Both the position numbers and the translations under genes were made by a program. A stretch of DNA of 64,000 bases, taken from positions 1 through 64,000 of IMG/VR virus record IMGVR_UViG_3300042430_000133. One strand, written 5' to 3'. The notes under the pieces were generated by a model, which was not told the DNA's origin, searched no databases, and saw only the letters and a program-made list of their open reading frames with translations. Of the stretch, positions 1 to 64,000 are shown piece by piece. This stretch comes from a virus. The first letter of the stretch is position 1, and each line of letters starts with the position of its first letter.

Positions 1-2345
1 CTACTAGTTTGATCTGTGTTATTTATTAACACCCACTGATCGGTACCTGATACTGCTTGCCAACGACTAATTACTGGATAGTTTTCTAAATCACTAGTGT
101 TAATCCATATATCACCATATTCTAATGGTGTTCCATCACTTTGTGTAGAGGGAACGCTTGCACTTATGATAGGACCATTTGGGTCAGTTACATTAGTACC
201 ACTTGGTAATGGAAAACCGTTACTATCATAATCTTTATTACCATAGCCATACCATGCGCCCTCGTAATTAACCATAATATCAACTTGGTCAACTACACTG
301 TAGAACCAATTTGTATCATTAGCAGGAGCTATATTTGGCTCACCTTCATTGGCAATATATGTAAATTCAACCCAGTTACTTAGTTGTGTGGTAAAGTTTG
401 ATGGTGGAGTACCTGATATAAATGTACATGATGTTGCTACTCCAGCAGATACTGATGTTATTTTAACAACTAAATCATTTGCAGGAGTAGCTCCGCCTAA
501 ACTAGTACCTAATATAGTAACAGTATCATTTACAGCATAACCGGTGCCGCCAGCTTGAACTCCATTACCTGTGACAACATAGGCAACTGCGGCTGAAATA
601 CTAATATTAAATGTAGCACTGGTCCCGCTACCTGAACTAGATCCTTGTGCCACTCCAGTAAATGAATTAAAAGATGCTGGTCCGTACTTTACACCAGTTG
701 TTGTATTAATTTCAAATCCAGCTTCCGCTATTAAACCATTAGATACATTGATATTTGTAAATGCACTATTTACAAAATCACTTAATACAATTTCGCCACC
801 GGTAGTATGTGTTAATTGTATAGCACCATCAGTAGTTACACTTGCTGTTGTATACGGTATACCAGCGGCTGCCCAGGCTGTAACAAAATCTATGGCATCA
901 GTATTATCTACTAGCGTAAAATTATAGGCTGAACTTAATACGGAACTTCCAGGTGTTGATACATACACATTCATATAATATGGTCCAGCAGTAAAGTTAG
1001 GTGTTGTATTAGAACCAGTAACTACTGTTGGACCTGTTGCTATTCTTTCCCACATGTAAAAGGGAGCAACACTTGCTGGGTTTGTTAGTGTAAGATTATA
1101 TGCATATTGTCCATATACTGTACCGGCCGGAATTGCTTGTCCACCGGTAGCATCTAAGTTATTAGTTGCTACCCAATCACTTATTGCTAATGATACATTT
1201 TTAGCTTGGAATGTTTGTGTTGCACCATTAAATACAGATAATACTGGATTTAAACCAGTACCGGCTGAACCAACTTTAATCCATACTGAACCTGTTGGTC
1301 TAGGAGTACTTTGATTACTACCCCATAATGGCATTTGAGCACTTGTGCCATATCCAATTGTCGGTTGATTATATGTTCCCGCGGGAATACCTATATCACT
1401 AAGTACTGTTCCAGTACCAGCTGCAATAACAAGACTTGATGTTTCGGAAATACTACGTTGATTACTAAATAAACATAATTTACCACTACGTACTGCGGCA
1501 GATAATCCGTTCCATCCTAAATTATTAATAGCGGCAGCAACTCCTGCTACAGTATTATTAGTTGATGCAGGAACTGTAATAGTTGCTGTTACTCCTGTTA
1601 AACCTGACAAATTAATTGTAAATGTATTAGCGGCTGTTAGTGTTGGATTAGAATTTGTTCCTTGAACAGTAGGTGTGTCTAATCTCCAATCACTGGCACC
1701 TACTATTGCCCAAACATTAGCTGTTGTTTTATACCAATATGTTCTACTAGTGCCATTGACCGGAGTTGTAATTTGAATAGCATTTACTGCATAATCACCA
1801 ATATTTCCAATACTGCTATTTGGTACACCAGCAGTTAAATCATCCGCATTTGTAATAACAATCGGAGTTTGTAGTGTAAATTGTGTGGTGGTCTGATTAA
1901 ATTCATATATACCCCATGTGCTTGTAGTAGTATCTAACCAATAGGTACCATTGTCTGGATTGCCAGTTGGACGACCTGTTTGACCTACTAAACTAGCTAG
2001 GTCAATATCAGCACGTAAAACATAACAACGATTTGTTACACCTAATGTACTATAGGCTGCTAGTAAACCATATTCATTTAACTCATAACCCTGTATCGGT
2101 GTGCCATTTGTCGTTGTATAGAAGAATGGACTACCATATAAGTTTACTAAGTCTCGTTGACTTGTTACTTGGAATAGTTTATTTGCGTTAGCTGCCGTTG
2201 TTGCGGCTGCTACACCTGTTCCAGATGCATCAGCTTTGTTTTGTGCTGTTGCTAATAGAATAAGCGGGACTGAATTCGTTGGGGCTGGAAGATATTGACT
2301 TTGGTCAATGATTGTTACTTCTACGCCTGGAGATGTTAATGCCAT
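1..2345 (-). CDS. 18: Contractile tail sheath protein (gp18-like), 3' end cut by window edge
   Basis: The reading frame is open from the ATG at 2345 to base 1 (781 codons) and continues beyond the window. The N-terminus MALTSPGVEVTIIDQSQ has the SPGVEV(x)I(I/D) signature of phage tail sheath proteins, which polymerise around the tail tube and contract on infection. A region near residues 110-150 (TNRCYVLRADIDLA, then NPDNGTYWLDT) resembles T4-type sheaths, where inserted domains decorate the outer surface. An AAAGGA ribosome-binding site precedes the ATG and a GATAAATA late-promoter box lies 54 bases upstream. Neighbouring neck and terminator genes fit a tail module. The sheath call is firm; domain limits cannot be given because the C-terminus is missing. 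Confidence 0.85.
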   Translation of the reverse strand, partial: MALTSPGVEVTIIDQSQYLPAPTNSVPLILLATAQNKADASGTGVAAATTAANANKLFQVTSQRDLVNLYGSPFFYTTTNGTPIQGYELNEYGLLAAYSTLGVTNRCYVLRADIDLASLVGQTGRPTGNPDNGTYWLDTTTSTWGIYEFNQTTTQFTLQTPIVITNADDLTAGVPNSSIGNIGDYAVNAIQITTPVNGTSRTYWYKTTANVWAIVGASDWRLDTPTVQGTNSNPTLTAANTFTINLSGLTGVTATITVPASTNNTVAGVAAAINNLGWNGLSAAVRSGKLCLFSNQRSISETSSLVIAAGTGTVLSDIGIPAGTYNQPTIGYGTSAQMPLWGSNQSTPRPTGSVWIKVGSAGTGLNPVLSVFNGATQTFQAKNVSLAISDWVATNNLDATGGQAIPAGTVYGQYAYNLTLTNPASVAPFYMWERIATGPTVVTGSNTTPNFTAGPYYMNVYVSTPGSSVLSSAYNFTLVDNTDAIDFVTAWAAAGIPYTTASVTTDGAIQLTHTTGGEIVLSDFVNSAFTNINVSNGLIAEAGFEINTTTGVKYGPASFNSFTGVAQGSSSGSGTSATFNISISAAVAYVVTGNGVQAGGTGYAVNDTVTILGTSLGGATPANDLVVKITSVSAGVATSCTFISGTPPSNFTTQLSNWVEFTYIANEGEPNIAPANDTNWFYSVVDQVDIMVNYEGAWYGYGNKDYDSNGFPLPSGTNVTDPNGPIISASVPSTQSDGTPLEYGDIWINTSDLENYPVISRWQAVSGTDQWVLINNTDQTS

Positions 2346-2398
2346 TTTATATTTCCTTTATGTAAAATTTTAAGGTTTACTACCTGTTTGCATATTAA

Positions 2399-2406
2399 TA
2401 TTTATC
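2399..2406 (-). promoter_or_regulatory. Late promoter box GATAAATA for tail sheath
   Basis: The minus strand reads GATAAATA followed by TTAATATG, matching the T4 late -10 consensus TATAAATA at 7 of 8 positions. It lies 54 bases upstream of the sheath start. Confidence 0.7.
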
Positions 2407-2465
2407 AAATACCTTTAAAAAGACATAGTTACCGTGCCTTTGAAGGTTTCCAGAGTAAATACACA

Positions 2466-2810
2466 ATGAGACCTATATGCAATACTTGTGGAAAGAATCA
2501 CTGTGCCGTTAACTACAACCGGCTAGGTATAACACACTATAGAAGCATGTGCGATGAGTGCGGAAGAAAGAAAAATAAACTTAAACCTAGAAATCCTAAA
2601 TGGAAAACTAAAGGTTATAAGAAAAAAGCCGCATGTGATTTATGCGGCTTCAAGAGTATATTCACTAGTCAAATTACCGTCTTTCATATTGATGGTAATC
2701 TAGACAACGCAGAAATGTCTAATCTACGTAGTATCTGTCTTAACTGTGTAGAAGTAGTAAAAAAGAAAGAAGTTACTTGGAAACGAGGGGACTTACAAGT
2801 TGACCACTGA
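2466..2810 (+). CDS. HNH-type zinc-binding endonuclease-like protein
   Basis: Small basic protein (114 aa from the ATG at 2466). It carries four Cys pairs: CNTC near the start, CDEC, CDLC and CLNC. The C-terminal part reads FHIDGNLDNAEMSNLRSICLNC, which has the His, Asn and Asn-Leu spacing of HNH/treble-clef nucleases. Freestanding HNH proteins of this kind occur as homing-type insertions in phages. It is transcribed against its neighbours, and its last 18 bases overlap the 3' end of the dNMP kinase gene. An in-frame ATG at 2388 would add 26 residues but would place the start within the sheath promoter, so 2466 is preferred. Nuclease activity is inferred. Confidence 0.55.
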   Translation: MRPICNTCGKNHCAVNYNRLGITHYRSMCDECGRKKNKLKPRNPKWKTKGYKKKAACDLCGFKSIFTSQITVFHIDGNLDNAEMSNLRSICLNCVEVVKKKEVTWKRGDLQVDH

Positions 2811-3425
2811 GTTCACTTGCTTATGTAACTCATCTATTGAACCATTGTTGTCAATATAATAATCATACAATAAACCAACACTACTATATTCACTCGCATG
2901 GACAGCATAGTTTCCTAACTCTACCATAGCTTTCAATTTTTGTTCACTACCTTCAGGTTCATTATTGTAATCAACTGCCGCACTATACCAGACAGGACGT
3001 TCACCCCTGTTAACACGCATCGTGATACCACCTACACTTTTAATAGAGTTAACTTCATTGACAAAACGACAGTCGGTAATCACAATGTTTTCATCTGTTT
3101 GGCGTAGTTTGTTCTCTACACTTGCTACCCAAATATCTTTATGAAACCCATTACGACAGACTTCTGTCCCCCAATATTGTAATATCCATCGTGGGGTGAT
3201 TTCCATACCTAGTCGGTCACTCCACCATTGGTCTTTTTGTTCTCGCCAAGCACGACTGGTTTTAGTAGAACCTTCTAAGTATTCTCTATTCCAACCAAAG
3301 ACGGCTGCTACTGCGTCTTTTAATGATGCCGCAAAACTAACACGTTTGAACCCGTGAAATGTGCAAAGATAGTCAGCAATTGTGTCCTTGCCGCTACCGA
3401 TCAATCCTGTAACTCCAATAATCAT
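2793..3425 (-). CDS. 1: Deoxynucleoside monophosphate kinase (T4 gp1-like)
   Basis: Phosphorylates dNMPs to dNDPs for phage DNA synthesis. The P-loop is at the N-terminus (GVTGLIGSGKDTIADYL, residues 4-20 from MIIG), followed by SFAASLKDAVAAVFGW, the conserved TPRWILQYWGTEVCRN segment and VITDCRFVNE. The C-terminal ending NNGSIDELHKQVNSVVNL parallels T4 gp1. The start at 3425 has AGGAG seven bases upstream; a more distal ATG at 3446 is unlikely because it would overlap the promoter. A TTTACA-N17-TACAAT promoter ends 22 bases upstream, so early expression is expected, fitting a nucleotide-metabolism gene placed among late structural genes. Confidence 0.85.
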   Translation of the reverse strand: MIIGVTGLIGSGKDTIADYLCTFHGFKRVSFAASLKDAVAAVFGWNREYLEGSTKTSRAWREQKDQWWSDRLGMEITPRWILQYWGTEVCRNGFHKDIWVASVENKLRQTDENIVITDCRFVNEVNSIKSVGGITMRVNRGERPVWYSAAVDYNNEPEGSEQKLKAMVELGNYAVHASEYSSVGLLYDYYIDNNGSIDELHKQVNSVVNL

Positions 3426-3446
3426 ATGGTAACTCCTGTAATACAT

Positions 3447-3475
3447 ATTGTACTACAGGAGAATTGTAATGTAAA
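3447..3475 (-). promoter_or_regulatory. Sigma70-type early promoter of dNMP kinase
   Basis: -35 TTTACA at 3470-3475 and -10 TACAAT at 3447-3452 with a 17-base spacer. It is followed by AGGAG and the ATG at 3425. Confidence 0.65.
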
Positions 3476-3499
3476 CTGTTTAGGTTATCCTTAATTATA

Positions 3500-4381
3500 T
3501 TATTTACCACTATCAGAGTTAACTAACTTGATGTTAGATATTTGCTTTTGTGGGTAAAAACAAACGCCTTGTCTAAACCCATAATCAACAGAATGTGGGG
3601 TATATATAACCCCGTCATACCCAGCTGCCTTTATCTTTGGAAGAGAGTCTGTAGCATGACCTTCGTACCCTGCTTTCTGATCTAGCACGACATAAGGATT
3701 TTTCAAAGTTATCTTTATTTTGTAAAGATAGTTTCCTTCCCATGTGTATCTATCATCACTGAAATAAAATTCGTCTGTTGGGAGAATTCTTTTTATTTTT
3801 GAATCGGAAGAATGGTAGGCAGTAAAGGTAATTGGCTTACCAAATTTGAAGGAATCAAAATTGCCTTCCGCTACACCTTGCTTACTTTGAGCAACTGCAA
3901 CATAAGCAGGACCCGTGTAACCATCTGGAAATTTATGAAAGTGCTGAATAGTTCTATGCCAACCTTCTAATAGTTCGTATCCGTCAGGTCTTTTAATTAG
4001 TATCACCGGTTCACTTCTAACACCGCCTTGTTTTTGTGCTAACTGTGCTTGTGTAGCATGTCTTTCAGAATCTCTGGGAACGTCCATTCCCATATCGCTA
4101 AGTCCGCCGGCTCGACCTTGGAGTTTTCTTAAAGTATGAGTAGTCCACATATTATCCATAGTAAACTTCATGTTAGGAACAAATTGCCATTGAGTGTTTC
4201 TATTTAAACCCTCACGATTTAGCATAGTCAATAATCTGCGTTTAGGATTTTCATCATTATAACGACCAAATCCCTGATAGAGCCAATCTTTAACAATATA
4301 TTCAGGCCAGGTAGGAACAATACTTTTGATGTATTGATACATTCTGTTTCTAGCTTCTGTTAAAAATTCAATTGCTCTCAT
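3500..4381 (-). CDS. Candidate virion-packaged polyvalent protein: capsid-targeting leader, ParB-like domain, ADP-ribosyltransferase-like domain
   Basis: 293 aa. Residues 1-9 (MRAIEFLTE) resemble the capsid-targeting peptide of T4 internal head proteins (MKTYQEFIAE), including an LxE site for the gp21-type prohead protease. Residues 122-147 (EPVILIKRPDGYELLEGWHRTIQ region) have the strand and G-x-HR pattern of ParB/sulfiredoxin-like domains. A linker with QGVAEG (169-173) offers a second possible protease site. Residues 186-286 (FTAYHSSDSKI, FYFSDDRYTWEG, LKNPYVV, AAGYDGVIY, CFYPQKQISNIK) follow the layout of ART domains in phage polyvalent proteins. T4 Alt is a packaged ART with a similar leader. 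The ATG follows the gp13 stop (TAAATG), so it is probably co-expressed late. The domain calls are by eye and the function is inferred. Confidence 0.55.
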   Translation of the reverse strand: MRAIEFLTEARNRMYQYIKSIVPTWPEYIVKDWLYQGFGRYNDENPKRRLLTMLNREGLNRNTQWQFVPNMKFTMDNMWTTHTLRKLQGRAGGLSDMGMDVPRDSERHATQAQLAQKQGGVRSEPVILIKRPDGYELLEGWHRTIQHFHKFPDGYTGPAYVAVAQSKQGVAEGNFDSFKFGKPITFTAYHSSDSKIKRILPTDEFYFSDDRYTWEGNYLYKIKITLKNPYVVLDQKAGYEGHATDSLPKIKAAGYDGVIYTPHSVDYGFRQGVCFYPQKQISNIKLVNSDSGK

Positions 4382-5179
4382 TTAGCCTTGTACCCAAGTC
4401 AACGGTTGACTATAATCCACATAACGTTTTAGTTCTTCAATGAGTTCTTGTTGAAGTTGTTTACTTTCAGCCTTCATTGCCGCACCATTTAAACTTGTGC
4501 CACCACCCGGGCCTGCAATGCTAGCAAACTTCTCACGTGCTTCACCAATGATACCTTTTAATACAGCAAATACCCAATCACCAATCCATACACCAGCACC
4601 TGGATCTTGTAACAATACCTCTTGTGTTCTTTGTACATCTGCCCAAATCAATATACGTTCACCGGAACCTTTTGGATCACGTACAATACGTAATACTTTG
4701 GTTACTGGATCAAATGTATAAACAACATATCCACCAAACATACGTGCGGCTAATTCAACATAACCGGCATAGAAGTCATATGTTGCCATACCACCTGCAT
4801 AGTTATAGTTTAGCAAATATGTATTAAGAATAGCTGAACTGAATGGATCAAAACTACTAGAACTTGGCCCTGTTTCTAGACCAACTGTTCTACGATATAA
4901 ACATCTGACGTTAATGAATTCTTGTGGTAGAGTATATGTATCAACATTCTTTTCTATTGTAAAAAGAGTATAGGATTCTGCCGTAGCGTTTTGTGCTCTT
5001 TGACGATATACTTTGATAGCGTAGTTATATGCAGCCTCATAGTGTTGAGGGTCTAGTTCCAAGTCAATGATACCATCTCCTAGACGATATCTAACGTTTT
5101 GGAATAGTGCCTGTTTTAGTTCATCTAGTGTTAAACCAGATGGCGTAGATAGTATATTTGCAGTAGCTGATATTGTCAT
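4382..5179 (-). CDS. 13: Neck/head-completion protein (gp13-like)
   Basis: 265 aa, somewhat shorter than T4 gp13 (about 309). The N-terminal pattern LGDGIIDLELDPQHYEAAYNYAIKVYRQ parallels T4 gp13 LGAPIINVELTPDQ and the following helix. The C-terminus has the matching AREKFASI, LNGAAMKAES, QQELIEELKRYVDYSQP block. In T4, gp13 sits at the portal vertex below the packaged DNA and joins head to tail through gp14. A GATAAATA late box is 20 bases upstream of the ATG. It is directly followed by the candidate packaged ART gene. The assignment rests on remote pattern similarity at both ends. Confidence 0.65.
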   Translation of the reverse strand: MTISATANILSTPSGLTLDELKQALFQNVRYRLGDGIIDLELDPQHYEAAYNYAIKVYRQRAQNATAESYTLFTIEKNVDTYTLPQEFINVRCLYRRTVGLETGPSSSSFDPFSSAILNTYLLNYNYAGGMATYDFYAGYVELAARMFGGYVVYTFDPVTKVLRIVRDPKGSGERILIWADVQRTQEVLLQDPGAGVWIGDWVFAVLKGIIGEAREKFASIAGPGGGTSLNGAAMKAESKQLQQELIEELKRYVDYSQPLTWVQG

Positions 5180-5199
5180 AGTTGTTTACCTGTATAATG

Positions 5200-5207
5200 T
5201 ATTTATC
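5200..5207 (-). promoter_or_regulatory. Late promoter box GATAAATA for gp13-like gene
   Basis: The minus strand reads CCTGATAAATACATTAT, 20 bases before the ATG at 5179. Confidence 0.7.
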
Positions 5208-5228
5208 AGGTTACGCCATAGAGACTGT

Positions 5229-6212
5229 TTATTGTAAACCTGAGCTTGCAGCCAAATAAGTTCTTGCAGAACTCAACGGGCCACGTTCAGTTGCAGTTGC
5301 GGTATCAGTTGCATATGTAATACGGTCTACTGTTGTTTTCTGTCCCGGAGATGGAGAATTGTATCCACCACCAAACCATCCATATGTATCACTATCGGTT
5401 GATGCCGCTAGACCTATTCTAGCTGAACTTAATGGTCCGCGAGTACTAGCTGTTGTTGTATCATTAGCATAATCAATACGATCTACACTACTAAAAAAAG
5501 GAGTACCAGGGTTATAGCCAGCTCCAAACCATCCATAACTAGGGGTACCGGTTGCAGCCAATCTTTGTCTAGCTAAACTTAATGGACCCTTTACACTTGC
5601 AGTAGCAGTGTCTGTTGCATATGTTATTCTATTAACTGTTGACGATGTTCCGCTAGAGCTTTCTCCTCCGCCAAACCAACCATCAGTTGTATTACCGGCC
5701 GCAGCCATTCCAAAGAATATGCTTGATAGTCTCCCTCTAGAAGTACCGGTGTCAGTATCTGTTGCATACGTTATTCTAGATACAGTAGATACCTTTACGT
5801 TTGAAAAGCCATCAAAGTCTAATCCTCCTCCAAACCAACCATATGTAGTATTTCCTGTTGCGGCAATATAATATGCTCTATAACTTAGTGGACCGCGATT
5901 ACTTGCAGTGTTAGTGTCTGTTGCATATGTTATGCGTGACACCATAGATAAGGGAGACCCAATTTTACCTCCAGCATACCACCCATAATTAAGATCACTG
6001 GTAGCGCCTTGAGCATATCGCACTCCATCTAATGGACCTCGTACTGTTGCTGTTGCTGTATCTGTTGCATATGTTATACGTTGAACAATAGAAGCTTGAC
6101 CGCCAGCACCACCTCCACCTGCAAACCAAGCCGCTGTTGGAGTTGCAGGTGGAGCGGCAGTTATCCCTACTCCACCACCAAATGATATTCCACCTGTTAT
6201 CGTTATTGACAT
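5229..6212 (-). CDS. Six-repeat beta-propeller adhesin, 'RITYATDTATA' family
   Basis: 327 aa. After a glycine-rich N-terminal anchor (ITGGISFGGGVGIT) come six repeats of about 50 residues, each with YGWF(A/G)GG..., VxRITYATDTATA, xRGPLSxxR and LAA(T)G. This is the pattern of Kelch/RCC1-like blades, so a six-bladed propeller is inferred. Such proteins in aquatic phages are probable tail-tip or fibre adhesins. A sister gene of the same family is at 61376-62932, and three genes carry a related repeat (KAIFGYG/NTGVVA). A GATAAATA late box lies 28 bases upstream and an AAAGG ribosome-binding site precedes the ATG. The receptor is unknown. Confidence 0.65.
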   Translation of the reverse strand: MSITITGGISFGGGVGITAAPPATPTAAWFAGGGGAGGQASIVQRITYATDTATATVRGPLDGVRYAQGATSDLNYGWYAGGKIGSPLSMVSRITYATDTNTASNRGPLSYRAYYIAATGNTTYGWFGGGLDFDGFSNVKVSTVSRITYATDTDTGTSRGRLSSIFFGMAAAGNTTDGWFGGGESSSGTSSTVNRITYATDTATASVKGPLSLARQRLAATGTPSYGWFGAGYNPGTPFFSSVDRIDYANDTTTASTRGPLSSARIGLAASTDSDTYGWFGGGYNSPSPGQKTTVDRITYATDTATATERGPLSSARTYLAASSGLQ

Positions 6213-6239
6213 AATTGTTACCTTTAGATACGTATATTG

Positions 6240-6247
6240 TATTTATC
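6240..6247 (-). promoter_or_regulatory. Late promoter box GATAAATA for adhesin at 5229-6212
   Basis: The minus strand reads CCCGATAAATACAATATAC, 27 bases before the ATG at 6212. Confidence 0.7.
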
Positions 6248-6267
6248 GGGAGACACTAACATTATGA

Positions 6268-7221
6268 TTAACCGTAGGCTGCGCCTGCTTGGCCACTTCT
6301 ATCAGTTCCTACACCTGCTGTGTCACTTGCAACAACCCCTGTATTACTTATCAAGTTAGTTACATATCCACCGGATCCAGATCCTAATATAGCTTTGTCA
6401 TTGCCATAAACTGCAGCCGGTGCTTGGAATCTACCGGTAGCTACAGTTGCTGTATCAGTAGCAACTACTCCGGTATTACTTACTAGATTAGTTATTGATT
6501 TATAACCTCCGGTACTTCCATTATATCCAAGTGCAAACATAGCTTTGTCATTACCATAACCGGTAGCTGATGGATCATTTCTAGGAGAACCAACACCCGT
6601 TGTGTCACTAGCAACAACACCGGTGTTTGATACTTTGTTAGTTATACTTGTATAACCTTCACCAACATTACCAAATCCATATCCAAATATAGCTTTATCT
6701 GTTCCATATCCTGCGGCGGCTAATGCAAATCTAGCATAACCAACACCTGTAGTATCACCTGCAACAACACCGGTGTTTGATACTAGGTTAGTAATTGATA
6801 CAAAGGGAGGGTTAAAGTCAAGCCATCCATAACCAAATATAGCCTTATCAGTGCCATAACATGCGGCTGCTAAATTACTTCTACGAGTGCCAACCCCTGT
6901 AGTATCTGTAGCTACAACACCTGTATTTGATACTTTGTTGGTCATTGCTACTACTCCAGAAAGTCCTGCGTTAGTAGTTCCATATCCAAATATAGCTTTA
7001 TCTGTTCCATATCCTGCGGCTGCAAGAGTGCCTCTGCCGGTACCCACACCTGTTACGTCATTTCCAACTATCCCGGTGTTTGATACTAAATTGGTCATTG
7101 ATAATCCAATCCACGCTCCTGAGTAGGTTAGACCGTATCCAAATATAGCCTTATTCCCTTGAGGTGGTTCAGGTGTTATTGCAACCCCAGCACCAAATGT
7201 TATTCCTGCTCCGATATCCAT
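6268..7221 (-). CDS. Six-repeat beta-propeller adhesin, 'KAIFGYG/NTGVVA' family
   Basis: 317 aa. The N-terminal anchor is MDIGAGITFGAGVAITP. It is followed by six repeats of about 49 residues, each built as (T)DKAIFGYG..., SxTNLVSNTGVVA, xDTTGVGTAR and xxLAAAGYG. Uniform repeat length, an internal GYG turn and exactly six copies suggest a six-bladed propeller. It has its own late box at 7241-7248 and AAAGG ribosome-binding site. The same family recurs at 59123-60046 and 60131-61324. It probably mediates adsorption or decorates the tail; the exact virion position is not visible. Confidence 0.65.
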   Translation of the reverse strand: MDIGAGITFGAGVAITPEPPQGNKAIFGYGLTYSGAWIGLSMTNLVSNTGIVGNDVTGVGTGRGTLAAAGYGTDKAIFGYGTTNAGLSGVVAMTNKVSNTGVVATDTTGVGTRRSNLAAACYGTDKAIFGYGWLDFNPPFVSITNLVSNTGVVAGDTTGVGYARFALAAAGYGTDKAIFGYGFGNVGEGYTSITNKVSNTGVVASDTTGVGSPRNDPSATGYGNDKAMFALGYNGSTGGYKSITNLVSNTGVVATDTATVATGRFQAPAAVYGNDKAILGSGSGGYVTNLISNTGVVASDTAGVGTDRSGQAGAAYG

Positions 7222-7240
7222 AATATGTTAACCTTTAACA

Positions 7241-7248
7241 TATTTATC
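7241..7248 (-). promoter_or_regulatory. Late promoter box GATAAATA for adhesin at 6268-7221
   Basis: The minus strand reads TCTGATAAATATGTTAAAGG, 19 bases before the ATG at 7221. The box falls inside the last codons of the mazG gene. Confidence 0.65.
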
Positions 7249-7681
7249 AGATATCACCTTCTTTACGGTTTTCACTGTAAAACGCATCAAAACTTCCACC
7301 GGGATATCTACTCTCTAACTTACGAACATTCTCTGCAATAACTTCATTTGGATCTAAATTCAACGCACGACAAGCATTAATCCAATACCACATAACATCA
7401 CCCAACTCACGCTTTAAATGAAACACCTCTGCTTCTGTCAGTGGTTTGCCCTGAAAAAACATCTTCTTGGGCACTTCAATAAATTCTCCACATTCAGCCG
7501 CTAATCCAAGACAAGCTGTAAGTAAAAGTGGTACATTGATATCAGGACCATGTACACCATCACCAATGTAATTACCATCAAGTTCATCACACCGGTCCAT
7601 GAATGTAGTCAAGTCATTGCTTGCCTTGCTGGTTACAGCTTCTACAAAATCTTTGTATTTGTTTAAATCAATATTACTCAT
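7247..7681 (-). CDS. mazG: MazG-like nucleotide pyrophosphohydrolase
   Basis: 144 aa, all-alpha NTP-PPase. The signature is GLAAECGEFIEVPKKMFF (ECGEF supplying ExxE metal ligands), followed by LKRELGDVMWYWINAC (ExxD second metal site) and NVRKLESRYPGGSFDAFYSENR at the C-terminus, a typical ending for phage MazG. The family hydrolyses (d)NTPs to monophosphates; in phages it is proposed to tune nucleotide pools or alarmones. Its ATG shares one base with the stop of the upstream gene (TAATG), so the two are probably translationally coupled and expressed early from the promoter at 8907-8935. Confidence 0.85.
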   Translation of the reverse strand: MSNIDLNKYKDFVEAVTSKASNDLTTFMDRCDELDGNYIGDGVHGPDINVPLLLTACLGLAAECGEFIEVPKKMFFQGKPLTEAEVFHLKRELGDVMWYWINACRALNLDPNEVIAENVRKLESRYPGGSFDAFYSENRKEGDI

Positions 7682-8874
7682 TAAAATGCTTTCAAAATAA
7701 TCATTTGGTCATTAAACCTACCATTAGGTGTTGTACTAACTGCTTTAATATCTTTAAAATACTTACGTGCGGCCGGCTTACTACCCATAACTTCTTTAAT
7801 CTGTTCACTAGGTTTACGTAATGTCTTTACTTCACTCTGTACGGTATCAAATCCCAACAACGTGCTACCTTTAACTGTAAAGGTTTTACTATAGTCATCG
7901 GCAATGTAATGATGTAACTTACGTTTGGCAGTGTCATAGGCCCAAGCTTCACTTGCACCATGAAGCTTGATAGGACTGATACTTAACAAATCAAGTTTAC
8001 TTGCAGTATCTTTGAATGTTTTAAGATACTTAAGTTTTGCTACAATCTTCTCCACAGGTACCGCCTTACGTGCCCTAGGAGCTTTTGCGGCTTTCTTAAC
8101 ACTAATGTAACTGTTCAAATCACTAATAACCAACTCAATAAACTTCACAATATTTTTTAATTGTGTTTTTGTTAGATGTTGATAACCCTGTACTAATTGA
8201 CTATCTGTACCTTTCAATACTTCTTCAATTTCGTTCAGTTTCTTTTTCCATACATCGGTTAACAAACTGATATGTTGTGGCATTACATTCTTTTTAGCCA
8301 CTTCATCAATTGGTCGTAATGTATGTTTAGATCCGGCACCTGATGTAATATATTCATCAAACAATCCTTCAAGTTCACCACCGGCTTCACGTGCTTTATC
8401 TTTTAAGATTTCCTGAATGTTAGGTCTTGCGGGAGTATCAGGTGCGCCTGTTGCTGATTGTTCAATAATTTGTGGCTTATGTATTGTTTCAAGCAAACGT
8501 TTGATTTCGTTTTGTAGTGTATCTGATTCGGTTTCAGATAGTTCTAGTCCACGTAATTCCATACGTGCTAACCAAGCTAGTGTGTTGATACATTCTTTCT
8601 CATCAATCTTACGCATGATTTTAGCCTCTTGTGGGCGTTCACGTAGGTCTAAGTATTGTGATAAGAATTCTTTAGCATCTTTTTTACCATAGAAGCGACC
8701 ATACCATGTGAAACTACGCATAAGTGCGACTCGGCGTCTATCTGGATCGGGTTGTACGGCAAACATAGGTTCAGGACCTAAATATTCAGTGTCCGGGTCT
8801 CTGGGGTTAAGTGTCTTAACCTGTGAATAATCACTAGCTTTAATGATTTTACTTGCGGGTTTACGTGTTGCCAT
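7681..8874 (-). CDS. Conserved phage protein of unknown function, early expressed
   Basis: 397 aa, charged and mostly helical in appearance, with no signal peptide or membrane segment. The N-terminus MATRKPASKIIKASDYSQV is basic. A lysine/arginine patch (SVKKAAKAPRARKAVPVEK, about residues 263-281) could contact nucleic acid. The C-terminal third has SPIKLHGASEAWAYDTAKRKLHHYIAD, which looks like a small beta domain. I do not recognise a family. It follows a near-perfect TTGACA-N17-TATAAT promoter and heads a two-gene unit with mazG, so it is presumably made at the start of infection. Confidence 0.7.
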   Translation of the reverse strand: MATRKPASKIIKASDYSQVKTLNPRDPDTEYLGPEPMFAVQPDPDRRRVALMRSFTWYGRFYGKKDAKEFLSQYLDLRERPQEAKIMRKIDEKECINTLAWLARMELRGLELSETESDTLQNEIKRLLETIHKPQIIEQSATGAPDTPARPNIQEILKDKAREAGGELEGLFDEYITSGAGSKHTLRPIDEVAKKNVMPQHISLLTDVWKKKLNEIEEVLKGTDSQLVQGYQHLTKTQLKNIVKFIELVISDLNSYISVKKAAKAPRARKAVPVEKIVAKLKYLKTFKDTASKLDLLSISPIKLHGASEAWAYDTAKRKLHHYIADDYSKTFTVKGSTLLGFDTVQSEVKTLRKPSEQIKEVMGSKPAARKYFKDIKAVSTTPNGRFNDQMIILKAF

Positions 8875-8906
8875 TAAGTTCTCCTAATTTTATAGCGCAT
8901 TTGTGT

Positions 8907-8935
8907 ATTATAGCATATGTTCCATTTGTTGTCAA
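8907..8935 (-). promoter_or_regulatory. Sigma70-type early promoter for 7681-8874 and mazG
   Basis: -35 TTGACA (8930-8935), 17-base spacer, -10 TATAAT (8907-8912), both consensus. It lies back to back with the late promoter of the + strand neck genes. Confidence 0.85.
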
Positions 8936-8985
8936 CCGTGAGATTGACCCATTTTCTTATTCTATTTACTGAACAGTACATAAAC

Positions 8986-8993
8986 GATAAATA
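8986..8993 (+). promoter_or_regulatory. Late promoter box GATAAATA for gp14-like gene, probably leaderless
   Basis: GATAAATA is followed by only six bases (ATAGAT) before the ATG at 9000. No Shine-Dalgarno sequence is present, so transcription would start at or next to the start codon. Confidence 0.7.
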
Positions 8994-8999
8994 ATAGAT

Positions 9000-10718
9000 A
9001 TGCCTAGACTCTCATTATATCACCCCACGAAATCAAATGATTACCGTTTCTTTGATAAAACAATATCAGAGATGTTTACTGTTGGCGCCACTGATTTATA
9101 TATTCACAAATACTTAGGACCAACAGATCAGGGTGCGAGTATTGACTATACACAGCCACAATATGATTCATTAAATCCAACCAATATACAAGATTTATTA
9201 TTTTTAGAGAATAGAGATAGAACGTATGATCCTAATATTTATAGATTACGTGGTCATTATAATGTACAGAATTTAGATTTTGATTTAAGTCAATTTGGAT
9301 TATTCTTAAACAATGACATTATCTTTATTACTGTTCATTATAACGATATGATTGATTTAGTTGGTCGTAAGTTAATGGTTGGTGATGTATTAGAATTACC
9401 TCACTTATTAGATTATAATCCATTAAAAGAAACTATACCAGTTGCATTAAAAAGATTTTATCAGATTACTGATGGTAATTTTGCTAGTGAAGGATTTAGT
9501 CCTACATGGTATCCGCATTTATGGCGTATTAAATGTGAACCATTAGTTGATAGTGAAGAATTTAGTCAGATATTATCTGAACCAATTAATCAAGATAATT
9601 ACCTTGGATTATGGGATAGTAATAAAGTATATCCAGCTGGTTATAGTATTACATTTGGTGATAAGAATTATATATCTAAACAAGAAGTACCAATTGGTAT
9701 TGTACCACCTAATACAGTATATTGGGAACTTGATCCTAATCAAAATCTCAAAGATATTCTTGCTACATATAATAAAAATCTACAAATCAATAATGCTATA
9801 CTTGAAGAAGCTGACAGATTAGTACCTAAGTCAGGTTATGATAGAACTAATTTATATATTGTTCCTACATATGGTGTATATGAAAGTGATACTCAATTAT
9901 CAGGTAAATATAATCAACCTGCTCCACCTATAAATGTTTTAGCTAACAATAATGGAGCTCCTGTTGTTGCAACTGGTGTGGTAGCAATAGTTCGTAGTCC
10001 TGCTTACAAAAATGCAAGTCCTATATTACGTATACCTAAAACAACTGTACAAAGTATTTGGGATATGTCAGCAGACATGACATTTGATCCTTTAAGGGTT
10101 GCAAGACAGATAAACTTAGAGACAGCTACTATTGCACCAACACTAATTGGCAATGGTTCAGGAGCAGTTGAAGGTGAGATAGTATTAACAGCATTGCCAA
10201 CAGGGCCTATTACAGGACCATATGGTACATCAGATAATACATATGCTTTCGCCGATCAAAACCCAGAAGCTCCAAACTTTACAGGAACAGAACCATACGG
10301 TCCAGATACTATGGACTATCGAGCAGATACTGATCCACGATTCCAATTCATTGCTCGTAGTAGTCCAAGAAGCTTTGGCTATACAACTGGCTATTTAGAT
10401 GGCACTGCAGAAGCACCAAATGGATTCCCAACAGGGGCAGGAATTGCTTTCCCGCAAAATCCAGAAGTGGGTGCATACTTCTTACGTACAGATTATCTAC
10501 CGCAAATTCTCTATCGTTGGGATGGTAGAATATGGGTTCGTATATCTAAAAATGTCAGAACGCCTACAGGATTCACTGAAACAGATTTGTCACAACAATC
10601 TAGCTTCATAAATAATAGTAATGTAACAATAACAACTGATGGTACAAGTATACCACAGAAACAAGCATTGTCAACTATTTTGACAATAGCACCAGATCCA
10701 ATTCCACCGGTAATATAA
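9000..10718 (+). CDS. 14: Neck protein, gp14-like, with carbohydrate-binding-module-like insertion
   Basis: 572 aa, about twice T4 gp14. The N-terminal 190 residues match the gp14 plan: FTVGATDLYIHKYLG near the start, LVGRKLMVGDVLELPHLLDYNP, FYQITD and WYPHLWRIKCEPLVDSEEFSQIL. An insertion at about 203-245 (WDSNKVYPAGYSITFGDKNY... VPPNTVYWEL) closely resembles family 5/12 chitin-binding modules (W-x-YxxGxxVxxxGxxY...YW). The C-terminal half is low-complexity and repeats a similar YFLRTDYLPQILYRWDGRIW segment. gp14 joins the head vertex to the tail. It is followed by gp15 with a three-base gap, as in T4 (13-14-15 order). The gp14 call is moderate; the CBM call is by pattern. Confidence 0.6.
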   Translation: MPRLSLYHPTKSNDYRFFDKTISEMFTVGATDLYIHKYLGPTDQGASIDYTQPQYDSLNPTNIQDLLFLENRDRTYDPNIYRLRGHYNVQNLDFDLSQFGLFLNNDIIFITVHYNDMIDLVGRKLMVGDVLELPHLLDYNPLKETIPVALKRFYQITDGNFASEGFSPTWYPHLWRIKCEPLVDSEEFSQILSEPINQDNYLGLWDSNKVYPAGYSITFGDKNYISKQEVPIGIVPPNTVYWELDPNQNLKDILATYNKNLQINNAILEEADRLVPKSGYDRTNLYIVPTYGVYESDTQLSGKYNQPAPPINVLANNNGAPVVATGVVAIVRSPAYKNASPILRIPKTTVQSIWDMSADMTFDPLRVARQINLETATIAPTLIGNGSGAVEGEIVLTALPTGPITGPYGTSDNTYAFADQNPEAPNFTGTEPYGPDTMDYRADTDPRFQFIARSSPRSFGYTTGYLDGTAEAPNGFPTGAGIAFPQNPEVGAYFLRTDYLPQILYRWDGRIWVRISKNVRTPTGFTETDLSQQSSFINNSNVTITTDGTSIPQKQALSTILTIAPDPIPPVI

Positions 10719-10721
10719 TAT

Positions 10722-12098
10722 ATGGCAGCTTTCTTTTATGATAATCAGGTCCGCAGATTTCTAATTCAATTTGGAAAAATCTTTAGTAATTGGTATGTTA
10801 CTAAAGGTAAAGACCCGGCAGGTAATGAAATACTTGTTCGTGTACCAATTATGTATGGTGATTCAAGTAGACAAGCAAGTACTATTATTGCTAACAATAG
10901 TGCTAGCAATTTACCTAGCGCACCGTTAATCACTTATTATATTACTGCTTTAGAATACGATCAACGTAGAACACAAGATCCTACATTCATTGACAAGATA
11001 CAAGTTCGTCAACGTAGTTACAATACAGAAACTCAAAGTTATGAAACAGTGCAAGGGCAAGCATTTACTGTTGAAAGATTGATGCCTGTACCTTATACAT
11101 TAAGAATGACTGTAGATTTGTGGACAACTAATTATAATCAAAAATTACAATTGATTGAACAATTAGGTACACTATTCAATCCTTCATTAGAAATACAAAG
11201 TACTGATAACTTTATTGATTGGACTTCACTATCAGTTGTTTACCAAGATGGTTTAACCTTCAGCAGTCGTAGCATACCACAAGGTACAGGTAATCCTATT
11301 GATGTAATGAGTTGGAAATTCTATATGCCTATATGGATTAGCAATGCGGCTAAACTTAAAAAGATGGGTGTTATTGAAAAGATTATAGCAAGTATATTCT
11401 CTGGTAAAGCACTAGATGATATACAGAATGATGATTTATTATTAGGTACACGACAAAAGATTACTCCATATGGATACAAGTTACTATTGATAGGTAATAG
11501 TTTACAATTATTACCAGCTAATCAAGATTTTTATCCAAGCAATGAGGATTTAGATTTACCACCTAACCCTAATACAAGTTTGTATTGGTCAAGTCTATTG
11601 AATGTATACGGAACTGTAAGACCGGGTATTAGTCAGATATGGTTACAGAATCCTTTTATGGACACTGAGATTGTAGGTACTATTGTGCCTGACCCAGTAG
11701 ATGATAGATTATTGATATATGATATTGACCCAGATACCCTGCCTCAAAATACATTGGATCCTGTAGACAGCGTGATTAACCCATTAGTCACAGGACCAAA
11801 TGCAGGGTTACCTCCCGCAGAAAATGGAATGCGTTACTTAATAGTAGACAACATAGGTAGCGAAGGTGATACTACTATCGCATGGGGTAATGTAGTAGCA
11901 TATGCCAATGATATTATTGAATATGATAGTTCTATGGGAGAATGGTTTGTATCATTTGATAGTGCCCAAGCTACTACAGTTGAATATGTTACCAATTTGA
12001 CAACTAGCATACAGTATCGCTATGTTAATACCGAAGGTGCATGGATGAAATCTTGGGAAGGCTGGTACGACCAGGGTGATTATAGTATTGTAATCTAA
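10722..12098 (+). CDS. 15: Tail terminator / sheath stabiliser (gp15-like)
   Basis: 458 aa. The N-terminus FFYDNQVRRFLIQFGKIFSN then ILVRVPIMYGDSSRQ matches T4 gp15 (GYFYNSSFRRYATLMGDLFS, IRVPITYASKEH). Conserved features also include QRSYN, the RLMPVPYTLRMTVDLWTTNYNQKLQLIEQLGTLFNP core and WKFYMPIWISNAAKLKK. T4 gp15 caps the tail tube and sheath and docks to gp14. The C-terminal extension of about 180 residues is proline/asparagine-rich and unlike T4. Three bases separate it from the gp14-like gene, so both depend on the same late promoter. Confidence 0.85.
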   Translation: MAAFFYDNQVRRFLIQFGKIFSNWYVTKGKDPAGNEILVRVPIMYGDSSRQASTIIANNSASNLPSAPLITYYITALEYDQRRTQDPTFIDKIQVRQRSYNTETQSYETVQGQAFTVERLMPVPYTLRMTVDLWTTNYNQKLQLIEQLGTLFNPSLEIQSTDNFIDWTSLSVVYQDGLTFSSRSIPQGTGNPIDVMSWKFYMPIWISNAAKLKKMGVIEKIIASIFSGKALDDIQNDDLLLGTRQKITPYGYKLLLIGNSLQLLPANQDFYPSNEDLDLPPNPNTSLYWSSLLNVYGTVRPGISQIWLQNPFMDTEIVGTIVPDPVDDRLLIYDIDPDTLPQNTLDPVDSVINPLVTGPNAGLPPAENGMRYLIVDNIGSEGDTTIAWGNVVAYANDIIEYDSSMGEWFVSFDSAQATTVEYVTNLTTSIQYRYVNTEGAWMKSWEGWYDQGDYSIVI

Positions 12099-12116
12099 TT
12101 TACTTTATGCTATAAT
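12088..12116 (+). promoter_or_regulatory. Sigma70-type promoter of Nudix gene
   Basis: -35 TTGTAA (12088-12093), 17-base spacer, -10 TATAAT (12111-12116). The ATG is at 12127, so the expected leader is only about three or four bases. Confidence 0.6.
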
Positions 12117-12126
12117 ATGTTAGCAT

Positions 12127-12543
12127 ATGAATAATATCTCAGCAGGCGTTTTCTTTTACGCTAAAAATACACAACGATTCCTATACTTACTTAGAACGGA
12201 TAATAAAAATCCGGGCAATTGGGGAATACCAGGTGGTAAAATAGAAAATGGTGAAACGTTACTTGTAGGTATTGAAAGAGAATGTACTGAAGAAATTGGG
12301 TACTTCCCAGATCATGCAAAACTAGTACCAATACAAAAGTTTGTTAATAATACATTCACATATCATACGTTTTTTTGCAAGATAGATGAAGAATTCATTC
12401 CAGTATTAAATTATGAACATTGTGGGTATGCTTGGGTAGGTGATAATCAATATCCTAAGCCATTGCATCCTGGGTTATTTAGTACAGTAAACTTTGATGT
12501 TGTACAGAAGAAATTAAAATCACTTACAAAAAAAGAGACCTAA
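12127..12543 (+). CDS. Nudix hydrolase
   Basis: 138 aa. It has a complete Nudix box, G-x5-E-x7-R-E-x2-E-E-x-G, at about residues 37-59 (GGKIENGETLL then RECTEEIGY). A conserved NWGIPGG precedes it and a short C-terminal HPGLFSTVNFDVVQ follows. Nudix enzymes hydrolyse nucleoside diphosphates linked to other groups; in T-even phages NudE acts on ADP-ribose and Ap3A, but the substrate here cannot be read. It has its own sigma70-like promoter and no visible Shine-Dalgarno sequence, and ends in a bidirectional terminator shared with the minus-strand operon. Confidence 0.85.
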   Translation: MNNISAGVFFYAKNTQRFLYLLRTDNKNPGNWGIPGGKIENGETLLVGIERECTEEIGYFPDHAKLVPIQKFVNNTFTYHTFFCKIDEEFIPVLNYEHCGYAWVGDNQYPKPLHPGLFSTVNFDVVQKKLKSLTKKET

Positions 12544-12556
12544 GTCTCTTTTTTTA
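12528..12556. terminator. Bidirectional rho-independent terminator
   Basis: Stem GAGAC/GTCTC extended by A7/T8 tracts, with loop CTAA. It lies between the convergent Nudix and XhlA-like genes, has U-runs in both directions, and overlaps both stop codons. Confidence 0.8.
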
Positions 12557-12865
12557 TTTTAGCAATTTTGCTATTGTATCAAATCCCAGTGATCCTATTA
12601 CAACTCCGGCGCCCATCATCATCCATCGCCACTTTTCTAAAGCAGAGATTTTTTCAGACATTGCCTGATGTGCTGAAGAACTAGCGTCCTTCATGCCCTT
12701 TAACATCACTCTAGTATCATCGTTGTTTTTTACCATTTCAACGTGTATATCTCTGATATCCGTTTTTATTTCACGAATATCATCGGTGATGTTTTGAACT
12801 TCTACCTGAAGAACTGCAATTTCGGTTTCAGTTTTTGGCATTTTAATAGTTCTACCGGTTGCCAT
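12554..12865 (-). CDS. XhlA/holin-like coiled-coil membrane protein
   Basis: 103 aa. Residues 12-78 have heptad character (EIAVLQVEVQNITDDIREIKTDIRDIHVEM..., ISALEKW). A single hydrophobic C-terminal segment follows (about 79-95, WRWMMMGAGVVIGSLGF) and then KLLK. This coiled-coil plus C-terminal membrane anchor layout is that of XhlA-type haemolysin/holin accessory proteins, so a lysis role is possible. It sits two bases after a late virion gene and far from the spanin-like genes at 47.9-48.9 kb. A tail or membrane-tethering role cannot be excluded. Confidence 0.45.
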   Translation of the reverse strand: MATGRTIKMPKTETEIAVLQVEVQNITDDIREIKTDIRDIHVEMVKNNDDTRVMLKGMKDASSSAHQAMSEKISALEKWRWMMMGAGVVIGSLGFDTIAKLLK

Positions 12866-12867
12866 GA

Positions 12868-14253
12868 TTAAGCACTAGCAATTACTACGATCGGATTAGG
12901 TTGACCGTTAGCCGCATTAGCAGCCGCCGCAGTATTGAATGTAGCAATAATGTCAGGGTTAACACTATATGCAACAGCAGTACCTGTACCAGATCCTGAG
13001 GCAGTAGCAGTGAATGTAATACCTGTCATATTAGCCATTGCACCAACTGCTGTCCAGTTTGTTGTACCTGCACTGTAAATTGTGTAAACAGTACCTGCTG
13101 ATAATGAACCGGCTGCAACTTGTGTTGGGAACACTTCAGAGTTATAGTCATTAATACTTGAAACATATGCTGTAGCAGAGGCTGCATCAGTAGACAAGAT
13201 GTTCATTGTATTTGGTGTCAACGCTGTATTTGCAACGTTAGCAGTATAGCATTGTGCTGTTAAACCAGTTGTGCCGCCTGTTACTAGATATTTTGTTTTG
13301 CCTTTTTGACGAACAATAAAGCCAGCTTCATCATTTGCATAAACAAATGCGGCTCCAGTTGAAGCTACGGCTGCATTTGCAACTAATTCAACTACATCTT
13401 GTTGTGCGTCTGGTGTACCAGTAGCACTTGACAAGTCAACTTCAGCACCGCCCAATGTTGTAGAAACAGTAAATGCGGCGGCGTTTGCGATTGCTTTGAC
13501 AAAGTAAACTTGACCAGAAACTAGACCACCTAAGTTAGCAGTAAATCTTACTGTTCCGTTGGCTAATAATGTTTGAGCATTACCTGAAGTACCAATGATG
13601 TTACCTGTATTTTGTGTATTAGCAACCGCAACTGTTGTTAATCCTGGAACTGTGTTTGCAAAACCTATACTAGTGTAGTCTGTGCTACCATTAATGTTTG
13701 CGCTTGCTACCTGAATAGCAGAACCAACACTTAATGTATTAGCTAAATCAGTACCAATACCAGTTACATATGCAGTATTTGTAGCAGAATACAATGTACC
13801 TGTACCATTAATACCAATAGCAACACGTGTTAAGACTTGTTTACCAACAATACTAGTATTGCCACCAACTACACCGTATGTGTTAGCGTTAGTTGCAGGG
13901 AAGCCTGCACCACCGACTGGATTATTGAAGTAAGCATCAACTACACCAACTGACATACTAACTGTTTGACTACTTGTGTCAGTTAATGTTGCCATAACTT
14001 GTGGTTGAACACTTAAATCTGTAGCAGATACATCAAATGTAGTGTTTGATAGTATTGAATTTATAAAATATGTAACACCTGCGGTTAGACCACCGACTGT
14101 AGTGGCTACTTGGAATGGCATTCCTTTAGCTACACCAACAGTTGGCGATGTTGTTAGATTTCCACCTGATATTGTAACGATACTGCCTGTAGCGGCTGTA
14201 TCAGTAATTGTTAAGACTGCTTGAGCCTTTGCGATTTTTAGAGGACGTCCCAT
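12868..14253 (-). CDS. Beta-rich virion protein, unknown position
   Basis: 461 aa, almost entirely Ala/Thr/Val/Gly/Asn with few charged residues, typical of capsid decoration or fibre proteins. Internal modules recur: GLTAGVTYFINSILSNTTFDVS (about 55-77) and GLVSGQVYFVKAIANAAAFTVS (about 243-264) are copies of one motif, and GTGT and TAVAN runs separate them. The basic N-terminus is MGRPLKIAKAQAV. The late box at 14338-14345 lies 84 bases upstream. That leader can form two small hairpins before an AAAGGA ribosome-binding site. No enzymatic motif is visible. Confidence 0.6.
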   Translation of the reverse strand: MGRPLKIAKAQAVLTITDTAATGSIVTISGGNLTTSPTVGVAKGMPFQVATTVGGLTAGVTYFINSILSNTTFDVSATDLSVQPQVMATLTDTSSQTVSMSVGVVDAYFNNPVGGAGFPATNANTYGVVGGNTSIVGKQVLTRVAIGINGTGTLYSATNTAYVTGIGTDLANTLSVGSAIQVASANINGSTDYTSIGFANTVPGLTTVAVANTQNTGNIIGTSGNAQTLLANGTVRFTANLGGLVSGQVYFVKAIANAAAFTVSTTLGGAEVDLSSATGTPDAQQDVVELVANAAVASTGAAFVYANDEAGFIVRQKGKTKYLVTGGTTGLTAQCYTANVANTALTPNTMNILSTDAASATAYVSSINDYNSEVFPTQVAAGSLSAGTVYTIYSAGTTNWTAVGAMANMTGITFTATASGSGTGTAVAYSVNPDIIATFNTAAAANAANGQPNPIVVIASA

Positions 14254-14345
14254 TTGATTTTCCTTTATAAAATTAGCGGGTTCTAGCCGCTACGCAGTGG
14301 GTAACTGCATAAACTTGCAGAATGCAAGTGTATTATATATTTATC
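14254..14345 (-). promoter_or_regulatory. Late promoter box plus structured 5' leader
   Basis: GATAAATA at 14338-14345 is followed by a leader with two inverted repeats: CTTGCA/TGCAAG around 14315-14329 and TAGCGG/CCGCTA around 14275-14294. AAAGGA then precedes the ATG at 14253. The second hairpin is close to the ribosome-binding site and may affect mRNA stability or translation. Confidence 0.5.
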
Positions 14346-14356
14346 TAAAAACTGTA

Positions 14357-14875
14357 TTATTGAGTACCTGTATTGGCATGTGGTGCACCAAGTTCAGTAA
14401 TACTGAATTCAGATCCTGCGCCGCTACCAGTAGTAAGAAACGCTACTACATTGCCTTGACCGCAATAAACACTATTGTAGGAGTCATTAGCAGAAAAAAT
14501 TGCTGACTGCTGTGTAGCAATTGCATAAGGAACTCCCGCATTGTTGAAAGTGTATGCAACATTTGATAGTGCTACACTTGCATTAGATGTTAGTGTTAAA
14601 CTAGTAGCATTTGCAATACTTGATATAATTCCTACGGTTGTTCCGGTTGTGTTACCTATCCAAGCACCAACTGACAGTTGAGTATTAAATGCTGTCCCAA
14701 CACCAGTGACTGTTGCACTGTTAGTTGCTGCCGTTGCTGTACCAGTACCAGCTACTCTAGGATAACCTGTCACAAGGTGAACACCTACACCCGTAGTTGA
14801 TATTCTAATCTTGTCCGTAGCAATATTTGCTGATTGTTGTGATACTGCATTGCCTGTATATACGTATGATGCCAT
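14357..14875 (-). CDS. Beta-rich virion protein with VTGVGTxF repeat domain
   Basis: 172 aa, low charge. Residues about 42-108 contain GTGTATAATNSATVTGVGTAF, LSVGAWIG, VGIISSIANATSLTLTSNA and VAYTF. This is a small beta domain seen in many phage tail and baseplate proteins (T-V-x-G-x-G-T-x-F ... L-x-V-G-D). A related VTGIGTDLANTLSVGSAI stretch is in the next gene (12868-14253), so the two may share a structural role. A GGAAAA ribosome-binding site precedes the ATG; it follows the fibre gene by 18 bases and is probably read from that gene's late promoter. Confidence 0.55.
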   Translation of the reverse strand: MASYVYTGNAVSQQSANIATDKIRISTTGVGVHLVTGYPRVAGTGTATAATNSATVTGVGTAFNTQLSVGAWIGNTTGTTVGIISSIANATSLTLTSNASVALSNVAYTFNNAGVPYAIATQQSAIFSANDSYNSVYCGQGNVVAFLTTGSGAGSEFSITELGAPHANTGTQ

Positions 14876-14893
14876 TTTATTTTTCCTATTATT

Positions 14894-16798
14894 TTAAAGT
14901 CTTCCGACTGCTACTTCAATGATACCTTCTATACCATCAAAATTTTCTAATGATTTGCCAATTACTGAACCAATATATGGGTGAACCATTGGTCTAGCAT
15001 AACCTTCGCCGGCACTTACTAGCATGTCACCTTTGCGTACAGTTCCACGAACTTTACATGGCACACGTCCTTGCAATGCTAATGCTACAATATAATCACC
15101 TTTACATTGTGAATTCATCACATAAGCTGGATTAGTTGATACTACACCTGCTACCCTTGTTGTGCCATCTTCCGCTATTGTAACTTCTTTGAATCCACCA
15201 AATTCTACTACAGTTCCAGATTCGTATGGTTTATCTGCTTCATAATATTCTGCTAAGTCGGCGTATGTAGCATTCAATCTTGAACCAGAACTCAATGACC
15301 AGTTACCAGTAATTGTACCTACTGTTACATTGGAACCGGCTGTTAACGTTGTGGCTCCTACTGTACCAGTAAATGTAGGTAAATAACTTGCTACATTGCT
15401 ATTACTATATGCACCCGAAAAACTAATAGCTACCCCATTAGCATAATAATAATTGTCTGTTTTAATTCCGCCGGTTGTAACGTTAGCACTAACAGTAACA
15501 CTTGTTAATGTACCAACACTTGTAATATTTGGTTGCGCCGCAGTTGTAACAGTACCTGCAGTTGTCGCACTACCTGCAGTTGTTGCATAAGTTGCATTGG
15601 CTACAGTACCGGTTACATTAGCACCGGGAATAGATGTTAATCCAGTAGCCGCGCCATAATGTGTACCAGTTACATTTGCACCACTGATGTTGCCGGTAAC
15701 TGCTAATGATGTTAATGTGCCAACACTTGTAATATTTGGTTGTGCCGCAGTTGTTACAGTACCTGCAGTTACAGCATATGTTGCATTAGCTACAGTACCG
15801 GTTACATTAGCACCGGGTATTGAAGTTAACCCAGTAGCTGCGCCATAATGTGTACCAGTTACATTTGCACCACTGATGTTGCCGGTAACTGCTAATGATG
15901 TTAATGTGCCAACGGATGTAATATTTGGTTGTGCGGCTGTTGTTAATGTACCGGTTAATAATGTACCCGACACATTACCTGCAGTTACATTTCCTGGAAT
16001 AGCAACTGCACCTGTAATTTTATTGAATGTAAATCCAGCATTACCTTGAATTACATTATTATCGTTAAATTGAATTGTTGTGTTGCTTCCGCCGGCAGCG
16101 GCTGCCCCGCCACCTGATGAAATTACAGAAGTAGCTATACCTGTATTTGCAGTAGCAGTTAGTGTAGTAGTATTCAAACCAGCAGTCAAACTTGCATCAG
16201 TATATAAGCCTACGTTACCTGTTGTTGCAAAGTCTACTGCTAGTTCTACATAGAATGTTTGACCATTGACAACATTGTTTGCGTTTGCACCTAAAACACC
16301 TGATATAGTAACTGATTGGCCGTTAGTATACGGTGTTGTATTTGCAACTGTCATGATACCAGTACTGGCACTAGAAATTGCGACAATTTCGGTATATAAT
16401 GTTCCTTTAGGAGTCCAAGATAAATTACCCAACCCATCAGTTTCTAAAACATATCCAATAGCACCACCTGTAATAGTGATATTAGAAACACTTCCTAAAT
16501 TGATTTCACCGCCAGTTGTTCCGCCTTTATTAACCCAATTGGTTCCGTCATAGCTTAATACTTCACCATTACTGGCTGCAGAAATATTTAAATTGCCCTC
16601 ACTACCGTTAATTTGACTAAAGGTAATATTTGAATATGCTGTTAATACTTCAACATTTTCATTTGGATTGGGTGTTGTAGTGCCTATAAAAAGACGTTTA
16701 GCGTCATTTGCCCAGCCAAGCTGTGCTTCGTCTAACTGTGGCAGGTCTACAAGGTTACCTGAACGCTGTTGGATTTTAGATATCTGTATAATGGCCAT
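14894..16798 (-). CDS. Tail fibre-like protein with MTD-type N-terminus and internal repeats
   Basis: 634 aa. The N-terminus MAIIQISKIQQRSGNLVDLP then LDEAQLGWANDAKRLFIG matches the N-terminal domain found in major-tropism-determinant and many fibre proteins. The middle contains two 63-residue copies plus a partial third (NITSVGTLTSLAVTGNISG...GATGLTSIPGANVTG). The C-terminus has DLAEYYEADKPYESGTVVEFGG, VAGVVSTNPAYVMNS and ALQGRVPCKVRGTVRKGDML, a widespread phage-fibre end domain that may assist folding. The late box is at 16826-16833. Host recognition is inferred from architecture. Confidence 0.7.
   Translation of the reverse strand: MAIIQISKIQQRSGNLVDLPQLDEAQLGWANDAKRLFIGTTTPNPNENVEVLTAYSNITFSQINGSEGNLNISAASNGEVLSYDGTNWVNKGGTTGGEINLGSVSNITITGGAIGYVLETDGLGNLSWTPKGTLYTEIVAISSASTGIMTVANTTPYTNGQSVTISGVLGANANNVVNGQTFYVELAVDFATTGNVGLYTDASLTAGLNTTTLTATANTGIATSVISSGGGAAAAGGSNTTIQFNDNNVIQGNAGFTFNKITGAVAIPGNVTAGNVSGTLLTGTLTTAAQPNITSVGTLTSLAVTGNISGANVTGTHYGAATGLTSIPGANVTGTVANATYAVTAGTVTTAAQPNITSVGTLTSLAVTGNISGANVTGTHYGAATGLTSIPGANVTGTVANATYATTAGSATTAGTVTTAAQPNITSVGTLTSVTVSANVTTGGIKTDNYYYANGVAISFSGAYSNSNVASYLPTFTGTVGATTLTAGSNVTVGTITGNWSLSSGSRLNATYADLAEYYEADKPYESGTVVEFGGFKEVTIAEDGTTRVAGVVSTNPAYVMNSQCKGDYIVALALQGRVPCKVRGTVRKGDMLVSAGEGYARPMVHPYIGSVIGKSLENFDGIEGIIEVAVGRL
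15485..15960 (-). repeat. 189-bp in-frame direct repeats in fibre gene
   Basis: Blocks such as GTGTACCAGTTACATTTGCA recur at 15661 and 15850, exactly 189 bases (63 codons) apart. The two full copies are nearly identical and a partial third follows, giving a substrate for recombination and fibre-length change. Confidence 0.8.
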
Positions 16799-16825
16799 AA
16801 GTGTAATTCTTTGAAGATTTACACT

Positions 16826-16833
16826 TATTTATC
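16826..16833 (-). promoter_or_regulatory. Late promoter box GATAAATA for fibre gene
   Basis: The minus strand reads AATGATAAATAAGTG, 27 bases before the ATG at 16798. Confidence 0.7.
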
Positions 16834-16841
16834 ATTATTTC

Positions 16842-17528
16842 TTATAGAAAGCTCATGTAATATTTTTCAACACGCTTAAACCAGATATCTGTGTACTTGT
16901 CAAACTCAGAGCCTTCTAAAATGAATTCTTGATATTCATTTGCGGCAGAACACATAAAAATAACACCCTTACGGATAGTTGTGCCATGAACTTCATTATG
17001 TGCATTAGCATAAGCCGCTAATTGAACAAAATAATCTTCAATCCACTCACGTTTTTTAGGTTTATTTGTTTGCTTATGATCCATGATAGCTTCATCACCA
17101 TCATGAACACCTGCTAGGTCTGTCGTCCCTGCATAAATTTTTGGATAATACAAAGGAACTTCTGTACCCCACCATTCACTACATTTAACAAGACCTTCAT
17201 TAATGATTGATTGGGCCATTTTATGGCTTTGCAAGCTATACGGATTGCTTCCGGGCTCATTGAGTACTCCTGTCTTAATGTAATCTTCAAGCCACTTGTG
17301 CATTCGTGTTCCACGGCCTGCGGCTTCTGTTGTGATTTCTTGTGCTTTTTGAACACCTACACGCTTACGCCAATTTTGTAATGCTTGTTTAGATTCTTCA
17401 CTTTTAGTAGCATCTAGTATCGTTGTAACACTAGGAAGTTTCTCACCATCGGGTGTGGCATATTTTCGTGACCCGTTTATTGTTTCCCTAAGTAAAGGAA
17501 CATAATTATATTTGTTTGGAATGTACAT
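16842..17528 (-). CDS. PD-(D/E)XK exonuclease, Cas4/RecB/MGME1-like
   Basis: 228 aa. Family motifs occur in order: PSVTTILDAT near residue 33, GRGTRMHKWLED (GRGTxxHxxxE), YAGTTDLAGVHDGDEAIMDHKQTNK (catalytic D ... D-x-K) and EDYFVQLAAYANAHNE. This is the core of RecB-type exonucleases found in many cyanophages and T4-like aquatic phages, probably acting in recombination or host DNA breakdown. The start is set at MYIPNKY (17528). A distal ATG at 17558 would lie inside the apparent promoter, whose TATAAT is only six bases before 17528, predicting a leaderless mRNA. Confidence 0.8.
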   Translation of the reverse strand: MYIPNKYNYVPLLRETINGSRKYATPDGEKLPSVTTILDATKSEESKQALQNWRKRVGVQKAQEITTEAAGRGTRMHKWLEDYIKTGVLNEPGSNPYSLQSHKMAQSIINEGLVKCSEWWGTEVPLYYPKIYAGTTDLAGVHDGDEAIMDHKQTNKPKKREWIEDYFVQLAAYANAHNEVHGTTIRKGVIFMCSAANEYQEFILEGSEFDKYTDIWFKRVEKYYMSFL

Positions 17529-17534
17529 TAGACT

Positions 17535-17563
17535 ATTATAATATATTTTATAACCCAATGCAA
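17535..17563 (-). promoter_or_regulatory. Possible sigma70 promoter of exonuclease gene, leaderless
   Basis: Perfect -10 TATAAT (17535-17540), 17-base spacer and weak -35 TTGCAT (17558-17563). Six bases separate the -10 box from the ATG at 17528 and no ribosome-binding site is visible. Confidence 0.45.
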
Positions 17564-17572
17564 GAGTTTAGG

Positions 17573-17899
17573 TTAAACTCTAAAACTTTCTCCGCAACCG
17601 CATCGGTCACGCTCATTTGGATTACTAAATTCAAAACCCTCATTTAACCCATTACGTACATAATCCACTATCATGTTCTTTAAATAAACATCATGTTTTT
17701 TATCTACTAACACAATAAAATTAGGTTGTGCGTAATTTATTATGGATTCATCATATTTGTAGTAGTCTACATATTCCAAAACATATGCCAAACCACTACA
17801 ACCTGTGGTCTTGACGCCTATTCGTATTCCTAGACCTTTACCACGTTTTGTTATTATTTGTTTTATTTTGTTTGAAGCTTTTTCAGTGATTGTTATCAT
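17573..17899 (-). CDS. A-type iron-sulfur carrier (IscA/SufA/HesB family)
   Basis: 108 aa, the normal family length. The three invariant cysteines are present: Cys34 in TTGCSGLAY, and Cys100 and Cys102 in RCGCGESF. The rest follows the family pattern (ITEKASNKIKQII, GIRIGVKTTGC, VLVDKKH for the FVD-x-x region, GFEFSNPN). The family scaffolds and delivers Fe-S clusters. A phage copy may support host or phage Fe-S enzymes, for example the radical SAM protein encoded at 48927-49907. It lies one base after a late head-associated gene pair and probably shares their promoter. Confidence 0.85.
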   Translation of the reverse strand: MITITEKASNKIKQIITKRGKGLGIRIGVKTTGCSGLAYVLEYVDYYKYDESIINYAQPNFIVLVDKKHDVYLKNMIVDYVRNGLNEGFEFSNPNERDRCGCGESFRV

Positions 17900-17900
17900 C

Positions 17901-18224
17901 TTACTTCATTGCTTTTTGTGCCATTTGTTTGACAACTTTTTTACTATCTTCTTCTTCAGGTTCTACTGGGGTCTCTTGACCTTTAAATATAACCTTATCA
18001 CCTTGAATGTTTGTAATACTATTCTTCAATGGTGGCTTTTTAATCATATCATACAAATCTTCTTTGGCTAATATGATATCGTTATCTTTATAATAATTTA
18101 ATAACTCATCAACTGACCAGTCAGAATGTTCAACACCACTATCAATATCGCTAGTTAACTGACTTGTGACAGCAACTAATCTTACTAATAGTGGGTTTGG
18201 ATTTGAAAGCTCAAATAATCTCAT
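17901..18224 (-). CDS. Conserved phage protein, head-operon associated
   Basis: 107 aa. The N-terminus MRLFELSNPNPLLVRLVAVTSQLTSDID is helical and loosely resembles the MRAxEF leaders of other proteins in this genome. SVDELLNYYKDNDIILAKEDLYDMIKKPPLK, NSITNIQGDKVIFKGQ and an acidic linker then lead into a basic tail (KKVVKQMAQKAMK). No enzyme motif is visible. It overlaps the acidic upstream gene by one base (TAATG) and precedes the IscA-like gene by one base. This pattern is familiar from aquatic T4-like phages but I know of no assigned function. Confidence 0.6.
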   Translation of the reverse strand: MRLFELSNPNPLLVRLVAVTSQLTSDIDSGVEHSDWSVDELLNYYKDNDIILAKEDLYDMIKKPPLKNSITNIQGDKVIFKGQETPVEPEEEDSKKVVKQMAQKAMK

Positions 18225-18952
18225 TATCTCTTTGCACGGCCTGCGCCTGCAACGGGCATTTCTTCATCTGGTTCTTCAACAGAAACATCATCATCAACGC
18301 TGAATTCATCTTCACCGTCATCAGTAGACATATCCATATCTAAATCAGCAGACATATCACCTGAATCATCGCCAAATGCGTTATCAGCAGGGTTACCGCC
18401 CATCATATCACCGCCTTGACCAGTAATGCCATTCAATGCAGATTGCATTGTACCTTTACTTTGTGTCAATGCGGCCTGTACAGAAGTTAATGCTTCGGTA
18501 ACTTGTTGATTGAAAGATTCACTTTCATTCACACCGATCTCAGATTGAACACCTGATGTTAATGCTGGTAATTCTTTTACTAGCATATCAGATACTTCTT
18601 CAACCATCTTTTGTATTTGGTCTACCATGTCTTGGGCTGCAAGAACAACCTGTGACTTCTCAACTTCTTCGTTTTCTACAACGATACGAGTTTTGGGTAG
18701 TGATTGCAAATAGCTAAAATGGTCAGCTAATGCTTGTTCCATAAACACTAGTTTCATGTACGATGGACTAGTTTGGCTTTGGTAAAATTCAGCAGATGAT
18801 TTAGTTTCATTAATCAATCCGCGAACTTTACTAAGCATAGACTTAGTTTCCGTAACGGTCATTCTCTTTGTATTGAACGGAAGAGAATAGTGTTCATTCA
18901 ACGCCTGTTTAGCAGTTGATATTTTTTTGTTGTCAAATTCAGTTAGTTTCAT
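18224..18952 (-). CDS. Acidic helical protein, possible prohead core/scaffold component
   Basis: 242 aa. Residues 1-150 are helical with coiled-coil character (FYQSQTSPSYMKLVFMEQALADHFSYLQ, AAQDMVDQIQKMVEEVSDMLVKELP). Residues 180-235 are extremely acidic and Met/Gly/Asp-rich (DDSGDMSADLDMDMSTDDGE), and the protein ends with the basic GAGRAKR. The N-terminus is MKLTEFDNKK. Acidic helical proteins with a basic tip resemble T4 prohead core proteins (gp22, gp67, gp68), but there is no direct sequence match. It has its own late box at 18979-18986 and heads a three-gene unit. Function is inferred only. Confidence 0.5.
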   Translation of the reverse strand: MKLTEFDNKKISTAKQALNEHYSLPFNTKRMTVTETKSMLSKVRGLINETKSSAEFYQSQTSPSYMKLVFMEQALADHFSYLQSLPKTRIVVENEEVEKSQVVLAAQDMVDQIQKMVEEVSDMLVKELPALTSGVQSEIGVNESESFNQQVTEALTSVQAALTQSKGTMQSALNGITGQGGDMMGGNPADNAFGDDSGDMSADLDMDMSTDDGEDEFSVDDDVSVEEPDEEMPVAGAGRAKR

Positions 18953-18978
18953 AGTTATATTCCAAGACTAATATAAAG

Positions 18979-18986
18979 TATTTATC
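18979..18986 (-). promoter_or_regulatory. Late promoter box GATAAATA for 18224-18952 operon
   Basis: The minus strand reads AAAAGATAAATACTTTAT, 26 bases before the ATG at 18952. Confidence 0.7.
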
Positions 18987-18995
18987 TTTTTTGTT

Positions 18996-19481
18996 TTATT
19001 GTACGGGTTTTCTGTTAAATCTGTTAGTCTGCCAACGCTTAGAATCGTTAATATAAGTATACAATTCATCAGTAATCAGCTTTTTTTTCAGTTTATCTTC
19101 ACTTAATTTGGCTAAAAAAATCAATTTGTCATTGGAATTTTTAGTATTTTTAAATATTTTAGTATGTAATGATATGTCAACATCTAACCCTGCTAGTAAG
19201 TTATCCAATAATAATATCCGTTCAGATTGATATAATAAATTTCGTTTATCATAAGTACACCAAGCCACAGCATGTTTTAGTTCATTAAATGAATGTGTAG
19301 TAAATGTTGTTGACATTGTAACAACATATTCATTTTTTATTGTTTTATCAATGTGATATGTATTGAATAGTTCATAGCTTCCATCAGTATTTTGAAAAAT
19401 AATAATATCTTCTATTTCCCCTAGGAAGTCAGCTTTCATTAACCTTTCCAACTGTTTTTCTGGATTATTACGTTTAACCAT
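18996..19481 (-). CDS. Conserved phage protein of unknown function
   Basis: 161 aa. It begins MVKRNNPEKQLERLMKADFLGEI and continues with a beta-rich centre (DGSYELFNTYHIDKTIKNEYVVTMS) and helical C-terminal half with FNELKHAVAWCTYDKRN. Its length and soluble character are unremarkable and no catalytic motif was found. It overlaps the upstream gene by eight bases, so the two are probably coupled. The pair lies between late head-associated genes, suggesting a structural or assembly role, but I do not recognise the family. Confidence 0.55.
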   Translation of the reverse strand: MVKRNNPEKQLERLMKADFLGEIEDIIIFQNTDGSYELFNTYHIDKTIKNEYVVTMSTTFTTHSFNELKHAVAWCTYDKRNLLYQSERILLLDNLLAGLDVDISLHTKIFKNTKNSNDKLIFLAKLSEDKLKKKLITDELYTYINDSKRWQTNRFNRKPVQ

Positions 19482-19932
19482 AGTTTACAACTTTAAAATA
19501 TATATTTCTAAGTTCATCTGATGTATCCAAAAACGCAGGAAGTTTGTTCCAAGCTGTATCGGTTTTAATCATAGGAACTGTATCACAATCACTATATAAT
19601 GATCCTAACTCATTTATACCATCATTAAACACACTAGGATGCTGAATGTCAAAGTCAAATGACCAACAATCATAAGTTTCATTTTCAATTTGTTGGTATA
19701 AAAATCCAAAGTTAGTAAATTGATCAAAACGTATTTGTATTTTTTCTGGTTTTCTTCTAACGTCAGGTTGACTTCTTAATGAAATTGATTGTACTACCGT
19801 ATCAAAATTACATTGCGTGTTTCTTCGTAGTAACCAATTTGGTATTTCTTCATCAACTACAGGACGATGTCTATTCATTACACCAGTAGGTGTAATATCA
19901 AATAGCGTGTAGCAAGTAATAGTAAAACTCAT
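19474..19932 (-). CDS. Conserved phage protein of unknown function
   Basis: 152 aa. The N-terminus is MSFTITCYTLFDITPTGV, then RHRPVVDEEIPNWLLRRNTQCNFDTVVQSISLRSQPD and a mixed alpha/beta remainder ending in NIYFKVVNYG. No membrane segment, Cys cluster or known motif is visible. Its stop region overlaps the next gene's start by eight bases. Upstream lies the terminator of the 19997-20365 gene, so this pair must rely on read-through or an unrecognised promoter. A virion or assembly function is a guess from position only. Confidence 0.55.
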   Translation of the reverse strand: MSFTITCYTLFDITPTGVMNRHRPVVDEEIPNWLLRRNTQCNFDTVVQSISLRSQPDVRRKPEKIQIRFDQFTNFGFLYQQIENETYDCWSFDFDIQHPSVFNDGINELGSLYSDCDTVPMIKTDTAWNKLPAFLDTSDELRNIYFKVVNYG

Positions 19933-19951
19933 ACTACTATTTAATAGAGGT

Positions 19952-19976
19952 AAAAAAACCCGAGAATTTCTCGGGT
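19952..19976 (-). terminator. Strong rho-independent terminator after 19997-20365
   Basis: Near-perfect inverted repeat ACCCGAGAA/TTCTCGGGT followed on the minus strand by seven T. It lies about 20 bases downstream of the stop codon at 19997. Confidence 0.85.
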
Positions 19977-19996
19977 CCTTTTATTCAAGTTAAAAA

Positions 19997-20365
19997 TTAA
20001 CCTGTGAATGTTGCAGAAGCGGCAACTGTAACTGCAACACCAGCGGCTGTAACTGCTGTGTCCATAGTTGCTGTTGTCCATGCGCCTACTGGATAAATAG
20101 CCATTGCGAATGTGTCATCAGAAGCGTCTGTGTACTCATAGATGTAAATTGTAGCTAATTGTTGAACCGTTTGAACGATTGTGTTGATATTAGCTGTAGT
20201 GAAAGCTCCAGTATCTTTAGTGATAGTGAAAAAGTCTAACTTAGGACCTTGAGGTTGAACTGTTGCGGCTGAAGTAACAGCGTTAACACCAGAGTTAGTA
20301 TAAGCTGGGCTATCGTAGTTAATAACTGGTAGATAGTCACCGTTTGTGCGTGTAAATTGTGCCAT
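19997..20365 (-). CDS. Small beta-rich virion protein, probably abundant (own promoter and terminator)
   Basis: 122 aa, Thr/Ala/Val-rich with few charges. It begins MAQFTRTNGDYLPVINYDSPAYTNSG, followed by the conserved-looking VQPQGPKLDFFTITKDTG, QLATIYIYEYTDASDDTFAMAIYPVGAW and an alanine/valine tail. It stands as a single-gene unit, with a CATAAATA late box at 20407, a hairpin in the leader, AAAGGA before the ATG and a strong terminator. High-level monocistronic late expression suggests a capsid decoration or other multi-copy virion protein. The family is familiar in aquatic phages but has no function known to me. Confidence 0.6.
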   Translation of the reverse strand: MAQFTRTNGDYLPVINYDSPAYTNSGVNAVTSAATVQPQGPKLDFFTITKDTGAFTTANINTIVQTVQQLATIYIYEYTDASDDTFAMAIYPVGAWTTATMDTAVTAAGVAVTVAASATFTG

Positions 20366-20406
20366 GATAAAATTCCTTTAAGTTTGTGAGCATATAGCTC
20401 TACTAT

Positions 20407-20414
20407 TATTTATG
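20407..20414 (-). promoter_or_regulatory. Late promoter box CATAAATA for 19997-20365
   Basis: The minus strand reads GGCATAAATAATAG. The roughly 40-base leader contains a GAGC/GCTC hairpin and AAAGGA before the ATG at 20365. Confidence 0.6.
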
Positions 20415-20443
20415 CCTGGAACAAAAAAATCCAGGATTTGGGC

Positions 20444-21592
20444 TTATCTTCCGGCTAAATTTTGACGACTAAAACCCATTCTATCTACAAATTTTAGTCC
20501 ATTTGCTACAAAACCTTCATGTGTCTCGGTACCATCTTGTAAATATCCTTTAACCGGACTAACTTCTGCGGCTTTATTAAGTTGATTAACTACAGACATT
20601 TTAAGAGTGTATAGTGCAGACCATATAGTAAACGCACCTATTATAGCATCTTTGTTTTGATTTAAATGTTCTGAAATCTTAGCTTTCATTTTATCTGTCA
20701 TGGGTCTAGCTTCTACAAAATCCATAAACCCACTAGCTAAATTGTTTAAATCACCAGCAACAATCTTCTTGTTAATATATACAGTAAATAATTGATTAAA
20801 TGTATTACGTGCTTGAGGAGCAGTATTCATTAATTGGTCTACTGCAGGACCATATTTCTTAATTGCATTCTGTGCATTCTTTACTAATGTAGTATCTATC
20901 TTAAGTTTAGGAGCTGTTGGCATAGCACTAGGAACAATAGCAACATCACTGTTATTCTTCAATTGCCCTATGTTACCATTCAACGTAACAGCATCATCTG
21001 TTGTCATAGCATTAGGATCAATATATTGATGTACCGCAATGCCTGCTCGTTTTCCACCCATCAATTGACCGACTGAACTATTGGCATCTACTTTATAAGT
21101 AATACCATTAGGATTAGCTTTAAAAACATAACTACCATTTTGGTCATTTAACGGTTGATGAAATAACAAATCACCCCAATAATAACCTTTAGCACCTTTG
21201 CTAGCTTTTTCTAATCCAGGCCATATCTCATTGATAATAGGCCATAAACTATCACGCTCTACCCCACGTGCTTGGTCATATTGAACAAACTGTTCTGGGC
21301 TGAATACTTGCCGTCCAGTGCCATCTTTCTTATTGAACATATGTTTGTCCATAATACTAAACTTACCTGAACTATTACGTCCAAATATCAATGCAGGATA
21401 TCCATCCCATTTTATTGTAACTGTTGCTGGATTATTAACTGTAGCAATTATAGATTGTATTGCACGATTAGCACCTTCACTTCCACCTAAAAAGATTAAA
21501 TCTTCTGGGTGGTCTAAATGACCCTTATCTTCGTTTATAGATAGTTTGTCAATTTTAGATTTAAGTAATGCTAGTGTTTCCGCTAAATTCAT
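20444..21592 (-). CDS. Divergent polynucleotide-ligase/nucleotidyltransferase-like protein
   Basis: 382 aa. Residues 59-69 (TIKWDGYPALI) contain K61-x-D-G, the form of the adenylated-lysine motif I of ATP-dependent DNA/RNA ligases. Residues 137-144 (YYWGDLLF) resemble motif III, HEGFV (358-362) motif IV and GLKFVDR (365-371) motif V. A helical insertion (about 230-340) separates III from IV. The N-terminal block GHLDHPEDLIFLGGSEGANRAI is conserved-looking and not part of known ligases. It overlaps a small upstream gene by ATGA and sits among head-associated late genes. Ligase chemistry is inferred from motif order; this could also be a virion protein with a relic fold. Confidence 0.5.
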   Translation of the reverse strand: MNLAETLALLKSKIDKLSINEDKGHLDHPEDLIFLGGSEGANRAIQSIIATVNNPATVTIKWDGYPALIFGRNSSGKFSIMDKHMFNKKDGTGRQVFSPEQFVQYDQARGVERDSLWPIINEIWPGLEKASKGAKGYYWGDLLFHQPLNDQNGSYVFKANPNGITYKVDANSSVGQLMGGKRAGIAVHQYIDPNAMTTDDAVTLNGNIGQLKNNSDVAIVPSAMPTAPKLKIDTTLVKNAQNAIKKYGPAVDQLMNTAPQARNTFNQLFTVYINKKIVAGDLNNLASGFMDFVEARPMTDKMKAKISEHLNQNKDAIIGAFTIWSALYTLKMSVVNQLNKAAEVSPVKGYLQDGTETHEGFVANGLKFVDRMGFSRQNLAGR

Positions 21593-21843
21593 AACTGCTC
21601 TTTGTCGCTGTTCTTCTTTATTGATTTAGAGAACTTGCCTTGGTCACGGGATTTAATCGCCCCTAGCAACTTTCTCTCTAATATCTCTGCTTGTTCTTTA
21701 GGATAATTTCTATTAATCATCTCTAATAGATTGATTGCACTGGTAATGATATTGTGGGCTCTACTCTCAATAACATGACTTGTATCACGATTATTGCCGA
21801 TAGCTTCCAATTCCTGCAGAAGGCTGCGAGTTTGTTTTTGCAT
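21589..21843 (-). CDS. Small helical conserved phage protein
   Basis: 84 aa, predicted all-helical: MQKQTRSLLQELEAIGNNRD, then VIESRAHNIITSAINLLEMINRNYPKEQAEILERKLLGAIKSRD and a basic tail (KFSKSIKKNSDKEQL). It may bind the neighbouring ligase-like protein, to which it is translationally coupled (ATGA overlap at 21589-21592). A GATAAATACTATT late promoter, very close to the T4 consensus, precedes it and AGGAA provides a ribosome-binding site. The function is not recognised. Confidence 0.6.
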   Translation of the reverse strand: MQKQTRSLLQELEAIGNNRDTSHVIESRAHNIITSAINLLEMINRNYPKEQAEILERKLLGAIKSRDQGKFSKSIKKNSDKEQL

Positions 21844-21859
21844 AATAGTTTCCTAATAG

Positions 21860-21867
21860 TATTTATC
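21860..21867 (-). promoter_or_regulatory. Late promoter GATAAATACTATT for 20444-21843
   Basis: The 13-base match GATAAATACTATT differs from the extended T4 late consensus TATAAATACTATT only at the first base. The ATG at 21843 is 16 bases downstream with AGGAA between. Confidence 0.8.
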
Positions 21868-21878
21868 TATTTTAAGGT

Positions 21879-23318
21879 TTATTTCTTTAAACTGTTAAGC
21901 AAATTCTTCAATTTTGACCCTTGAACATCTACTACAACTTTCTTGTTTTCAGGCTCTAATATCTCACCTGTACTTTGGTCAATAATAGGTTCTGTTGATT
22001 GTAGTGTAGATTGTGGTTTTAATTTATTCATAATATCAATAGCACTAGGTTGTGGTTTATAACTATCTTCACCGTCACCACCATTGTCACTAATACGCAT
22101 AGTTTCAATATTATACTCTAAATCAATTTTCATGCCTACACCCGTTGAACTACGACTTTTCATACATTGAATCTGATATTTACCTCGCTCTCGCATACTA
22201 CGACTTGTAAAGATACCAAACACATTATCTGCTGTATTAATCTTACTGATACCACCAGCAATGTGACTGTGGTCAAATTCAATCTCATCTACCGCACTAC
22301 GATTCAACTGACTAGCTGTAACCATCAGTATACCCATCTCTTTTGAAAGATTGCGTAATTCTTCAGCAACATACTTGTCTTTGATAAACTGATCGTTGGG
22401 ATTGACTTTAACAGAGACCGGCATTACTAGATCCAAATAGTCAATCATCACAAAGTCAATTCTAATCCCTGTTTGAATCTGCACTTCTTTTAAATATGCA
22501 CGGATATCATTTACATTACTTTGTGCAGGTAATCCTTTAACACGATATTGTCCTGCTTTCTTACCAACCATCTTAACCTTAAGTTCAGTTGATCCAATAT
22601 CTTTCCGAATATCTCTTGTACCCATATTAGTTAACATTGCATCTGTCCGCAAACTAGTTAATTCTTCACTCAATTCTAATGTAACATATACTCCGCTCAT
22701 CCCTGCTTGCAGCCAGTTCAATGCTATGTTCATCATTACCAATGACTTACCTGAACCCGAACCACCTGCAAAAATATTCAATTCACCACGACTCATGCCA
22801 CCATAGAGTATCTTATCCATCTGTGGCCAGCCTGTGCTAACCTGTCCACCACTGTTAAAGTATTTGTTAATACGTCCTGCAGGATCAGCAAAGTAATCTG
22901 TACCCATGTCTTTCTGTAAACTGATTTGTACTGCATCTTTAATTAGTTTCTCAACAGGACCAAAATCACCTTTCTCAAGTAAGTCAGCACTCTTTAGTAT
23001 TGCTCTTTCTAATTCTTGTCGTTTAGTAAAACTTTCAAATTCTTCAAAGAACCAATCATAATGCCCTTGACTTAATTCAGGTATAACTTCAAGATCCATA
23101 CCAGTTAGTGCTTTAATTTGTGTGCTATCTGGAAGTACATTATATTTTGTTGTATGTTCTTTAAATAATTCTGCTACCGGCCGCAATGATTTATCAAAGT
23201 TTTCAGAGTTCATAATATTCATAACTCTAGTATACAACTCGGCATTTGTAATCATCATTTGCAAAAACAACTTTTGCAATTCTACACTATATTCTTTATT
23301 ATCCGATTGTTTTCTCAA
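21879..23318 (-). CDS. 41: Replicative DNA helicase (gp41/DnaB family)
   Basis: 479 aa hexameric 5'-3' helicase of the replication fork. The N-terminal helical domain (1-130) contacts primase. The RecA-like core has Walker A AGGSGSGKS (184-192), the Walker B-like VMIDYLDLV, the sensor segment TASQLNRSA and the KSRSSTG arginine/lysine finger region near the end. This order and length match T4 gp41 (475 aa). It overlaps the primase gene by 20 bases, as expected for a primosome operon. The C-terminal tail (VVVDVQGSKLKNLLNSLKK) may be a partner-binding peptide. Confidence 0.9.
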   Translation of the reverse strand: MRKQSDNKEYSVELQKLFLQMMITNAELYTRVMNIMNSENFDKSLRPVAELFKEHTTKYNVLPDSTQIKALTGMDLEVIPELSQGHYDWFFEEFESFTKRQELERAILKSADLLEKGDFGPVEKLIKDAVQISLQKDMGTDYFADPAGRINKYFNSGGQVSTGWPQMDKILYGGMSRGELNIFAGGSGSGKSLVMMNIALNWLQAGMSGVYVTLELSEELTSLRTDAMLTNMGTRDIRKDIGSTELKVKMVGKKAGQYRVKGLPAQSNVNDIRAYLKEVQIQTGIRIDFVMIDYLDLVMPVSVKVNPNDQFIKDKYVAEELRNLSKEMGILMVTASQLNRSAVDEIEFDHSHIAGGISKINTADNVFGIFTSRSMRERGKYQIQCMKSRSSTGVGMKIDLEYNIETMRISDNGGDGEDSYKPQPSAIDIMNKLKPQSTLQSTEPIIDQSTGEILEPENKKVVVDVQGSKLKNLLNSLKK

Positions 23319-24276
23319 TTTTCTTCCTCTGTATTTCTATTTTTATTTTACTCATCGTAGCACTTTGCAAGATGCTTAATAGAGTTGGCAACTTGCCATA
23401 TCTTACAACAGCATCGTTGACATCTTTAATATCCGATTCCCAATTAGGTAAACTAACGCTATAGCCTAATTCTAATGCTCTATCACATATCTTTAAACCT
23501 GTCTTATCTCTATCAGGTACTACAATAATTTGTTTATTTAATGACGCAATTAATTGTGCTTGTTCATTGCTTATATCATCATGCATGATCGCTATACCAT
23601 CAATACTTAATGCATCAAATATGCCTTCAGTCAATATACATACTTGCCATTCAGGTTTCTGTATATCAATATTGAACACATATCCTGGTTGTTGTTCATT
23701 AATATATTTTGGTATTTTGTTGTCTAAGAATCTGCTAGTGTGACCGACGATTTTATTCTTATAAGTGTAGGGAATTATTATTCTATTTGCGTAACGACCT
23801 TTTAGATTAGGTGTTATTAAGAACGGATACTCATTATAATTTATCCCCCTTGACTGCACATAATCAATGTACACTTTGTGTAATGGATTATTTTCATCAA
23901 TTAATTCACCTTCAGGTAATTCGTGATCCTTGAATTTGATTTTTATTTTAGTTTTCTTTTGAATTACTATATCAAGTAAATCTTTTTGCTGTAAGCTTTC
24001 TAAACTCCACTTACCTATTTGTGTATCATCAATTCCACACCATAACAATAGTTGTTTTGTTTTATAGCTGATGCTTCTACCTAATACAAAGTTACATTTG
24101 TATCCACAGTTAAAACAATGCATAGACCAGTTAGTTTGTCCGTCAAACTTAATACCACCTCGCATTCTGCGATCAGGTTTGTGACCAAGATGACTACAAC
24201 AGATAGCATTAAAGCTATGCCATCCACTAGTTGTTGTTTTTTTCTTGCCGGGAATTATAGATAAAATATCAAACAT
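23299..24276 (-). CDS. 61: DNA primase (gp61-like)
   Basis: 325 aa, close to T4 gp61 (342). The N-terminal zinc-binding region has C26/C27-x-H29 and C54-x2-C57-x3-C61. The TOPRIM-type core has E in CILTEGIFDALS and the D-x-D of IVVPDRDKTG. An RIIIPY segment precedes it, as in phage and mitochondrial primases. It makes RNA primers with the gp41 helicase encoded next. A TTGATA-N17-TATACT promoter ends seven bases from the ATG and there is no Shine-Dalgarno sequence, so a leaderless mRNA is likely. Confidence 0.85.
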   Translation of the reverse strand: MFDILSIIPGKKKTTTSGWHSFNAICCSHLGHKPDRRMRGGIKFDGQTNWSMHCFNCGYKCNFVLGRSISYKTKQLLLWCGIDDTQIGKWSLESLQQKDLLDIVIQKKTKIKIKFKDHELPEGELIDENNPLHKVYIDYVQSRGINYNEYPFLITPNLKGRYANRIIIPYTYKNKIVGHTSRFLDNKIPKYINEQQPGYVFNIDIQKPEWQVCILTEGIFDALSIDGIAIMHDDISNEQAQLIASLNKQIIVVPDRDKTGLKICDRALELGYSVSLPNWESDIKDVNDAVVRYGKLPTLLSILQSATMSKIKIEIQRKKIEKTIG

Positions 24277-24283
24277 TAGTAAT

Positions 24284-24312
24284 AGTATAACATACTACGA
24301 CTGTAATATCAA
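24284..24312 (-). promoter_or_regulatory. Sigma70-type promoter of primase-helicase operon, leaderless
   Basis: -35 TTGATA (24307-24312), 17-base spacer, -10 TATACT (24284-24289). Only seven bases lie between the -10 box and the ATG at 24276. Confidence 0.65.
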
Positions 24313-24325
24313 CAACTATGGTTGC

Positions 24326-25015
24326 TTATCTTACCAATATATTGGTTACTGCGCCGGAATTACTTTCAAATTGCATTCTGACGTACGGATGATATCCTTG
24401 AACCACATACCCTTTGGTATCAGCAACATTATCATATGTATCGGTTGTGATAGGATACCAATCTCCATCTACAATAGTAGAGCCTTCAATAGCAATATTT
24501 CCATAATAATCAATATATTGTGCTTGTAGAGTTAATATAGGATTATTATTAGTAGAAATAACACTAGTGTAATATATTAAGTTACTATCACTATTTCCAT
24601 TAGGGGAAGTGTTTGGGAAACTTTGTCCTGTAGGTATACTAACAGAGGCAGAAGGAATAAAGCTAGGTAACACACTATTAACAATATTCAGATCACCACG
24701 TGCACCTGCATTTTGGTCAACAAATACAGGATAGTCAAACTCTCCTACTGGTATTTCTAGTGAATAATAACATTTTTGTGTATCAATATTTTCTATATCT
24801 GCTGGACCTATAATCAATGCGGCTATACCGGTTGCAGGTAATTGTAATGTTAATGCTTTTTGTAATAATACTGCTCCGCCGGTATAGTTAATAATCCTAC
24901 ATGTAATAGATTTACCAGTTATGTCTACCGGTTTTTGTTCCTGATTTAAGAACTGGAACTGTATTTGATTGTCTACACCTTTGTGTAGGGTCAGTGGTTT
25001 GGCATACTGAGGCAT
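24326..25015 (-). CDS. Baseplate/fibre protein with BppU-like N-terminal domain
   Basis: 229 aa from the ATG at 25015, which has AAGGAG upstream; a GTG at 25093 would add 26 unlikely residues. Residues 1-90 (KPLTLHKGVDNQIQFQFLNQ, VDITGKSITCRIINYTGG, ATGIAALIIGPADIENID, CYYSLEI) match the N-terminal domain of BppU-type baseplate upper proteins and similar virion-anchoring modules. The C-terminal part is beta-rich (LTLQAQYIDYYGNIAIEGST, VRMQFESNSGAVTNILVR), resembling a small receptor or oligomerisation domain. It is likely part of the baseplate periphery. A weak late box (CTAAATA) is at 25114. Confidence 0.55.
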   Translation of the reverse strand: MPQYAKPLTLHKGVDNQIQFQFLNQEQKPVDITGKSITCRIINYTGGAVLLQKALTLQLPATGIAALIIGPADIENIDTQKCYYSLEIPVGEFDYPVFVDQNAGARGDLNIVNSVLPSFIPSASVSIPTGQSFPNTSPNGNSDSNLIYYTSVISTNNNPILTLQAQYIDYYGNIAIEGSTIVDGDWYPITTDTYDNVADTKGYVVQGYHPYVRMQFESNSGAVTNILVR

Positions 25016-25113
25016 ATAACTCCTTGGCGAATATCCTGATAATAATACAACAATCTGTCTTTGCGTATAAATGAAAACTTGGGTTGAGTACACAAATGTA
25101 ATCTCCTATTGTG

Positions 25114-25122
25114 TATTTAGTC
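25114..25122 (-). promoter_or_regulatory. Weak late promoter box (GACTAAATA)
   Basis: The minus strand reads GACTAAATACACAATAGGAG. The TAAATA core is present but not the full consensus; it is about 100 bases upstream of the chosen ATG. Confidence 0.4.
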
Positions 25123-25160
25123 ATCCATATATATTAATTTATTAATGGTTTGGGAAGGGT

Positions 25161-25168
25161 GATAAATA
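25161..25168 (+). promoter_or_regulatory. Late promoter box GATAAATA for + strand gene 25189-25569
   Basis: GATAAATATATCC is 20 bases upstream of the ATG at 25189. It rules out an upstream ATG at 25150 as the start. Confidence 0.65.
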
Positions 25169-25188
25169 TATCCGAGACTATAATTTTA

Positions 25189-25569
25189 ATGATACAAAAC
25201 GAGTTTTTTAAACGCCTAAGCGAAAATCACCCTTTCATAACCATTTGTTCCTACGCAAATCAGGATTATGTAGGAATTGTCCAGAACCGAGACGATATTG
25301 TCACCACTATATACGATTACGGTGCTATAATAGACAATGATGTTAAAGAGAAATTCCTAGAACTAGGAGATGTTTGGTGGTGGGAATCTAACAGATTAAT
25401 ACCTATTAATCTATTTTTAAAAGACGAATGGACTATATTCAAGCCCTATATAAGAACTTTTAACAACAAAAGTCTCACAATACTACATGGTCCTGTTTGT
25501 AGTATCATTGAATTAAACAAACGTAGAAGCAAACGCCGTAGCATTACACTAGTAAAACGATTACCCTAA
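25189..25569 (+). CDS. Conserved phage protein of unknown function
   Basis: 126 aa from ATG 25189. It is soluble, with a conserved-looking block: VGIVQNRDDIVTTIYDYG, KFLELGDVWWWESNRLIPINLFLKDEW, then LTILHGPVCSIIEL and a strongly basic C-terminus (NKRRSKRRSITLVKR). The tryptophan-rich motif and basic tail are typical of a widespread but uncharacterised family in aquatic T4-like phages. The basic tail suggests nucleic-acid contact. It is alone on the + strand, under its own late box, and converges with and overlaps the Pol III-like gene by nine bases. Confidence 0.6.
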   Translation: MIQNEFFKRLSENHPFITICSYANQDYVGIVQNRDDIVTTIYDYGAIIDNDVKEKFLELGDVWWWESNRLIPINLFLKDEWTIFKPYIRTFNNKSLTILHGPVCSIIELNKRRSKRRSITLVKRLP

Positions 25570-26124
25570 TAAGTTCATATGGACTACAACCAATTGTGAA
25601 TAGGCTAGGCTATGACTTTTCTTAAACACATATCCATCAGTTCCCTTATCCCACACAGTTTTAGCAATCTCACTCCATCTTTCACCGATCAAATGCTTTT
25701 TACCAGGACGAATAACAGCTAAAAACATAGCTAATCTTGGGATACTATCTACTGGTTCTGGCATCTTTTGTAAATTGTAGAACTGATTATTCAAGTGAAT
25801 CAACTTCTCTACAAATACAGGATCTTTTAATTTACTCCAATCAGGTTCATGCATTAACTCTATAAGATGTGCTTCATTACGTACCTGACTATAAACGTGT
25901 ACATTCAATAAATCTAATTTAAAATAGCCACGCTTTTCTGCCGCTGTATAATCAATACTTGCTATATTGTTTACTGGATCATACGGTACATCTGTAATAT
26001 ATACACCCGTAGCATGATTACGTATAGGCTTAACATTACGCATTGCCGCTCTTGTGTGAGGAATTAACTTTAATAAATCATCTCTTGATCCGAAGTCAAT
26101 GTCAATATCACTATCTATTCTCAT
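25561..26124 (-). CDS. Miniature DNA polymerase III alpha (C-family)-like protein
   Basis: 187 aa. Motifs of bacterial DnaE appear in the right order: SDIDIDF (5-11; PDxDxDF palm motif with the catalytic D-x-D), HATGVYI (37-43; HAGGV), YFKLDLLNVHV (67-77; VKFDFLGL with the third catalytic Asp at 71), AVIRPG (136-141; RPG) and FKKSHSLAYSQLV (167-179; FNKSHAxAY). Spacings are strongly shortened against DnaE (about 1160 aa), leaving a palm/finger remnant. It overlaps the DnaQ/DexA-like exonuclease gene by ATGA, an arrangement like alpha-epsilon. Polymerase activity is not proven; it may be a nucleotidyltransferase or a regulator derived from Pol III. Confidence 0.6.
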   Translation of the reverse strand: MRIDSDIDIDFGSRDDLLKLIPHTRAAMRNVKPIRNHATGVYITDVPYDPVNNIASIDYTAAEKRGYFKLDLLNVHVYSQVRNEAHLIELMHEPDWSKLKDPVFVEKLIHLNNQFYNLQKMPEPVDSIPRLAMFLAVIRPGKKHLIGERWSEIAKTVWDKGTDGYVFKKSHSLAYSQLVVVHMNLLG

Positions 26125-26684
26125 CTTGCTGGTGCTACCAATTCTGCTTTAATTAACTTAGTATACGCTTTTTGCACTACAATAGCTTGTCTTTCGGCAT
26201 CTTCTACTGCTTTGTGACTTGTGGTGTGACCACCGTCTTTAAGTTTTACACCCGTAATATCGTAAATAGTTCTAGTATCTCTAATAGTCCAGAAAGGCCA
26301 GGGAATAGGATTAGGCTTGTTGCTTGTTTGTCTAAATGCATTTTCCATTACAACTACGTCAAAGCTCGCACCATTGCTCCAAACAGCATCACGATTCCAA
26401 CAGAACTTATAAAGGGTCTCCATGCACTCTTTAAATGGCACACGTCCCCCGTCTCCCATAGCTTCTTCAAGTGCTTCAGGGCTCTGCTCACTCCACCATC
26501 GTAATGTGTCCTCATTAATACTCCTATTATAAATCTCTGTTTGATCCTCAACTGTAGGTCGTAATTCTAATCGTTCAACTACACCTTGACCTTTAGGATC
26601 AAACCTTACTGCGCCAATAGTTAAGATAACACAATCAGGTGTTGTATCTAAACTTTCAATATCTATCATAATGTGATTTGCCAT
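26121..26684 (-). CDS. dexA: DEDDh 3'-5' exonuclease (DexA/DnaQ-like)
   Basis: 187 aa. Exo I motif IMIDIESLD gives D8 and E10, Exo II has D109 in SNGASFD, and Exo III has H157 and D162 in TSHKAVEDAERQA, the DEDDh set. The LRWWSEQSPEA segment and WSNGASFDVVVMENAFR match T4 DexA-type exonucleases, which degrade single-stranded DNA 3' to 5'. The coding sequence overlaps the Pol III-like gene by four bases, so co-translation is likely. The enzyme could proofread or act on recombination ends. A GGCG ribosome-binding site precedes the ATG, two bases from the upstream stop. Confidence 0.8.
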   Translation of the reverse strand: MANHIMIDIESLDTTPDCVILTIGAVRFDPKGQGVVERLELRPTVEDQTEIYNRSINEDTLRWWSEQSPEALEEAMGDGGRVPFKECMETLYKFCWNRDAVWSNGASFDVVVMENAFRQTSNKPNPIPWPFWTIRDTRTIYDITGVKLKDGGHTTSHKAVEDAERQAIVVQKAYTKLIKAELVAPAR

Positions 26685-26685
26685 A

Positions 26686-27045
26686 TTACGCCTGTAATGT
26701 TTTCCAAATATATTGTTTCTCTAAATAGTCCTGAAACTTTATTGCTTCAGATTCACTATTAAATACTACACCTTTGATATCATACATATCTTCTAGGTAT
26801 CTAGCATAGTCCCCGTTAACATCTTGTGCCCAAGTAAGTGCTGTAATCCACATAACATCTATTTCTCCACCACTAAGTACGCCGGACATTATTGCTATAC
26901 CAACTTCGTAACTACCGATATCGGCAAACAACACAGCTAATAGTCTTTTCTTTGTATCAAACTGCCGGATACTCTGCCATTTAGGCCATGATACTAGAAA
27001 TTTATTGTTTTGTACAGTGGTTATGGGAAAGGGTGTATTGTTCAT
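26686..27045 (-). CDS. Small early-type protein, possible divergent LRW-family member
   Basis: 119 aa. Central residues read LLAVLFADIGSYEVGIAIMSG, and WAQDVNGDYARYLEDMYDIKG precedes the C-terminal GVVFNSESEAIKFQDYLEKQYIWKTLQA. The latter has the F-N-x-E-x-E-A-x-x-F pattern shared with the downstream tandem array, but lacks the terminal LRW. It overlaps its upstream neighbour by ATGA. No enzymatic motif is visible. Membership of the array family is tentative and function is unknown. Confidence 0.5.
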   Translation of the reverse strand: MNNTPFPITTVQNNKFLVSWPKWQSIRQFDTKKRLLAVLFADIGSYEVGIAIMSGVLSGGEIDVMWITALTWAQDVNGDYARYLEDMYDIKGVVFNSESEAIKFQDYLEKQYIWKTLQA

Positions 27046-27308
27046 TGGAATTTTAATAAAAATATTAGGTACTTCTTTTCGTCAACAATCTCATAACCAT
27101 CTGTTATGTTACCATTAACTATGTTCATTCTTATACCATATTGTCCTATAAGGTAATCTTCAAAATCGTATGCGTCAAATTCTTTGTTCTGTGCCATATA
27201 TTCTTTACGTACAAGTTTCAATGCCGCCCAATAATCCCATCGTTTTTTACGTTGTTCTATTAATGGATCATCGTCATCGTAATCTTGTATTTTTGGAATT
27301 GATACCAT
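27042..27308 (-). CDS. LRW-array protein, divergent (ends FLLKFQ)
   Basis: 88 aa from ATG 27308; a GTG nine bases further upstream is less likely. It is acidic/basic mixed (YDDDDPLIEQRKKRWDYWAALKLVRKEY) and ends DGYEIVDEKKYLIFLLKFQ, the E-K-x-Y-x-x-F-x-L-K-F form of the array's C-terminal box. The stop of the previous member and this ATG share bases (TGATG). The previous gene's C-terminal codons TTG AGG TGG supply a GAGGTGG ribosome-binding site. Function unknown. Confidence 0.6.
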   Translation of the reverse strand: MVSIPKIQDYDDDDPLIEQRKKRWDYWAALKLVRKEYMAQNKEFDAYDFEDYLIGQYGIRMNIVNGNITDGYEIVDEKKYLIFLLKFQ

Positions 27309-27550
27309 CAACTCCACCTCAACGTAAACATAATGTAATCTTTCTCATATCTAAACTTAAAGCTAACTTTATTTGTATCAGTAACACACCATCTACTATG
27401 TCGTCTGTATTTGCCTACATTACTTACTAACCATTGTGTCATCTCATTGTATTTGTCAATGTGTTCTGCTCTAACTGAACATTCATACCATCCTGGCTTA
27501 GTATATGCCCAACCAAGTTTGTGGTCATAATGCTCATCTATTATTGCCAT
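27308..27550 (-). CDS. LRW-array protein (ends FTLRWS)
   Basis: 80 aa. It has aromatic- and histidine-rich segments (YDHKLGWAYTKPGWYECSVRAEHIDKYNEMTQWLVSNVGKY) and the C-terminal box FRYEKDYIMFTLRWS. The ATG lies inside the preceding gene's AGA TGG (Arg-Trp) codons, so the genes overlap by ten bases. The pattern 'W...polar pair...F-x-(D/E)-K-D-x-x-x-F-x-L-R-W' is shared with at least three tandem neighbours and with 54223-54474. Function unknown; a small nucleic-acid or protein-binding module is possible. Confidence 0.6.
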   Translation of the reverse strand: MAIIDEHYDHKLGWAYTKPGWYECSVRAEHIDKYNEMTQWLVSNVGKYRRHSRWCVTDTNKVSFKFRYEKDYIMFTLRWS

Positions 27551-27858
27551 CTAAGTAGAAACCATTCTAAATCTTTTTTGTCACGGAACCAAAACTTAGA
27601 ATTATTCATATACCATCTCATGTCAGGTGTCCATACTCCGTCGTGTGCTGTAGGACCAAATGTTTCTACCATCCATGCTTCCATTTCTTTCCATTTAACA
27701 ATATTAATTGGTTGTACAGTCAAATACGGTTGACCATAAACCGTACCCTCGCTAAAGTCAAAAGAATTCCATCCTAATGCAGACATTAACACCATTGCGT
27801 CAATATCTTTAGCCATTTGATCGGCTACTTGATTAATAATTTCTTCTGTTATATTCAT
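27541..27858 (-). CDS. LRW-array protein (ends FLLRWQ)
   Basis: 105 aa from ATG 27858, which overlaps the upstream stop as ATGA. The N-terminal half is helical (ITEEIINQVADQMAKDIDAMVLMSALGW). The C-terminal part has WKEMEAWMVETFGPTAHDG, then MRWYMNNSKFWFRDKKDLEWFLLRWQ, the clearest version of the shared box. The ribosome-binding site GAGGTGG is formed by the LRW codons of the upstream gene. Function unknown. Confidence 0.65.
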   Translation of the reverse strand: MNITEEIINQVADQMAKDIDAMVLMSALGWNSFDFSEGTVYGQPYLTVQPINIVKWKEMEAWMVETFGPTAHDGVWTPDMRWYMNNSKFWFRDKKDLEWFLLRWQ

Positions 27859-28070
27859 CCCCACCTCAACGTAAAATAGCTAGCATTACTATCATTGTAA
27901 AAAGTAAATCTTGCATGTCGTTTCACAATAGGATCATGGCTAAAATTGTCATACTTCTCTTGGTAGTAAGCATAGTCAAAATCAACACCCTGAATATAAC
28001 CCATGTTTCGTAACTCATGTCCTATTTCCATAGTTCTCTTAGCAGTAATATATAGGATAACATCAGCCAC
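27855..28070 (-). CDS. LRW-array protein (ends FTLRWG)
   Basis: 71 aa, starting at a GTG at 28070 with GGGGA upstream. It reads ADVILYITAKRTMEIGHELRNMGYIQGVDFDYAYYQEKYDN and ends ARFTFYNDSNASYFTLRWG, fitting the family box. The stop overlaps the next ATG. No alternative in-frame ATG gives a better start. Function unknown. Confidence 0.55.
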   Translation of the reverse strand: MADVILYITAKRTMEIGHELRNMGYIQGVDFDYAYYQEKYDNFSHDPIVKRHARFTFYNDSNASYFTLRWG

Positions 28071-28071
28071 A

Positions 28072-28269
28072 TTATCCCCATCTTAACTCAAAATGGATAG
28101 CATCTTTCTCATCTACAAAATAAAAATCCATATAATTTTCTGTTGGATGTGTTGTATACTTATCACCTGGTAATCCAAAATGTTCTACCGCCCAAGCACA
28201 GGTTTCATTCCATGTAGGTATATCATGAAATGGTTGCCATGATATACGAACTCTAGTACCCGCCTGCAT
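28072..28269 (-). CDS. LRW-array protein (ends FELRWG)
   Basis: 65 aa. It contains TRVRISWQPFHDIPTWNETCAWAVEHFGLPGD and ends NYMDFYFVDEKDAIHFELRWG, a full match to the shared C-terminal box F-x-x-E-K-D-A-x-x-F-x-L-R-W. The W-N-E-x-x-x-W-(A/M)-V-E-x-F-G segment also recurs in the 27541-27858 protein, showing that the two are homologous along most of their length. It overlaps the Zn-finger gene by 17 bases. Function unknown. Confidence 0.65.
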   Translation of the reverse strand: MQAGTRVRISWQPFHDIPTWNETCAWAVEHFGLPGDKYTTHPTENYMDFYFVDEKDAIHFELRWG

Positions 28270-28924
28270 TTAGTAATTCCTTAACTTGTTTAACATTTGC
28301 TGGATCACGATTAAACTTTAATGCCCATTGCTCTGGATTAATATAGTCCATAATCATCTTCTGCTGGTCATCACGTAATGTACTTAAGAACTGTACACCA
28401 CTAGAACTTTGATATAACATCCATGGACTAATTCGTCCTCTGGCTATCTCATAACATATATTGTTTGGATTACCGTAACGTAAATAATCTCTGCTTTGAA
28501 TCTTCTCTGCTTCAGCTTTTTCTATTGCTGTTTCAATGCTACGATGTATCGCATCTAATGGATCTTCAGTACGCAAATATTCACATAAGAACTTTGTATA
28601 ATTAGTATCTTGACGCCAGTTATCAATACGTATTGAATTCTTTAACAACCAATCACTAAATCTACTAACATTAATACACTTAATTTCTACACAATATAGA
28701 CCAAACTTAATGAACGCAAGATAATAAGGATTCTTAATGAATTCTTCATATGTACGATTCTTTGTTCCTGCAGTGTTCTTTTTATAGAACTGTAACCAAG
28801 CTTGAAAACCCACACGATTACCTTGACGGTCACGCTCTAACCATCTACGTTTAGTTTCACATATGTGTTTAAGTACAGTACTCTCACGTTGAAAAGTAGC
28901 TTTACAAAACTCACACCCATACAT
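28253..28924 (-). CDS. C2H2 zinc-finger-containing conserved phage protein
   Basis: 223 aa from ATG 28924, which has GAGGAA upstream; an ATG at 28951 would overlap the preceding gene. Residues 1-20 form a C2H2/C2HC finger (YGCEFCKATFQRESTVLKHIC) followed by a basic stretch (ETKRRWLERDRQGNR). The remainder is helical with FYKKN, SRFSDWLLKNSIRIDNW, TEDPLDAIHRSIE and ISPWMLYQSS segments. It may be a DNA- or RNA-binding regulator. It lies between the gp62-like gene and the LRW array, in a replication-type operon. The family is seen in aquatic T4-like phages but is uncharacterised. Confidence 0.55.
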   Translation of the reverse strand: MYGCEFCKATFQRESTVLKHICETKRRWLERDRQGNRVGFQAWLQFYKKNTAGTKNRTYEEFIKNPYYLAFIKFGLYCVEIKCINVSRFSDWLLKNSIRIDNWRQDTNYTKFLCEYLRTEDPLDAIHRSIETAIEKAEAEKIQSRDYLRYGNPNNICYEIARGRISPWMLYQSSSGVQFLSTLRDDQQKMIMDYINPEQWALKFNRDPANVKQVKELLNAGGY

Positions 28925-28928
28925 TGAT

Positions 28929-29519
28929 TTAGTTTCCTCGGTCTTTTTCATATTCTTTAATATCTTCTTCAGTCACCAATTGACTAAGAACTTCTATATC
29001 AGATTGTTTTAAGTTAGGGTATGTTTCTGCCAAATAACATTTACGCTTGTGTTCTTGTACAAATGCTTTAGCTATCTCATCAATATCATCACTATCTACC
29101 TTAGGATAAATCTTAGTGTAATATTCTTTAATCTCCTTGACTTTTGCAGGTTCTTTTAATGATGTTACTTTACTACCTAAATGAGGTATCCACTGATGGA
29201 ATTGTTTACCTAATCCAGGACTACTAGCACATAACATATACCATTGCAATTTAGGATGCTTCTGTACATATTCGTTGAACAAATGTTTATTAGCGTGATA
29301 ATCTACACTACGCAAATAATAGCCCTGAACATCCCCTGAACCTTTAATAGCACTCATCCAATGTGTCATCATATAGGGAACAAACTTCTTTTGTTGTTCT
29401 TCTGTTAACCTATCATAATAACCATAGTCTTTCTTGTCCATAGCTGTAAGTGCATCAAACAAGTCAAAGTCTTGTGATACGAATTTTTCATCAACAGGGG
29501 TACTCTTTTTAGTTGCCAT
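28929..29519 (-). CDS. 62: Clamp-loader small subunit (gp62-like)
   Basis: 196 aa, close to T4 gp62 (187). The protein is helical, with the block YDRLTEEQQKKFVPYMMTHWMSAIKGSGDVQGYYLRSVD, NKHLFNEYVQKHPKLQWYMLCASSPGLGKQFHQWIPH and a C-terminal EVLSQLVTEEDIKEYE, matching the gp62 type of aquatic T4-like phages. gp62 partners with gp44 to load the gp45 clamp. No gp44 or gp45 gene lies in this window. The ATG shares a base with the upstream stop (TAATG). Confidence 0.6.
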   Translation of the reverse strand: MATKKSTPVDEKFVSQDFDLFDALTAMDKKDYGYYDRLTEEQQKKFVPYMMTHWMSAIKGSGDVQGYYLRSVDYHANKHLFNEYVQKHPKLQWYMLCASSPGLGKQFHQWIPHLGSKVTSLKEPAKVKEIKEYYTKIYPKVDSDDIDEIAKAFVQEHKRKCYLAETYPNLKQSDIEVLSQLVTEEDIKEYEKDRGN

Positions 29520-30019
29520 TAGAATGCCTGACTATAATCTACAATCTCACAGTTACGACTAATCTCTTTTACAAAGTAAACACATCTTGGTTTAGGTCCA
29601 TCATCTAATGGCACACATAAGAACTGTCCATTCTTTAATCTAGGAGCATACCAGGTTACATCATGGTATATATCTATAATCTCAATCGGCACAAAACTTG
29701 GACTGAATGAACTTAATGGATTAAATTCAAATGCATTGAAGCCTCTATCATTGATACTAGTTAAGGGTAATGTTTCTAAATCGCCGTGTTCTTGTTCACC
29801 AATTAGTATTTGCCAATCAACAGGCATTTTAATAGTACTGTTTCCTATCTTTAATACAAGTGCAGGACTGTTAAATGATTCCAAAAAGATTAATGGGATA
29901 TAATGATAATCTACGTTTTGTGGATTACTGTTGTCTAGTATCGCAAAACGCAGGTCATCAATTTCTTCGGGAAGTGTTTCTAGGTTATAGAATTCGTTTT
30001 CTAGGGTTAATATTCGCAT
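29519..30019 (-). CDS. Conserved phage protein of unknown function, replication operon
   Basis: 166 aa, beta-rich. The N-terminus MRILTLENEFYNLETLPEEIDDLRFAILD is followed by PVDWQILIGEQEHGDLETLPLTSINDRGFNAFEFNPLSSFSP. The C-terminal half has IDIYHDVTWYAPRLKNGQFLCVPLDDGPKPRCVYFVKEIS. The GFxAFxFNPL...F.P motif is distinctive and recurs in uncharacterised proteins of T4-like phages. It lies between UvsW and the gp62-like gene, suggesting a replication or recombination role. No enzyme motif is visible. Confidence 0.55.
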   Translation of the reverse strand: MRILTLENEFYNLETLPEEIDDLRFAILDNSNPQNVDYHYIPLIFLESFNSPALVLKIGNSTIKMPVDWQILIGEQEHGDLETLPLTSINDRGFNAFEFNPLSSFSPSFVPIEIIDIYHDVTWYAPRLKNGQFLCVPLDDGPKPRCVYFVKEISRNCEIVDYSQAF

Positions 30020-30039
30020 GTTGTTATTCTATCACATTC

Positions 30040-31497
30040 TTATCTATATGTCAATTTTTCTACGTCAAACGGGTAATTGGCCTCTTTATAAAAAGCCTTA
30101 CGTTGAGTCAAATGCCGTTTAGCAAATTTACAACTACTGGTTATGTCGTAGATTTGTACATGGTCTTTATCTTCTGCTTTACGAATTCCTCTACCGATGC
30201 TTTGGATAACACGGACGAATGATTTTCCAGGTTCAATGAGAACCAGATTAAAAATCCTAGGTATGTTGATACCAACAGCAGCCACACCATATGTTGCCAC
30301 AATAATTTTATTACTTGCGGTTGCAACTTCGTCATATTCTTCTTTCCTTTCATTCATATTAGTAGCACCACTAACAAACACGCTACCGGGTAATCTACTG
30401 ACAATCTCTTTTCCTGCATTCACCCTATCAACAAGGATCAATGTATTACCTGTATCATTAATACCGCTAATTAAACTAGCTATCTTATCTAATCTTTCAC
30501 TATCTTCTAGTAAATGTTTTAATTCGCTTTGATAGTTAGTAAACTCTTTACCATCTTGTAATTGCATAATGTTAACGTGACAACGTGCTAGTACACCCTG
30601 ATCTTGTAATTCACTTGCACTTAGTTTACCAATCACATTACCCAAACTTACATAGATGCTTTGTGCTTCAAACTTAGCTTTAGGAATAGTTCCTGTTAAT
30701 CCCCAACGAATGGGCACTTTGCTGAATACTCCTGTAAGCAATGTTTTTAATGCATCTGCTTTAGCCATGTGTACTTCATCAACCATTACACACACTACAC
30801 CTTCAATAAAGTCTCCGATCTCAACTTCTGCCTTACCTGCTTTTGTTTTCTTAAGCATATTGTTAAGACTTTGCCAGGTACAGATAGTATGTGTCTTATT
30901 GTATTCTTTACGATCACCGAAGTATACACCCACATCTAAACCTAGATTGATATAATCTGCTTCTGTTTGTGTTACTAATGACTTATTCGGAACGATGACA
31001 ATACTACGACCATACTTCTCAACGCTATTAGATAGTGCGGCTGTCATCAATGTTTTGCCTGCACCAGTTGCAATTTCTTGTAGTGATTGAGGGTTCTCTA
31101 AGAAGTTATTAACAAGTTCAATTTGATAATCACGTAGTTCAACTGGAGTACCTTCTTTAGGATGACCTTTAGGCCAGTTCTTATGTTTGAATGTAGCCTC
31201 GGACACTTTGTCAAATGTAAAGGTTGTTGTGTAATCTCTTAAATCATCTAGCTCAATATCATATCCCGCATTGTCTAGGTAAGGAAGTATTTCAGGAAGT
31301 AGATTGATGTAAGTACTACCCGCTAAACTGAAATAGCTAACCTTACCATTCCATCTACCTAGTCTTACTGCAGGTAGATAACGTGCTCCGGGTATTTCGT
31401 ACTCAAACATTTTCATCAGTGCTTTGCGCTCTGATAGTTCAAGTCCCTCTATTTTTACATTCACCTCGTCTTTGACGATTATTTTACATTGTTTCAT
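30040..31497 (-). CDS. uvsW: UvsW-like superfamily 2 helicase
   Basis: 485 aa, near T4 UvsW (587 including a longer N-terminus). The N-terminal region (1-125) is a small double-strand-binding domain with GRWNGKVSYF. Helicase motifs are: motif I ATGAGKT (143-149), the DEVH box in VMVDEVHMAKAD, motif III GLTGTIPK, a YGVAAVGINIPR segment and motif VI QSIGRGIRK. T4 UvsW unwinds recombination and R-loop intermediates and helps switch replication modes. It overlaps the upstream gene by 14 bases. Confidence 0.9.
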   Translation of the reverse strand: MKQCKIIVKDEVNVKIEGLELSERKALMKMFEYEIPGARYLPAVRLGRWNGKVSYFSLAGSTYINLLPEILPYLDNAGYDIELDDLRDYTTTFTFDKVSEATFKHKNWPKGHPKEGTPVELRDYQIELVNNFLENPQSLQEIATGAGKTLMTAALSNSVEKYGRSIVIVPNKSLVTQTEADYINLGLDVGVYFGDRKEYNKTHTICTWQSLNNMLKKTKAGKAEVEIGDFIEGVVCVMVDEVHMAKADALKTLLTGVFSKVPIRWGLTGTIPKAKFEAQSIYVSLGNVIGKLSASELQDQGVLARCHVNIMQLQDGKEFTNYQSELKHLLEDSERLDKIASLISGINDTGNTLILVDRVNAGKEIVSRLPGSVFVSGATNMNERKEEYDEVATASNKIIVATYGVAAVGINIPRIFNLVLIEPGKSFVRVIQSIGRGIRKAEDKDHVQIYDITSSCKFAKRHLTQRKAFYKEANYPFDVEKLTYR

Positions 31498-32512
31498 TCT
31501 TTTCCAAGTTAACTGGTTGACTATTTACCACGTTGATTACTTTTGCTGTGTTAGCATGATCCGTATCACTTATCAATTTAAATTTGATTAGAACCGGGAA
31601 CTTATACTTACTCATATTATCATGTATCATCATTCTCCCAGAATCATTATAACGTATCCCGGAAAGTTCCAATGCTTGTTTTAACTCGGTTTTACACTTT
31701 ATGTTCGTTGCTAATCCTATTCCGGATACTGAAACGTAATCACATTTAATATTCTTTAACCAAGGTACAATATCACATATGTTTGACAATTCTACTTTAG
31801 GATTATATGAACCGGCAAACCTTTCTTCATCAGTTAATAAGATACTTTCATCAACTTCTATTCCATATCTTACTAGTTCGGCTAACGTTGTTAATTCTGT
31901 GTTTAATTTAATATGTTGTATAGCGTTATCTAATGCAGAGTTGGTACATGCAATCATATAATTACCATTAACACAAACTAATGTAGGTGTCCAGTATTTT
32001 GCATCTTTGTAATACTCTTGTTGACTTAATATTTTTTTAACATTGTCGCTATATCTAATTTCATTAAAAAAGGTTCCAGTCATTCGTACTGCTAGTTTTA
32101 ATGAAAAGGTGCTCAAATCAGCAATATAGTATTTATTGATATTATCCCATAAAAAACTAGATTGACTAAGTGACCTAAACGCCGTAATAAATGCTTTATT
32201 ATAAGGTGTCTTTAGAATGATATTGTCATCTACAATACCAATATGAGCGGATGTATATTCATCAGTAGTTGTTACTATAAGTGTTTTCCAAGGAAGATTT
32301 AGTAATTCCTTAATAAACATTTGATTTTTTACAAATTGACGTTCATATTTTTCAATAAGTTTATCAACTAGTGTTGATTGATTGCTGGTGATACGACTTT
32401 TAGATACAATAATTTTTTCAAGGTTTTGAAGGAATCTGATATCATACCTACTTAATCTTAAGTTGGTAAACATATAATATATCAATTGTTCTTTATTATT
32501 CAATTCAATCAT
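31484..32512 (-). CDS. UvsW-associated conserved phage protein
   Basis: 342 aa, soluble. FLQNLEKIIVSKSRITSNQSTLVDKLIEKYERQF (26-59) resembles a helical segment found at the start of several phage primase/helicase-type proteins. NKAFITAFRSLSQSSFLWDNINKYYIADLS (103-132) recalls the HARP-type DNA-annealing module that accompanies SNF2 helicases, here encoded separately from UvsW. The C-terminal beta domain is unrecognised. Translational coupling with uvsW suggests a joint function. The HARP similarity is by eye and weak. Confidence 0.5.
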   Translation of the reverse strand: MIELNNKEQLIYYMFTNLRLSRYDIRFLQNLEKIIVSKSRITSNQSTLVDKLIEKYERQFVKNQMFIKELLNLPWKTLIVTTTDEYTSAHIGIVDDNIILKTPYNKAFITAFRSLSQSSFLWDNINKYYIADLSTFSLKLAVRMTGTFFNEIRYSDNVKKILSQQEYYKDAKYWTPTLVCVNGNYMIACTNSALDNAIQHIKLNTELTTLAELVRYGIEVDESILLTDEERFAGSYNPKVELSNICDIVPWLKNIKCDYVSVSGIGLATNIKCKTELKQALELSGIRYNDSGRMMIHDNMSKYKFPVLIKFKLISDTDHANTAKVINVVNSQPVNLEKNETM

Positions 32513-32548
32513 TCAAACATTGTACAACAAATAAAACAAAAAATCAAT

Positions 32549-32574
32549 AAAAAAGGGGGAGACCGAAGTCTCCC
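32549..32574 (-). terminator. Rho-independent terminator after AAA+ ATPase gene
   Basis: On the minus strand GGGAGAC-TTCG-GTCTCCC is followed by CCTTTTTTATT. It has a stable UUCG tetraloop and ends the unit from the promoter at 33718-33746. Confidence 0.85.
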
Positions 32575-32651
32575 AAAGTACTTAAAGAAAGGAACGAAAA
32601 ACATTTATCGGAACGGACTTATTGACATTGCCGTTACGCACACTGCAGGGG

Positions 32652-33683
32652 TTATGCCGATTTCATGCAAGTTGTCTTAGCAAGATTCTGCCAATTGCTA
32701 GGACTGATCTTAACCAAGTCTGCAATCTTCAAACACATACGCAAGGACACTTCACGCAATTTAGTATGATTATCCCACATGAAGTTAATCACCGTTTGTG
32801 ATTGTTCTTCAGTAAAATCATAATCTTTAAACAAGCCACCCTCAGCATCACGATGTACTTGCTTGATACGCAACATCTTGTCACGATCACCATCAATAGT
32901 CAGGTCCAGAAAGTGACAACGACTCTGCAATGCTTCTAAGTGATCCTGCAATTTCTTAGATTTGAGATTGCCGAATTTCAAGTTAGTGATAAAGATAGCA
33001 CTACCATTGAAGTTGAAAGTATTTGGGATACCTTCTTCACGCAACAAACGACTGTCAGAGTTCCAGCAAATTCTACGTGTCTTGCCTGAATCAAGTGCGG
33101 CCTTGAGAATGTTCAAACTCAAGTCATCAGTAAAAACACTATCACAATCATCAAAAATTAACACATTCTTAGTGTCAGAATACTTGTACAATTGAGTATA
33201 CAAACCCAATGCTGTCATAGCACCTTTGACAATTTGAAAACGAACTCGCTTGCCTGCAAGCTTGTCAAACATGCTTGCTTTCTCCATTTGTGTTTCAACA
33301 CCATGAGATTTGCCGACACCGGGCGGGCCTGAAACAATCATGGCACGAATGTCACCATTGATACAAGCACGTGACATTTCATCAAGGACCTCAAAACGTG
33401 TAGCAATACGGTCCATTGCTTCTTGTTCTGATTCTTTCACAACTTCTTTCTTAAACTCTACTACAGCATTAGCCATAACTTTATCTCCATTTAAAAATTC
33501 AATATTATCAATCGCATCTACTAAGATTTTAATCTCAGCACTACGACCCGGGAACTGACCATCATTTTTAACAGTCACATAACTACCTTTTTTACTTGTC
33601 TGAAAACCCTTGACAAGTGTAAACACTTCACCTTTAACTGCTTCATTACGATAAGAACCTGACAAAATACGAACTGTAGACAT
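32652..33683 (-). CDS. AAA+ ATPase of unknown target, early expressed
   Basis: 343 aa. The N-terminal 85 residues form a beta barrel-like domain (VRILSGSYRNEAVKGEVFTLVKGF, SYVTVKNDGQFPGRSAEIKI). The AAA+ core has Walker A VSGPPGVGKS (about 117-126), Walker B VLIFDDCDS, sensor-1-like IFITNL and LQSRCHFLDL. This combination occurs in an uncharacterised ATPase family of cyanophages and related viruses. It is a single-gene unit with a consensus early promoter, AGGAG ribosome-binding site and terminator, implying strong early expression. A role in loading or remodelling nucleoprotein complexes is inferred; it is not a gp44 clamp loader. Confidence 0.75.
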   Translation of the reverse strand: MSTVRILSGSYRNEAVKGEVFTLVKGFQTSKKGSYVTVKNDGQFPGRSAEIKILVDAIDNIEFLNGDKVMANAVVEFKKEVVKESEQEAMDRIATRFEVLDEMSRACINGDIRAMIVSGPPGVGKSHGVETQMEKASMFDKLAGKRVRFQIVKGAMTALGLYTQLYKYSDTKNVLIFDDCDSVFTDDLSLNILKAALDSGKTRRICWNSDSRLLREEGIPNTFNFNGSAIFITNLKFGNLKSKKLQDHLEALQSRCHFLDLTIDGDRDKMLRIKQVHRDAEGGLFKDYDFTEEQSQTVINFMWDNHTKLREVSLRMCLKIADLVKISPSNWQNLAKTTCMKSA

Positions 33684-33717
33684 AGCTTCTCCTGTGTGTT
33701 AATCAATCAATACAAGT

Positions 33718-33746
33718 ATTATAGCACAAATGCCATTTATTGTCAA
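33718..33746 (-). promoter_or_regulatory. Consensus sigma70 early promoter for AAA+ gene
   Basis: TTGACA (33741-33746), 17-base spacer starting ATAAATGG, TATAAT (33718-33723). Both hexamers are perfect. Confidence 0.9.
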
Positions 33747-34066
33747 ACAACGTGATAGATGACACCTTGATCGGTGTATACTTTAGTGATACCTTCAAGT
33801 GCCCAATCAGATTCAAGCAAAGCTAAATGTTTGCGGTCCTTGATAGTTGCTTTATGAACTTTCACTCGGATCCATTTCTTGCAATTTGTTATAGACACTT
33901 GTTCAGCGGCATATACCATTTCAAGTCCCAATTTCATACGTTCTGCACGTAATTTTTGACTAGCACTAAAACGACTTGCATTGACAGCACTTTTCAAACT
34001 TGCATCACGGGCCGCAAAGAAAGCGAATCGTCCAGCAGATTTGTGTTCTGTTTCATTTACAATCAT
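33743..34066 (-). CDS. Small basic early protein of unknown function
   Basis: 107 aa from ATG 34066, which has AAAGGAG five bases upstream; an ATG at 34093 would overlap the -10 box. The protein is Ala- and basic-rich (HKSAGRFAFFAARDASLKSAVNASRFSASQKLRAERMKLG) and ends in ALEGITKVYTDQGVIYHVV. It follows a consensus early promoter. Small basic early proteins of T4-like phages often target host transcription or nucleases, but nothing here identifies a target. Confidence 0.6.
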   Translation of the reverse strand: MIVNETEHKSAGRFAFFAARDASLKSAVNASRFSASQKLRAERMKLGLEMVYAAEQVSITNCKKWIRVKVHKATIKDRKHLALLESDWALEGITKVYTDQGVIYHVV

Positions 34067-34095
34067 ATAAGCTCCTTTAATCAATCTATACAAGT

Positions 34096-34124
34096 ATTAT
34101 AGCACAATGCCCATTTATTGTCAA
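34096..34124 (-). promoter_or_regulatory. Consensus sigma70 early promoter for 33743-34066
   Basis: TTGACA (34119-34124), 17-base spacer starting ATAAATGG, TATAAT (34096-34101). Overlaps the stop codon region of the upstream gene. Confidence 0.9.
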
Positions 34125-34125
34125 A

Positions 34126-34503
34126 TTATGCTACCTTACGAAAATACATATAGGGCAAGCCCAATGTATAGCACAGATACTCATCATCACCTTGAGTGTC
34201 CTCAGCTTCGTGGATCCAGCGGATAGCTGTAGCACGGTCCTTAGCACCTGAAAATTTCAGGTCATCTACCCTTTTCTCAAAAGAGAAAATTGCATGTTGT
34301 TCTGCCTGAACACGGACCTTTTCTTCGGCTTCAATAGCTACACCGAGTCCTTCAAACTCAGCTTCAAAATCTTCAAGGGTCCAGTGTGAGGTGTCAACAC
34401 CGCGAGGGCGAACGCCGTACGCATCCTTGTACATGTCCCAGTAAAGTTCCCGGGCTTGTTCTAACTGTGATAACTCATCCCAAGATTTAAATTCTGTAGT
34501 CAT
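34126..34503 (-). CDS. Conserved small early phage protein
   Basis: 125 aa from ATG 34503, with AGAGGA upstream. It contains SWDELSQLEQARELYWDMYKDAYGVRPRGVDTSHWT, a motif common to a widespread uncharacterised phage protein family (Y-W-D-x-x-K-D-A-Y-G-x-R-P-R). A helical acidic middle and a C-terminal AIRWIHEAEDTQGDDEYLCYTLGLPYMYF follow. It is a monocistronic early unit with its own promoter. No catalytic motif is evident. Confidence 0.65.
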   Translation of the reverse strand: MTTEFKSWDELSQLEQARELYWDMYKDAYGVRPRGVDTSHWTLEDFEAEFEGLGVAIEAEEKVRVQAEQHAIFSFEKRVDDLKFSGAKDRATAIRWIHEAEDTQGDDEYLCYTLGLPYMYFRKVA

Positions 34504-34536
34504 TTTCAAGTCCTCTTTATCAGTTTCAATACAAGT

Positions 34537-34565
34537 ATTGTATCACGGATACCATTTATTGTCAA
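34537..34565 (-). promoter_or_regulatory. Sigma70 early promoter for 34126-34503
   Basis: TTGACA (34560-34565), 17-base spacer starting ATAAATGG, TACAAT (34537-34542). Confidence 0.85.
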
Positions 34566-34774
34566 ATTTTGGCTATCAAATTAGCATGAATTTCAGACAT
34601 TTCCGACTGCTCTACATAGAAATCCGACCTAGGATCATAGTACCGGCCTTCTTTGTTGTCATAATACAACACTCTTCCGGAGAAATTGAACGGACCTTCT
34701 AGACCCTGACGAGGACCATACTTTGTACGCATTTCGTCCATCTGATACTTGTCAGCAACAACTTTGTAACCCAT
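34562..34774 (-). CDS. Small early phage protein of unknown function
   Basis: 70 aa with an AAAGGG ribosome-binding site four bases before the ATG. It reads GYKVVADKYQMDEMRTKYGPRQGLEGPFNF, then SGRVLYYDNKEGRYYDPRSDFYVEQSEM, a small beta-hairpin-like unit of the type often annotated as conserved phage early protein. It has its own early promoter. Function unknown. Confidence 0.6.
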   Translation of the reverse strand: MGYKVVADKYQMDEMRTKYGPRQGLEGPFNFSGRVLYYDNKEGRYYDPRSDFYVEQSEMSEIHANLIAKI

Positions 34775-34801
34775 AAGACCCTTTCAACTGAATAAGACTC
34801 T

Positions 34802-34830
34802 ATTGTATACTAAACACCATTTATTGTCAA
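34802..34830 (-). promoter_or_regulatory. Sigma70 early promoter for 34562-34774
   Basis: TTGACA (34825-34830), 17-base spacer starting ATAAATGG, TACAAT (34802-34807). It overlaps the 3' end of the methyltransferase gene. Confidence 0.85.
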
Positions 34831-35825
34831 ATTTTATACACTATGGTATCATCACTACTTTTAGCGTTTTTTACTGTGTTCTGATTACTTTGTCGTTTAC
34901 TACTTTGAACTGTCAATGTATCAACTTTGTTATAGCCAAACTCAGTATGATATTTTAATACGTCATCTGCCATGTCTCTATTACGAACCTTACCTACATT
35001 CCAACAACTTACACCATTGGGTCTCAAATGCTCTATACCCAACTTAATAATTTCACGTAAGAATACATCAGCCCAATCCTGATACGTAGGTGTCTTTGTT
35101 ATTGATTGAGTTGGTTCATGTGTATATACTTCTAAATCAAAGTATGGTGGGCTAGTCAATACCAAATCACATTTAGGTAATTTATATTGTTTCATATTCA
35201 ATGCATCATCACATATCAATGTAACTTTGTTTTGTATACCTAAAAAGTTTACAATACTCATTAAGTTATCGTATGTTTGTGTATTGGGTTCAAAAGCAAT
35301 ATAATGTGCTCCGTAACTTACTGCACCTAACATTCTTCCGCCCCAACCTGCACAAGGATCTAATACAACTTCCGGCTTATATTTAATACATGCTAGTTTC
35401 ATCATTTGTGGACGATACATTGTATTTTTAGTAAGACTACAGCAAAAGTATATACCACGTTTCAATTCACTAAGATAAGGTGTGCTGTGACATTTACGAT
35501 TCCATTTAAGAACTTTTTCTAAATTAGATTGAACCCACAAGCTTCTAAAACTTGTACCAGTACTGCTTTCAATGTCGTAAAAATTAGGACAATAGTGTTC
35601 ACTTAATTTCATTCCTAAACGTGATGTGCTACTAATTGTTGTATCAGTAGTAGTCCACTTAGATAGTTGTTGCCAATCTTTTTTCAGTACATCATCTGAG
35701 TAATGAGGTAAGAAGTTATATTGTTCTAATTCTTTAGCCAGATTGGGTACGGCAGCGTCAAAGTCTGCATCTGATAAGTTACGTGTTGAGTAACGTACAT
35801 TTAGAATGTCGGCTAATGTTACCAT
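34827..35825 (-). CDS. Site-specific DNA methyltransferase
   Basis: 332 aa. The SAM-binding motif is DPCAGWGGRMLGA (156-168), followed by AFEPN and CDDALN. The catalytic motif is TSPPYFDLE (224-232), the (S/T)PPY form typical of amino-methyltransferases acting on adenine or cytosine N4. The N-terminal 110 residues (DWQQLSKW, SLWVQSNLEKVLKWNRK) probably aid target recognition. The ATG overlaps the end of a PD-(D/E)XK nuclease-like gene by seven bases, so the pair may act as a restriction-modification unit or in host-DNA discrimination. The methylated sequence cannot be inferred. Confidence 0.85.
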   Translation of the reverse strand: MVTLADILNVRYSTRNLSDADFDAAVPNLAKELEQYNFLPHYSDDVLKKDWQQLSKWTTTDTTISSTSRLGMKLSEHYCPNFYDIESSTGTSFRSLWVQSNLEKVLKWNRKCHSTPYLSELKRGIYFCCSLTKNTMYRPQMMKLACIKYKPEVVLDPCAGWGGRMLGAVSYGAHYIAFEPNTQTYDNLMSIVNFLGIQNKVTLICDDALNMKQYKLPKCDLVLTSPPYFDLEVYTHEPTQSITKTPTYQDWADVFLREIIKLGIEHLRPNGVSCWNVGKVRNRDMADDVLKYHTEFGYNKVDTLTVQSSKRQSNQNTVKNAKSSDDTIVYKI

Positions 35826-36379
35826 TGATCCAAGCTTCTAACCCACGGTAAATTAATAAACAATGGCCAGGCCTTTTTCTTAGGTTTACTATTGTACATC
35901 CAATCATCATTTTTACCGTTTGCACCTGATTGTTGTCTATTAAAAAAAAGATTTGACCCTAATAGATATGATTCTAAATCTTCTCTAGTAAACCATACTA
36001 TATGTGAAGTATTTGGATTTGATCCCATAAGTATCGCTCTTTCCCAATCTTTGCCTATACTAAAATGATTAAAGATAAAACAATTAGGTTGTACTATGTC
36101 TTTATATCTATTTGCTAGACTGAATTTTACTTCAGTTTTAATATCAGTAACAATTCCATCATGACCGGAATTGGTTCTTGGTTTTATATCATAGCCCAAA
36201 TCTAATAATATACTAAAAACTACTTCTTCCCCGTGTGCGCCCTTTTGTTTAGGATCAACATTTACGTAACCTTTGTGCGGCGTTTGTATCCAGGGATCGG
36301 CTTTTGGTGATAGTATATCCTGTGCTTTTTTATTGTTATAAATTATAGGATATACATATTTTTTATTATCTAAAATCAT
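35819..36379 (-). CDS. PD-(D/E)XK restriction-endonuclease-like protein
   Basis: 186 aa from ATG 36379, which has GGAG seven bases upstream. Residues 46-90 read KGAHGEEVVFSILLDLGYDI, then SGHDGIVTDIKTEVKFSLAN. E51, D74 and E83-x-K85 fit the E...D...(E)xK catalytic core of the restriction-like nuclease fold. The segment FIFNHFSIGKDWERAILMG follows. The gene overlaps the methyltransferase by seven bases. As a paired partner it may cut DNA lacking the methyl mark, for example host or competitor DNA. It could also be a DNA-sensing relic; activity is inferred. Confidence 0.6.
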   Translation of the reverse strand: MILDNKKYVYPIIYNNKKAQDILSPKADPWIQTPHKGYVNVDPKQKGAHGEEVVFSILLDLGYDIKPRTNSGHDGIVTDIKTEVKFSLANRYKDIVQPNCFIFNHFSIGKDWERAILMGSNPNTSHIVWFTREDLESYLLGSNLFFNRQQSGANGKNDDWMYNSKPKKKAWPLFINLPWVRSLDQW

Positions 36380-37167
36380 GTAAGACTCCAATTTAATAGT
36401 TGATAGTATTGTAACTCATCATACTTTTTAGGATAATATGTTCCCTCAATTCGCAAATGTTCATTTGTAAACATCTTATCCCAAATGTGTTTCAATGGGT
36501 TCCTTGGTTCAATAGCAATCATATGTGCATTGCCATTACTATTCTTTAACCAATATTCAAACTGTTTTGTACGTTTATTACTTTTATAAAAACTTGTCAC
36601 TGGTGTCAATGTAGTGATTTGTTTAAGAGGAGGTGAGTCAAAAGTAGGTAATTCTAATTTAATTTCTCTTTTAAATGTGTCAAATTTAACGTCATATTCA
36701 TAGAATTCAGGTAATCTAAAGACAATAGGCAACAGTTCTTCTGTAACTTTTTTATCATTACCATGAATGAATGTATTTAGGTCTTGTCTATATTTTGATA
36801 ACTTAACGCTTTTAAGAGACCATAACATAATTTTTTTGCTAAAGTAATCTCTAATTTCATTGGCACGAACTCTATCAGGTTCTTCTACCCTTCTGAACAA
36901 GTTATCATCTAACAGGCTAGTAATACCTATGTGATGTGAACTCTTATCCTTAGTATCACGTAAACGTTTCCATGCAACACTTAGTGCTAATACATCTTCA
37001 CTAGTTTCAATTACCTCATAACGTTTAACATAGTCACTTCTAGTAATGTTTTTAAACAGGTTATTAAGATAAGTATCATCTAATGAAATAGATGACTGGC
37101 CTAGTGTATTCATTGCACCGGTACCAGACAATGTTATTGTATTACTGCTATATGTATTATTAGTCAA
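36376..37167 (-). CDS. Conserved phage protein of unknown function, recombination operon
   Basis: 264 aa if started at TTG 37167, which has a strong GGAGGA site eight bases upstream; an ATG at 37236 would overlap uvsY by 77 bases. It contains ISLDDTYLNNLFKNITRSDYVKRYEVIETSEDVLALSVAWKRLRD, a KSSHHIGITSLLDD loop and WLKNSNGNAHMIAIEPRNPLKHIWDKMFT near the C-terminus. No nuclease or ATPase motif is visible. It follows uvsX and uvsY and precedes the nuclease-like gene by ATGA overlap, suggesting a recombination or DNA-processing role. Confidence 0.55.
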   Translation of the reverse strand: MTNNTYSSNTITLSGTGAMNTLGQSSISLDDTYLNNLFKNITRSDYVKRYEVIETSEDVLALSVAWKRLRDTKDKSSHHIGITSLLDDNLFRRVEEPDRVRANEIRDYFSKKIMLWSLKSVKLSKYRQDLNTFIHGNDKKVTEELLPIVFRLPEFYEYDVKFDTFKREIKLELPTFDSPPLKQITTLTPVTSFYKSNKRTKQFEYWLKNSNGNAHMIAIEPRNPLKHIWDKMFTNEHLRIEGTYYPKKYDELQYYQLLNWSLT

Positions 37168-37621
37168 TTCGGATATCCTCCATGCCTGCTGTACGTAAAC
37201 GCACAATATGTCCCATCTGCCATTGTTTAGCTTCAAGGCCCTTCATTATACCTAACCAACGATTTCGTAGTAATGCTACTTCATTGATAAGTGTTTCAAA
37301 GTCAACTACTTCATCTTCACCGTCAACATACTTTTCAGCATCACGGCTTGTCAATACTCTATTATACGCTTCTAAGTATTTTTGAAAATGTTTTCGGCGA
37401 ATTTTCCGTAATTGAATATTAAGATAGTTCAATACTGCTTCTATCTCTTGTAGTTGATTAAATCTATGTTCTGTGATTCCGGGTAATGCGGCAATGTTCT
37501 TTTCAACATTACCGTATACCTTAACATCACTCTTTGCCGAAATTATTTCGTTATCATAATGACTAATAAAATCGGGTATCACAGCTAAATTAGTTGTGAT
37601 CCTTGTATACCAATTTGACAT
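37160..37621 (-). CDS. uvsY: UvsY-like recombination mediator
   Basis: 153 aa (T4 UvsY is 137). All-helical, with KNIAALPGITEHRFNQLQEIEAVLNYLNIQLRKIRRKHFQKYLEAYNRVLTSRDAEKYVDGEDE and the C-terminal MKGLEAKQWQMGHIVRLRTAGMED, which parallels the T4 ending LDAIKSRGFAIKHIQDMRAFEAG. UvsY helps UvsX displace gp32 from single-stranded DNA. Position close to uvsX supports the call. The ATG follows the upstream stop (TAAATG). Confidence 0.65.
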   Translation of the reverse strand: MSNWYTRITTNLAVIPDFISHYDNEIISAKSDVKVYGNVEKNIAALPGITEHRFNQLQEIEAVLNYLNIQLRKIRRKHFQKYLEAYNRVLTSRDAEKYVDGEDEVVDFETLINEVALLRNRWLGIMKGLEAKQWQMGHIVRLRTAGMEDIRID

Positions 37622-37873
37622 TTAGTTCCAATCGTCTTGGTCGTCATCTTCTTCAAATTCTTCGTAATCATCTTCCGTATCATGCTGTTCAGCGTAACCT
37701 TTCAATGCCTTAAGCATTTCCTTGTCACCTTTAAACGCATCTTTGATATCGTCAGTTTCGTAGTTGTTGTCAATCAATAAATTGATTAATGTATCTGCGG
37801 CATCACTACGGTCATTGAAATCAATGTGTGTGCGTAGTGCATCCCAAACTTCAGCAACAAAATCTAAATTCAT
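37622..37873 (-). CDS. Small acidic protein between uvsX and uvsY
   Basis: 83 aa. The N-terminal 60 residues are helical (VAEVWDALRTHIDFNDRSDAADTLINLLIDNNYETDDIKDAFKGDKEMLKAL). The C-terminus is highly acidic (TEDDYEEFEEDDDQDDWN). The start has a GGAGGAGG ribosome-binding site formed by the last glutamate codons of uvsX, with an ATGA overlap. Its conserved location in aquatic T4-like phages suggests a recombination accessory, perhaps mimicking DNA through its acidic tail. Function unproven. Confidence 0.65.
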   Translation of the reverse strand: MNLDFVAEVWDALRTHIDFNDRSDAADTLINLLIDNNYETDDIKDAFKGDKEMLKALKGYAEQHDTEDDYEEFEEDDDQDDWN

Positions 37874-38937
37874 TCTGTACCCTCCTCCTCAGGTGTTACA
37901 GTACTTATCTTTGTTGTCGCTTTTTGACTATACTCTTCCATTACTTTATCCAAGCAACCGTCAGTATTTGCTTCCCATGCTTTACGAAACTTCTTAATGA
38001 TTTCACCATCAAGTGTTGTATATACTAATGAATTACCTTCTTTCTTAACAAGTTCAGCTTTCTCAATCATATCTAATAATCCTGAGTAAGGGCTCATACC
38101 TGTTTCATAAGGAATCTTAACTTGCACAGATTCAAATGGTTTCGCATAGCGAGTTTTCATAATCTTACATGCCGCACGAATACCTCGTACATCACTAATC
38201 TTATTACCATCTTCATCTTCTTTAAGTTTTAGTTTCTTCATAGCAACAACAATACTTGAAGCATAAACGAAACCTTGACCGCCTGAGATTTTATCATCTG
38301 GATCAAACATATCTTGTGAAGCATATGTGTGATTAGTTGCAACTAAGCCAATGCCCAGTGAACCAAACATATTAACACAGTTACGAACAAGTGCTGTTAG
38401 TGCTTTAGGCTTACGACCCATGTCACCTTTCATATCACCTGCTTCAAACTGATTAACGTCAGTTGGTGTCAATAACATACCTAAACTGTCAATCACAAAC
38501 AATACCTTAGGACGATCTGTTTCCGGTAGTGCTTTGTAATCTTTAACGAACATAGAAATAGTTTTTCCTACTTCGTCAATCATTGCCATGTTAAGTTTTA
38601 ACAATTTACTGTCGTCTGTAGATACACCAAGTGCGTGTAGCCATGCTTCGTCAAGGGCATTCTCTGAGTCAACTAAGACTACAAAAATTCCTTGTTCTTG
38701 TGCGTGTCGGACGAGGTTTCCTGAGCAGATGAACGATTTCCCGGCGCCCGATTCTCCGGCAAAGACAGTAACTTTACCAAGAGGTACGCCTTTATTAAAA
38801 TCTCCCGAAATCAAATAGTTTAGGGCATAGTTTCCTGTACTTATCCAATCAGTAGGATCATTAAATCCAATTGATAGACCTTCAATAGATTTTGTAATGT
38901 CCTTACGGAACTTACTAATGTCGAATGGTTTAGCCAT
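37870..38937 (-). CDS. uvsX: UvsX recombinase (RecA family)
   Basis: 355 aa (T4 UvsX 391). Walker A is GESGAGKS (61-68), Walker B is VLFVIDSLGMLL, followed by loop L1 (FEAGDMKGDMGRKPKALTALVRN) and L2/allosteric region (VATNHTYASQDMFDPDDKISGGQG). The N-terminal helix region FDISKFRKDITKSIEGLSIG fits oligomerisation. UvsX forms filaments on gp32-coated single-stranded DNA for strand exchange and recombination-dependent replication. Ribosome-binding site AAGGAA precedes the ATG. Confidence 0.9.
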   Translation of the reverse strand: MAKPFDISKFRKDITKSIEGLSIGFNDPTDWISTGNYALNYLISGDFNKGVPLGKVTVFAGESGAGKSFICSGNLVRHAQEQGIFVVLVDSENALDEAWLHALGVSTDDSKLLKLNMAMIDEVGKTISMFVKDYKALPETDRPKVLFVIDSLGMLLTPTDVNQFEAGDMKGDMGRKPKALTALVRNCVNMFGSLGIGLVATNHTYASQDMFDPDDKISGGQGFVYASSIVVAMKKLKLKEDEDGNKISDVRGIRAACKIMKTRYAKPFESVQVKIPYETGMSPYSGLLDMIEKAELVKKEGNSLVYTTLDGEIIKKFRKAWEANTDGCLDKVMEEYSQKATTKISTVTPEEEGTE

Positions 38938-38951
38938 TATATTCCTTTTGT

Positions 38952-39185
38952 TTATTTTACGTGTACATGTGTACTATACACGTTGATTGTTTGTTTGTCT
39001 AGTATATCTGGACATTTTTCTGCGATAGATTCTAATTCCCAATCATTTGGATAATGACGTAATGCACCTCTAGCCCTATCTCTAATGATACTAGGAACAC
39101 GAGGTGTTTTACCTGGATCGCATAATTCTTCCAATAGTTTCTTACCTTGCTTAATGGCGCGGTATCTTTCGTCTGGTAATGTCAT
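38952..39185 (-). CDS. Small BPSL0761-like conserved protein
   Basis: 77 aa. The pattern MTLPDERYRAIKQGKKLLEELCDPG...PSIIRDRARGALRHYPNDWELESIAEKCPDIL matches the BPSL0761 family of small bacterial and phage proteins (ER-x-RA-V ... A-x-x-x-LRHYP). No biochemical role is known to me. It lies between gp32 and uvsX, with AAGGAG before the ATG. A hairpin precedes it, just after the gp32 stop. Confidence 0.65.
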   Translation of the reverse strand: MTLPDERYRAIKQGKKLLEELCDPGKTPRVPSIIRDRARGALRHYPNDWELESIAEKCPDILDKQTINVYSTHVHVK

Positions 39186-39205
39186 GGAGTTCTCCTTAGG
39201 TAGGG

Positions 39206-39223
39206 AGCAAATGCTCCCTATTA
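39206..39223 (-). other. Palindromic hairpin between gp32 and downstream gene
   Basis: AGGGAGCAAATGCTCCCT is an 18-base inverted repeat located five bases after the gp32 stop codon. It has no following U-run, so it may stabilise the gp32 mRNA or attenuate read-through rather than act as a strong terminator. Confidence 0.6.
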
Positions 39224-39227
39224 CCTT

Positions 39228-40232
39228 TTAAGACTTGTTTTGTCTAGCACGAATCATTGCTAGAATGTCTTGTGCTTTGTCACTTGAAGGTTGTGCTGTA
39301 GGAACCTTAATAGATTCGGCTGCTGCCATTGCATCTTCTTCCCATGGTGCTGAAGTTTCTGCTACGGGGGCGGTTGCGGGTGTGCCAGTTTCAGTGGACA
39401 CTGTTTGTTTTTCCGCGGTTGCTCCTGCAGGTGCCTCTAGTCCCCAAGGACGATAGTAACTACCCCAACGCTCTAAGTCATATGGTTGACCATCTACACT
39501 TGCGTCAAACATTTCTTTGATTACACGCAATTCTGCTTCGCCGGGACGCTTTGGCAAGAACTCTGCCAAATTATACAAGCCATGTGCTTCAATAGCGGCT
39601 TGCTCTGCTTCGGTCAATGCTGACTCTTTACGTGCCCAATTACTTGTTGAGTAATCAGCATAACCACCTTTACTTGTTTTCTTAATATTCAAATCAAGAC
39701 CACGCATAAAGTCTGTTGGCAATTCTTCCATCTCAGGATCCATCAAACTTGCTTTAATGATTGTAAAGATTTGTGGACTAATAATGAATCTACGAATTGG
39801 ATTAGCTGGTGTCTTGTCATCACCAATTGGATTCTGACGAACAAAACCTTGAAACAAATAACTGCGTTTCTTCCAGTATTTGTTTGCTAACTCTTTCAAT
39901 GTTTCATCTTTATACCAAGGACGAACTTCAGTTAAGATTGGGCATTGTGCTTTTGGATCATACATCTCAACGCAAGGTACTTGTACTTCAATACGTTTGA
40001 CATTAGGATCACCTTTAACTCCATTGAATGGAAGTTTAATAATCTGTCGTTCTACCCAGAAGTATGGGTTGTTGCTATCTGCATCAGGTAATAGACGCAT
40101 TGTGGCTGTTGTGCCTTCGTCCATATTCCAGTGGGGGTAGATAGAGTTGTCTGATTGTTTCTGTGTTGAACCAGAAGTTGATTTGTTTTCTTGTGCCGCA
40201 ATACGGGCACGAATTTCTGCTAATGATGCCAT
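39228..40232 (-). CDS. 32: Single-stranded DNA-binding protein (gp32-like)
   Basis: 334 aa (T4 gp32 301). The basic N-terminal region (MASLAEIRARIAAQENK) would mediate cooperative binding. The OB core includes FWVERQIIKLPFNGVKGDPN, a possible zinc site around VQVPCVEMYDPKAQCPILTEV and SYLFQGFVRQNPIG. The C-terminus is acidic/flexible (SAPWEEDAMAAAE). gp32 coats single-stranded DNA at forks and recombination sites. It has both an early-type and a late promoter and a leader of roughly 70-105 bases, reminiscent of the T4 gene 32 translational operator. Confidence 0.85.
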   Translation of the reverse strand: MASLAEIRARIAAQENKSTSGSTQKQSDNSIYPHWNMDEGTTATMRLLPDADSNNPYFWVERQIIKLPFNGVKGDPNVKRIEVQVPCVEMYDPKAQCPILTEVRPWYKDETLKELANKYWKKRSYLFQGFVRQNPIGDDKTPANPIRRFIISPQIFTIIKASLMDPEMEELPTDFMRGLDLNIKKTSKGGYADYSTSNWARKESALTEAEQAAIEAHGLYNLAEFLPKRPGEAELRVIKEMFDASVDGQPYDLERWGSYYRPWGLEAPAGATAEKQTVSTETGTPATAPVAETSAPWEEDAMAAAESIKVPTAQPSSDKAQDILAMIRARQNKS

Positions 40233-40310
40233 GATAAATTTCCTTATAAATTGAGATGGTCTCGTTTTTAATATTCGCCGCTTCCCTATGAAACGACTAA
40301 CATAAGAGTT

Positions 40311-40339
40311 AGTATAGCATGTCTAACTCTCAATGTCGA
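40311..40339 (-). promoter_or_regulatory. Sigma70-type promoter of gp32
   Basis: -35 TCGACA (40334-40339), 17-base spacer, -10 TATACT (40311-40316). It would give a leader of about 72 bases before the ATG at 40232. Confidence 0.6.
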
Positions 40340-40342
40340 TAG

Positions 40343-40350
40343 TATTTATC
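40343..40350 (-). promoter_or_regulatory. Late promoter box GATAAATA for gp32
   Basis: The minus strand reads AGGGATAAATACTATCG, about 110 bases before the gp32 ATG. It overlaps the sigma70 promoter region, allowing expression throughout infection. Confidence 0.65.
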
Positions 40351-40396
40351 CCTATTGTGGGTAAACACATTTTTTTGTATAGGTTTTTAACCCTTT

Positions 40397-41692
40397 TTAA
40401 ATGTATGGTAGCCCGATAATTTTATCCAACATACGTTCATATGTTTTATCTAGGCTTTCATTAAACAATTCTTGTTGAACTGGCTGTTCCCATAATTTCA
40501 TTTTAACATTATCTAACCAAAGTCTAACTTGTTCAGATGTTAATGGAGTCTTATCATTACCTAAATTATATAACAAAGGAACATATTGTTCTACTGTATC
40601 AGCTATTTGTTTATCGCTATAATCTTTTTCTGCTAAATCCTTAGCAAATCTTCCCTTAAACATAGCAAACAGTCCAGGCAAATGTTTAGTAATCCATTCA
40701 TTGTAATTAGGATTACGATATTGTTTAGACGGTTTAATATCATAACCTTCATTTATACTTTCTTGTACATTAGCTGAACTGGGCATGTTCTGTTGTTTTT
40801 GATTATTCACAAGCCAAGATATATCTGCTACCTTTTTATCTGGTGCTGAATTTGAGCTAGTCATTTTTTCAATATTCTGATTAATAAAATCTAAACTTTG
40901 ACTAATTTCAACCTTCATTTTACTAATATCTTCCGCATCTTGCATAATGCCGGCTCTTAACTCTCTTGATATCTCAAGTTCTTTATTCATGTCTGTACCA
41001 AACTTTTCAAGTTTATCAGAGGTAATTTTTTTATAATCACTGAAACTAGTCTTATATTCTTTAAATCTTAGTTCTTTAGCAGCCAATCTAGCTCTAGCAT
41101 CTTTGAGACCTCTTGCAACTTCATTATAATTAACTGTTGCATCATTTTCAATATCTCTTACCATATCTTGTAACTTCTTAACATCTTCTTTATCAGTTGA
41201 TTTATTTGTTTGCAACATTTTAACTTGAGAATTTAGTTCATTATATACTTTGGGATCCATTCCTGGTTTAGTTTTTAATGCTTCTAAATCTTTTTGAATT
41301 TTTTCTAATTCATCAGCACTAGCTTTTGCTTGTTGTTGTGTACCAGAACTACCGGTAGTTAACATACCACTAAGCTGTTTTAATCTAGCAACTTCTTTGT
41401 CAGTTTCAACAGATTGTTGTTCAAAATTTTGTAGTTCTTGACCCAAATCATTTACTACACTTCTTAGCCGTTCATTTTCACGTTTTTGAGTATCTATTAA
41501 ACTATTTTGCTTTGAATCAGTTGTTTCCTGATTTTGCATTTCATCTGCAATTAATAATATCATTGCCTGTTCTGAGGAATAGCCAGGATATTTGTTTCTA
41601 GCTCTATATATTAAATCTTTGTCAACCGGCAAAGCCCTAACAGAACCATCATCAGTTCTTGGGTTTTCATTTAATAATGATGCTATTTTCAT
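40397..41692 (-). CDS. Long coiled-coil virion/core protein with capsid-targeting-like leader
   Basis: 431 aa. The N-terminus MKIASLLNEN has an L-x-E site like prohead protease targets. Residues 50-280 are almost continuous coiled coil (QKRENERLRSVVNDLGQELQNFEQQ, LEKIQKDLEALKT, VKKLQDMVRDIEN). A second possible cleavage site QESINEGYD is near residue 320. The C-terminal 110 residues (YNEWITKHLPGLFAMFKGRFAKDL, LTSEQVRLWLDNVKMKLWEQP) form a separate helical domain. It overlaps the next upstream gene by ATGA. Coiled-coil architecture and putative cleavage sites suggest a prohead core or packaged internal protein; this is inference. Confidence 0.5.
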   Translation of the reverse strand: MKIASLLNENPRTDDGSVRALPVDKDLIYRARNKYPGYSSEQAMILLIADEMQNQETTDSKQNSLIDTQKRENERLRSVVNDLGQELQNFEQQSVETDKEVARLKQLSGMLTTGSSGTQQQAKASADELEKIQKDLEALKTKPGMDPKVYNELNSQVKMLQTNKSTDKEDVKKLQDMVRDIENDATVNYNEVARGLKDARARLAAKELRFKEYKTSFSDYKKITSDKLEKFGTDMNKELEISRELRAGIMQDAEDISKMKVEISQSLDFINQNIEKMTSSNSAPDKKVADISWLVNNQKQQNMPSSANVQESINEGYDIKPSKQYRNPNYNEWITKHLPGLFAMFKGRFAKDLAEKDYSDKQIADTVEQYVPLLYNLGNDKTPLTSEQVRLWLDNVKMKLWEQPVQQELFNESLDKTYERMLDKIIGLPYI

Positions 41693-43851
41693 TTTCTAAT
41701 TCCAGCAATATTTAATATTCTTGCTAAGTCATCTGAACCTTCAGCTACTGTTTCATTAGTTAACGGTGTATCTAATTTCTTAACAGGAGGTTTTGGAGTA
41801 GGATAATATGCAGATTTAGCACGTTTATCTGTACCCTTAATTTTAGGATTATCTACCCTAGGACTTACATGCTTCCATGGGTCAAGAGTATCTTTATCTT
41901 CGCCTTCACCAACTAGATCACCAATCGTTGCCGGCTTATTTGCTTTAGGACCTTTGTTACGCCATTGTCCTGCTTCACCCGTAGCATAGTCACCGGCGAA
42001 CTCATCTTCAGATATAGGTTCTTCTTTATCGCTATAATTAGCACGGATATTTTGCATTTTCTTTTCACTAGCATGGTCTTGTCCAGCTTTACGTAATGCA
42101 TCCATACCTTTTTTGCCATACTTCTTAATACCAAAAGATGCTTGTAATGCGCTTTCATCAACTTCATCTTCTTCAATAGTATTCATACGTTTCTTCAATG
42201 CAGACATACCAGCAGGACTAGTCATATTTTTCTCATCGGCTTTATCTAAATCTTGTTTAGTGACTTTCCAATCACCACCTTTTTCTTTACGATGAACTGC
42301 AGGCGTATTGATTTTCTGATCGGCTTGTTGTGCTGGATCTAACGCTTCTTCCATACTCATCAAATCTGATTCTTTCAAACCATTTTTTTGTAATATATTA
42401 GATAGTTGATATCTTATGCTTGTAACCATTTGCCTTGTGGGACTATCCATTTGTCCTTTAGATTGCAATTGTCCCAATTGGTCAATTAATTTTTTAAGTT
42501 CTTGTGAGTCATCATATGGAATTTTTAAGCTAGGTACTCGGTTGATATCGTAGCCAAACATTCTTGCTTCATCAACTGGCTTATCTTTTGGTTCAGGCTT
42601 CTTACCAGTTTGTGGAACACCTGCTGATTTTTGTAAATCTCTAATTAGGTCTTCTTCACTACCGCCACCTAATTTGTCAAATACTTTACTTCCAACTTTC
42701 TTAACGGTATCTAAGATGCCCTCATCTAACTCATCCTCTTCAGGTATTGCACCTGGATTACTTGACTGGGTATCTGATTCTTCTAAATCAAGTGAATCTA
42801 AATTGTCTTTATCAGTCTTTACATTATGATCCAATGTTTCTGCACCAGGGGCTTCAGTTAAACTATCAGCCCATTCGCTTAATTCATTAACTTCTTTCAT
42901 CTCAGCTACTTTTTTATGTAACTTACTCAATATTGGCATTACACTTTCAATACGTGGATCTAATGTTTCTTGTACAAACAACTCATTTAAATTGTTTTCT
43001 TCTGCCTCATCTTCCATTAATGGAGGAATATATGATTCAAAGTACGCATTGTATCCACGTGCGCCACGCATCTTACTTAATGATTCTCTTAAACTTTGAT
43101 AATGATTAATACCTTCATTAACTAATTGTTGTGCTGATTCGTTGAATTGATTATTACGTGTAGCACGAACAAATCCTGCCATCTTTTGATATTCTTCACA
43201 TAAGCTACCAATATGATTCCAACGGTCATCATGCGGTAAACCACCTTCAGCTAAATGACGGGCATATATCTGAGCAATACCTGGCTTAGTTGTAGGAGCA
43301 AGAATTCTTTCACCCTGTGTATTCTCTAAGAAGATACGGTTTACATTACGATAACGTTGTTCACCTTCTTCAATTTGACGACTATGTTCAATAACAATCT
43401 TAACTGTTGGAATATTGTCGTTATAACTAGCTTTCTTACCCATTGGATAGTAGCCTTCTGATATTCTTTCTTGCTTTTTCATATGTTCCCTTTTTGCCAT
43501 ATCATATTTTAAATGGTCTCTGTTTTTAACTTCAAAACTCAATTGGTGTTGCTGTGAGAAACGTTTTAGATGATTCAATAGTTTATACCACGAATCATCA
43601 CCGCCGTTATTTTCTTTTTCGCTGTTAGCAACATCATCACCAAAATAGATTACTAACTTGTGTAATCCATCAATAGATGCTGTTACTGTACCGTATTCTT
43701 CTCCGTCTTTAGTAAACTTAAACTGAAAGACTTCTGCTTCTTCTGGGACTGGAATTTCCTTACCCGAAGTATCCAATAGTGTAGGGGCATACCCTCTACT
43801 ACGTAATAGCTCAAATAATGAGCGGTTGATTGATTCTTGATTTTTAGCCAT
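41689..43851 (-). CDS. Large head-associated protein with multiple prohead-protease-like sites
   Basis: 720 aa. An N-terminal domain (1-130) with FQFKFTKDGEEYGTVTASIDGLHKLVIYFGDD is followed by a conserved-looking segment KKQERISEGYYPMGKKASY and IEEGEQRYRNVNRIFLENTQGERILAPTTKPGIAQIYARHLAEGG. The rest is charged and disordered, with repeated I/L/V-x-E-(G/A/D) sites: RISEG, LDEGI, TVAEG, LVGEG. T4 gp21 cuts at I/L-x-E. Located after terminase, it may be a core or internal protein processed in the head. A late box is only four bases from the ATG and there is no Shine-Dalgarno, predicting a leaderless mRNA. Confidence 0.55.
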   Translation of the reverse strand: MAKNQESINRSLFELLRSRGYAPTLLDTSGKEIPVPEEAEVFQFKFTKDGEEYGTVTASIDGLHKLVIYFGDDVANSEKENNGGDDSWYKLLNHLKRFSQQHQLSFEVKNRDHLKYDMAKREHMKKQERISEGYYPMGKKASYNDNIPTVKIVIEHSRQIEEGEQRYRNVNRIFLENTQGERILAPTTKPGIAQIYARHLAEGGLPHDDRWNHIGSLCEEYQKMAGFVRATRNNQFNESAQQLVNEGINHYQSLRESLSKMRGARGYNAYFESYIPPLMEDEAEENNLNELFVQETLDPRIESVMPILSKLHKKVAEMKEVNELSEWADSLTEAPGAETLDHNVKTDKDNLDSLDLEESDTQSSNPGAIPEEDELDEGILDTVKKVGSKVFDKLGGGSEEDLIRDLQKSAGVPQTGKKPEPKDKPVDEARMFGYDINRVPSLKIPYDDSQELKKLIDQLGQLQSKGQMDSPTRQMVTSIRYQLSNILQKNGLKESDLMSMEEALDPAQQADQKINTPAVHRKEKGGDWKVTKQDLDKADEKNMTSPAGMSALKKRMNTIEEDEVDESALQASFGIKKYGKKGMDALRKAGQDHASEKKMQNIRANYSDKEEPISEDEFAGDYATGEAGQWRNKGPKANKPATIGDLVGEGEDKDTLDPWKHVSPRVDNPKIKGTDKRAKSAYYPTPKPPVKKLDTPLTNETVAEGSDDLARILNIAGIRK

Positions 43852-43855
43852 ATTG

Positions 43856-43863
43856 TATTTATC
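43856..43863 (-). promoter_or_regulatory. Late promoter box GATAAATA, four bases before ATG
   Basis: The minus strand reads GATAAATACAATATGGC. Transcription is predicted to begin at the ATG at 43851. Confidence 0.7.
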
Positions 43864-43872
43864 TTTTACCTC

Positions 43873-45420
43873 TTAGCTTATGACCGCAAAGAAGGGCAAT
43901 GGAGCTATGTATTCATCATGGTCACGAATCTGTGTCTCTAAATTCACATGATAATCACTTAAATGCTGTAACATACGTGTAACTAACAAACTAGCCATAA
44001 TCAAATCGTCTGTATCCCCGATTTTAGCGGCATAGCTTCCGCCGTGTGCGACAAACGCTTTTAGTTCACTTATAAGACTACGACTATTTACAGTCATTTT
44101 CTTGCTCTCAACCAATGTTTTAAACTTAGCACAACTTGCTAGTTTGCTTTTATTAGTTGTATTAAATCCTCTACGTCCTTTGCCTGCTTCGCTAATAAAG
44201 ATACCCGGGATATTACTTTCCCCGTATTCGTTTAATGATATGATAGCGGCTTCCCCAATTCCATTACATTCAATAGAATAGTAGATGTTGTTTGGTTCGT
44301 TTGTACATTCTGCTATATATTTGCTTATCTGTGCTAATAGTTTAATCTGACTTGGGATATCCGTTTTATTATGTTTCCATTCACCTACTTGTGTAGTAGT
44401 ATTTGCTTCAAAGATTTGTATGGCTGACGGGTCACCACCTGTACCTAAGCTTGGGTCTAATCCTACACAATAAATATTACCCTTCTTAGGCTTTTCATAC
44501 CAACGTACTTGTCCTATACGACTTACAGGTTCTATACCTTCCATGGCTATCAATGTATTTGGATTAATCAATGTCTCATCAGCAATAATGAACTCGCACC
44601 CAATTTCTCGGTTAAAACGATCATCGCCGAGCTGTGCTTTTATTTCATCAGCCCACTTTTGATCTCGTCCTGGTTGTTCACTCCAATGCGCTCTATATGC
44701 TCTGAAGCCGTTAACACCTATTTCTGTTGTGTTACCAAAATCATCTTCGGTCTTGTTAGCACCCTTCCAAATATAAGCAAATTGATCCTCGTCACTGTTT
44801 GGTGTGCTTGTGATAATAGCTTTACCACCTGTTGACAATGTTGGTGTTATAGCTGTCCAGAATTCTTTAGCAATACTTGGTCTAACGAATGCAAACTCGT
44901 CCAAATATAATAGTGTAATAGACATACCACGACCTGTATTTTCAGTAGTTGTTGCACTTACAATACGACTACCATTCTCAAAGTCTAATGATCCTTTGTT
45001 GTATGTTGTTACACCAGCTTTAATATGATCGGGGCAGTTTTCATATGCATAACGAATACGTTGCATAATCTCCTGAGCACCTGTATATTTGTGTGCCGCA
45101 ACCAAGATAGTACTGTCTGGTACAAACATGGCGTACCAGAGTAAGTATCCTGCGGCTGAAGTTGACTTACCAGATTGACGAGGCATCAAGCTGATACTAT
45201 AACGATAGTTGTGATATGTTTCAATCAATCGTTTTTGATAGGGCCAAGGATGATAAACCATACTACCTTTAGTAGGGTGTTGTATCATAAAGAAGTTATC
45301 CATAAAATATAGATAACCTGTATCTGGGTCACAGCATTTAATAAAATCCTGTAGTTCTTTATCAGTTTTAAAAACTGTTTTAGTATAGGGATTCTTTACT
45401 AGTGAAGGTGTATTACTCAT
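43873..45420 (-). CDS. 17: Terminase large subunit (gp17-like)
   Basis: 515 aa (T4 gp17 610). The ATPase domain has an adenine-binding YHPWPYQKRLIETY, Walker A SLMPRQSGKS (77-86), Walker B LLYLDEFAF (170-178, D174/E175) and the coupling motif ITSTPNS. The nuclease domain has VGLDPSLGTGGDPSA (first catalytic Asp), SIECNGIG and IGDTDDLIMASL near the C-terminus. It packages and cuts the concatemeric genome at the portal. TATAAATA sits six bases before the ATG with no ribosome-binding site, and an upstream terminator isolates it from the methyltransferase gene. Confidence 0.92.
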   Translation of the reverse strand: MSNTPSLVKNPYTKTVFKTDKELQDFIKCCDPDTGYLYFMDNFFMIQHPTKGSMVYHPWPYQKRLIETYHNYRYSISLMPRQSGKSTSAAGYLLWYAMFVPDSTILVAAHKYTGAQEIMQRIRYAYENCPDHIKAGVTTYNKGSLDFENGSRIVSATTTENTGRGMSITLLYLDEFAFVRPSIAKEFWTAITPTLSTGGKAIITSTPNSDEDQFAYIWKGANKTEDDFGNTTEIGVNGFRAYRAHWSEQPGRDQKWADEIKAQLGDDRFNREIGCEFIIADETLINPNTLIAMEGIEPVSRIGQVRWYEKPKKGNIYCVGLDPSLGTGGDPSAIQIFEANTTTQVGEWKHNKTDIPSQIKLLAQISKYIAECTNEPNNIYYSIECNGIGEAAIISLNEYGESNIPGIFISEAGKGRRGFNTTNKSKLASCAKFKTLVESKKMTVNSRSLISELKAFVAHGGSYAAKIGDTDDLIMASLLVTRMLQHLSDYHVNLETQIRDHDEYIAPLPFFAVIS

Positions 45421-45426
45421 AATAAG

Positions 45427-45434
45427 TATTTATA
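45427..45434 (-). promoter_or_regulatory. Late promoter box TATAAATA for terminase, leaderless
   Basis: A perfect T4 late consensus, TATAAATACTTATT, directly precedes the ATG at 45420. Six bases separate box and start. Confidence 0.75.
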
Positions 45435-45455
45435 TGAGCAATTTAATAATGGTAT

Positions 45456-45480
45456 TAAAAAAGCACTCCTAAGAGTGCTT
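45456..45480 (-). terminator. Rho-independent terminator after methyltransferase
   Basis: Inverted repeat AAGCACTC/GAGTGCTT with loop CTAA, followed on the minus strand by T6. It ends the transcript five bases after the stop at 45485. Confidence 0.85.
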
Positions 45481-45484
45481 GATG

Positions 45485-46180
45485 TTATTTGATATCTAAT
45501 GGTCTAGCTTTAGTAGCAACAACACAATAGTATTTTTCTTTCATTGCTAATGGCTTATCCGGATCTTCTGAATTAGGAGAACTTAACTCAAATTCAAAGT
45601 TATCAAACTTGTTAACTGCAAAACCAGTACGATCTAATAATGCAGCCAATTGTTGTTCACCTAAAATACTATAATGGTTTAGATTCCATTCGTGTTTACG
45701 CTGAGTATCGGGTGCAGGAACTTCAATATACAATTTACCACCTTGTTTCAATACACGATTATATTCCATCAAACTAAAGATAGGATATGGACTATGTTCC
45801 AATGCATGACGTAAAAAGATAAAATCAACACTTTCATCAAAATAACCTTCTTTTTGTGGTAAGAAACTCAAGTCATATGTTTTAATAGTATGACCCTTAG
45901 CCTCACAAATTTTTATGTCGCCCGGGCTTAGTGTTACACCGATAACATCAGTATATTCCCGTTCTTTCATCTCATCTAAGAAATAACCAGGACCGCAACC
46001 CAAGTCTAAGATTTTAGCATCCTTTGGAATATTTAGTGGGTCAATATATTGATTTACTACTTGAGAAGTAAGTTGTTTATGAAACTGACTATCACCTTCT
46101 TCATATATATGGGCTGTATAAAGCCATTCGTTGTAAAATTTTAATTTGAGTAAATCTAGCGTGTTATTGATATCAATCAT
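45485..46180 (-). CDS. Class I SAM-dependent methyltransferase
   Basis: 231 aa. SAM-binding motif I is ILDLGCGPGYFLDEM (about 57-71), followed by VIGVTLSPGDI, YDLSFLP and the motif FIFLRHALEHSPYP, then LKQGGKLYIEVPAPD. The C-terminal LLDRTGFAVNKFDNFEFEL is typical of Methyltransf_11/23 small-molecule or sugar methyltransferases. There is no (S/T)PPY DNA motif, so a sugar, lipid or protein substrate is likely, possibly linked to the sugar-modification genes at 48.9-51.9 kb. AGGA precedes the ATG. Confidence 0.8.
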   Translation of the reverse strand: MIDINNTLDLLKLKFYNEWLYTAHIYEEGDSQFHKQLTSQVVNQYIDPLNIPKDAKILDLGCGPGYFLDEMKEREYTDVIGVTLSPGDIKICEAKGHTIKTYDLSFLPQKEGYFDESVDFIFLRHALEHSPYPIFSLMEYNRVLKQGGKLYIEVPAPDTQRKHEWNLNHYSILGEQQLAALLDRTGFAVNKFDNFEFELSSPNSEDPDKPLAMKEKYYCVVATKARPLDIK

Positions 46181-46232
46181 TCTGAATCCTGTAATTTGAT
46201 ATAATTACTTATTCACAAAATGAGTGGTCAAA

Positions 46233-46607
46233 TTATTTTCTTTTATAGCCTTTAAAAGGTTTAACAGTGCTTTGAGTGTTTGTGCCATCTAATTCTTTAC
46301 TTTTCAAATCACCTTTATTTAAATCGTGATAATCAGATCCTGCAGCCTTGTATGCCATCAGTAACATATCTTGTTCTTGCTGAGTATAAGGTACTGCAAT
46401 ATTATATCTTCCAGCCCAACTTTCACCGTCCATATTTGGTACAAAAGTTCCATCGGTTGCGGCCGCTGCCATCATAATTCTATTCAATTCATATATCCGA
46501 TCAGCCGCGTTGTTATCACGAAATTTATGTAACCCTTTTGTGGCCATTTGTTTTCTATTTCCTATTTTTCCGATTTTAGATTCGGATACAAATTCATTTG
46601 CTCTCAT
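46233..46607 (-). CDS. Short protein with capsid-targeting-like leader and FKGYKRK C-terminus
   Basis: 124 aa. The N-terminus MRANEFVSES matches the MRAxEFxxE leader seen in 3500-4381 and 46604-47011, with a V-x-E site. Residues 15-105 (QMATKGLHKFRDNNAADRIYELNRIMMAAAATDGTF, SWAGRYNIAVPYTQQEQDMLLMAYKAAGSDYHD) form a conserved helical domain. It ends VKPFKGYKRK, almost identical to the end of the neighbouring gene's protein. This suggests packaging into the head with later cleavage of the leader. The start overlaps the upstream stop by ATGA. Confidence 0.6.
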   Translation of the reverse strand: MRANEFVSESKIGKIGNRKQMATKGLHKFRDNNAADRIYELNRIMMAAAATDGTFVPNMDGESWAGRYNIAVPYTQQEQDMLLMAYKAAGSDYHDLNKGDLKSKELDGTNTQSTVKPFKGYKRK

Positions 46608-47011
46608 TTTCTTTTGTATCCTTTGAATCCTTTAATCGGTGACTGAGTTAATGTATCGTCCATCTCATCACTTTTAGGAGTACTTACCATTTTTTTACCA
46701 GATTTTCCAACTTTCTTTAATGCTTGGTCAATAGTTTTACCAAGTTCTGTATCAAACTCAGATGACACAACCTGATGTTCTCCCCAACTACTTTCTGCTC
46801 TAAACTCCGGCTCAAATCCATTCTTTACATTATCGTTGCCACCTTCGCCCCTGACTGCGGCAATCGCTACACCAAAACGATATAAATCATAGAAGTCATT
46901 GTTCTTTAACTCTGGAATAACATACGTGTTAGGTAGGGACATAGTTGCTAAATCTAAACCATCGTGTACTTTACTCAATGTTGTTTCAGTAATAAATTCT
47001 TTTGCTCTCAT
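46604..47011 (-). CDS. Short protein with capsid-targeting-like leader and FKGYKRK C-terminus (sister)
   Basis: 135 aa. The leader MRAKEFITET contains an I-x-E protease-type site. The body (SKVHDGLDLATMSLPNTYVIPELKNNDFYDLYRFGVAIAAVRGEGG, FRAESSWGEHQVVSSEFDTELGKTIDQALKKVGK) differs from the neighbouring protein, but the final IKGFKGYKRK is shared. The shared ends with different centres suggest a leader and basic tail for packaging attached to different payload domains. TAATG couples it to the upstream virion gene. Function unknown. Confidence 0.6.
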   Translation of the reverse strand: MRAKEFITETTLSKVHDGLDLATMSLPNTYVIPELKNNDFYDLYRFGVAIAAVRGEGGNDNVKNGFEPEFRAESSWGEHQVVSSEFDTELGKTIDQALKKVGKSGKKMVSTPKSDEMDDTLTQSPIKGFKGYKRK

Positions 47012-47901
47012 TAAGATTCCGTTGTTAATATTACGCCGTCTTCGGTACCCATTAGATATCCATTAGCATACCCATCTAATGCAATATCTACACCAACTGT
47101 AACAACTGCTTCTGGATATGTTATTACTGCTGATATAAAATGTTCTAAATATGCATTAACTAATGGATTAATCATAACTCTAACATTACTACCAGATACA
47201 TCCATATCATATCTACAAATAGCATTACCTTCAAATAACGTAGAATGTCCGCTAAATCTTACTCCAGCAAGATTATTAGTGATACTTGCGGTTAATGTAA
47301 TATCCTGCATGTCAGGAGTTCCTTCATCACTTGAACGGATTTGAAATTCACCTTGATAAAAACGTGCTATAGGTACTTCAAATATAACTTGATTTGCGGA
47401 AAGACCTGTTGTATATGCAGTTGATGTTGTTGTACTAGTTAAAAATAAATTACTAAAATTATTATTAATCTTATAGAAAGCGGTTCTTAACGGATCACCG
47501 TTACCATCATTAGGTGTCTCTCCAATATTAATATATTCTTGATTGCCATATGGACCAAATGTTAATATATTATTTGACGATTCTACAGTAGTTAAGGCTA
47601 AAGCTGTACTAGTGGAAACTGTTGGTTTTGTAACTCTTTGTTTTTGTCTGATAAGTACAGGATTATTAGCTCTGCTGTCAAATTTATTAGTAATATACAC
47701 ATTACCAATATTAAGATTATTGGTATTGCCTGTTGGTGTGGATTGGTTTGTAGAATTAATTACTTCTACTAGAGTAGAACTAGCAGAATTACTTGTAGGA
47801 AAAGAAAACAAATTATTAGCTACATTAGCAAAAGCCGTACTTAATGGATCTGCATTACCACTAGTGGGCATACTGTTTGCATTAGTAAATTCTTGTGACA
47901 T
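47011..47901 (-). CDS. Virion protein with two INIGxxPNDGxGDPL-type modules
   Basis: 296 aa from ATG 47901; an ATG at 47964 lies upstream of the late box and is rejected. Residues 4-34 (FTNANSMPTSGNADPLSTAF then NNLFSF) and about 110-145 (YINIGETPNDGNGDPLRTAFYKINNNFSNLF) are two copies of a module common in tail fibre and baseplate proteins of T4-like phages. The C-terminal part is beta-rich (ITLTASITNNLAGVRFSGHS, VVTVGVDIALDGYANGYLM). The late box is at 47924-47931 with AGGA near the ATG. Confidence 0.6.
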   Translation of the reverse strand: MSQEFTNANSMPTSGNADPLSTAFANVANNLFSFPTSNSASSTLVEVINSTNQSTPTGNTNNLNIGNVYITNKFDSRANNPVLIRQKQRVTKPTVSTSTALALTTVESSNNILTFGPYGNQEYINIGETPNDGNGDPLRTAFYKINNNFSNLFLTSTTTSTAYTTGLSANQVIFEVPIARFYQGEFQIRSSDEGTPDMQDITLTASITNNLAGVRFSGHSTLFEGNAICRYDMDVSGSNVRVMINPLVNAYLEHFISAVITYPEAVVTVGVDIALDGYANGYLMGTEDGVILTTES

Positions 47902-47923
47902 GTAAAATCCTAAACCTATATAG

Positions 47924-47931
47924 TATTTATC
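47924..47931 (-). promoter_or_regulatory. Late promoter box GATAAATA for virion operon 46233-47901
   Basis: The minus strand reads TTTTGATAAATACTATATAGG. It overlaps the stop codon of the upstream lipoprotein gene. Confidence 0.7.
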
Positions 47932-48190
47932 AAAAGCCGAACCAATTCTTCTTTGGCGCTTCAATAACTATAGGGGTTTTACTACGCTGGATTTCTTGTA
48001 AGGCACGTATTGCTTCCATTTTTACTTGATTGTCAGAACTTTTTGTCATATCAATCAATACACTTATTCGTGCCGCTTCACTCATTGTGGCATCTCTACT
48101 TATGGATTTCTGTGCTTCTAAGTATAGCTCAAAATCATTGTTGGTGGCACAGCCGGCTAACAATACACACAATAATATCAAATACTTCAT
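47930..48190 (-). CDS. Small lipoprotein, possible outer-membrane spanin-type protein
   Basis: 86 aa. A signal peptide ends in a lipobox (MKYLILLCVLLAGC, Cys14), followed by TNNDFELYLEAQKSISRDATMSEAARISVLIDMTKSSD and the C-terminal IEAPKKNWFGF. Lipid-anchored small periplasmic proteins beside a coiled-coil inner-membrane protein are typical o-spanins. The body is helical rather than proline-rich, so a lipoprotein with another role, for example superinfection exclusion, is also possible. The final codons overlap the late promoter of the next operon. Confidence 0.6.
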   Translation of the reverse strand: MKYLILLCVLLAGCATNNDFELYLEAQKSISRDATMSEAARISVLIDMTKSSDNQVKMEAIRALQEIQRSKTPIVIEAPKKNWFGF

Positions 48191-48199
48191 AATATGCTA

Positions 48200-48460
48200 T
48201 TATTTTACGTTATCAAATATCTTTTTCTGTTCATTATACCAATCTTGCCATCCGTCAACCTTAGTTGAACATTCATGGTATAGTGAGTAGTTATGTATAA
48301 TAACCTTAAGCATTTCAGTTATAGCAACCTTATCACCCTCAATCTTTTTAAGACTTTCGCATTTCTTCATTAATTCAGGTGTAGCGTTTGGGAACTTTTG
48401 TTTAACTGGAACAGTTGTTGAGCATCCAGCTAATAATAGAAGTATTAATAGATATTTCAT
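48200..48460 (-). CDS. Small lipoprotein, probable o-spanin
   Basis: 86 aa. Lipobox MKYLLILLLLAGC (Cys13), then STTVPVKQKFPNATPELMKKCESLKKIEGDKVAITEMLKVIIHNYSLYHECSTKVDGWQDWYNEQKKIFD. The TPELMKKC...Y..C motif with two further Cys recurs in Rz1-like and other phage lysis lipoproteins. The ATG overlaps the stop of the coiled-coil membrane gene (ATGA), as in many Rz/Rz1 pairs. It is the best o-spanin candidate in the window. Confidence 0.65.
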   Translation of the reverse strand: MKYLLILLLLAGCSTTVPVKQKFPNATPELMKKCESLKKIEGDKVAITEMLKVIIHNYSLYHECSTKVDGWQDWYNEQKKIFDNVK

Positions 48461-48915
48461 TTTGTAGCCGCCTTATTCAACTCAGTAGCTTGATTATGTA
48501 GGTCTATGATTTCTTTAGGGACAGGACAGTTTTCAATATACTTGATAACTTCTTCTTTTTTGATTACTTCTTTATCAACGTATTTGATAATGTCTTTACC
48601 TTTTTCACGTATAACTTTAGTCTTTTCTACAATCTTTTCTTGGATCTCAATGTTCTTGTTTGCAGATTGTGCTTCAGCTTGAGCCATTTTAGCTTCCATC
48701 TCTTTGACCTTAAGTTCCCATTCTTTATAATCAGCTAGGCCTCCCTCAAGATATACGCCAAACACAAGCACAATGATGCTACAAATTTGTATAGCAAATT
48801 GATATGTTTTAACAAAAGGAATGAATCCTAGGACGAATCCTGCGAGGGTGCCCAAAATACCTAATCCAAAGATTACATGTATTGCGGCGTCGGGTAGTAT
48901 TGATAGTATCCACAT
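48457..48915 (-). CDS. Inner-membrane coiled-coil protein, probable i-spanin (Rz-like)
   Basis: 152 aa. Two N-terminal hydrophobic segments (about 8-30 ILPDAAIHVIFGLGILGTLAGFVLGF and 36-58 TYQFAIQICSIIVLVFGVYLEGG) precede a long coiled coil (65-125, WELKVKEMEAKMAQAEAQSANKNIEIQEKIVEKTKVIREKGKDII) and a NCPVPKEIIDLHN segment. A membrane anchor plus periplasmic coiled coil followed by an overlapping lipoprotein gene is an i-/o-spanin layout. The extra membrane segment is unusual, and a holin function for it is possible. A CATAAATA box lies eight bases before the ATG. Confidence 0.6.
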   Translation of the reverse strand: MWILSILPDAAIHVIFGLGILGTLAGFVLGFIPFVKTYQFAIQICSIIVLVFGVYLEGGLADYKEWELKVKEMEAKMAQAEAQSANKNIEIQEKIVEKTKVIREKGKDIIKYVDKEVIKKEEVIKYIENCPVPKEIIDLHNQATELNKAATK

Positions 48916-48923
48916 AGTATGCG

Positions 48924-48931
48924 TATTTATG
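48924..48931 (-). promoter_or_regulatory. Possible late promoter box CATAAATA before lysis genes
   Basis: CATAAATACGCATACT precedes the ATG at 48915 by eight bases, but its TAA is also the stop codon of the radical SAM gene, so chance is possible. Confidence 0.4.
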
Positions 48932-49907
48932 CCAGGGGATACTTACTTTCAGGAAGTATTTTAGTTGCTACCATATCAGTTCCGCAAAAACATTGTTCAA
49001 TTTTACAGGGTACGTAATTATCAGTAAATGATATATTATCATATAGACTACGTGTTTCACCCTGTTCGCATACTCCTCTATATATAACATCATGGTCAAT
49101 TCTCATAGTAGATGATCCTATATTACAATCCCAACCCATAAAGTTGTTTTTTTGTTGTTTCATTAATACTTGGGGATTAATATTATAAGAAAGGTTGTTG
49201 TTATATGTTATTTTTAAAGTATGATTTATTTTATATTTAGGATCTAATAAAGATTTTACTTTAGTATTTTTATGTTTTCCGGGTAACCAGTTTTCAGTCT
49301 TTAATTTAGTTATTTCTTCAGTTGTATATTTTGAATATATATCTGGATTTCCCATCATTGCTTTAACTGTTATAGTTGCTCCGGTGTTTTTAATTAAATA
49401 TTCCTGTGCTTCAAATGCCTTATCTAAAGTAGTATACACATGAGTAATCAAGCATATTACATCTGTAGCCTCATTATGAAATAAATTTGCAACTTCTGTA
49501 ATATGGTGATAATCATTTGTTTGCTCACTATGGTATGTTAAAAACAAATTATCCATTAATTTTGATTCTTGTAACTCTTTCCACCACCTGATAGTTCTTG
49601 CGCCATTTGATATCATACTTATCATTGCCCCTTTAGACTTCATATATGCTAATAAAGGAATAAGATCGGGATATAGTGTGGGTTCACCGCCGGTAATTTG
49701 AATCCAAAAAGGCATATCACCGCATGCCGCAACTAATTTATCAGTATATTCTTTGTATTTGTCTAAAGTAAACCATCGTTGACTTCCGTCTTTGTGTCTG
49801 CTACCGCAAAAACTACAATCATGGTTACATACGTTATGTATCTTCCATTCAATGAAGTTATAGTCTGCTTGTGTTGCTTTTTCTACTTTAATTGGGAATA
49901 TCTTCAT
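48927..49907 (-). CDS. Radical SAM protein
   Basis: 326 aa. The [4Fe-4S] motif C27-x3-C31-x2-C34 (CNHDCSFC), the SAM-binding QITGGEPTLYPDL (GGEP motif) and a C-terminal cysteine group (CNIGSSTMRI, GVCEQGE, CKIEQCFCGTD) suggest an additional cluster as in SPASM-type enzymes. Such enzymes modify peptides, sugars or nucleosides. It is encoded with an aminotransferase and an SDR enzyme, so it may act in making an unusual sugar or peptide modification. The Fe-S demand could explain the phage IscA-like gene. No SD is visible before the ATG. Confidence 0.8.
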   Translation of the reverse strand: MKIFPIKVEKATQADYNFIEWKIHNVCNHDCSFCGSRHKDGSQRWFTLDKYKEYTDKLVAACGDMPFWIQITGGEPTLYPDLIPLLAYMKSKGAMISMISNGARTIRWWKELQESKLMDNLFLTYHSEQTNDYHHITEVANLFHNEATDVICLITHVYTTLDKAFEAQEYLIKNTGATITVKAMMGNPDIYSKYTTEEITKLKTENWLPGKHKNTKVKSLLDPKYKINHTLKITYNNNLSYNINPQVLMKQQKNNFMGWDCNIGSSTMRIDHDVIYRGVCEQGETRSLYDNISFTDNYVPCKIEQCFCGTDMVATKILPESKYPLA

Positions 49908-49910
49908 CAG

Positions 49911-50978
49911 TTATTTATAGAAATTAATAACCTTACTTGCGATATATTCTACTTCTTGGTCAGTTAATTCCGGATACATAGGAAGACTTAATACTCCCCT
50001 AGATAATAATACGCTATTACTTAATAGATCGGGTTTAGCTAATTCTTTGCCAATTGGTAAATCACCCAACACATATTCATAATGAACTTTACTATCAATT
50101 CCATCAGTCAATAAATGCGTATGTAAACTATTACGATCGGCTAAATACATTACAAATTTTTGATGAGCATGAGGATCTTTTGTATCCGACAAACAATTTA
50201 TAGGCAAGTCTTTAAATTTATCACACCAATATTTTGCTATATTACTTCTACGTTTTTGCCACTCATATATATATTTTGTTCTAACTAATATTTGAGCACA
50301 ATCTTGTTCGCTCATCTTGCTATTAGTCCCGGCATTGTAAAAATAAGGCTTGTTATTATCTCTGTAACTTGAAGCATATAGATATAACTTTTCATCGTTT
50401 GTGACAATTGCACCACCATTACCTGAACTAGGTAAATTCTTTGTAGGGTCAAAACTGATTGACATACCACTACCCACATCACCTTCACATGCTAACCAAT
50501 GTTGTGCTCCATCAACTATTACTCCATATGCATTTGGATAATTAGCATTAGGCCAGGGCTTGCGACCCGCAAATCCCATCACACAATCATATATTCCACC
50601 TCTACCTGTCTCATGTTGGATAACACCATTCTTATCAGTATCAGCTAATTCAATGTCCCAGCCAGCTGTTATAAACGCATTTAGTGTGGCTGGGTAGGTT
50701 AAATTAGGAATACGAATTTTGGGGTTGCCCTCCATAGTTTCACTGTGTGAAATCTTTTTCCAACGGGCTATAATCTCTAATGCTTGTGTACCTGAATGTA
50801 CAGTTATAGCATACTTTGTACTAGTACGATGTTTTAGCCATTCTTCAAACGATCGGGTGTAATGACCACCAACTAGTTTACCGTCTTTGAGGGCACGGTG
50901 AGTTGCATCAAGCAACTCTTCACCGATGTTCTTATACTGTCTTGCTAGACCAAAATGCGGAATTACTAAGCCACTCAT
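49911..50978 (-). CDS. DegT/DnrJ/EryC1/StrS-family PLP sugar aminotransferase
   Basis: 355 aa. The PLP lysine is in SISFDPTKNLPSSGNGGAIV (K180), with VHSGTQALEII (60-70) and DGAQ upstream and the C-terminal SLPMYPELTDQEVEYIASKV typical of the family. These enzymes transfer an amino group to keto-sugar nucleotides in LPS or capsule biosynthesis. Its start overlaps the SDR gene by 47 bases, so both are made together. It may alter host surface glycans or decorate phage fibres or DNA. The exact sugar is unknown. Confidence 0.85.
   Translation of the reverse strand: MSGLVIPHFGLARQYKNIGEELLDATHRALKDGKLVGGHYTRSFEEWLKHRTSTKYAITVHSGTQALEIIARWKKISHSETMEGNPKIRIPNLTYPATLNAFITAGWDIELADTDKNGVIQHETGRGGIYDCVMGFAGRKPWPNANYPNAYGVIVDGAQHWLACEGDVGSGMSISFDPTKNLPSSGNGGAIVTNDEKLYLYASSYRDNNKPYFYNAGTNSKMSEQDCAQILVRTKYIYEWQKRRSNIAKYWCDKFKDLPINCLSDTKDPHAHQKFVMYLADRNSLHTHLLTDGIDSKVHYEYVLGDLPIGKELAKPDLLSNSVLLSRGVLSLPMYPELTDQEVEYIASKVINFYK
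49912..49919 (-). promoter_or_regulatory. Possible late box TATAAATA formed at end of DegT gene
   Basis: TATAAATA is created by the last codons TAT AAA TAA of the aminotransferase, four bases before the ATG at 49907. It fits the T4 late box perfectly, but origin from coding sequence cannot be excluded. Confidence 0.4.
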
Positions 50979-51900
50979 AATATTTTTGAAATCCTTCTTC
51001 TACATCTATCTTAGGATCATAACCAAAGTCTCTACGAGCGGCATCAATGTTCAATGCACCACGACTTGGGAAATCAGCATCTTTATCTTTAACTATCAAT
51101 GTTCCACCACCTGCTAACTTCAATGCTAGTTGTGCGGCTTCTAACAATGTACGACTGTGACTCTTGGTGATATTATATGTTTTGTTATTGGTGTTATTAC
51201 TTAATGCGGCCGCAACAATACCATCTGCGGCATCTTCTACATATGTAAAGTCTAATGTTTCATTTGCACCATTAACATTCAATATGCCGCCTCGCATTGC
51301 GGTAAGCATAAACTTAGCAATAACACGATCCTCAACATCTAGTTCACCATACACCGCACTTGGACGAATGATTGTATGACTAAAACATCCACGACGGCTA
51401 TAATCTTCTACTAATCTTTCTCCGGCTAGTTTCATAATGCCATACTGACCTTGCGGCTTACAGTTATAATCTTCTGTTACGTCATCTGTAAAGTCACCGT
51501 ATACCATTGAACTACTGATATAAACAAATTTCTTTATTCCATGCTTCTTACTAACTTCACACAAATTTAATAGACCTTCCATCATTGTTTTTGCTCCCAT
51601 AGTTGGATTAGCATTAACAACTTTTTGTCTTGGAAAACTAGCCATATGAATCACAATATCAAACTTGTATCGTTCAAATAACCAATCAATACTTTCGCTA
51701 GAAATGTCAATAGCATGGATACTGCCGGGTTGTATTTTCTTCAACCGTTCTGTCATTAGATAGTCAATCTCATCTTGTGGAATGATACCGTAGTTAGTTC
51801 GTATATCGGTAATAGCAACACGGTGTCCCATATGTTGCAATCTATCTACTACATTATGTCCGATAAGTCCTAATCCACCTGTAACTAGTATATTACTCAT
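50932..51900 (-). CDS. NAD-dependent epimerase/dehydratase (extended SDR)
   Basis: 322 aa. NAD-binding TGGLGLIGHNVV (7-18, GxxGxxG), the VIHMAS segment, the active-site Ser in VYISSSMVYG, and Y153-x3-K157 (QYGIMK) place it in the UDP-sugar epimerase/4,6-dehydratase family. RPSAVYGEL and DFTYVEDAADGIVAAA follow, both typical. It probably produces the keto-sugar nucleotide used by the DegT aminotransferase encoded next. The gene continues from a small upstream gene by an eight-base overlap. Confidence 0.85.
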   Translation of the reverse strand: MSNILVTGGLGLIGHNVVDRLQHMGHRVAITDIRTNYGIIPQDEIDYLMTERLKKIQPGSIHAIDISSESIDWLFERYKFDIVIHMASFPRQKVVNANPTMGAKTMMEGLLNLCEVSKKHGIKKFVYISSSMVYGDFTDDVTEDYNCKPQGQYGIMKLAGERLVEDYSRRGCFSHTIIRPSAVYGELDVEDRVIAKFMLTAMRGGILNVNGANETLDFTYVEDAADGIVAAALSNNTNNKTYNITKSHSRTLLEAAQLALKLAGGGTLIVKDKDADFPSRGALNIDAARRDFGYDPKIDVEEGFQKYYEWLSNSAFWSSKTV

Positions 51901-52225
51901 ATTTTAATTTCCAAAATGTTAATTGTTTGTGTGTTAGATATGCTCTAATATGATATACATAACTATAATCGTATAGGTCATTGTTACGATGCCAACTAGG
52001 TGGAGGATTAGAGTTTTCCATTATCCATTTACCAGCTTCTGTTTGTTGCCACTCATATATAGGTTGTGCTACAAACAAATCAGGATCTTCAACATCACCC
52101 ATTCTAATAGTATGTACTACATGAGTGATAGATACAGTCTCTTCTCCGGTATCAGATATTTGTACCTGATATTTGGGTCTAGTAAATTCGTCTTTAGACT
52201 GCCATTGGTGCTTTGATAGGGCCAT
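51893..52225 (-). CDS. Conserved small phage protein of unknown function
   Basis: 110 aa from ATG 52225, overlapping the end of thyA by 32 bases; an ATG at 52291 would overlap by 98. It reads KYQVQISDTGEETVSITHVVHTIRMGDVEDPDLFVAQPIYEW, then QTEAGKWIMENSNPPPSWHRNNDLYDYSYVYHIRAYL and ends LTFWKLKYE. Its C-terminus loosely echoes the F-x-L-R-W box of the 27-28 kb array. It lies between thyA and the SDR gene. No enzymatic motif was found. Confidence 0.55.
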   Translation of the reverse strand: MALSKHQWQSKDEFTRPKYQVQISDTGEETVSITHVVHTIRMGDVEDPDLFVAQPIYEWQQTEAGKWIMENSNPPPSWHRNNDLYDYSYVYHIRAYLTHKQLTFWKLKYE

Positions 52226-53093
52226 CACTTTTATAGTTCTCCAAATATATATCTGCCATTGATATTTCAAAGATGTTTGTTTTTGAGGCATTTAACATCA
52301 ATGTCGGTAACGGGTACGGTTCACGTGTTAGTTGTTCTTTGACTTGTTCAATGTGGTCTTTGTAAATATGTGTATCACCTGTACTGATTACAAGTTCTCC
52401 TACTTTCAGATTACAGTGATGTGCCAATAGATGTGTAAGTAGTGCATAAGAAGCAATGTTAAAAGGTAGACCCAAGAAAACATCAACACTACGCTGATAC
52501 ATATGACAAGATAGTTCTTTATTTTTGTTGACATAGAATTGACTCATAACGTGACAAGGGGGCAATGCCATTTCTTCTAACTCGCTCACGTTCCAAGCAC
52601 TAAGAATGTGCCTGCGCCCATTAGGATCTTCAATTAATCCTTTAATGAGATTTGCCAATTGGTCAACTTCCGTGCGGTCAACGGCAAGGCGGTTACCACC
52701 TTTGTGCGCCGGGCCCATGTCTTTTTCAACCGTGTCTTTGTTCCAATGCCGCCATTGTACCCCATATACACGTCCGAGATCACCTTCAAATTTCGCTTTA
52801 GGCTTCCAATACGATGCTTCTGCATTCGGCGTCCAGATAGTAACCTTTCCTTCACTTGTACCGTGGGTAAGTTCTGCCAATCTACGCTCATCACTACTTC
52901 CTTCAATAAACCAAAGAAGCTCACCGACGCAAGCTTTCCAAGCAAGTTTCTTAGTAGTGACTGCGGGAAAGCCCCGACGCAAATCAAAGCGAATATGACG
53001 TCCAAAAACACTATAGGTGCCAACACCAGTTCTATCATCTTTAACTTCTCCGTTATCTAGTATATCTTGTAATAATTCTAAGTATTGTTTCAT
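52194..53093 (-). CDS. thyA: Thymidylate synthase (ThyA)
   Basis: 299 aa. It has the family motifs DRTGVGTYSVFG, the catalytic cysteine in LPPCHVMSQFYV, QRSVDVFLGLPFNIASYALLTHLLAHHCNL (folate/dUMP pocket) and the GDTHIYKDH end region. It converts dUMP to dTMP for phage DNA synthesis using methylene-tetrahydrofolate. An extended -10 (TGATATAAT) ends five bases before the ATG, with no ribosome-binding site and a terminator just upstream, suggesting a leaderless transcript. Confidence 0.92.
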   Translation of the reverse strand: MKQYLELLQDILDNGEVKDDRTGVGTYSVFGRHIRFDLRRGFPAVTTKKLAWKACVGELLWFIEGSSDERRLAELTHGTSEGKVTIWTPNAEASYWKPKAKFEGDLGRVYGVQWRHWNKDTVEKDMGPAHKGGNRLAVDRTEVDQLANLIKGLIEDPNGRRHILSAWNVSELEEMALPPCHVMSQFYVNKNKELSCHMYQRSVDVFLGLPFNIASYALLTHLLAHHCNLKVGELVISTGDTHIYKDHIEQVKEQLTREPYPLPTLMLNASKTNIFEISMADIYLENYKSDGPIKAPMAV

Positions 53094-53098
53094 AAGTT

Positions 53099-53107
53099 AT
53101 TATATCA
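53099..53107 (-). promoter_or_regulatory. Extended -10 promoter (TGATATAAT) for thyA, leaderless
   Basis: TATAAT at 53099-53104 with TG one base upstream; no -35 is recognisable. Five bases separate it from the ATG at 53093. Confidence 0.5.
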
Positions 53108-53111
53108 TGTT

Positions 53112-53144
53112 AATAAGAAAAGCCCCGACTGATCAGGGCTTTTT
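53112..53144 (-). terminator. Rho-independent terminator of 53152-54148 operon
   Basis: Inverted repeat AAAAGCCC/GGGCTTTT with a ten-base loop (further pairing GATC inside), followed on the minus strand by TTTTCTTATT. Confidence 0.75.
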
Positions 53145-53151
53145 GATTGAG

Positions 53152-53448
53152 TTAAAGTTTACCTAATAGTCGGTCTGTTTCTGGTTGTACAGTATCAGCA
53201 ATGCTTTGTACATTAAGTACAAATTCTACACTTACAATAGAATCTTCCAACTCATTTAGTTTTCTACTAACAGCATCCTCTACTTGATCTGGATCCAAAC
53301 CTTGTTGAAGTAACTTTTGAATATTAATAGTTTGTTGCTTCTTACCAGTTAATTTAATAATTAATTTTTTAATAAACTCTACAGGTATTTTGTTCTTCTC
53401 TACATCTTCAAGGATGTGTTCCCATTTATCAATAAAATCAGGCGACAT
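53152..53448 (-). CDS. Conserved phage protein of unknown function
   Basis: 98 aa. FIDKWEHILEDVEKNKIPVEFIKKLIIKLTGKKQQTINIQKLLQQGLDPDQVEDAVSRKL is followed by LEDSIVSVEFVLNVQSIADTVQPETDRLL. The sequence resembles a helical small family common in aquatic T4-like phages, whose role I cannot name. It overlaps its upstream partner (53438-54148) by 11 bases and ends at a terminator, so the two form an operon. Confidence 0.6.
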   Translation of the reverse strand: MSPDFIDKWEHILEDVEKNKIPVEFIKKLIIKLTGKKQQTINIQKLLQQGLDPDQVEDAVSRKLNELEDSIVSVEFVLNVQSIADTVQPETDRLLGKL

Positions 53449-54148
53449 TAGTTACTTTTTTAGTGTATTTTCTTTTTGTTGGTGTAGCTACTTCTGCAAC
53501 TACTGCCTTTTTAGATTTAGTTGATTTAACTGTTTCTTTAACTGCATGTGTGGGATCCATTTGTGCGGCTTCTTTTAACAATCTGTCAGCTTCTGCCATT
53601 AAGCCTTTTGCCTCTGCAGACATTTTTTGTGCTTGTTGGCGTAAGTTATTAGCTAATGTAGTATCACCTAATAAATCATCTGAGCCTACAACTGGCGAGT
53701 TTGATTGTGGTCCACGCATTCTACGTGCTACGTCAGCTGGATCTTGCAATCCACGACTATTATCTAGTTCAGCCATACGTCTAACAGCATCCTCACCCAT
53801 TTTCATTTCATCTAAAATTTTATTAAGATCATTTAATTTAATGCGTGTATTAGGTGCCGGAGTCATTACAATTTGTTCTGTATTGACTTTCTTTAATTGA
53901 CCTTCTATGTGCAAAACTTGCAGAATTGGTCGGCCGTCTTGTGTGTAACTTCTATTCAATGCATCGGCTAAATTTTCACTACTTTGACCTATATCACTTT
54001 CAATACAACGAATTAATGAATCATGTATATTCTTATTGATTGTTTCTGTATATGTAACTAAGCACATATGAGGCTCGCCTGGTACTTCTCGGAAAATTAC
54101 AGCTACTTTTCTGTCCCCGTGTTTCCCTACGTGTCTTGTAAAACTCAT
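53438..54148 (-). CDS. Conserved phage protein of unknown function
   Basis: 236 aa. The N-terminus MSFTRHVGKHGDRKVAVIFREVPGEPHMCLVTYTETINKNIHDSLIRCIESDIGQSSENLADALNRS is strongly patterned. Then LHIEGQLKKVNTEQIVMTPAPNTRIKLNDLNKILDEM is followed by a helical Ala/Met-rich stretch and a basic tail (KSTKSKKAVVAEVATPTKRKYTKKV). It has an AAGGAG ribosome-binding site and an ATTAAATA box about 30 bases upstream. Conserved in aquatic T4-like phages; the basic tail hints at nucleic-acid contact. Function unknown. Confidence 0.6.
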   Translation of the reverse strand: MSFTRHVGKHGDRKVAVIFREVPGEPHMCLVTYTETINKNIHDSLIRCIESDIGQSSENLADALNRSYTQDGRPILQVLHIEGQLKKVNTEQIVMTPAPNTRIKLNDLNKILDEMKMGEDAVRRMAELDNSRGLQDPADVARRMRGPQSNSPVVGSDDLLGDTTLANNLRQQAQKMSAEAKGLMAEADRLLKEAAQMDPTHAVKETVKSTKSKKAVVAEVATPTKRKYTKKVTNVA

Positions 54149-54177
54149 ATTATGTTCTCCTTGTAATATGCTAAAGT

Positions 54178-54185
54178 TATTTAAT
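54178..54185 (-). promoter_or_regulatory. Possible late promoter box ATTAAATA for 53152-54148
   Basis: The minus strand reads TATTAAATAACTTTAGC, about 30 bases before the ATG at 54148. The same ATTAAATA variant precedes the gene at 63670. Confidence 0.45.
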
Positions 54186-54222
54186 AAGAAATTTGTTCTC
54201 TACAAAATTTCCATATGCCCAT

Positions 54223-54474
54223 TTATGACCATTTTAACTCATAAAAAGTTGCTTCTTGCGGGTCCTCAAATGCAATACAACTAGGAGAAATTAACTCAAT
54301 AATACTAGTTGAAATTGTAGGATATGTAATACTAAATCTTCCAGTCAATTTATCCAATACCCATTGTTTAGATTCAGGTGTGCATGGATGTGATGTTACT
54401 ATAAAATGTTTAGGAGTATATGTCAACTCTCTTTCACTAAACCACGTAATAGGATCTAACTGATATTCAATCAT
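54223..54474 (-). CDS. LRW-family small protein outside the array (ends YELKWS)
   Basis: 83 aa. It reads LDPITWFSERELTYTPKHFIVTSHPCTPESKQWVLDKLTGRF and ends SCIAFEDPQEATFYELKWS, the same F-E-D-P-x-E-A-x-F-x-L-K-W box as the tandem array at 27-28 kb. It is an isolated family member about 26 kb away, coupled by ATGA overlap with the gene at 54471-54902. Function unknown. Confidence 0.55.
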   Translation of the reverse strand: MIEYQLDPITWFSERELTYTPKHFIVTSHPCTPESKQWVLDKLTGRFSITYPTISTSIIELISPSCIAFEDPQEATFYELKWS

Positions 54475-54902
54475 TTTGTTAAATTGTCCAACATCTTATA
54501 TTTTTCCCAGGCTTCTACTACTGCAGGGGTTGAGTTATCGTTAGTAGGAACCACTTGCATCCACAATCCTTGACCTAATTTAGCTGGATGATTATACAGG
54601 TAACTATGTCCAGCTCTGCGACCTTCATCATCAAATACTCTAGGTTGATGTATCCTACCCGAGAAATATAATCTAGTAGCTAATGCCTTTACATCAGTCA
54701 GGTCATACTCGCCTAAGGTACTCAGATTTGAACGGCGTTGATATGGATTACCTTCTGCGTAGTATTGTTCTACTACTTGCATAAAGGTATCGTAATCAGG
54801 ACACAATGTACGTGTTACAATGAACATAACATCATCCTCGGACACTTCGTTATGCATAATACTAACTAGACAACCACCAAGACTAGTACCAATATACATC
54901 AT
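54471..54902 (-). CDS. Conserved phage protein of unknown function
   Basis: 143 aa. MYIGTSLGGCLVSIMHNEVSEDDVMFIVTRTLCPDYDTFMQVVEQYYAEGNPYQRR then YDLTDVKALATRLYFSGRIHQPRVFDDEGRR are distinctive. The IGTSLGGCLxSxxxGEVxxxxVxxIxTxTxCPxxxxF pattern occurs in uncharacterised aquatic phage proteins. No catalytic residues are identifiable. It is in an operon with ATGA overlaps on both sides, downstream of the VWA-protease gene. Confidence 0.6.
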   Translation of the reverse strand: MMYIGTSLGGCLVSIMHNEVSEDDVMFIVTRTLCPDYDTFMQVVEQYYAEGNPYQRRSNLSTLGEYDLTDVKALATRLYFSGRIHQPRVFDDEGRRAGHSYLYNHPAKLGQGLWMQVVPTNDNSTPAVVEAWEKYKMLDNLTK

Positions 54903-55273
54903 ACAATCATCTTCCTATCTTGCTTAACGTAATCACTATATACTTTTTTACCATTAGTTCTAATCCATTTTACGATAGGCTGTGGATTATCATTAAATGC
55001 TTCCTTAAGTTCATCATACTCAACAGTACTATTGAATTCATAAATCTCATATGCACGTTGACTATTTGCACTCGCACGAAGGATCATCATTTGTAATGGT
55101 ATACCCGATGGTTGGTTGGGTATACGTTCTTCTTTAAGAATAGCAATAATTTTCTGTTGTTCCCATTCATTGTATTTTTTCATGTGCAAGTCAACATCAT
55201 GTAGACTTTCAAGACCTTGCATATCCCACATTGCTAGATAGTGCTTAGTTTTGTTCTTTTTTGAGTAGGACAT
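54899..55273 (-). CDS. Conserved phage protein of unknown function
   Basis: 124 aa. It reads KHYLAMWDMQGLESLHDVDLHMKKYNEWEQQKIIAILKEER, IPLQMMILRASANSQRAYEIYEF and IVKWIRTNGKKVYSDYVKQDRKMIV. It looks soluble, alpha/beta with a basic C-terminus. It overlaps the upstream gene by 29 bases and the downstream one by ATGA. Function not recognised; it belongs to the early operon starting at the VWA gene. Confidence 0.55.
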   Translation of the reverse strand: MSYSKKNKTKHYLAMWDMQGLESLHDVDLHMKKYNEWEQQKIIAILKEERIPNQPSGIPLQMMILRASANSQRAYEIYEFNSTVEYDELKEAFNDNPQPIVKWIRTNGKKVYSDYVKQDRKMIV

Positions 55274-55502
55274 ATACCATCTCTGCTTTGTTAATTGCGT
55301 TTGCTAATGCAGGTTCTGTTTCTGCTAGTTTAAGAATTTCTTTCCACTCATGCCATTTAGCAATACTTTTTCTTTCGGGATCTTCTCTAATTAAGGTGCG
55401 GTCAAGAGACCCACTTTTACGTGAATAGATCGTTTTGCCACCATCAGGGCTTTCGTAAATTAAATCAGGGCTTTCGTAAATTAATATTGAATCATTAGTC
55501 AT
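55245..55502 (-). CDS. Small protein with duplicated LIYESPD heptapeptide
   Basis: 85 aa. Near the N-terminus the peptide LIYESPD occurs twice in tandem, encoded by two identical 21-base units. The rest is GGKTIYSRKSGSLDRTLIREDPERKSIAKWHEWKEILKLAETEPALANAINKAEMVYVLLKKEQN, helical at the C-terminus. The ATG overlaps the stop region of a 38-codon membrane-protein gene. Function unknown. Confidence 0.55.
   Translation of the reverse strand: MTNDSILIYESPDLIYESPDGGKTIYSRKSGSLDRTLIREDPERKSIAKWHEWKEILKLAETEPALANAINKAEMVYVLLKKEQN
55443..55484. repeat. Perfect 21-bp tandem duplication
   Basis: ATCAGGGCTTTCGTAAATTA plus A occurs twice back to back (55443-55463 and 55464-55484). It keeps the reading frame and adds seven residues to the protein of 55245-55502, a sign of recent slippage or duplication. 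Confidence 0.95.
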
Positions 55503-55611
55503 CGTGTTTTGATAAGGTATCTAATGCATAGGATAGTAGTCTAATAAAAATATACAAGACTACTCCTAGTACCAATACTATAAAGCCATAGCCAAGTATA
55601 TCTAATATCAT
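55495..55611 (-). CDS. 38-residue single-pass membrane microprotein
   Basis: Translation gives MILDILGYGFIVLVLG, then VVLYIFIRLLSYALDTLSKHDD. Residues 9-26 form one hydrophobic membrane segment, followed by a short charged tail. The ATG overlaps the stop of the VWA-metallopeptidase gene (ACATGA) and its stop overlaps the ATG of the next gene, the signature of a translated, coupled gene rather than a chance frame. It may anchor or inhibit a partner at the membrane. Confidence 0.6.
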   Translation of the reverse strand: MILDILGYGFIVLVLGVVLYIFIRLLSYALDTLSKHDD

Positions 55612-56894
55612 GTTGATGACGACTCATCATAAATTGCATACGTACCGAATGGGGGATTGGGATTCTTGTCACCATGAATGATCCATGTCGTATCACAATA
55701 ATCAGCATCACCCCAACTACCAAAAGGATAGCCATCAGTGAAACAAATCAATCGTTTAGGTACATTGCCAATGTCTTTCAAGTATTTAAAGATACAATCA
55801 AAGTCAGTGCCGCCGCCGCCCATTGGCTCATATTCTTCAATGAGGTCCATGTTCTCACTACTGAAGTCTTTCGGGTTATATGTCTCAGTATCAAAACAGA
55901 ATACATGGACCTTGTAACCATCAAACGCATCCATCATGCCACCCACTTCACCTAAGAATTGCTGTGCTTGTTTGTTACTGATACTACCTGACATGTCAAT
56001 AGCAACAACAACATCAATTTCTTCACCGGGATTCATGCCGGGCATAATAGCATCCATATGCCAACCTCTACGTGAGGGACGCATCCATGAATAATCTGTA
56101 CGAATAGCACTTGTCAAATTCGTTTGAATCAGTTCACGCCAGGGCATAACTGGGTTAGTTGCTTGCTTAATCAAACGTTCAACACCTAAAGGCAATGAAC
56201 CTGCTTCAGCACTGCTTGCGGCATTGATAATAGCTTGCTTAACTTCCTGACGTACACGTTCACGTTCTTCAGGACTCATTGTTGGGCGTTTGCTTTTGCC
56301 TTCACTATCTCCGTTACCTTCACCATCATTCTCACCTTCACCATCCATGTGATCGTCAATCATCTGGTCAAGTAAATCATCAATGGAGATTTTCTGAACA
56401 TTCTTCATCAAATCATCATAGATTTCTTCTGCGGCTTTACCATCATACTTCTGCTCATACAAGCAAGGTACTGTTTTAATAAACTCACCCACTTTATGAC
56501 GTTTCAAATCAGCATTAACAGCATAGTCATCAGCAATATTCCAGATCTCAGGATCACGATTACCTCTACGACCCATGTGGTCATAGACAACGTGTAACAC
56601 TTCATGCCCAACTAAGAATTCAACTTCTTTAGGCTTCAACATCATAATGAAACGACTATTGTAATAGAATTTCAAGCCATCAGTTGCCGCTGTACTACAC
56701 CATAGATCAGCATTAATCAATTGCATACGAGTAGCAAGATTGCCGAAAAAGCTATGACGTAACAATAGACCAATACGTGCGGTAACTAATTTTTCACGTG
56801 CTTGATAGTCAATCTTACTATCTGTAGGTCCTACAAGATTCTCAAATTTCTTACTGCGACTACGTTTCTTACTGGGATTAATTACTTCACTCAT
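55608..56894 (-). CDS. Metallopeptidase-like HExxH plus VWA-domain protein
   Basis: 428 aa. The N-terminal half contains VGHEVLHVVYDHMG (H97-E98-x-x-H101), a zinc-metallopeptidase motif, followed by PEIWNIADDYAVNADLK. An acidic linker (about 181-205) leads to a VWA domain with the MIDAS motif DMSGS (300-304), GGGGTDF and ICFTDGYP. This is the layout of phage and bacterial VWA-like DUF2201 proteins that work with MoxR AAA+ ATPases, one of which is encoded at 57518-58618. It has an early promoter. The complex probably remodels or cleaves a protein target; the target is unknown. Confidence 0.8.
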   Translation of the reverse strand: MSEVINPSKKRSRSKKFENLVGPTDSKIDYQAREKLVTARIGLLLRHSFFGNLATRMQLINADLWCSTAATDGLKFYYNSRFIMMLKPKEVEFLVGHEVLHVVYDHMGRRGNRDPEIWNIADDYAVNADLKRHKVGEFIKTVPCLYEQKYDGKAAEEIYDDLMKNVQKISIDDLLDQMIDDHMDGEGENDGEGNGDSEGKSKRPTMSPEERERVRQEVKQAIINAASSAEAGSLPLGVERLIKQATNPVMPWRELIQTNLTSAIRTDYSWMRPSRRGWHMDAIMPGMNPGEEIDVVVAIDMSGSISNKQAQQFLGEVGGMMDAFDGYKVHVFCFDTETYNPKDFSSENMDLIEEYEPMGGGGTDFDCIFKYLKDIGNVPKRLICFTDGYPFGSWGDADYCDTTWIIHGDKNPNPPFGTYAIYDESSST

Positions 56895-56920
56895 ATTGGT
56901 CCTTTGTTGTTTATGTCTCT

Positions 56921-56949
56921 ATTGTAACAGAGATTGTATTAATTGTCAA
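56921..56949 (-). promoter_or_regulatory. Sigma70 early promoter for VWA operon
   Basis: TTGACA (56944-56949), 17-base spacer, TACAAT (56921-56926), 27 bases before the ATG at 56894. Confidence 0.85.
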
Positions 56950-57292
56950 CTGCAATGAATTCACAAGCATCACTGGGGAATGAAGCGTTATTCAGTTCTT
57001 TTTCAGTACTATACAATTCATAGTATTTTGTACCGAGATGAATCAATACAATTTTTTCTTGTTGTTTCTTAGTAAAAGAAGTTTTATAACCACAAGAGCC
57101 TGCTAGTCTATCCATACCGATACCACGAATATTAGCAGGAGGGTCAAGCTTAATACCTTCAGGTGAGCCACCATAAATACCATCAACTACATTACCGTAT
57201 TCAGGGCTACGAATGACGTTACCTTCTTTAAGAAGATTCTCAACCATTTTAAGAATAGCTTTACCACGATATGTTCTAAATTGTAATAACAT
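56939..57292 (-). CDS. Small early protein of unknown function within MoxR/VWA module
   Basis: 117 aa, AGAGGA before the ATG. It reads LLQFRTYRGKAILKMVENLLKEGNVIRSPEYGNVVDGIYGGSPEGIKLDPPANIRGIGMDRLAGSCGYKTSFTKKQQEKIVLIHLGTKYYELYSTEKELNN-type sequence; the GIKLDPPANIRGIGMDRLAGSCGYK segment is distinctive. It has its own consensus-like promoter between the VWA and MoxR genes. No known motif. A substrate or regulator of the module is possible. Confidence 0.6.
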   Translation of the reverse strand: MLLQFRTYRGKAILKMVENLLKEGNVIRSPEYGNVVDGIYGGSPEGIKLDPPANIRGIGMDRLAGSCGYKTSFTKKQQEKIVLIHLGTKYYELYSTEKELNNASFPSDACEFIAVDN

Positions 57293-57320
57293 TTTGTTCC
57301 TCTGTATAAGTTAAAGATGT

Positions 57321-57349
57321 ATTGTAGCAGACCATGGATTTATTGTCAA
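57321..57349 (-). promoter_or_regulatory. Sigma70 early promoter for 56939-57292
   Basis: TTGACA (57344-57349), 17-base spacer starting ATAAATCC, TACAAT (57321-57326). Confidence 0.85.
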
Positions 57350-57351
57350 AA

Positions 57352-57516
57352 TTACATTGACAGTTTGCGATAACCTTTATCAAAGTAAATCCTTGCGTAA
57401 GGTTCCGCACCTTTAGTATACAGTTCCTCGGCTTCACTTTTGTTCAATCCACGATCACGGGCACTTTGACCCATTGCGTAGAAATACTTCTTTCCAGTTA
57501 AAATCTTTGTTGCCAT
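57352..57516 (-). CDS. 54-residue basic protein coupled to MoxR gene
   Basis: Translation gives MATKILTGKKYFYAMGQSAR, then DRGLNKSEAEELYTKGAEPYARIYFDKGYRKLSM. It is basic and aromatic-rich. The ATG lies one base after the MoxR stop and the stop codon lies two bases before the next early promoter, so the reading frame fills the gap exactly. Function unknown. Confidence 0.6.
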   Translation of the reverse strand: MATKILTGKKYFYAMGQSARDRGLNKSEAEELYTKGAEPYARIYFDKGYRKLSM

Positions 57517-57517
57517 A

Positions 57518-58618
57518 TTAATTACCTGCATCTACAATGTACTTGCCGTATTTCTTATGGAAGTCATCAAAGTTCTTCAATTGTGAAGGTTCAATCGGTA
57601 ACTTGTATGTCTTAAGAGCAATCTTAGCACCCATAACAACTAGTTCAGTCTCAAAGTTTGCCATAATGTAACTGAAGAAATTATCAGCCATTGTGTGAAA
57701 CTCTTTACTAGAAACTTTCTTTGTTTCTAGTGCATCACGCAATTCATAGCACATTGAAATAGTCAATGAGTACATTGCAGAAATTTCTTTAACTGCGAGG
57801 TCCTTAACTTTACCTGACAAAATGTCTGAGGGTTCTGGCATACGACCTGCTACTTTACGATGTGCCGCAAACTTAACAGCAAGACCTTCACCAACTGCAC
57901 CTGAAATCAAATTGAACAATGTATCACTATCTGTGTCATCTTCATCATTCAACAAATCACTAACAAAACACCATGAACGAGGTGTAGCAAATGCACGTGA
58001 ACTAGATTTAGCATCAAAATCGTACAAATCTTGTTTAGCGAATGATAGATAACCCACAACATCTTTGTGAATACCTTTGTTCACAGCCCAATTCTGCCAT
58101 GATGTAAAATCGGCTCGCATTTCTAAGTGTAAGAAACGATTAGCTAGGGGCATCGGCATTCTGAAAGTAACACCTTTGTCAGAGTCACGATTGCCTGCCG
58201 CAACAATCACAACGTTATCAGGAAGTACATACTTACCAACTCTACGATTTAGAATAAGTTGATAGCCAGCCGCTTGTACTGCGGGACTTGCACTATTCAT
58301 TTCATCTAAGAATAGAACAACAATCGGGTACTTGCTTGCTAGTTCTTCATCAGGCAAGTCAACAGGTGCCGCCCAGTCCATTTTATTAATATCACGATTG
58401 AAATACGGAATACCACGAATGTCTGTAGGTTCCATTTGTGCCATACGCAAGTCAATCATAAAGCCACCTAGTTCATCTGTGACTTCAGAAACAACTTCTG
58501 ATTTACCGATGCCGGGAGGGCCCCACAAGAAAAGCGGGCGTTTAGCTTTGAATGCTTTAAGCATTGCTTTGCGAGTTTGTACACTAGTGATAGTGAGATT
58601 GTCTGATACTGATGCCAT
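57518..58618 (-). CDS. MoxR-type AAA+ ATPase
   Basis: 366 aa. Walker A LWGPPGIGKS (31-40), Walker B VVLFLDEMNSA (about 99-109), sensor 1 VVIVAAGNRDSD, and MPLANRFLHLEM with the arginine finger, followed by a helical lid. MoxR ATPases pair with VWA-domain proteins to assemble or activate metal-dependent enzymes. The VWA-metallopeptidase partner is encoded 624 bases downstream. Two early promoters (58652-58680 and 58753-58781) precede it. Confidence 0.85.
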   Translation of the reverse strand: MASVSDNLTITSVQTRKAMLKAFKAKRPLFLWGPPGIGKSEVVSEVTDELGGFMIDLRMAQMEPTDIRGIPYFNRDINKMDWAAPVDLPDEELASKYPIVVLFLDEMNSASPAVQAAGYQLILNRRVGKYVLPDNVVIVAAGNRDSDKGVTFRMPMPLANRFLHLEMRADFTSWQNWAVNKGIHKDVVGYLSFAKQDLYDFDAKSSSRAFATPRSWCFVSDLLNDEDDTDSDTLFNLISGAVGEGLAVKFAAHRKVAGRMPEPSDILSGKVKDLAVKEISAMYSLTISMCYELRDALETKKVSSKEFHTMADNFFSYIMANFETELVVMGAKIALKTYKLPIEPSQLKNFDDFHKKYGKYIVDAGN

Positions 58619-58651
58619 TAAGTGCTCCTGTTGAAAATTTAATATGTATGA

Positions 58652-58680
58652 AGTATAGTCTAAAACTGATTTATTGTCAA
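58652..58680 (-). promoter_or_regulatory. Proximal sigma70 early promoter of MoxR gene
   Basis: TTGACA (58675-58680), 17-base spacer starting ATAAATCA, TATACT (58652-58657). Confidence 0.85.
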
Positions 58681-58752
58681 ATTTTGTGTTGTTGTTTATT
58701 TACAACAGATTGTGGATTGATAAAGAGATAGTTTTCTAGCTTCAATATGAGT

Positions 58753-58781
58753 ATTGTATCATTGATTGGATTTATTGTCAA
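58753..58781 (-). promoter_or_regulatory. Distal sigma70 early promoter upstream of MoxR gene
   Basis: TTGACA (58776-58781), 17-base spacer starting ATAAATCC, TACAAT (58753-58758). The 70 bases between it and the proximal promoter hold no reading frame but contain a GTTGT/ACAAC inverted repeat. Confidence 0.8.
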
Positions 58782-58782
58782 A

Positions 58783-59037
58783 TTATTTCATTAGATTAGC
58801 CATTAGTAGTAGCTTTTCTAAGTGATTGATTGCTGTATTGATATCGGCAACCCTATCGTTTAACATTTCGTATTTGCCCGTTCTACGTAGATTGACTTCC
58901 AGTTTACTTAGTTCACTTACCATTTTGTCAATGTTTTTGTGCATACGATGTAAGTCTGGATTGTAGCCAATCCCATTCATTTGACTTGATAAGTTACTAC
59001 TAACTTGATTCCAATCTAAAGCACGTTCTATTTTCAT
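58783..59037 (-). CDS. Small coiled-coil early protein
   Basis: 84 aa, helical with heptad pattern (LHRMHKNIDKMVSELSKLEVNLRR, VADINTAINHLEKLLLMANLMK). The N-terminus is MKIERALDWNQVSSNLSSQMNGIGYNPD. It has its own early promoter ending seven bases before the ATG, and so may also be leaderless. Function unknown; small early coiled-coil proteins often act by binding host factors. Confidence 0.6.
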   Translation of the reverse strand: MKIERALDWNQVSSNLSSQMNGIGYNPDLHRMHKNIDKMVSELSKLEVNLRRTGKYEMLNDRVADINTAINHLEKLLLMANLMK

Positions 59038-59043
59038 ACGATG

Positions 59044-59072
59044 AGTATAACAGACTATGGAATTTATGTCAA
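59044..59072 (-). promoter_or_regulatory. Sigma70 early promoter for 58783-59037
   Basis: TTGACA (59067-59072), 17-base spacer, TATACT (59044-59049). Six bases separate the -10 box from the ATG at 59037. The -35 abuts a terminator hairpin. Confidence 0.75.
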
Positions 59073-59100
59073 CAAAAAAGGCTCCTGAGAGCCTTTTTAT
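59070..59100. terminator. Bidirectional rho-independent terminator
   Basis: Perfect stem AAAAAGGCTC/GAGCCTTTTT with loop CTGA. It ends the adhesin transcript (59123-60046) and separates the late adhesin cluster from the early region. Confidence 0.85.
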
Positions 59101-59122
59101 TTTAGTGTTGTTAATTTTATTG

Positions 59123-60046
59123 TTAACCGTAGGCTGCGGCTGCTAATCCGTATCTTGCAGTACCAACACCTGCAGTATCAGTAGCTACTACCCCGGTGTT
59201 TGATACTTTGTTGGTTAATGAATATGGAATATAAGGTCCCTCAACCAAACCATATCCAAATATAGCTTTATCATTGCCATAACCTGCGGCCGCCAAAAAA
59301 CTTCTAACAGTACCAACACCTGCAGTATCAGTAGCTACTACCCCGGTGTTTGATACTAGGTTAGTTATTGATGTAAAAGCAGGATCCCGTCCATATCCAA
59401 ATATAGCCTTATCAGTGCCATAAGTTGCGGCTGCAAGGGCTTGTCTAGCAGTACCAACTCCGGTAGTATCTGTAGACACCACCCCGGTGTTTGATACTAG
59501 ATTGGTCATTGATCCCTGTGAGTTAATCACTTGCCCATATCCAAAAATAGCTTTATCAGTTCCATATCTTGTGGCTGCTAATGCAGTTCTAGTAGTACCA
59601 ACACCTGTAGTATCATTAGCAACTACTCCGATATTTGATACTAGGTTAGTTATTGCTGTCTGACTAGAGCCAGCAAGTCCATATCCAAATATAGCTTTAT
59701 CGCTACCGTAACCCGCGGCCGCCAATCCATATCTAGCAGTACCGACACCTGCAGTATCATTAGCAACTACTCCGGTATTTGATACCAAGTTAGTCAATGA
59801 TTTATCTCCTCCGCTTCCAGTGCCATATCCAAATATAGCCTTATCTGTACCATAACTCGCCGCTGATAATCCCCATCTAGCAGTGCCAACACCGGTAGTA
59901 TCATTAGCAACTACTCCGGTATTTGACACTAGATTAGTCATTGATACTGTCTCTCCATATCCAAATATAGCTTTGTTTCCCGCCGGCGGAGGTGTTATTG
60001 CGAATCCGCCAGCAAATGTTACGCCCGAAAATGTCATATCTGCCAT
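59123..60046 (-). CDS. Six-repeat beta-propeller adhesin, 'KAIFGYG/NTGVVA' family
   Basis: 307 aa. The N-terminal anchor is MADMTFSGVTFAGGFAITPPP. It has six near-identical repeats with DKAIFGYG, MTNLVSNTGVVANDT and GVGTARxGLAAASYG elements. It resembles 6268-7221 closely along its length. The nucleotide repeats are strong enough to allow recombination with its paralogues. It is a single-gene unit with a TAAATA box (60066), AAAGGA and a terminator. Probable receptor-binding or decoration protein. Confidence 0.65.
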   Translation of the reverse strand: MADMTFSGVTFAGGFAITPPPAGNKAIFGYGETVSMTNLVSNTGVVANDTTGVGTARWGLSAASYGTDKAIFGYGTGSGGDKSLTNLVSNTGVVANDTAGVGTARYGLAAAGYGSDKAIFGYGLAGSSQTAITNLVSNIGVVANDTTGVGTTRTALAATRYGTDKAIFGYGQVINSQGSMTNLVSNTGVVSTDTTGVGTARQALAAATYGTDKAIFGYGRDPAFTSITNLVSNTGVVATDTAGVGTVRSFLAAAGYGNDKAIFGYGLVEGPYIPYSLTNKVSNTGVVATDTAGVGTARYGLAAAAYG

Positions 60047-60065
60047 AATATATTATCCTTTATAG

Positions 60066-60073
60066 TATTTAGC
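60066..60073 (-). promoter_or_regulatory. Late promoter box GCTAAATA for adhesin 59123-60046
   Basis: The minus strand reads TTTGCTAAATACTATAAAGG, 19 bases before the ATG at 60046. Confidence 0.6.
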
Positions 60074-60085
60074 AAAAAAGATTAG

Positions 60086-60113
60086 ATAAAGAAAAAGGCT
60101 CCGAAGAGCCTTT
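60086..60113 (-). terminator. Rho-independent terminator after adhesin 60131-61324
   Basis: On the minus strand AAAGGCTC-TTCG-GAGCCTTT is followed by TTTC, a UUCG-capped stem 18 bases after the stop codon. Confidence 0.85.
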
Positions 60114-60130
60114 AATATGTATAATACCTT

Positions 60131-61324
60131 TTATGATAGCGAATAGCCTGCTGCCGAAGGATTAAATCTAGTTTGACCGACAATTGTAGTATCAGTTGCA
60201 ACAACCCCTGTGTTTGATACTAGATTAGAGTAATCATATAAGGGATCTCCGTACGCAAATATAGCTTTATCATTACCATAACTTGCGGCTGCTAATTGTC
60301 CTCTACTAGTGCCCGCGCTAACAGTATCACTAGCAAAAACACCGGTATTTGATACTAGATTAGTATCTCTTCCTGGGCTACCAAATATTGCTTTATCACC
60401 GCCATAACCTGCAGCCCCTAAAACATATTTAGCAGAAACTGCTTCAGTAATATCATTAGCAACCACACCTGTGTTTGATACTTTGTTGGTTATTGATACT
60501 GTAGCAGACCCGTTATAACCAAATCCAAATATAGCTTTATCTAATCCATAACCTGCGGCCGCTAATCCGTATCTAGCAGTACCGACACCTGAAGTATCAC
60601 CGGAAACCACACCTGTATTACTTACTAAGTTAGTTACTGATGTTACTACAGGACCACCGTATCCAAAAATAGCTTTATCTGTACCATAGGCCGCAGCCGC
60701 TAGTAAAGTCCTACTAGTACCCACACCCGCAGTATCGTTAGCAACAACACCAGTATTTGATACTAGATTGGTCAATGATACGTAACCAACTGAACTCTGT
60801 CCATATCCAAATATAGCTTTATCAGTACCATATCCTGCGGCTGCAAGGCCATCCCTAGCAGTACCTACACCTGTTGTATTACTTGCAATTACACCAGTAT
60901 TACTTACTAGATTGGTTACTGAGAAACGACCAGAATTGTTTGCACCATAGCCAATTATAGCCTTTTTAGTTCCGATTATAGGATTATTTGTTGTAACACT
61001 ATTACTTGCCGCACTTGGACTACTTGTACCTACATTATTAGTAGCAGTTACTGTAAATGTATAACTTGTACTACCAGTTAATCCAGTTACATTAATAGTA
61101 CCACTACCTGCTTGATTTAATGTACCTGTGACATTACCCGGACTACTTGTTGCCGTATAGCTTGTAATTGTTGCACCTCCATTGTTAACCGGAGCAGTAA
61201 ATGTTACTGTTGCAGTTGTCTCACCTGTAGCTGTTGCCGTTCCGATAGTTGGTGCACCGGGTACTGTAGGTGGTGCTGTAAGATTCATTCCACCTGATAA
61301 AGTCATTCCACCTGTAAAATTCAT
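60131..61324 (-). CDS. FN3 domain plus six-repeat propeller adhesin, 'KAIFGYG/NTGVVA' family
   Basis: 397 aa. The N-terminal anchor MNFTGGMTLSGGMNLTAPP is shared with 61376-62932. Residues about 19-113 form a fibronectin type III domain (PGAPTIGTATATGETTATVTF, SYTATSSPG, GLTGSTSYTFTVTATNNVGTSSPS). Six propeller repeats follow (KAIIGYG/KAIFGYG ... SNTGVV). FN3 domains in phage tails act as spacers or weak glycan binders. Own late box, AAAGGA and terminator. A good candidate for host-range variation. Confidence 0.7.
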   Translation of the reverse strand: MNFTGGMTLSGGMNLTAPPTVPGAPTIGTATATGETTATVTFTAPVNNGGATITSYTATSSPGNVTGTLNQAGSGTINVTGLTGSTSYTFTVTATNNVGTSSPSAASNSVTTNNPIIGTKKAIIGYGANNSGRFSVTNLVSNTGVIASNTTGVGTARDGLAAAGYGTDKAIFGYGQSSVGYVSLTNLVSNTGVVANDTAGVGTSRTLLAAAAYGTDKAIFGYGGPVVTSVTNLVSNTGVVSGDTSGVGTARYGLAAAGYGLDKAIFGFGYNGSATVSITNKVSNTGVVANDITEAVSAKYVLGAAGYGGDKAIFGSPGRDTNLVSNTGVFASDTVSAGTSRGQLAAASYGNDKAIFAYGDPLYDYSNLVSNTGVVATDTTIVGQTRFNPSAAGYSLS

Positions 61325-61342
61325 AAAATATATCCTTTGTTG

Positions 61343-61350
61343 TATTTAAC
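61343..61350 (-). promoter_or_regulatory. Late promoter box GTTAAATA for adhesin 60131-61324
   Basis: The minus strand reads ATTGTTAAATACAACAAAGG, 18 bases before the ATG at 61324. Confidence 0.6.
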
Positions 61351-61375
61351 AATATAGTAACAAAAATTTAGTATT

Positions 61376-62932
61376 TTATTGTCTACCGGTACCGGCCATT
61401 TGAACACGTGGTCCACTTAGTGGTCCTCGTATACTTGCAATACCAGTATCATTGGCATAGGTGATACGTTGAACAGTAGATAATCTATTAGTAGCTCCTG
61501 GACCCGGGGCATATGCTCCGCCGAACCACCCATATGTACTATCTCCCGAAGTTGCGGAATCTGAAATTCCACTGTTAAAAGTTCCTCTATTAGTTGATGT
61601 TACTGTATCTGTTGCATATGTTATCCGAGTTATTGTACTAACCCTCCCGGAGCCAGGCATATACCCTCCACCAAACCATCCATAATTAAGGTTACCTATT
61701 GCCGCAAGACCCTCTGAATTTATAGTTAACGGGCCGCGAACGCTTGCAGTAGCGGTATCTGTTGCATATGTTATTCTATCCACTGTAGATAAATCTTGTC
61801 CGGTATCGCCATCTCTTCCGCCACCAAACCAACCATCAGTGGTATTCCCAATTGCAGCTAATATTAATTTGGATTGGCTTAACGGCCCCCTGTAAGTAGC
61901 AGTAGCAGTATCAGTTGCATAGATTATTCGCTGTACACTTGATCTATAACTGCCTGCACCATACCAACCATATGTAGTGTTATCAGAAACCGCTCCCATA
62001 CCAAAGTTACCGGCGGCAATTAACGGTCCACGAATACTAGCAGTAGAAGTATCGGTTGAGTAATTAATGCGATCTACCGTAGTTCTATTACCTGCATTAT
62101 TACCACCGGCTACCCATCCGTCATATCCTGTTCCAGCAGATGCTGCCTGATATCTATTTGAACTTAACGGGCCACGTACACTTGCCGTAGCCGTATCTGT
62201 TGCATATGTGATTCTGTCTACTGTTGAGTATATTATAGTTCCTGTTCCCGGTGAAAAATAAGTTCCACCGGCAAACCAACCATACGATAATGCCGGAGCC
62301 GGTACTGAAGGATCAGTAGTAATACTATTACTTGCCGCACTTGCACTACCTGTACCTGCAATATTAGTAGCAGTAACGGTAAATGTATAACTTGTGTTTG
62401 CTGTTAACCCGGAAACAGTAATAGTACCAGATCCTGCTTGATTTAATGTACCTGTAACTCCACCGGGACTACTTGTGGCTGTATATGATGTAATTGTATC
62501 CCCACCATTACTAACAGGGGCAGTAAATGCTACAGTCGCTGTTGTCTGACCAGTTGCTGTTGCAGTTCCTATTGTAGGAGCTCCGGGTACCGACGGTACT
62601 ATATCATTTGTAGCATTTGAATTTGCAGAAGAATTTCCGTAACTGTTAGTACCGGTTACTACACAACGTATTCTATAGTTAACGTCTGCTTGAACCAAAG
62701 TATACGTGCTACTATTTGCACCTAATATATTACTATATGATCCTCCACCTCGTTGCCATTGATATGTATACGTTATTGTGGCATTACCAGTCCATGTGCC
62801 ATCAGTAGTTGATAGTGTTGAACCAAACGTCTCGGTTCCGCTAACTACCGGGGCCACAGTATTTACCGGTGCGGTTCCTGACACTACAATACTCATTCCA
62901 CCTGATAAAGTCATTCCACCTGTAAAATTCAT
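61376..62932 (-). CDS. Ig-like plus FN3 plus six-repeat propeller adhesin, 'RITYATDTATA' family
   Basis: 518 aa. Anchor MNFTGGMTLSGGMS, then an Ig-like domain (about 20-113: VSGTETFGSTLSTTDGTWTG, YTYQWQRGGG, YTLVQADVNYRIRCVVTGTNSYG), an FN3 domain (about 117-208, nearly identical to that of 60131-61324) and six repeats of the RITYATDTATA type, as in 5229-6212. It thus combines the N-terminal half of one family with the propeller of the other, which implies modular exchange. Late box at 62951, AAAGGG before the ATG. Confidence 0.7.
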   Translation of the reverse strand: MNFTGGMTLSGGMSIVVSGTAPVNTVAPVVSGTETFGSTLSTTDGTWTGNATITYTYQWQRGGGSYSNILGANSSTYTLVQADVNYRIRCVVTGTNSYGNSSANSNATNDIVPSVPGAPTIGTATATGQTTATVAFTAPVSNGGDTITSYTATSSPGGVTGTLNQAGSGTITVSGLTANTSYTFTVTATNIAGTGSASAASNSITTDPSVPAPALSYGWFAGGTYFSPGTGTIIYSTVDRITYATDTATASVRGPLSSNRYQAASAGTGYDGWVAGGNNAGNRTTVDRINYSTDTSTASIRGPLIAAGNFGMGAVSDNTTYGWYGAGSYRSSVQRIIYATDTATATYRGPLSQSKLILAAIGNTTDGWFGGGRDGDTGQDLSTVDRITYATDTATASVRGPLTINSEGLAAIGNLNYGWFGGGYMPGSGRVSTITRITYATDTVTSTNRGTFNSGISDSATSGDSTYGWFGGAYAPGPGATNRLSTVQRITYANDTGIASIRGPLSGPRVQMAGTGRQ

Positions 62933-62950
62933 AAGATATACCCTTTATCT

Positions 62951-62958
62951 TATTTATC
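62951..62958 (-). promoter_or_regulatory. Late promoter box GATAAATA for adhesin 61376-62932
   Basis: The minus strand reads TTTGATAAATAAGATAAAGG, 18 bases before the ATG at 62932. Confidence 0.7.
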
Positions 62959-62998
62959 AAATAACTATCAATGTTTTATGAATGGAATTAACAATATA

Positions 62999-63670
62999 TT
63001 ATTTTGTTCTTTTTATTTTCTTTTTAGCAACAGGTGTTTCTAACTCTTTTGGTGCATCCACTACTGTTGTAGTTGGTTGATTAGTTAATTCTAACATAAT
63101 ATCTTTCTGTTCCAACAATACAGTATTTTGCGGGACAAGACCTATTTGAATCAATGATTGTAATGTTTGTGGATTACTCATAGCATTCAATAATTTAGCT
63201 GGACTAGGTCTGCCCATAGCTATGATTTCAGATTGAATCTCACGACCAACTGTTACTGTGAATTCATAGTTAGCATTAGCTTCAAACATTTCATCATCGG
63301 TGTATGGTGTACCATCTGGATGTTTAAGTCTTGTTGGTTCTACTTCAGCATAGAGTTCAGCCATATATTTTTCTAATATTTTAATCTCTTTGCGATTAAG
63401 TTCAAAAGCGTGTTTTTGGTCATCTAAATGTGATTCCAACTCAATAATTTCTGCTTGTAAATTAAGCAGAATATGTGGTAGTGCTGGAACTGTTTTTAGA
63501 TGTTTTAGTTCTTCAAGTTTAGCTTGATATTTGAGTTCAGCTACTTCTTCTAGCACAGCCGCTCGTTTGCGACCGACATAGAAGCCTTGAAGTGTTTTGA
63601 TTTTTTCCCATGGGGTACTACCGATAACCTGGTAACGATAGTTAAATTCTGAATTTAGATTTGAAGCCAT
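62999..63670 (-). CDS. Conserved coiled-coil phage protein, possible virion or fibre-assembly protein
   Basis: 223 aa. The N-terminus is ASNLNSEFNYRYQVIGSTPWEKIKTLQGFYVGRKRAAVLEEVAELKYQAKLEELKHLK, followed by a coiled coil (LNLQAEIIELESHLDDQKHAFELNRKEIKILEKYMAELYAEVEP), then LKHPDGTPYTDDEMFEANANYEFTV and MGRPSPAKLLNAMSNPQTLQSL. The tail is basic (KKKIKRTK). This conserved family occurs in many aquatic T4-like phages with no known role. ATTAAATA lies 31 bases upstream. Confidence 0.6.
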   Translation of the reverse strand: MASNLNSEFNYRYQVIGSTPWEKIKTLQGFYVGRKRAAVLEEVAELKYQAKLEELKHLKTVPALPHILLNLQAEIIELESHLDDQKHAFELNRKEIKILEKYMAELYAEVEPTRLKHPDGTPYTDDEMFEANANYEFTVTVGREIQSEIIAMGRPSPAKLLNAMSNPQTLQSLIQIGLVPQNTVLLEQKDIMLELTNQPTTTVVDAPKELETPVAKKKIKRTK

Positions 63671-63700
63671 TTTTTTCTCTCTATAAGTTGTGTATAGAGA

Positions 63701-63708
63701 TATTTAAT
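63701..63708 (-). promoter_or_regulatory. Possible late promoter box ATTAAATA for 62999-63670
   Basis: The minus strand reads TCATTAAATATCTC, 31 bases before the ATG at 63670; a variant of the consensus. Confidence 0.45.
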
Positions 63709-63732
63709 GACTTATTTGCCTGTCTAAAAATT

Positions 63733-64000
63733 TTATAAATCGCCTGTGTTAGTTGAAGGGAATGCTCTTCCCGCACCCCAAATTATACGTACTGCTCCAC
63801 CATTATCAACAGATGACCCGTCAGCGTTTGCACTAAGTCCGGCACCACCGCCATATGTTCCACCTCTAGGTAATCCATTTGAACCCGGAAATCCCGGGCC
63901 ACCCATTGGCCAAGGTTCTATACCTGCACTAGTGTTTGTGCCATATCCATAACCACCTGCACCACTAGCTCCTTGACCTAGTAAACCTACACCACCACCG
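63733..64000 (-). CDS. Glycine-rich tail fibre-type protein, 5' part beyond window
   Basis: Only the last 88 residues are in the window; the frame is open to base 64000 and stops with TAA at 63733-63735. The sequence is GGVGLLGQGASGAGGYGYG, ... GGPGFPGSNG ... GGGAGLSANADGSSVDNGGAVRIIWGAGRAFPSTNTGDL. The ending N-G-G-A-V-R-I-I-W-G-x-G-R-x-F-P is a recurrent C-terminus of glycine-rich phage structural proteins. It lies next to the propeller adhesins, so a fibre or baseplate role is likely. Confidence 0.65.
   Translation of the reverse strand, partial: GGGVGLLGQGASGAGGYGYGTNTSAGIEPWPMGGPGFPGSNGLPRGGTYGGGAGLSANADGSSVDNGGAVRIIWGAGRAFPSTNTGDL

Follow-up and report, generated by a model that had tools for sequence, protein, structure and literature searches.

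The window analysed here comprises the first 64,000 nucleotides of a 70,148-base viral fragment (IMG/VR record IMGVR_UViG_3300042430_000133). It carries a gene for a protein of 187 residues, hereafter half B, whose surroundings are collected in Table 1. The open reading frame of half B overlaps by 4 bp (ATGA, 26121-26124, minus strand) that of an exonuclease of the Rv2179c/DexA type, in agreement with a preliminary description of this DNA, which had placed an exonuclease gene in an upstream overlap, and its 3' end is overlapped by 9 bp by phrog_11637, a convergent gene that lies tail-to-tail with it.

Table 1. Positions of half B, its conserved motifs and the neighbouring genes in the window (E. 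coli DnaE numbering for equivalent residues).
Feature	Position	Strand	Remarks
DnaB-like replicative helicase (phrog_19)	21879..23318	-	Conserved neighbour
DNA primase (Toprim; phrog_47)	23299..24276	-	Conserved neighbour
Conserved-neighbourhood protein (phrog_1084)	24326..25093	-	Weak match to a virion structural family
phrog_11637, tail-to-tail partner gene, 126 aa from its ATG	25189..25569	+	Kept beside half B across the family
Half B, putative split minimal Pol III α, 187 aa	25561..26124	-	Predicted Mg2+-binding palm half with a short fingers remnant; PHROG 11778
FKKSHSLAY, residues 167-175	25600..25626	-	DnaE F756-Y764 (FNKSHSAAY)
RPGK, residues 139-142	25699..25710	-	DnaE R639-P-G
KLDLLN, residues 69-74	25903..25920	-	DnaE K553, D555 (third metal ligand)
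HATGVY, residues 37-42	25999..26016	-	DnaE H511, G514; H37 and G40 invariant
DIDIDF, residues 6-11	26092..26109	-	DnaE D401, D403, D405 (metal ligands D401/D403)
3'-5' exonuclease, Rv2179c/DexA type, 187 aa	26121..26684	-	PF16473 4e-34; phrog_255 6e-44
UvsW-like helicase	30040..31497	-	Frequent upstream neighbour

The order half B, convergent phrog_11637, structural-type protein, primase and DnaB helicase, often with a UvsW-like helicase upstream, recurs in loci from the window's clade, from RaK2-like and PA5oct-like phages, and from Atu_ph07, Phosso, SCTP-2 and a Vibrio jumbo phage; the name UvsW-like refers to homology to a DEAD/DEAH helicase that occupies the corresponding position in phage CBB. 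Every phage in which the partner gene phrog_11637 was detected also has the split polymerase described below. Searches with the window's copy found it in 85 phage records, all in genera that carry half B, and a profile recognised a divergent copy in phage RAS14 (6e-7), while a candidate in Slickus01 was not recognised by the profile. An Sm/Hfq-like identity was considered for this protein and is not used here, as the fold matches were only weak.

Some loci carry extra genes between half B and phrog_11637 (L009 1265-1933, L080 1301-1972, L118 6724-7443 and L124 3131-3838). In two of these the inserted gene resembles an HNH endonuclease by eye, and the one that was searched against Pfam had no match; that of L118 encodes a PhyH dioxygenase (PF05721, 4e-19), and a similar gene is found in L124. 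Elsewhere in the window, five consecutive tiny genes at 27042-28269 (minus strand) have C-termini of the F-x-L-(R/K)-(W/F) type (LLKFQ, FTLRWS, FLLRWQ, FTLRWG and FELRWG) and are probably tandem paralogues; one of them was searched against PHROG and gave no match. A 720-residue open reading frame at 41689-43851 (minus strand) is without a PHROG match at E 0.01.

Homology of half B to Pol III α

The hallmark motifs of C-family polymerases follow one another in half B as SDIDIDF (residues 5-11), HATGVYI (37-43), YFKLDLLN (67-74), RPG (139-141) and FKKSHSLAY (167-175), in the order given by the preliminary description, whose further statements, that all three catalytic aspartates (D401, D403 and D555) are present and that the protein is about one sixth the size of DnaE (187 versus 1160 residues), also hold. 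By profile alignment, D6, D8 and D10 correspond to D401, D403 and D405 of E. coli DnaE, and equivalents of H511, G514, K553, D555, R639, F756, H760 and Y764 are found in the other motifs. In a set of 93 distinct relatives, reaching down to ~40% identity, D8, D10, H37, G40, K69, D71, R139, P140, K142, F167, K168, H171 and Y175 are the same without exception, and D6 is an aspartate in all 91 that have a letter at that position; because they are invariant across so many distinct sequences, the motifs are not a product of chance. The fully conserved D10 is the counterpart of D405, a residue characteristic of DnaE groups, with asparagine at this position in PolC (PMC3919608). Half B begins at about residue 399 of E. 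coli DnaE, some of its relatives opening literally with MPDIDIDF, and the GRGS dNTP-binding motif (DnaE R362 G363 S364) is absent from it.

Both the profile comparison and the fold search proposed in the preliminary description lead to the C family. When compared by hhalign with an independent alignment of 12 DnaE sequences, half B matches with E=3e-11 and a probability of 97%. An AlphaFold2 model built from the family alignment (mean pLDDT 91) has a pol-β-like palm, and Pol III α chains (Taq, M. tuberculosis and E. coli) take all nine top places among its PDB fold matches; the matches are modest (best E 2.9e-3, TM about 0.5), seven of them having a probability of 0.99-1.00. Half B also matches PHROG family 11778, annotated as 'DNA polymerase' (2e-55). 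No match came from searching Pfam or the PDB with the single sequence, so that profile methods are needed to recognise the protein; in a profile search of PDB sequences the DnaE matches were collinear but non-significant, and with the SCTP-2 copy as query no relatives were found in IMG/VR. No PADLOC match was obtained, and a role in a defence system is thus not supported. A cellular origin was also considered and set aside: a search of 84,980 genomes yielded 8 contigs, each from a metagenome-assembled bin and most likely a phage contig caught in the binning.

Among relatives that are 82-90% identical, the C-terminus of half B is mosaic, reading either SHSLAYSQL or AHAIAYANL (window 25588-25626), which suggests recombination near the site where some loci carry an inserted endonuclease gene.

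Half A and the two-gene palm

A second open reading frame of ~170 residues in related records, which we refer to as half A, matches positions 16-98 of the PF07733 profile only. Frames that exceed the curated PF07733 cut-off and cover just its N-terminal part are present in 15 of 19 records, and none of them is a full DnaE; weak PF07733 matches outside the two halves, in G008, G010, G011 and G013, look like chance when read. The end of half A, GVGRGSS...YxLDxxEFLK, where DnaE has FERFLN, falls directly before the residues that open half B, and all 17 paired genomes keep GxGRGS in half A and the aspartates in half B. When the two are joined in an artificial A-B concatenation, constructed for this analysis, the match to DnaE reaches 5.7e-25 with a score of 203.6, compared to 110.1 for A alone and 93.3 for B alone; the reversed control, B+A, scores 111.7, which shows that the order matters. 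The concatenation covers DnaE 318-774 collinearly, and A and B meet at about residue 397 without overlapping. To see whether a third DnaE piece carries the mid-fingers that A and B lack, 14 records were searched with PF17657; nothing exceeded the cut-off, and the sole matches were half B and what looks like one chance match.

Of 50,697 phage records, 89 carry half A and 90 carry half B, and the counts of the two agree in every genus except for one Klebsiella record; with the CBB protein as query half A is found in 97 records, the additional ones being unannotated gut-phage fragments and others. The two genes are separated by between about 11 kb (Slickus01) and over 200 kb (Phosso), with half A near a clamp-loader gene in CBB and half B within the primase-helicase cluster. 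We are thus confident, short of certainty, that the 187-residue protein is half of a split Pol III-type palm, and the best explanation of these sequence comparisons is that half B would be the C-terminal, metal-binding half of a two-gene nucleotidyltransferase of the Pol III α type in T4-like jumbo phages. Of the minimal C-family palm proposed in the preliminary description, the homology to the C family and the palm fold stand, but the protein is not self-contained, as the GRGS segment resides in a second, distant gene.

Half A was not found in the 70,148-base source record, which ends before its expected place: in contigs G006 and G017, where half B shares about 88% identity with the window's copy, half A lies ~42-47 kb downstream, and the window extends only 25.5 kb on that side. 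From these relatives we infer that the source virus has half A. A family-B polymerase of its own, which the preliminary description presumed for this phage, is not in the 70-kb source fragment, but is present in 15 of the 19 related records, namely in all 15 that are longer than 110 kb. In G004, NC_071039.1 and NC_042013.1 the family-B matches are distributed over two separate open reading frames, and the replicase of these phages may itself be split.

Selection and possible function

The median dN/dS of half B is 0.08, an approximate value at a median dS of 1.4, and the split polymerase arrangement is clearly under selection. This value, together with the invariant metal ligands, favours an active protein over a decoy or a remnant, and catalytic activity of A/B appears moderately probable. 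In the alignment of A+B with DnaE, the thumb, the mid-fingers (Q687/E688, R709) and the PHP, clamp-binding and OB domains are gaps, and R390, Q687/E688 and R709 are missing from A/B although they are invariant in our DnaE set. As the thumb, the mid-fingers and these residues are lost, a processive replicase is disfavoured; templated polymerisation may have been lost with them, templated DNA synthesis by A/B being rather doubtful, and an accessory, short-range nucleotide-adding enzyme is likelier than a replicase.

In such an enzyme, halves A and B would assemble non-covalently, as a heterodimer, into one pol-β-like palm, in which half A would position the dNTP triphosphate, half B would supply the catalytic aspartates and its C-terminal fingers remnant would contact nucleotide or template. 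It would most likely carry out short or accessory nucleotide addition beside the family-B replicase, such as gap filling, repair or primer handling, a role favoured because A/B has only part of the fingers and no thumb, PHP, clamp-binding or OB domain. Laboratory tests and biochemical or expression evidence were not found in the literature on the split Pol III α.

The same losses, with R390, Q687/E688, R709, the thumb and most of the fingers gone and the metal ligands, K553, H511 and GRGS kept, would also fit an A/B that is not a DNA polymerase, acting instead as a non-templated or protein- or RNA-directed nucleotidyltransferase or as a metal-dependent regulatory subunit of the family-B replisome, all the more with a family-B replicase already present. 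We regard this as a credible reading, albeit not one to be favoured, as the fingers motifs RPG and FxKxHxxxY are invariant in half B and a bare nucleotidyltransferase would not obviously need them.

The preliminary description further saw in half B and the adjacent DexA-type exonuclease a phage version of the α-ε pairing of Pol III, a polymerase with its proofreader. The 4-bp gene overlap is consistent with such a pair, as are the direct or close upstream position of the exonuclease in those window-clade loci that hold that side and, in the divergent record G004, the distance of about 0.8 kb between half A and a homologue of the exonuclease. However, the exonuclease adjoins half B in the window's clade only: there is no homologue of it upstream of half B in roughly 50 divergent loci, and 10 of 12 other-clade records searched whole are without one. 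The analogy is therefore not a trait of the family, and a dedicated α-ε-like pair is unlikely; as a DnaQ-type gene with its own annotation lies 4.4 kb upstream of half B in CBB, there may be a looser functional link between exonuclease and polymerase.

Homology to the palm of the host enzyme had also raised the idea that half B acts as an inactive decoy, mimicking host Pol III and sequestering its clamp or its proofreading subunit. This is highly improbable in light of the dN/dS and of metal ligands that do not change across the 93 distinct relatives, the most distant of which share about 40% identity; moreover, half B stops before the clamp-binding region of DnaE and does not cover the PHP domain, to which ε binds in E. 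coli Pol III, and a decoy leaves the second, GRGS-bearing gene that always accompanies half B unexplained. The large deletions relative to DnaE could suggest that half B descends from a horizontally acquired host dnaE and is decaying, a reading of negligible probability that we regard as already refuted by selection and co-occurrence, that is, by the low dN/dS, the conservation in jumbo phages of many hosts, the exact complementation by half A and the conserved synteny.

Origin of the split and relation to known systems

In Cellulophaga phage phi13:1 (L200 207-3807), a full-size DnaE is broken into the adjacent genes gp38 and gp39 at the same joint as in the jumbo phages (between E. coli residues 397 and 398; PF07733 4-98 and 100-260). 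Unlike in A/B, the phi13:1 halves are adjacent and the enzyme keeps the PHP domain, thumb, full fingers and HhH domain. Its first half has an extra tail of about 50 residues; an intein remnant was suspected by eye at this joint, and is not claimed as Pfam shows none. In other phages DnaE is split at a different point, between the PHP domain and the palm. Since the break site recurs in phi13:1, in the active-site loop, the comparison favours an origin of the A/B split by fission rather than, as proposed in 2021, as a relic of an ancestor with two subunits, but does not settle it. More tentatively, phrog_11637 could be an obligate third subunit or regulator of a three-gene minimal polymerase and the split a derived fission, a combination that we consider possible and on balance improbable.

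A C-family active site that is cut between the dNTP-binding loop and the catalytic aspartates, and that strong selection maintains in many jumbo phages with a family-B replicase of their own, is an odd reuse of bacterial replicase parts. The pair gives biochemistry a C-family core of very small size and has a bearing on the origin of the C family.

Bacterial DnaE and half B have in common D401/D403/D405, H511, K553/D555, RPG, FNKSHSAAY and the pol-β-like palm, and half B is without the PHP domain, GRGS segment, thumb, mid-fingers, clamp-binding region and OB domain. A truncated, 172-residue Pol III α, CBB_328, was described in Pectobacterium phage CBB (PMC5259590); it corresponds to half A (record positions 242974-243492, PF07733), which was the only half seen in that report and was called truncated. 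The half B of CBB is gp287 (209034-209684), for which the annotation reads 'DNA polymerase' or 'putative membrane protein'. Iyer et al. (2021; PMC7824862) had already reported the split minimal Pol III α for 'group 2.2' jumbo phages, among them Atu_ph07 and gammaproteobacterial jumbo phages, and they discuss the split enzyme as a model of the ancestral enzyme. Relative to the system as presented in their main text nothing fundamental differs, the stand-alone Mg2+-binding half being common to both, and the present result is a confirmation of that split, reached independently. Neither the tail-to-tail partner nor the exact joint is given in that main text, and the window's clade adds to the system described there a DexA-type exonuclease beside half B. 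To the 2021 arrangement our analysis thus adds the exact joint, the near-complete co-occurrence of the halves and an exclusive neighbour gene; it also demotes the link to the exonuclease and identifies a second split that occurred independently at this joint.
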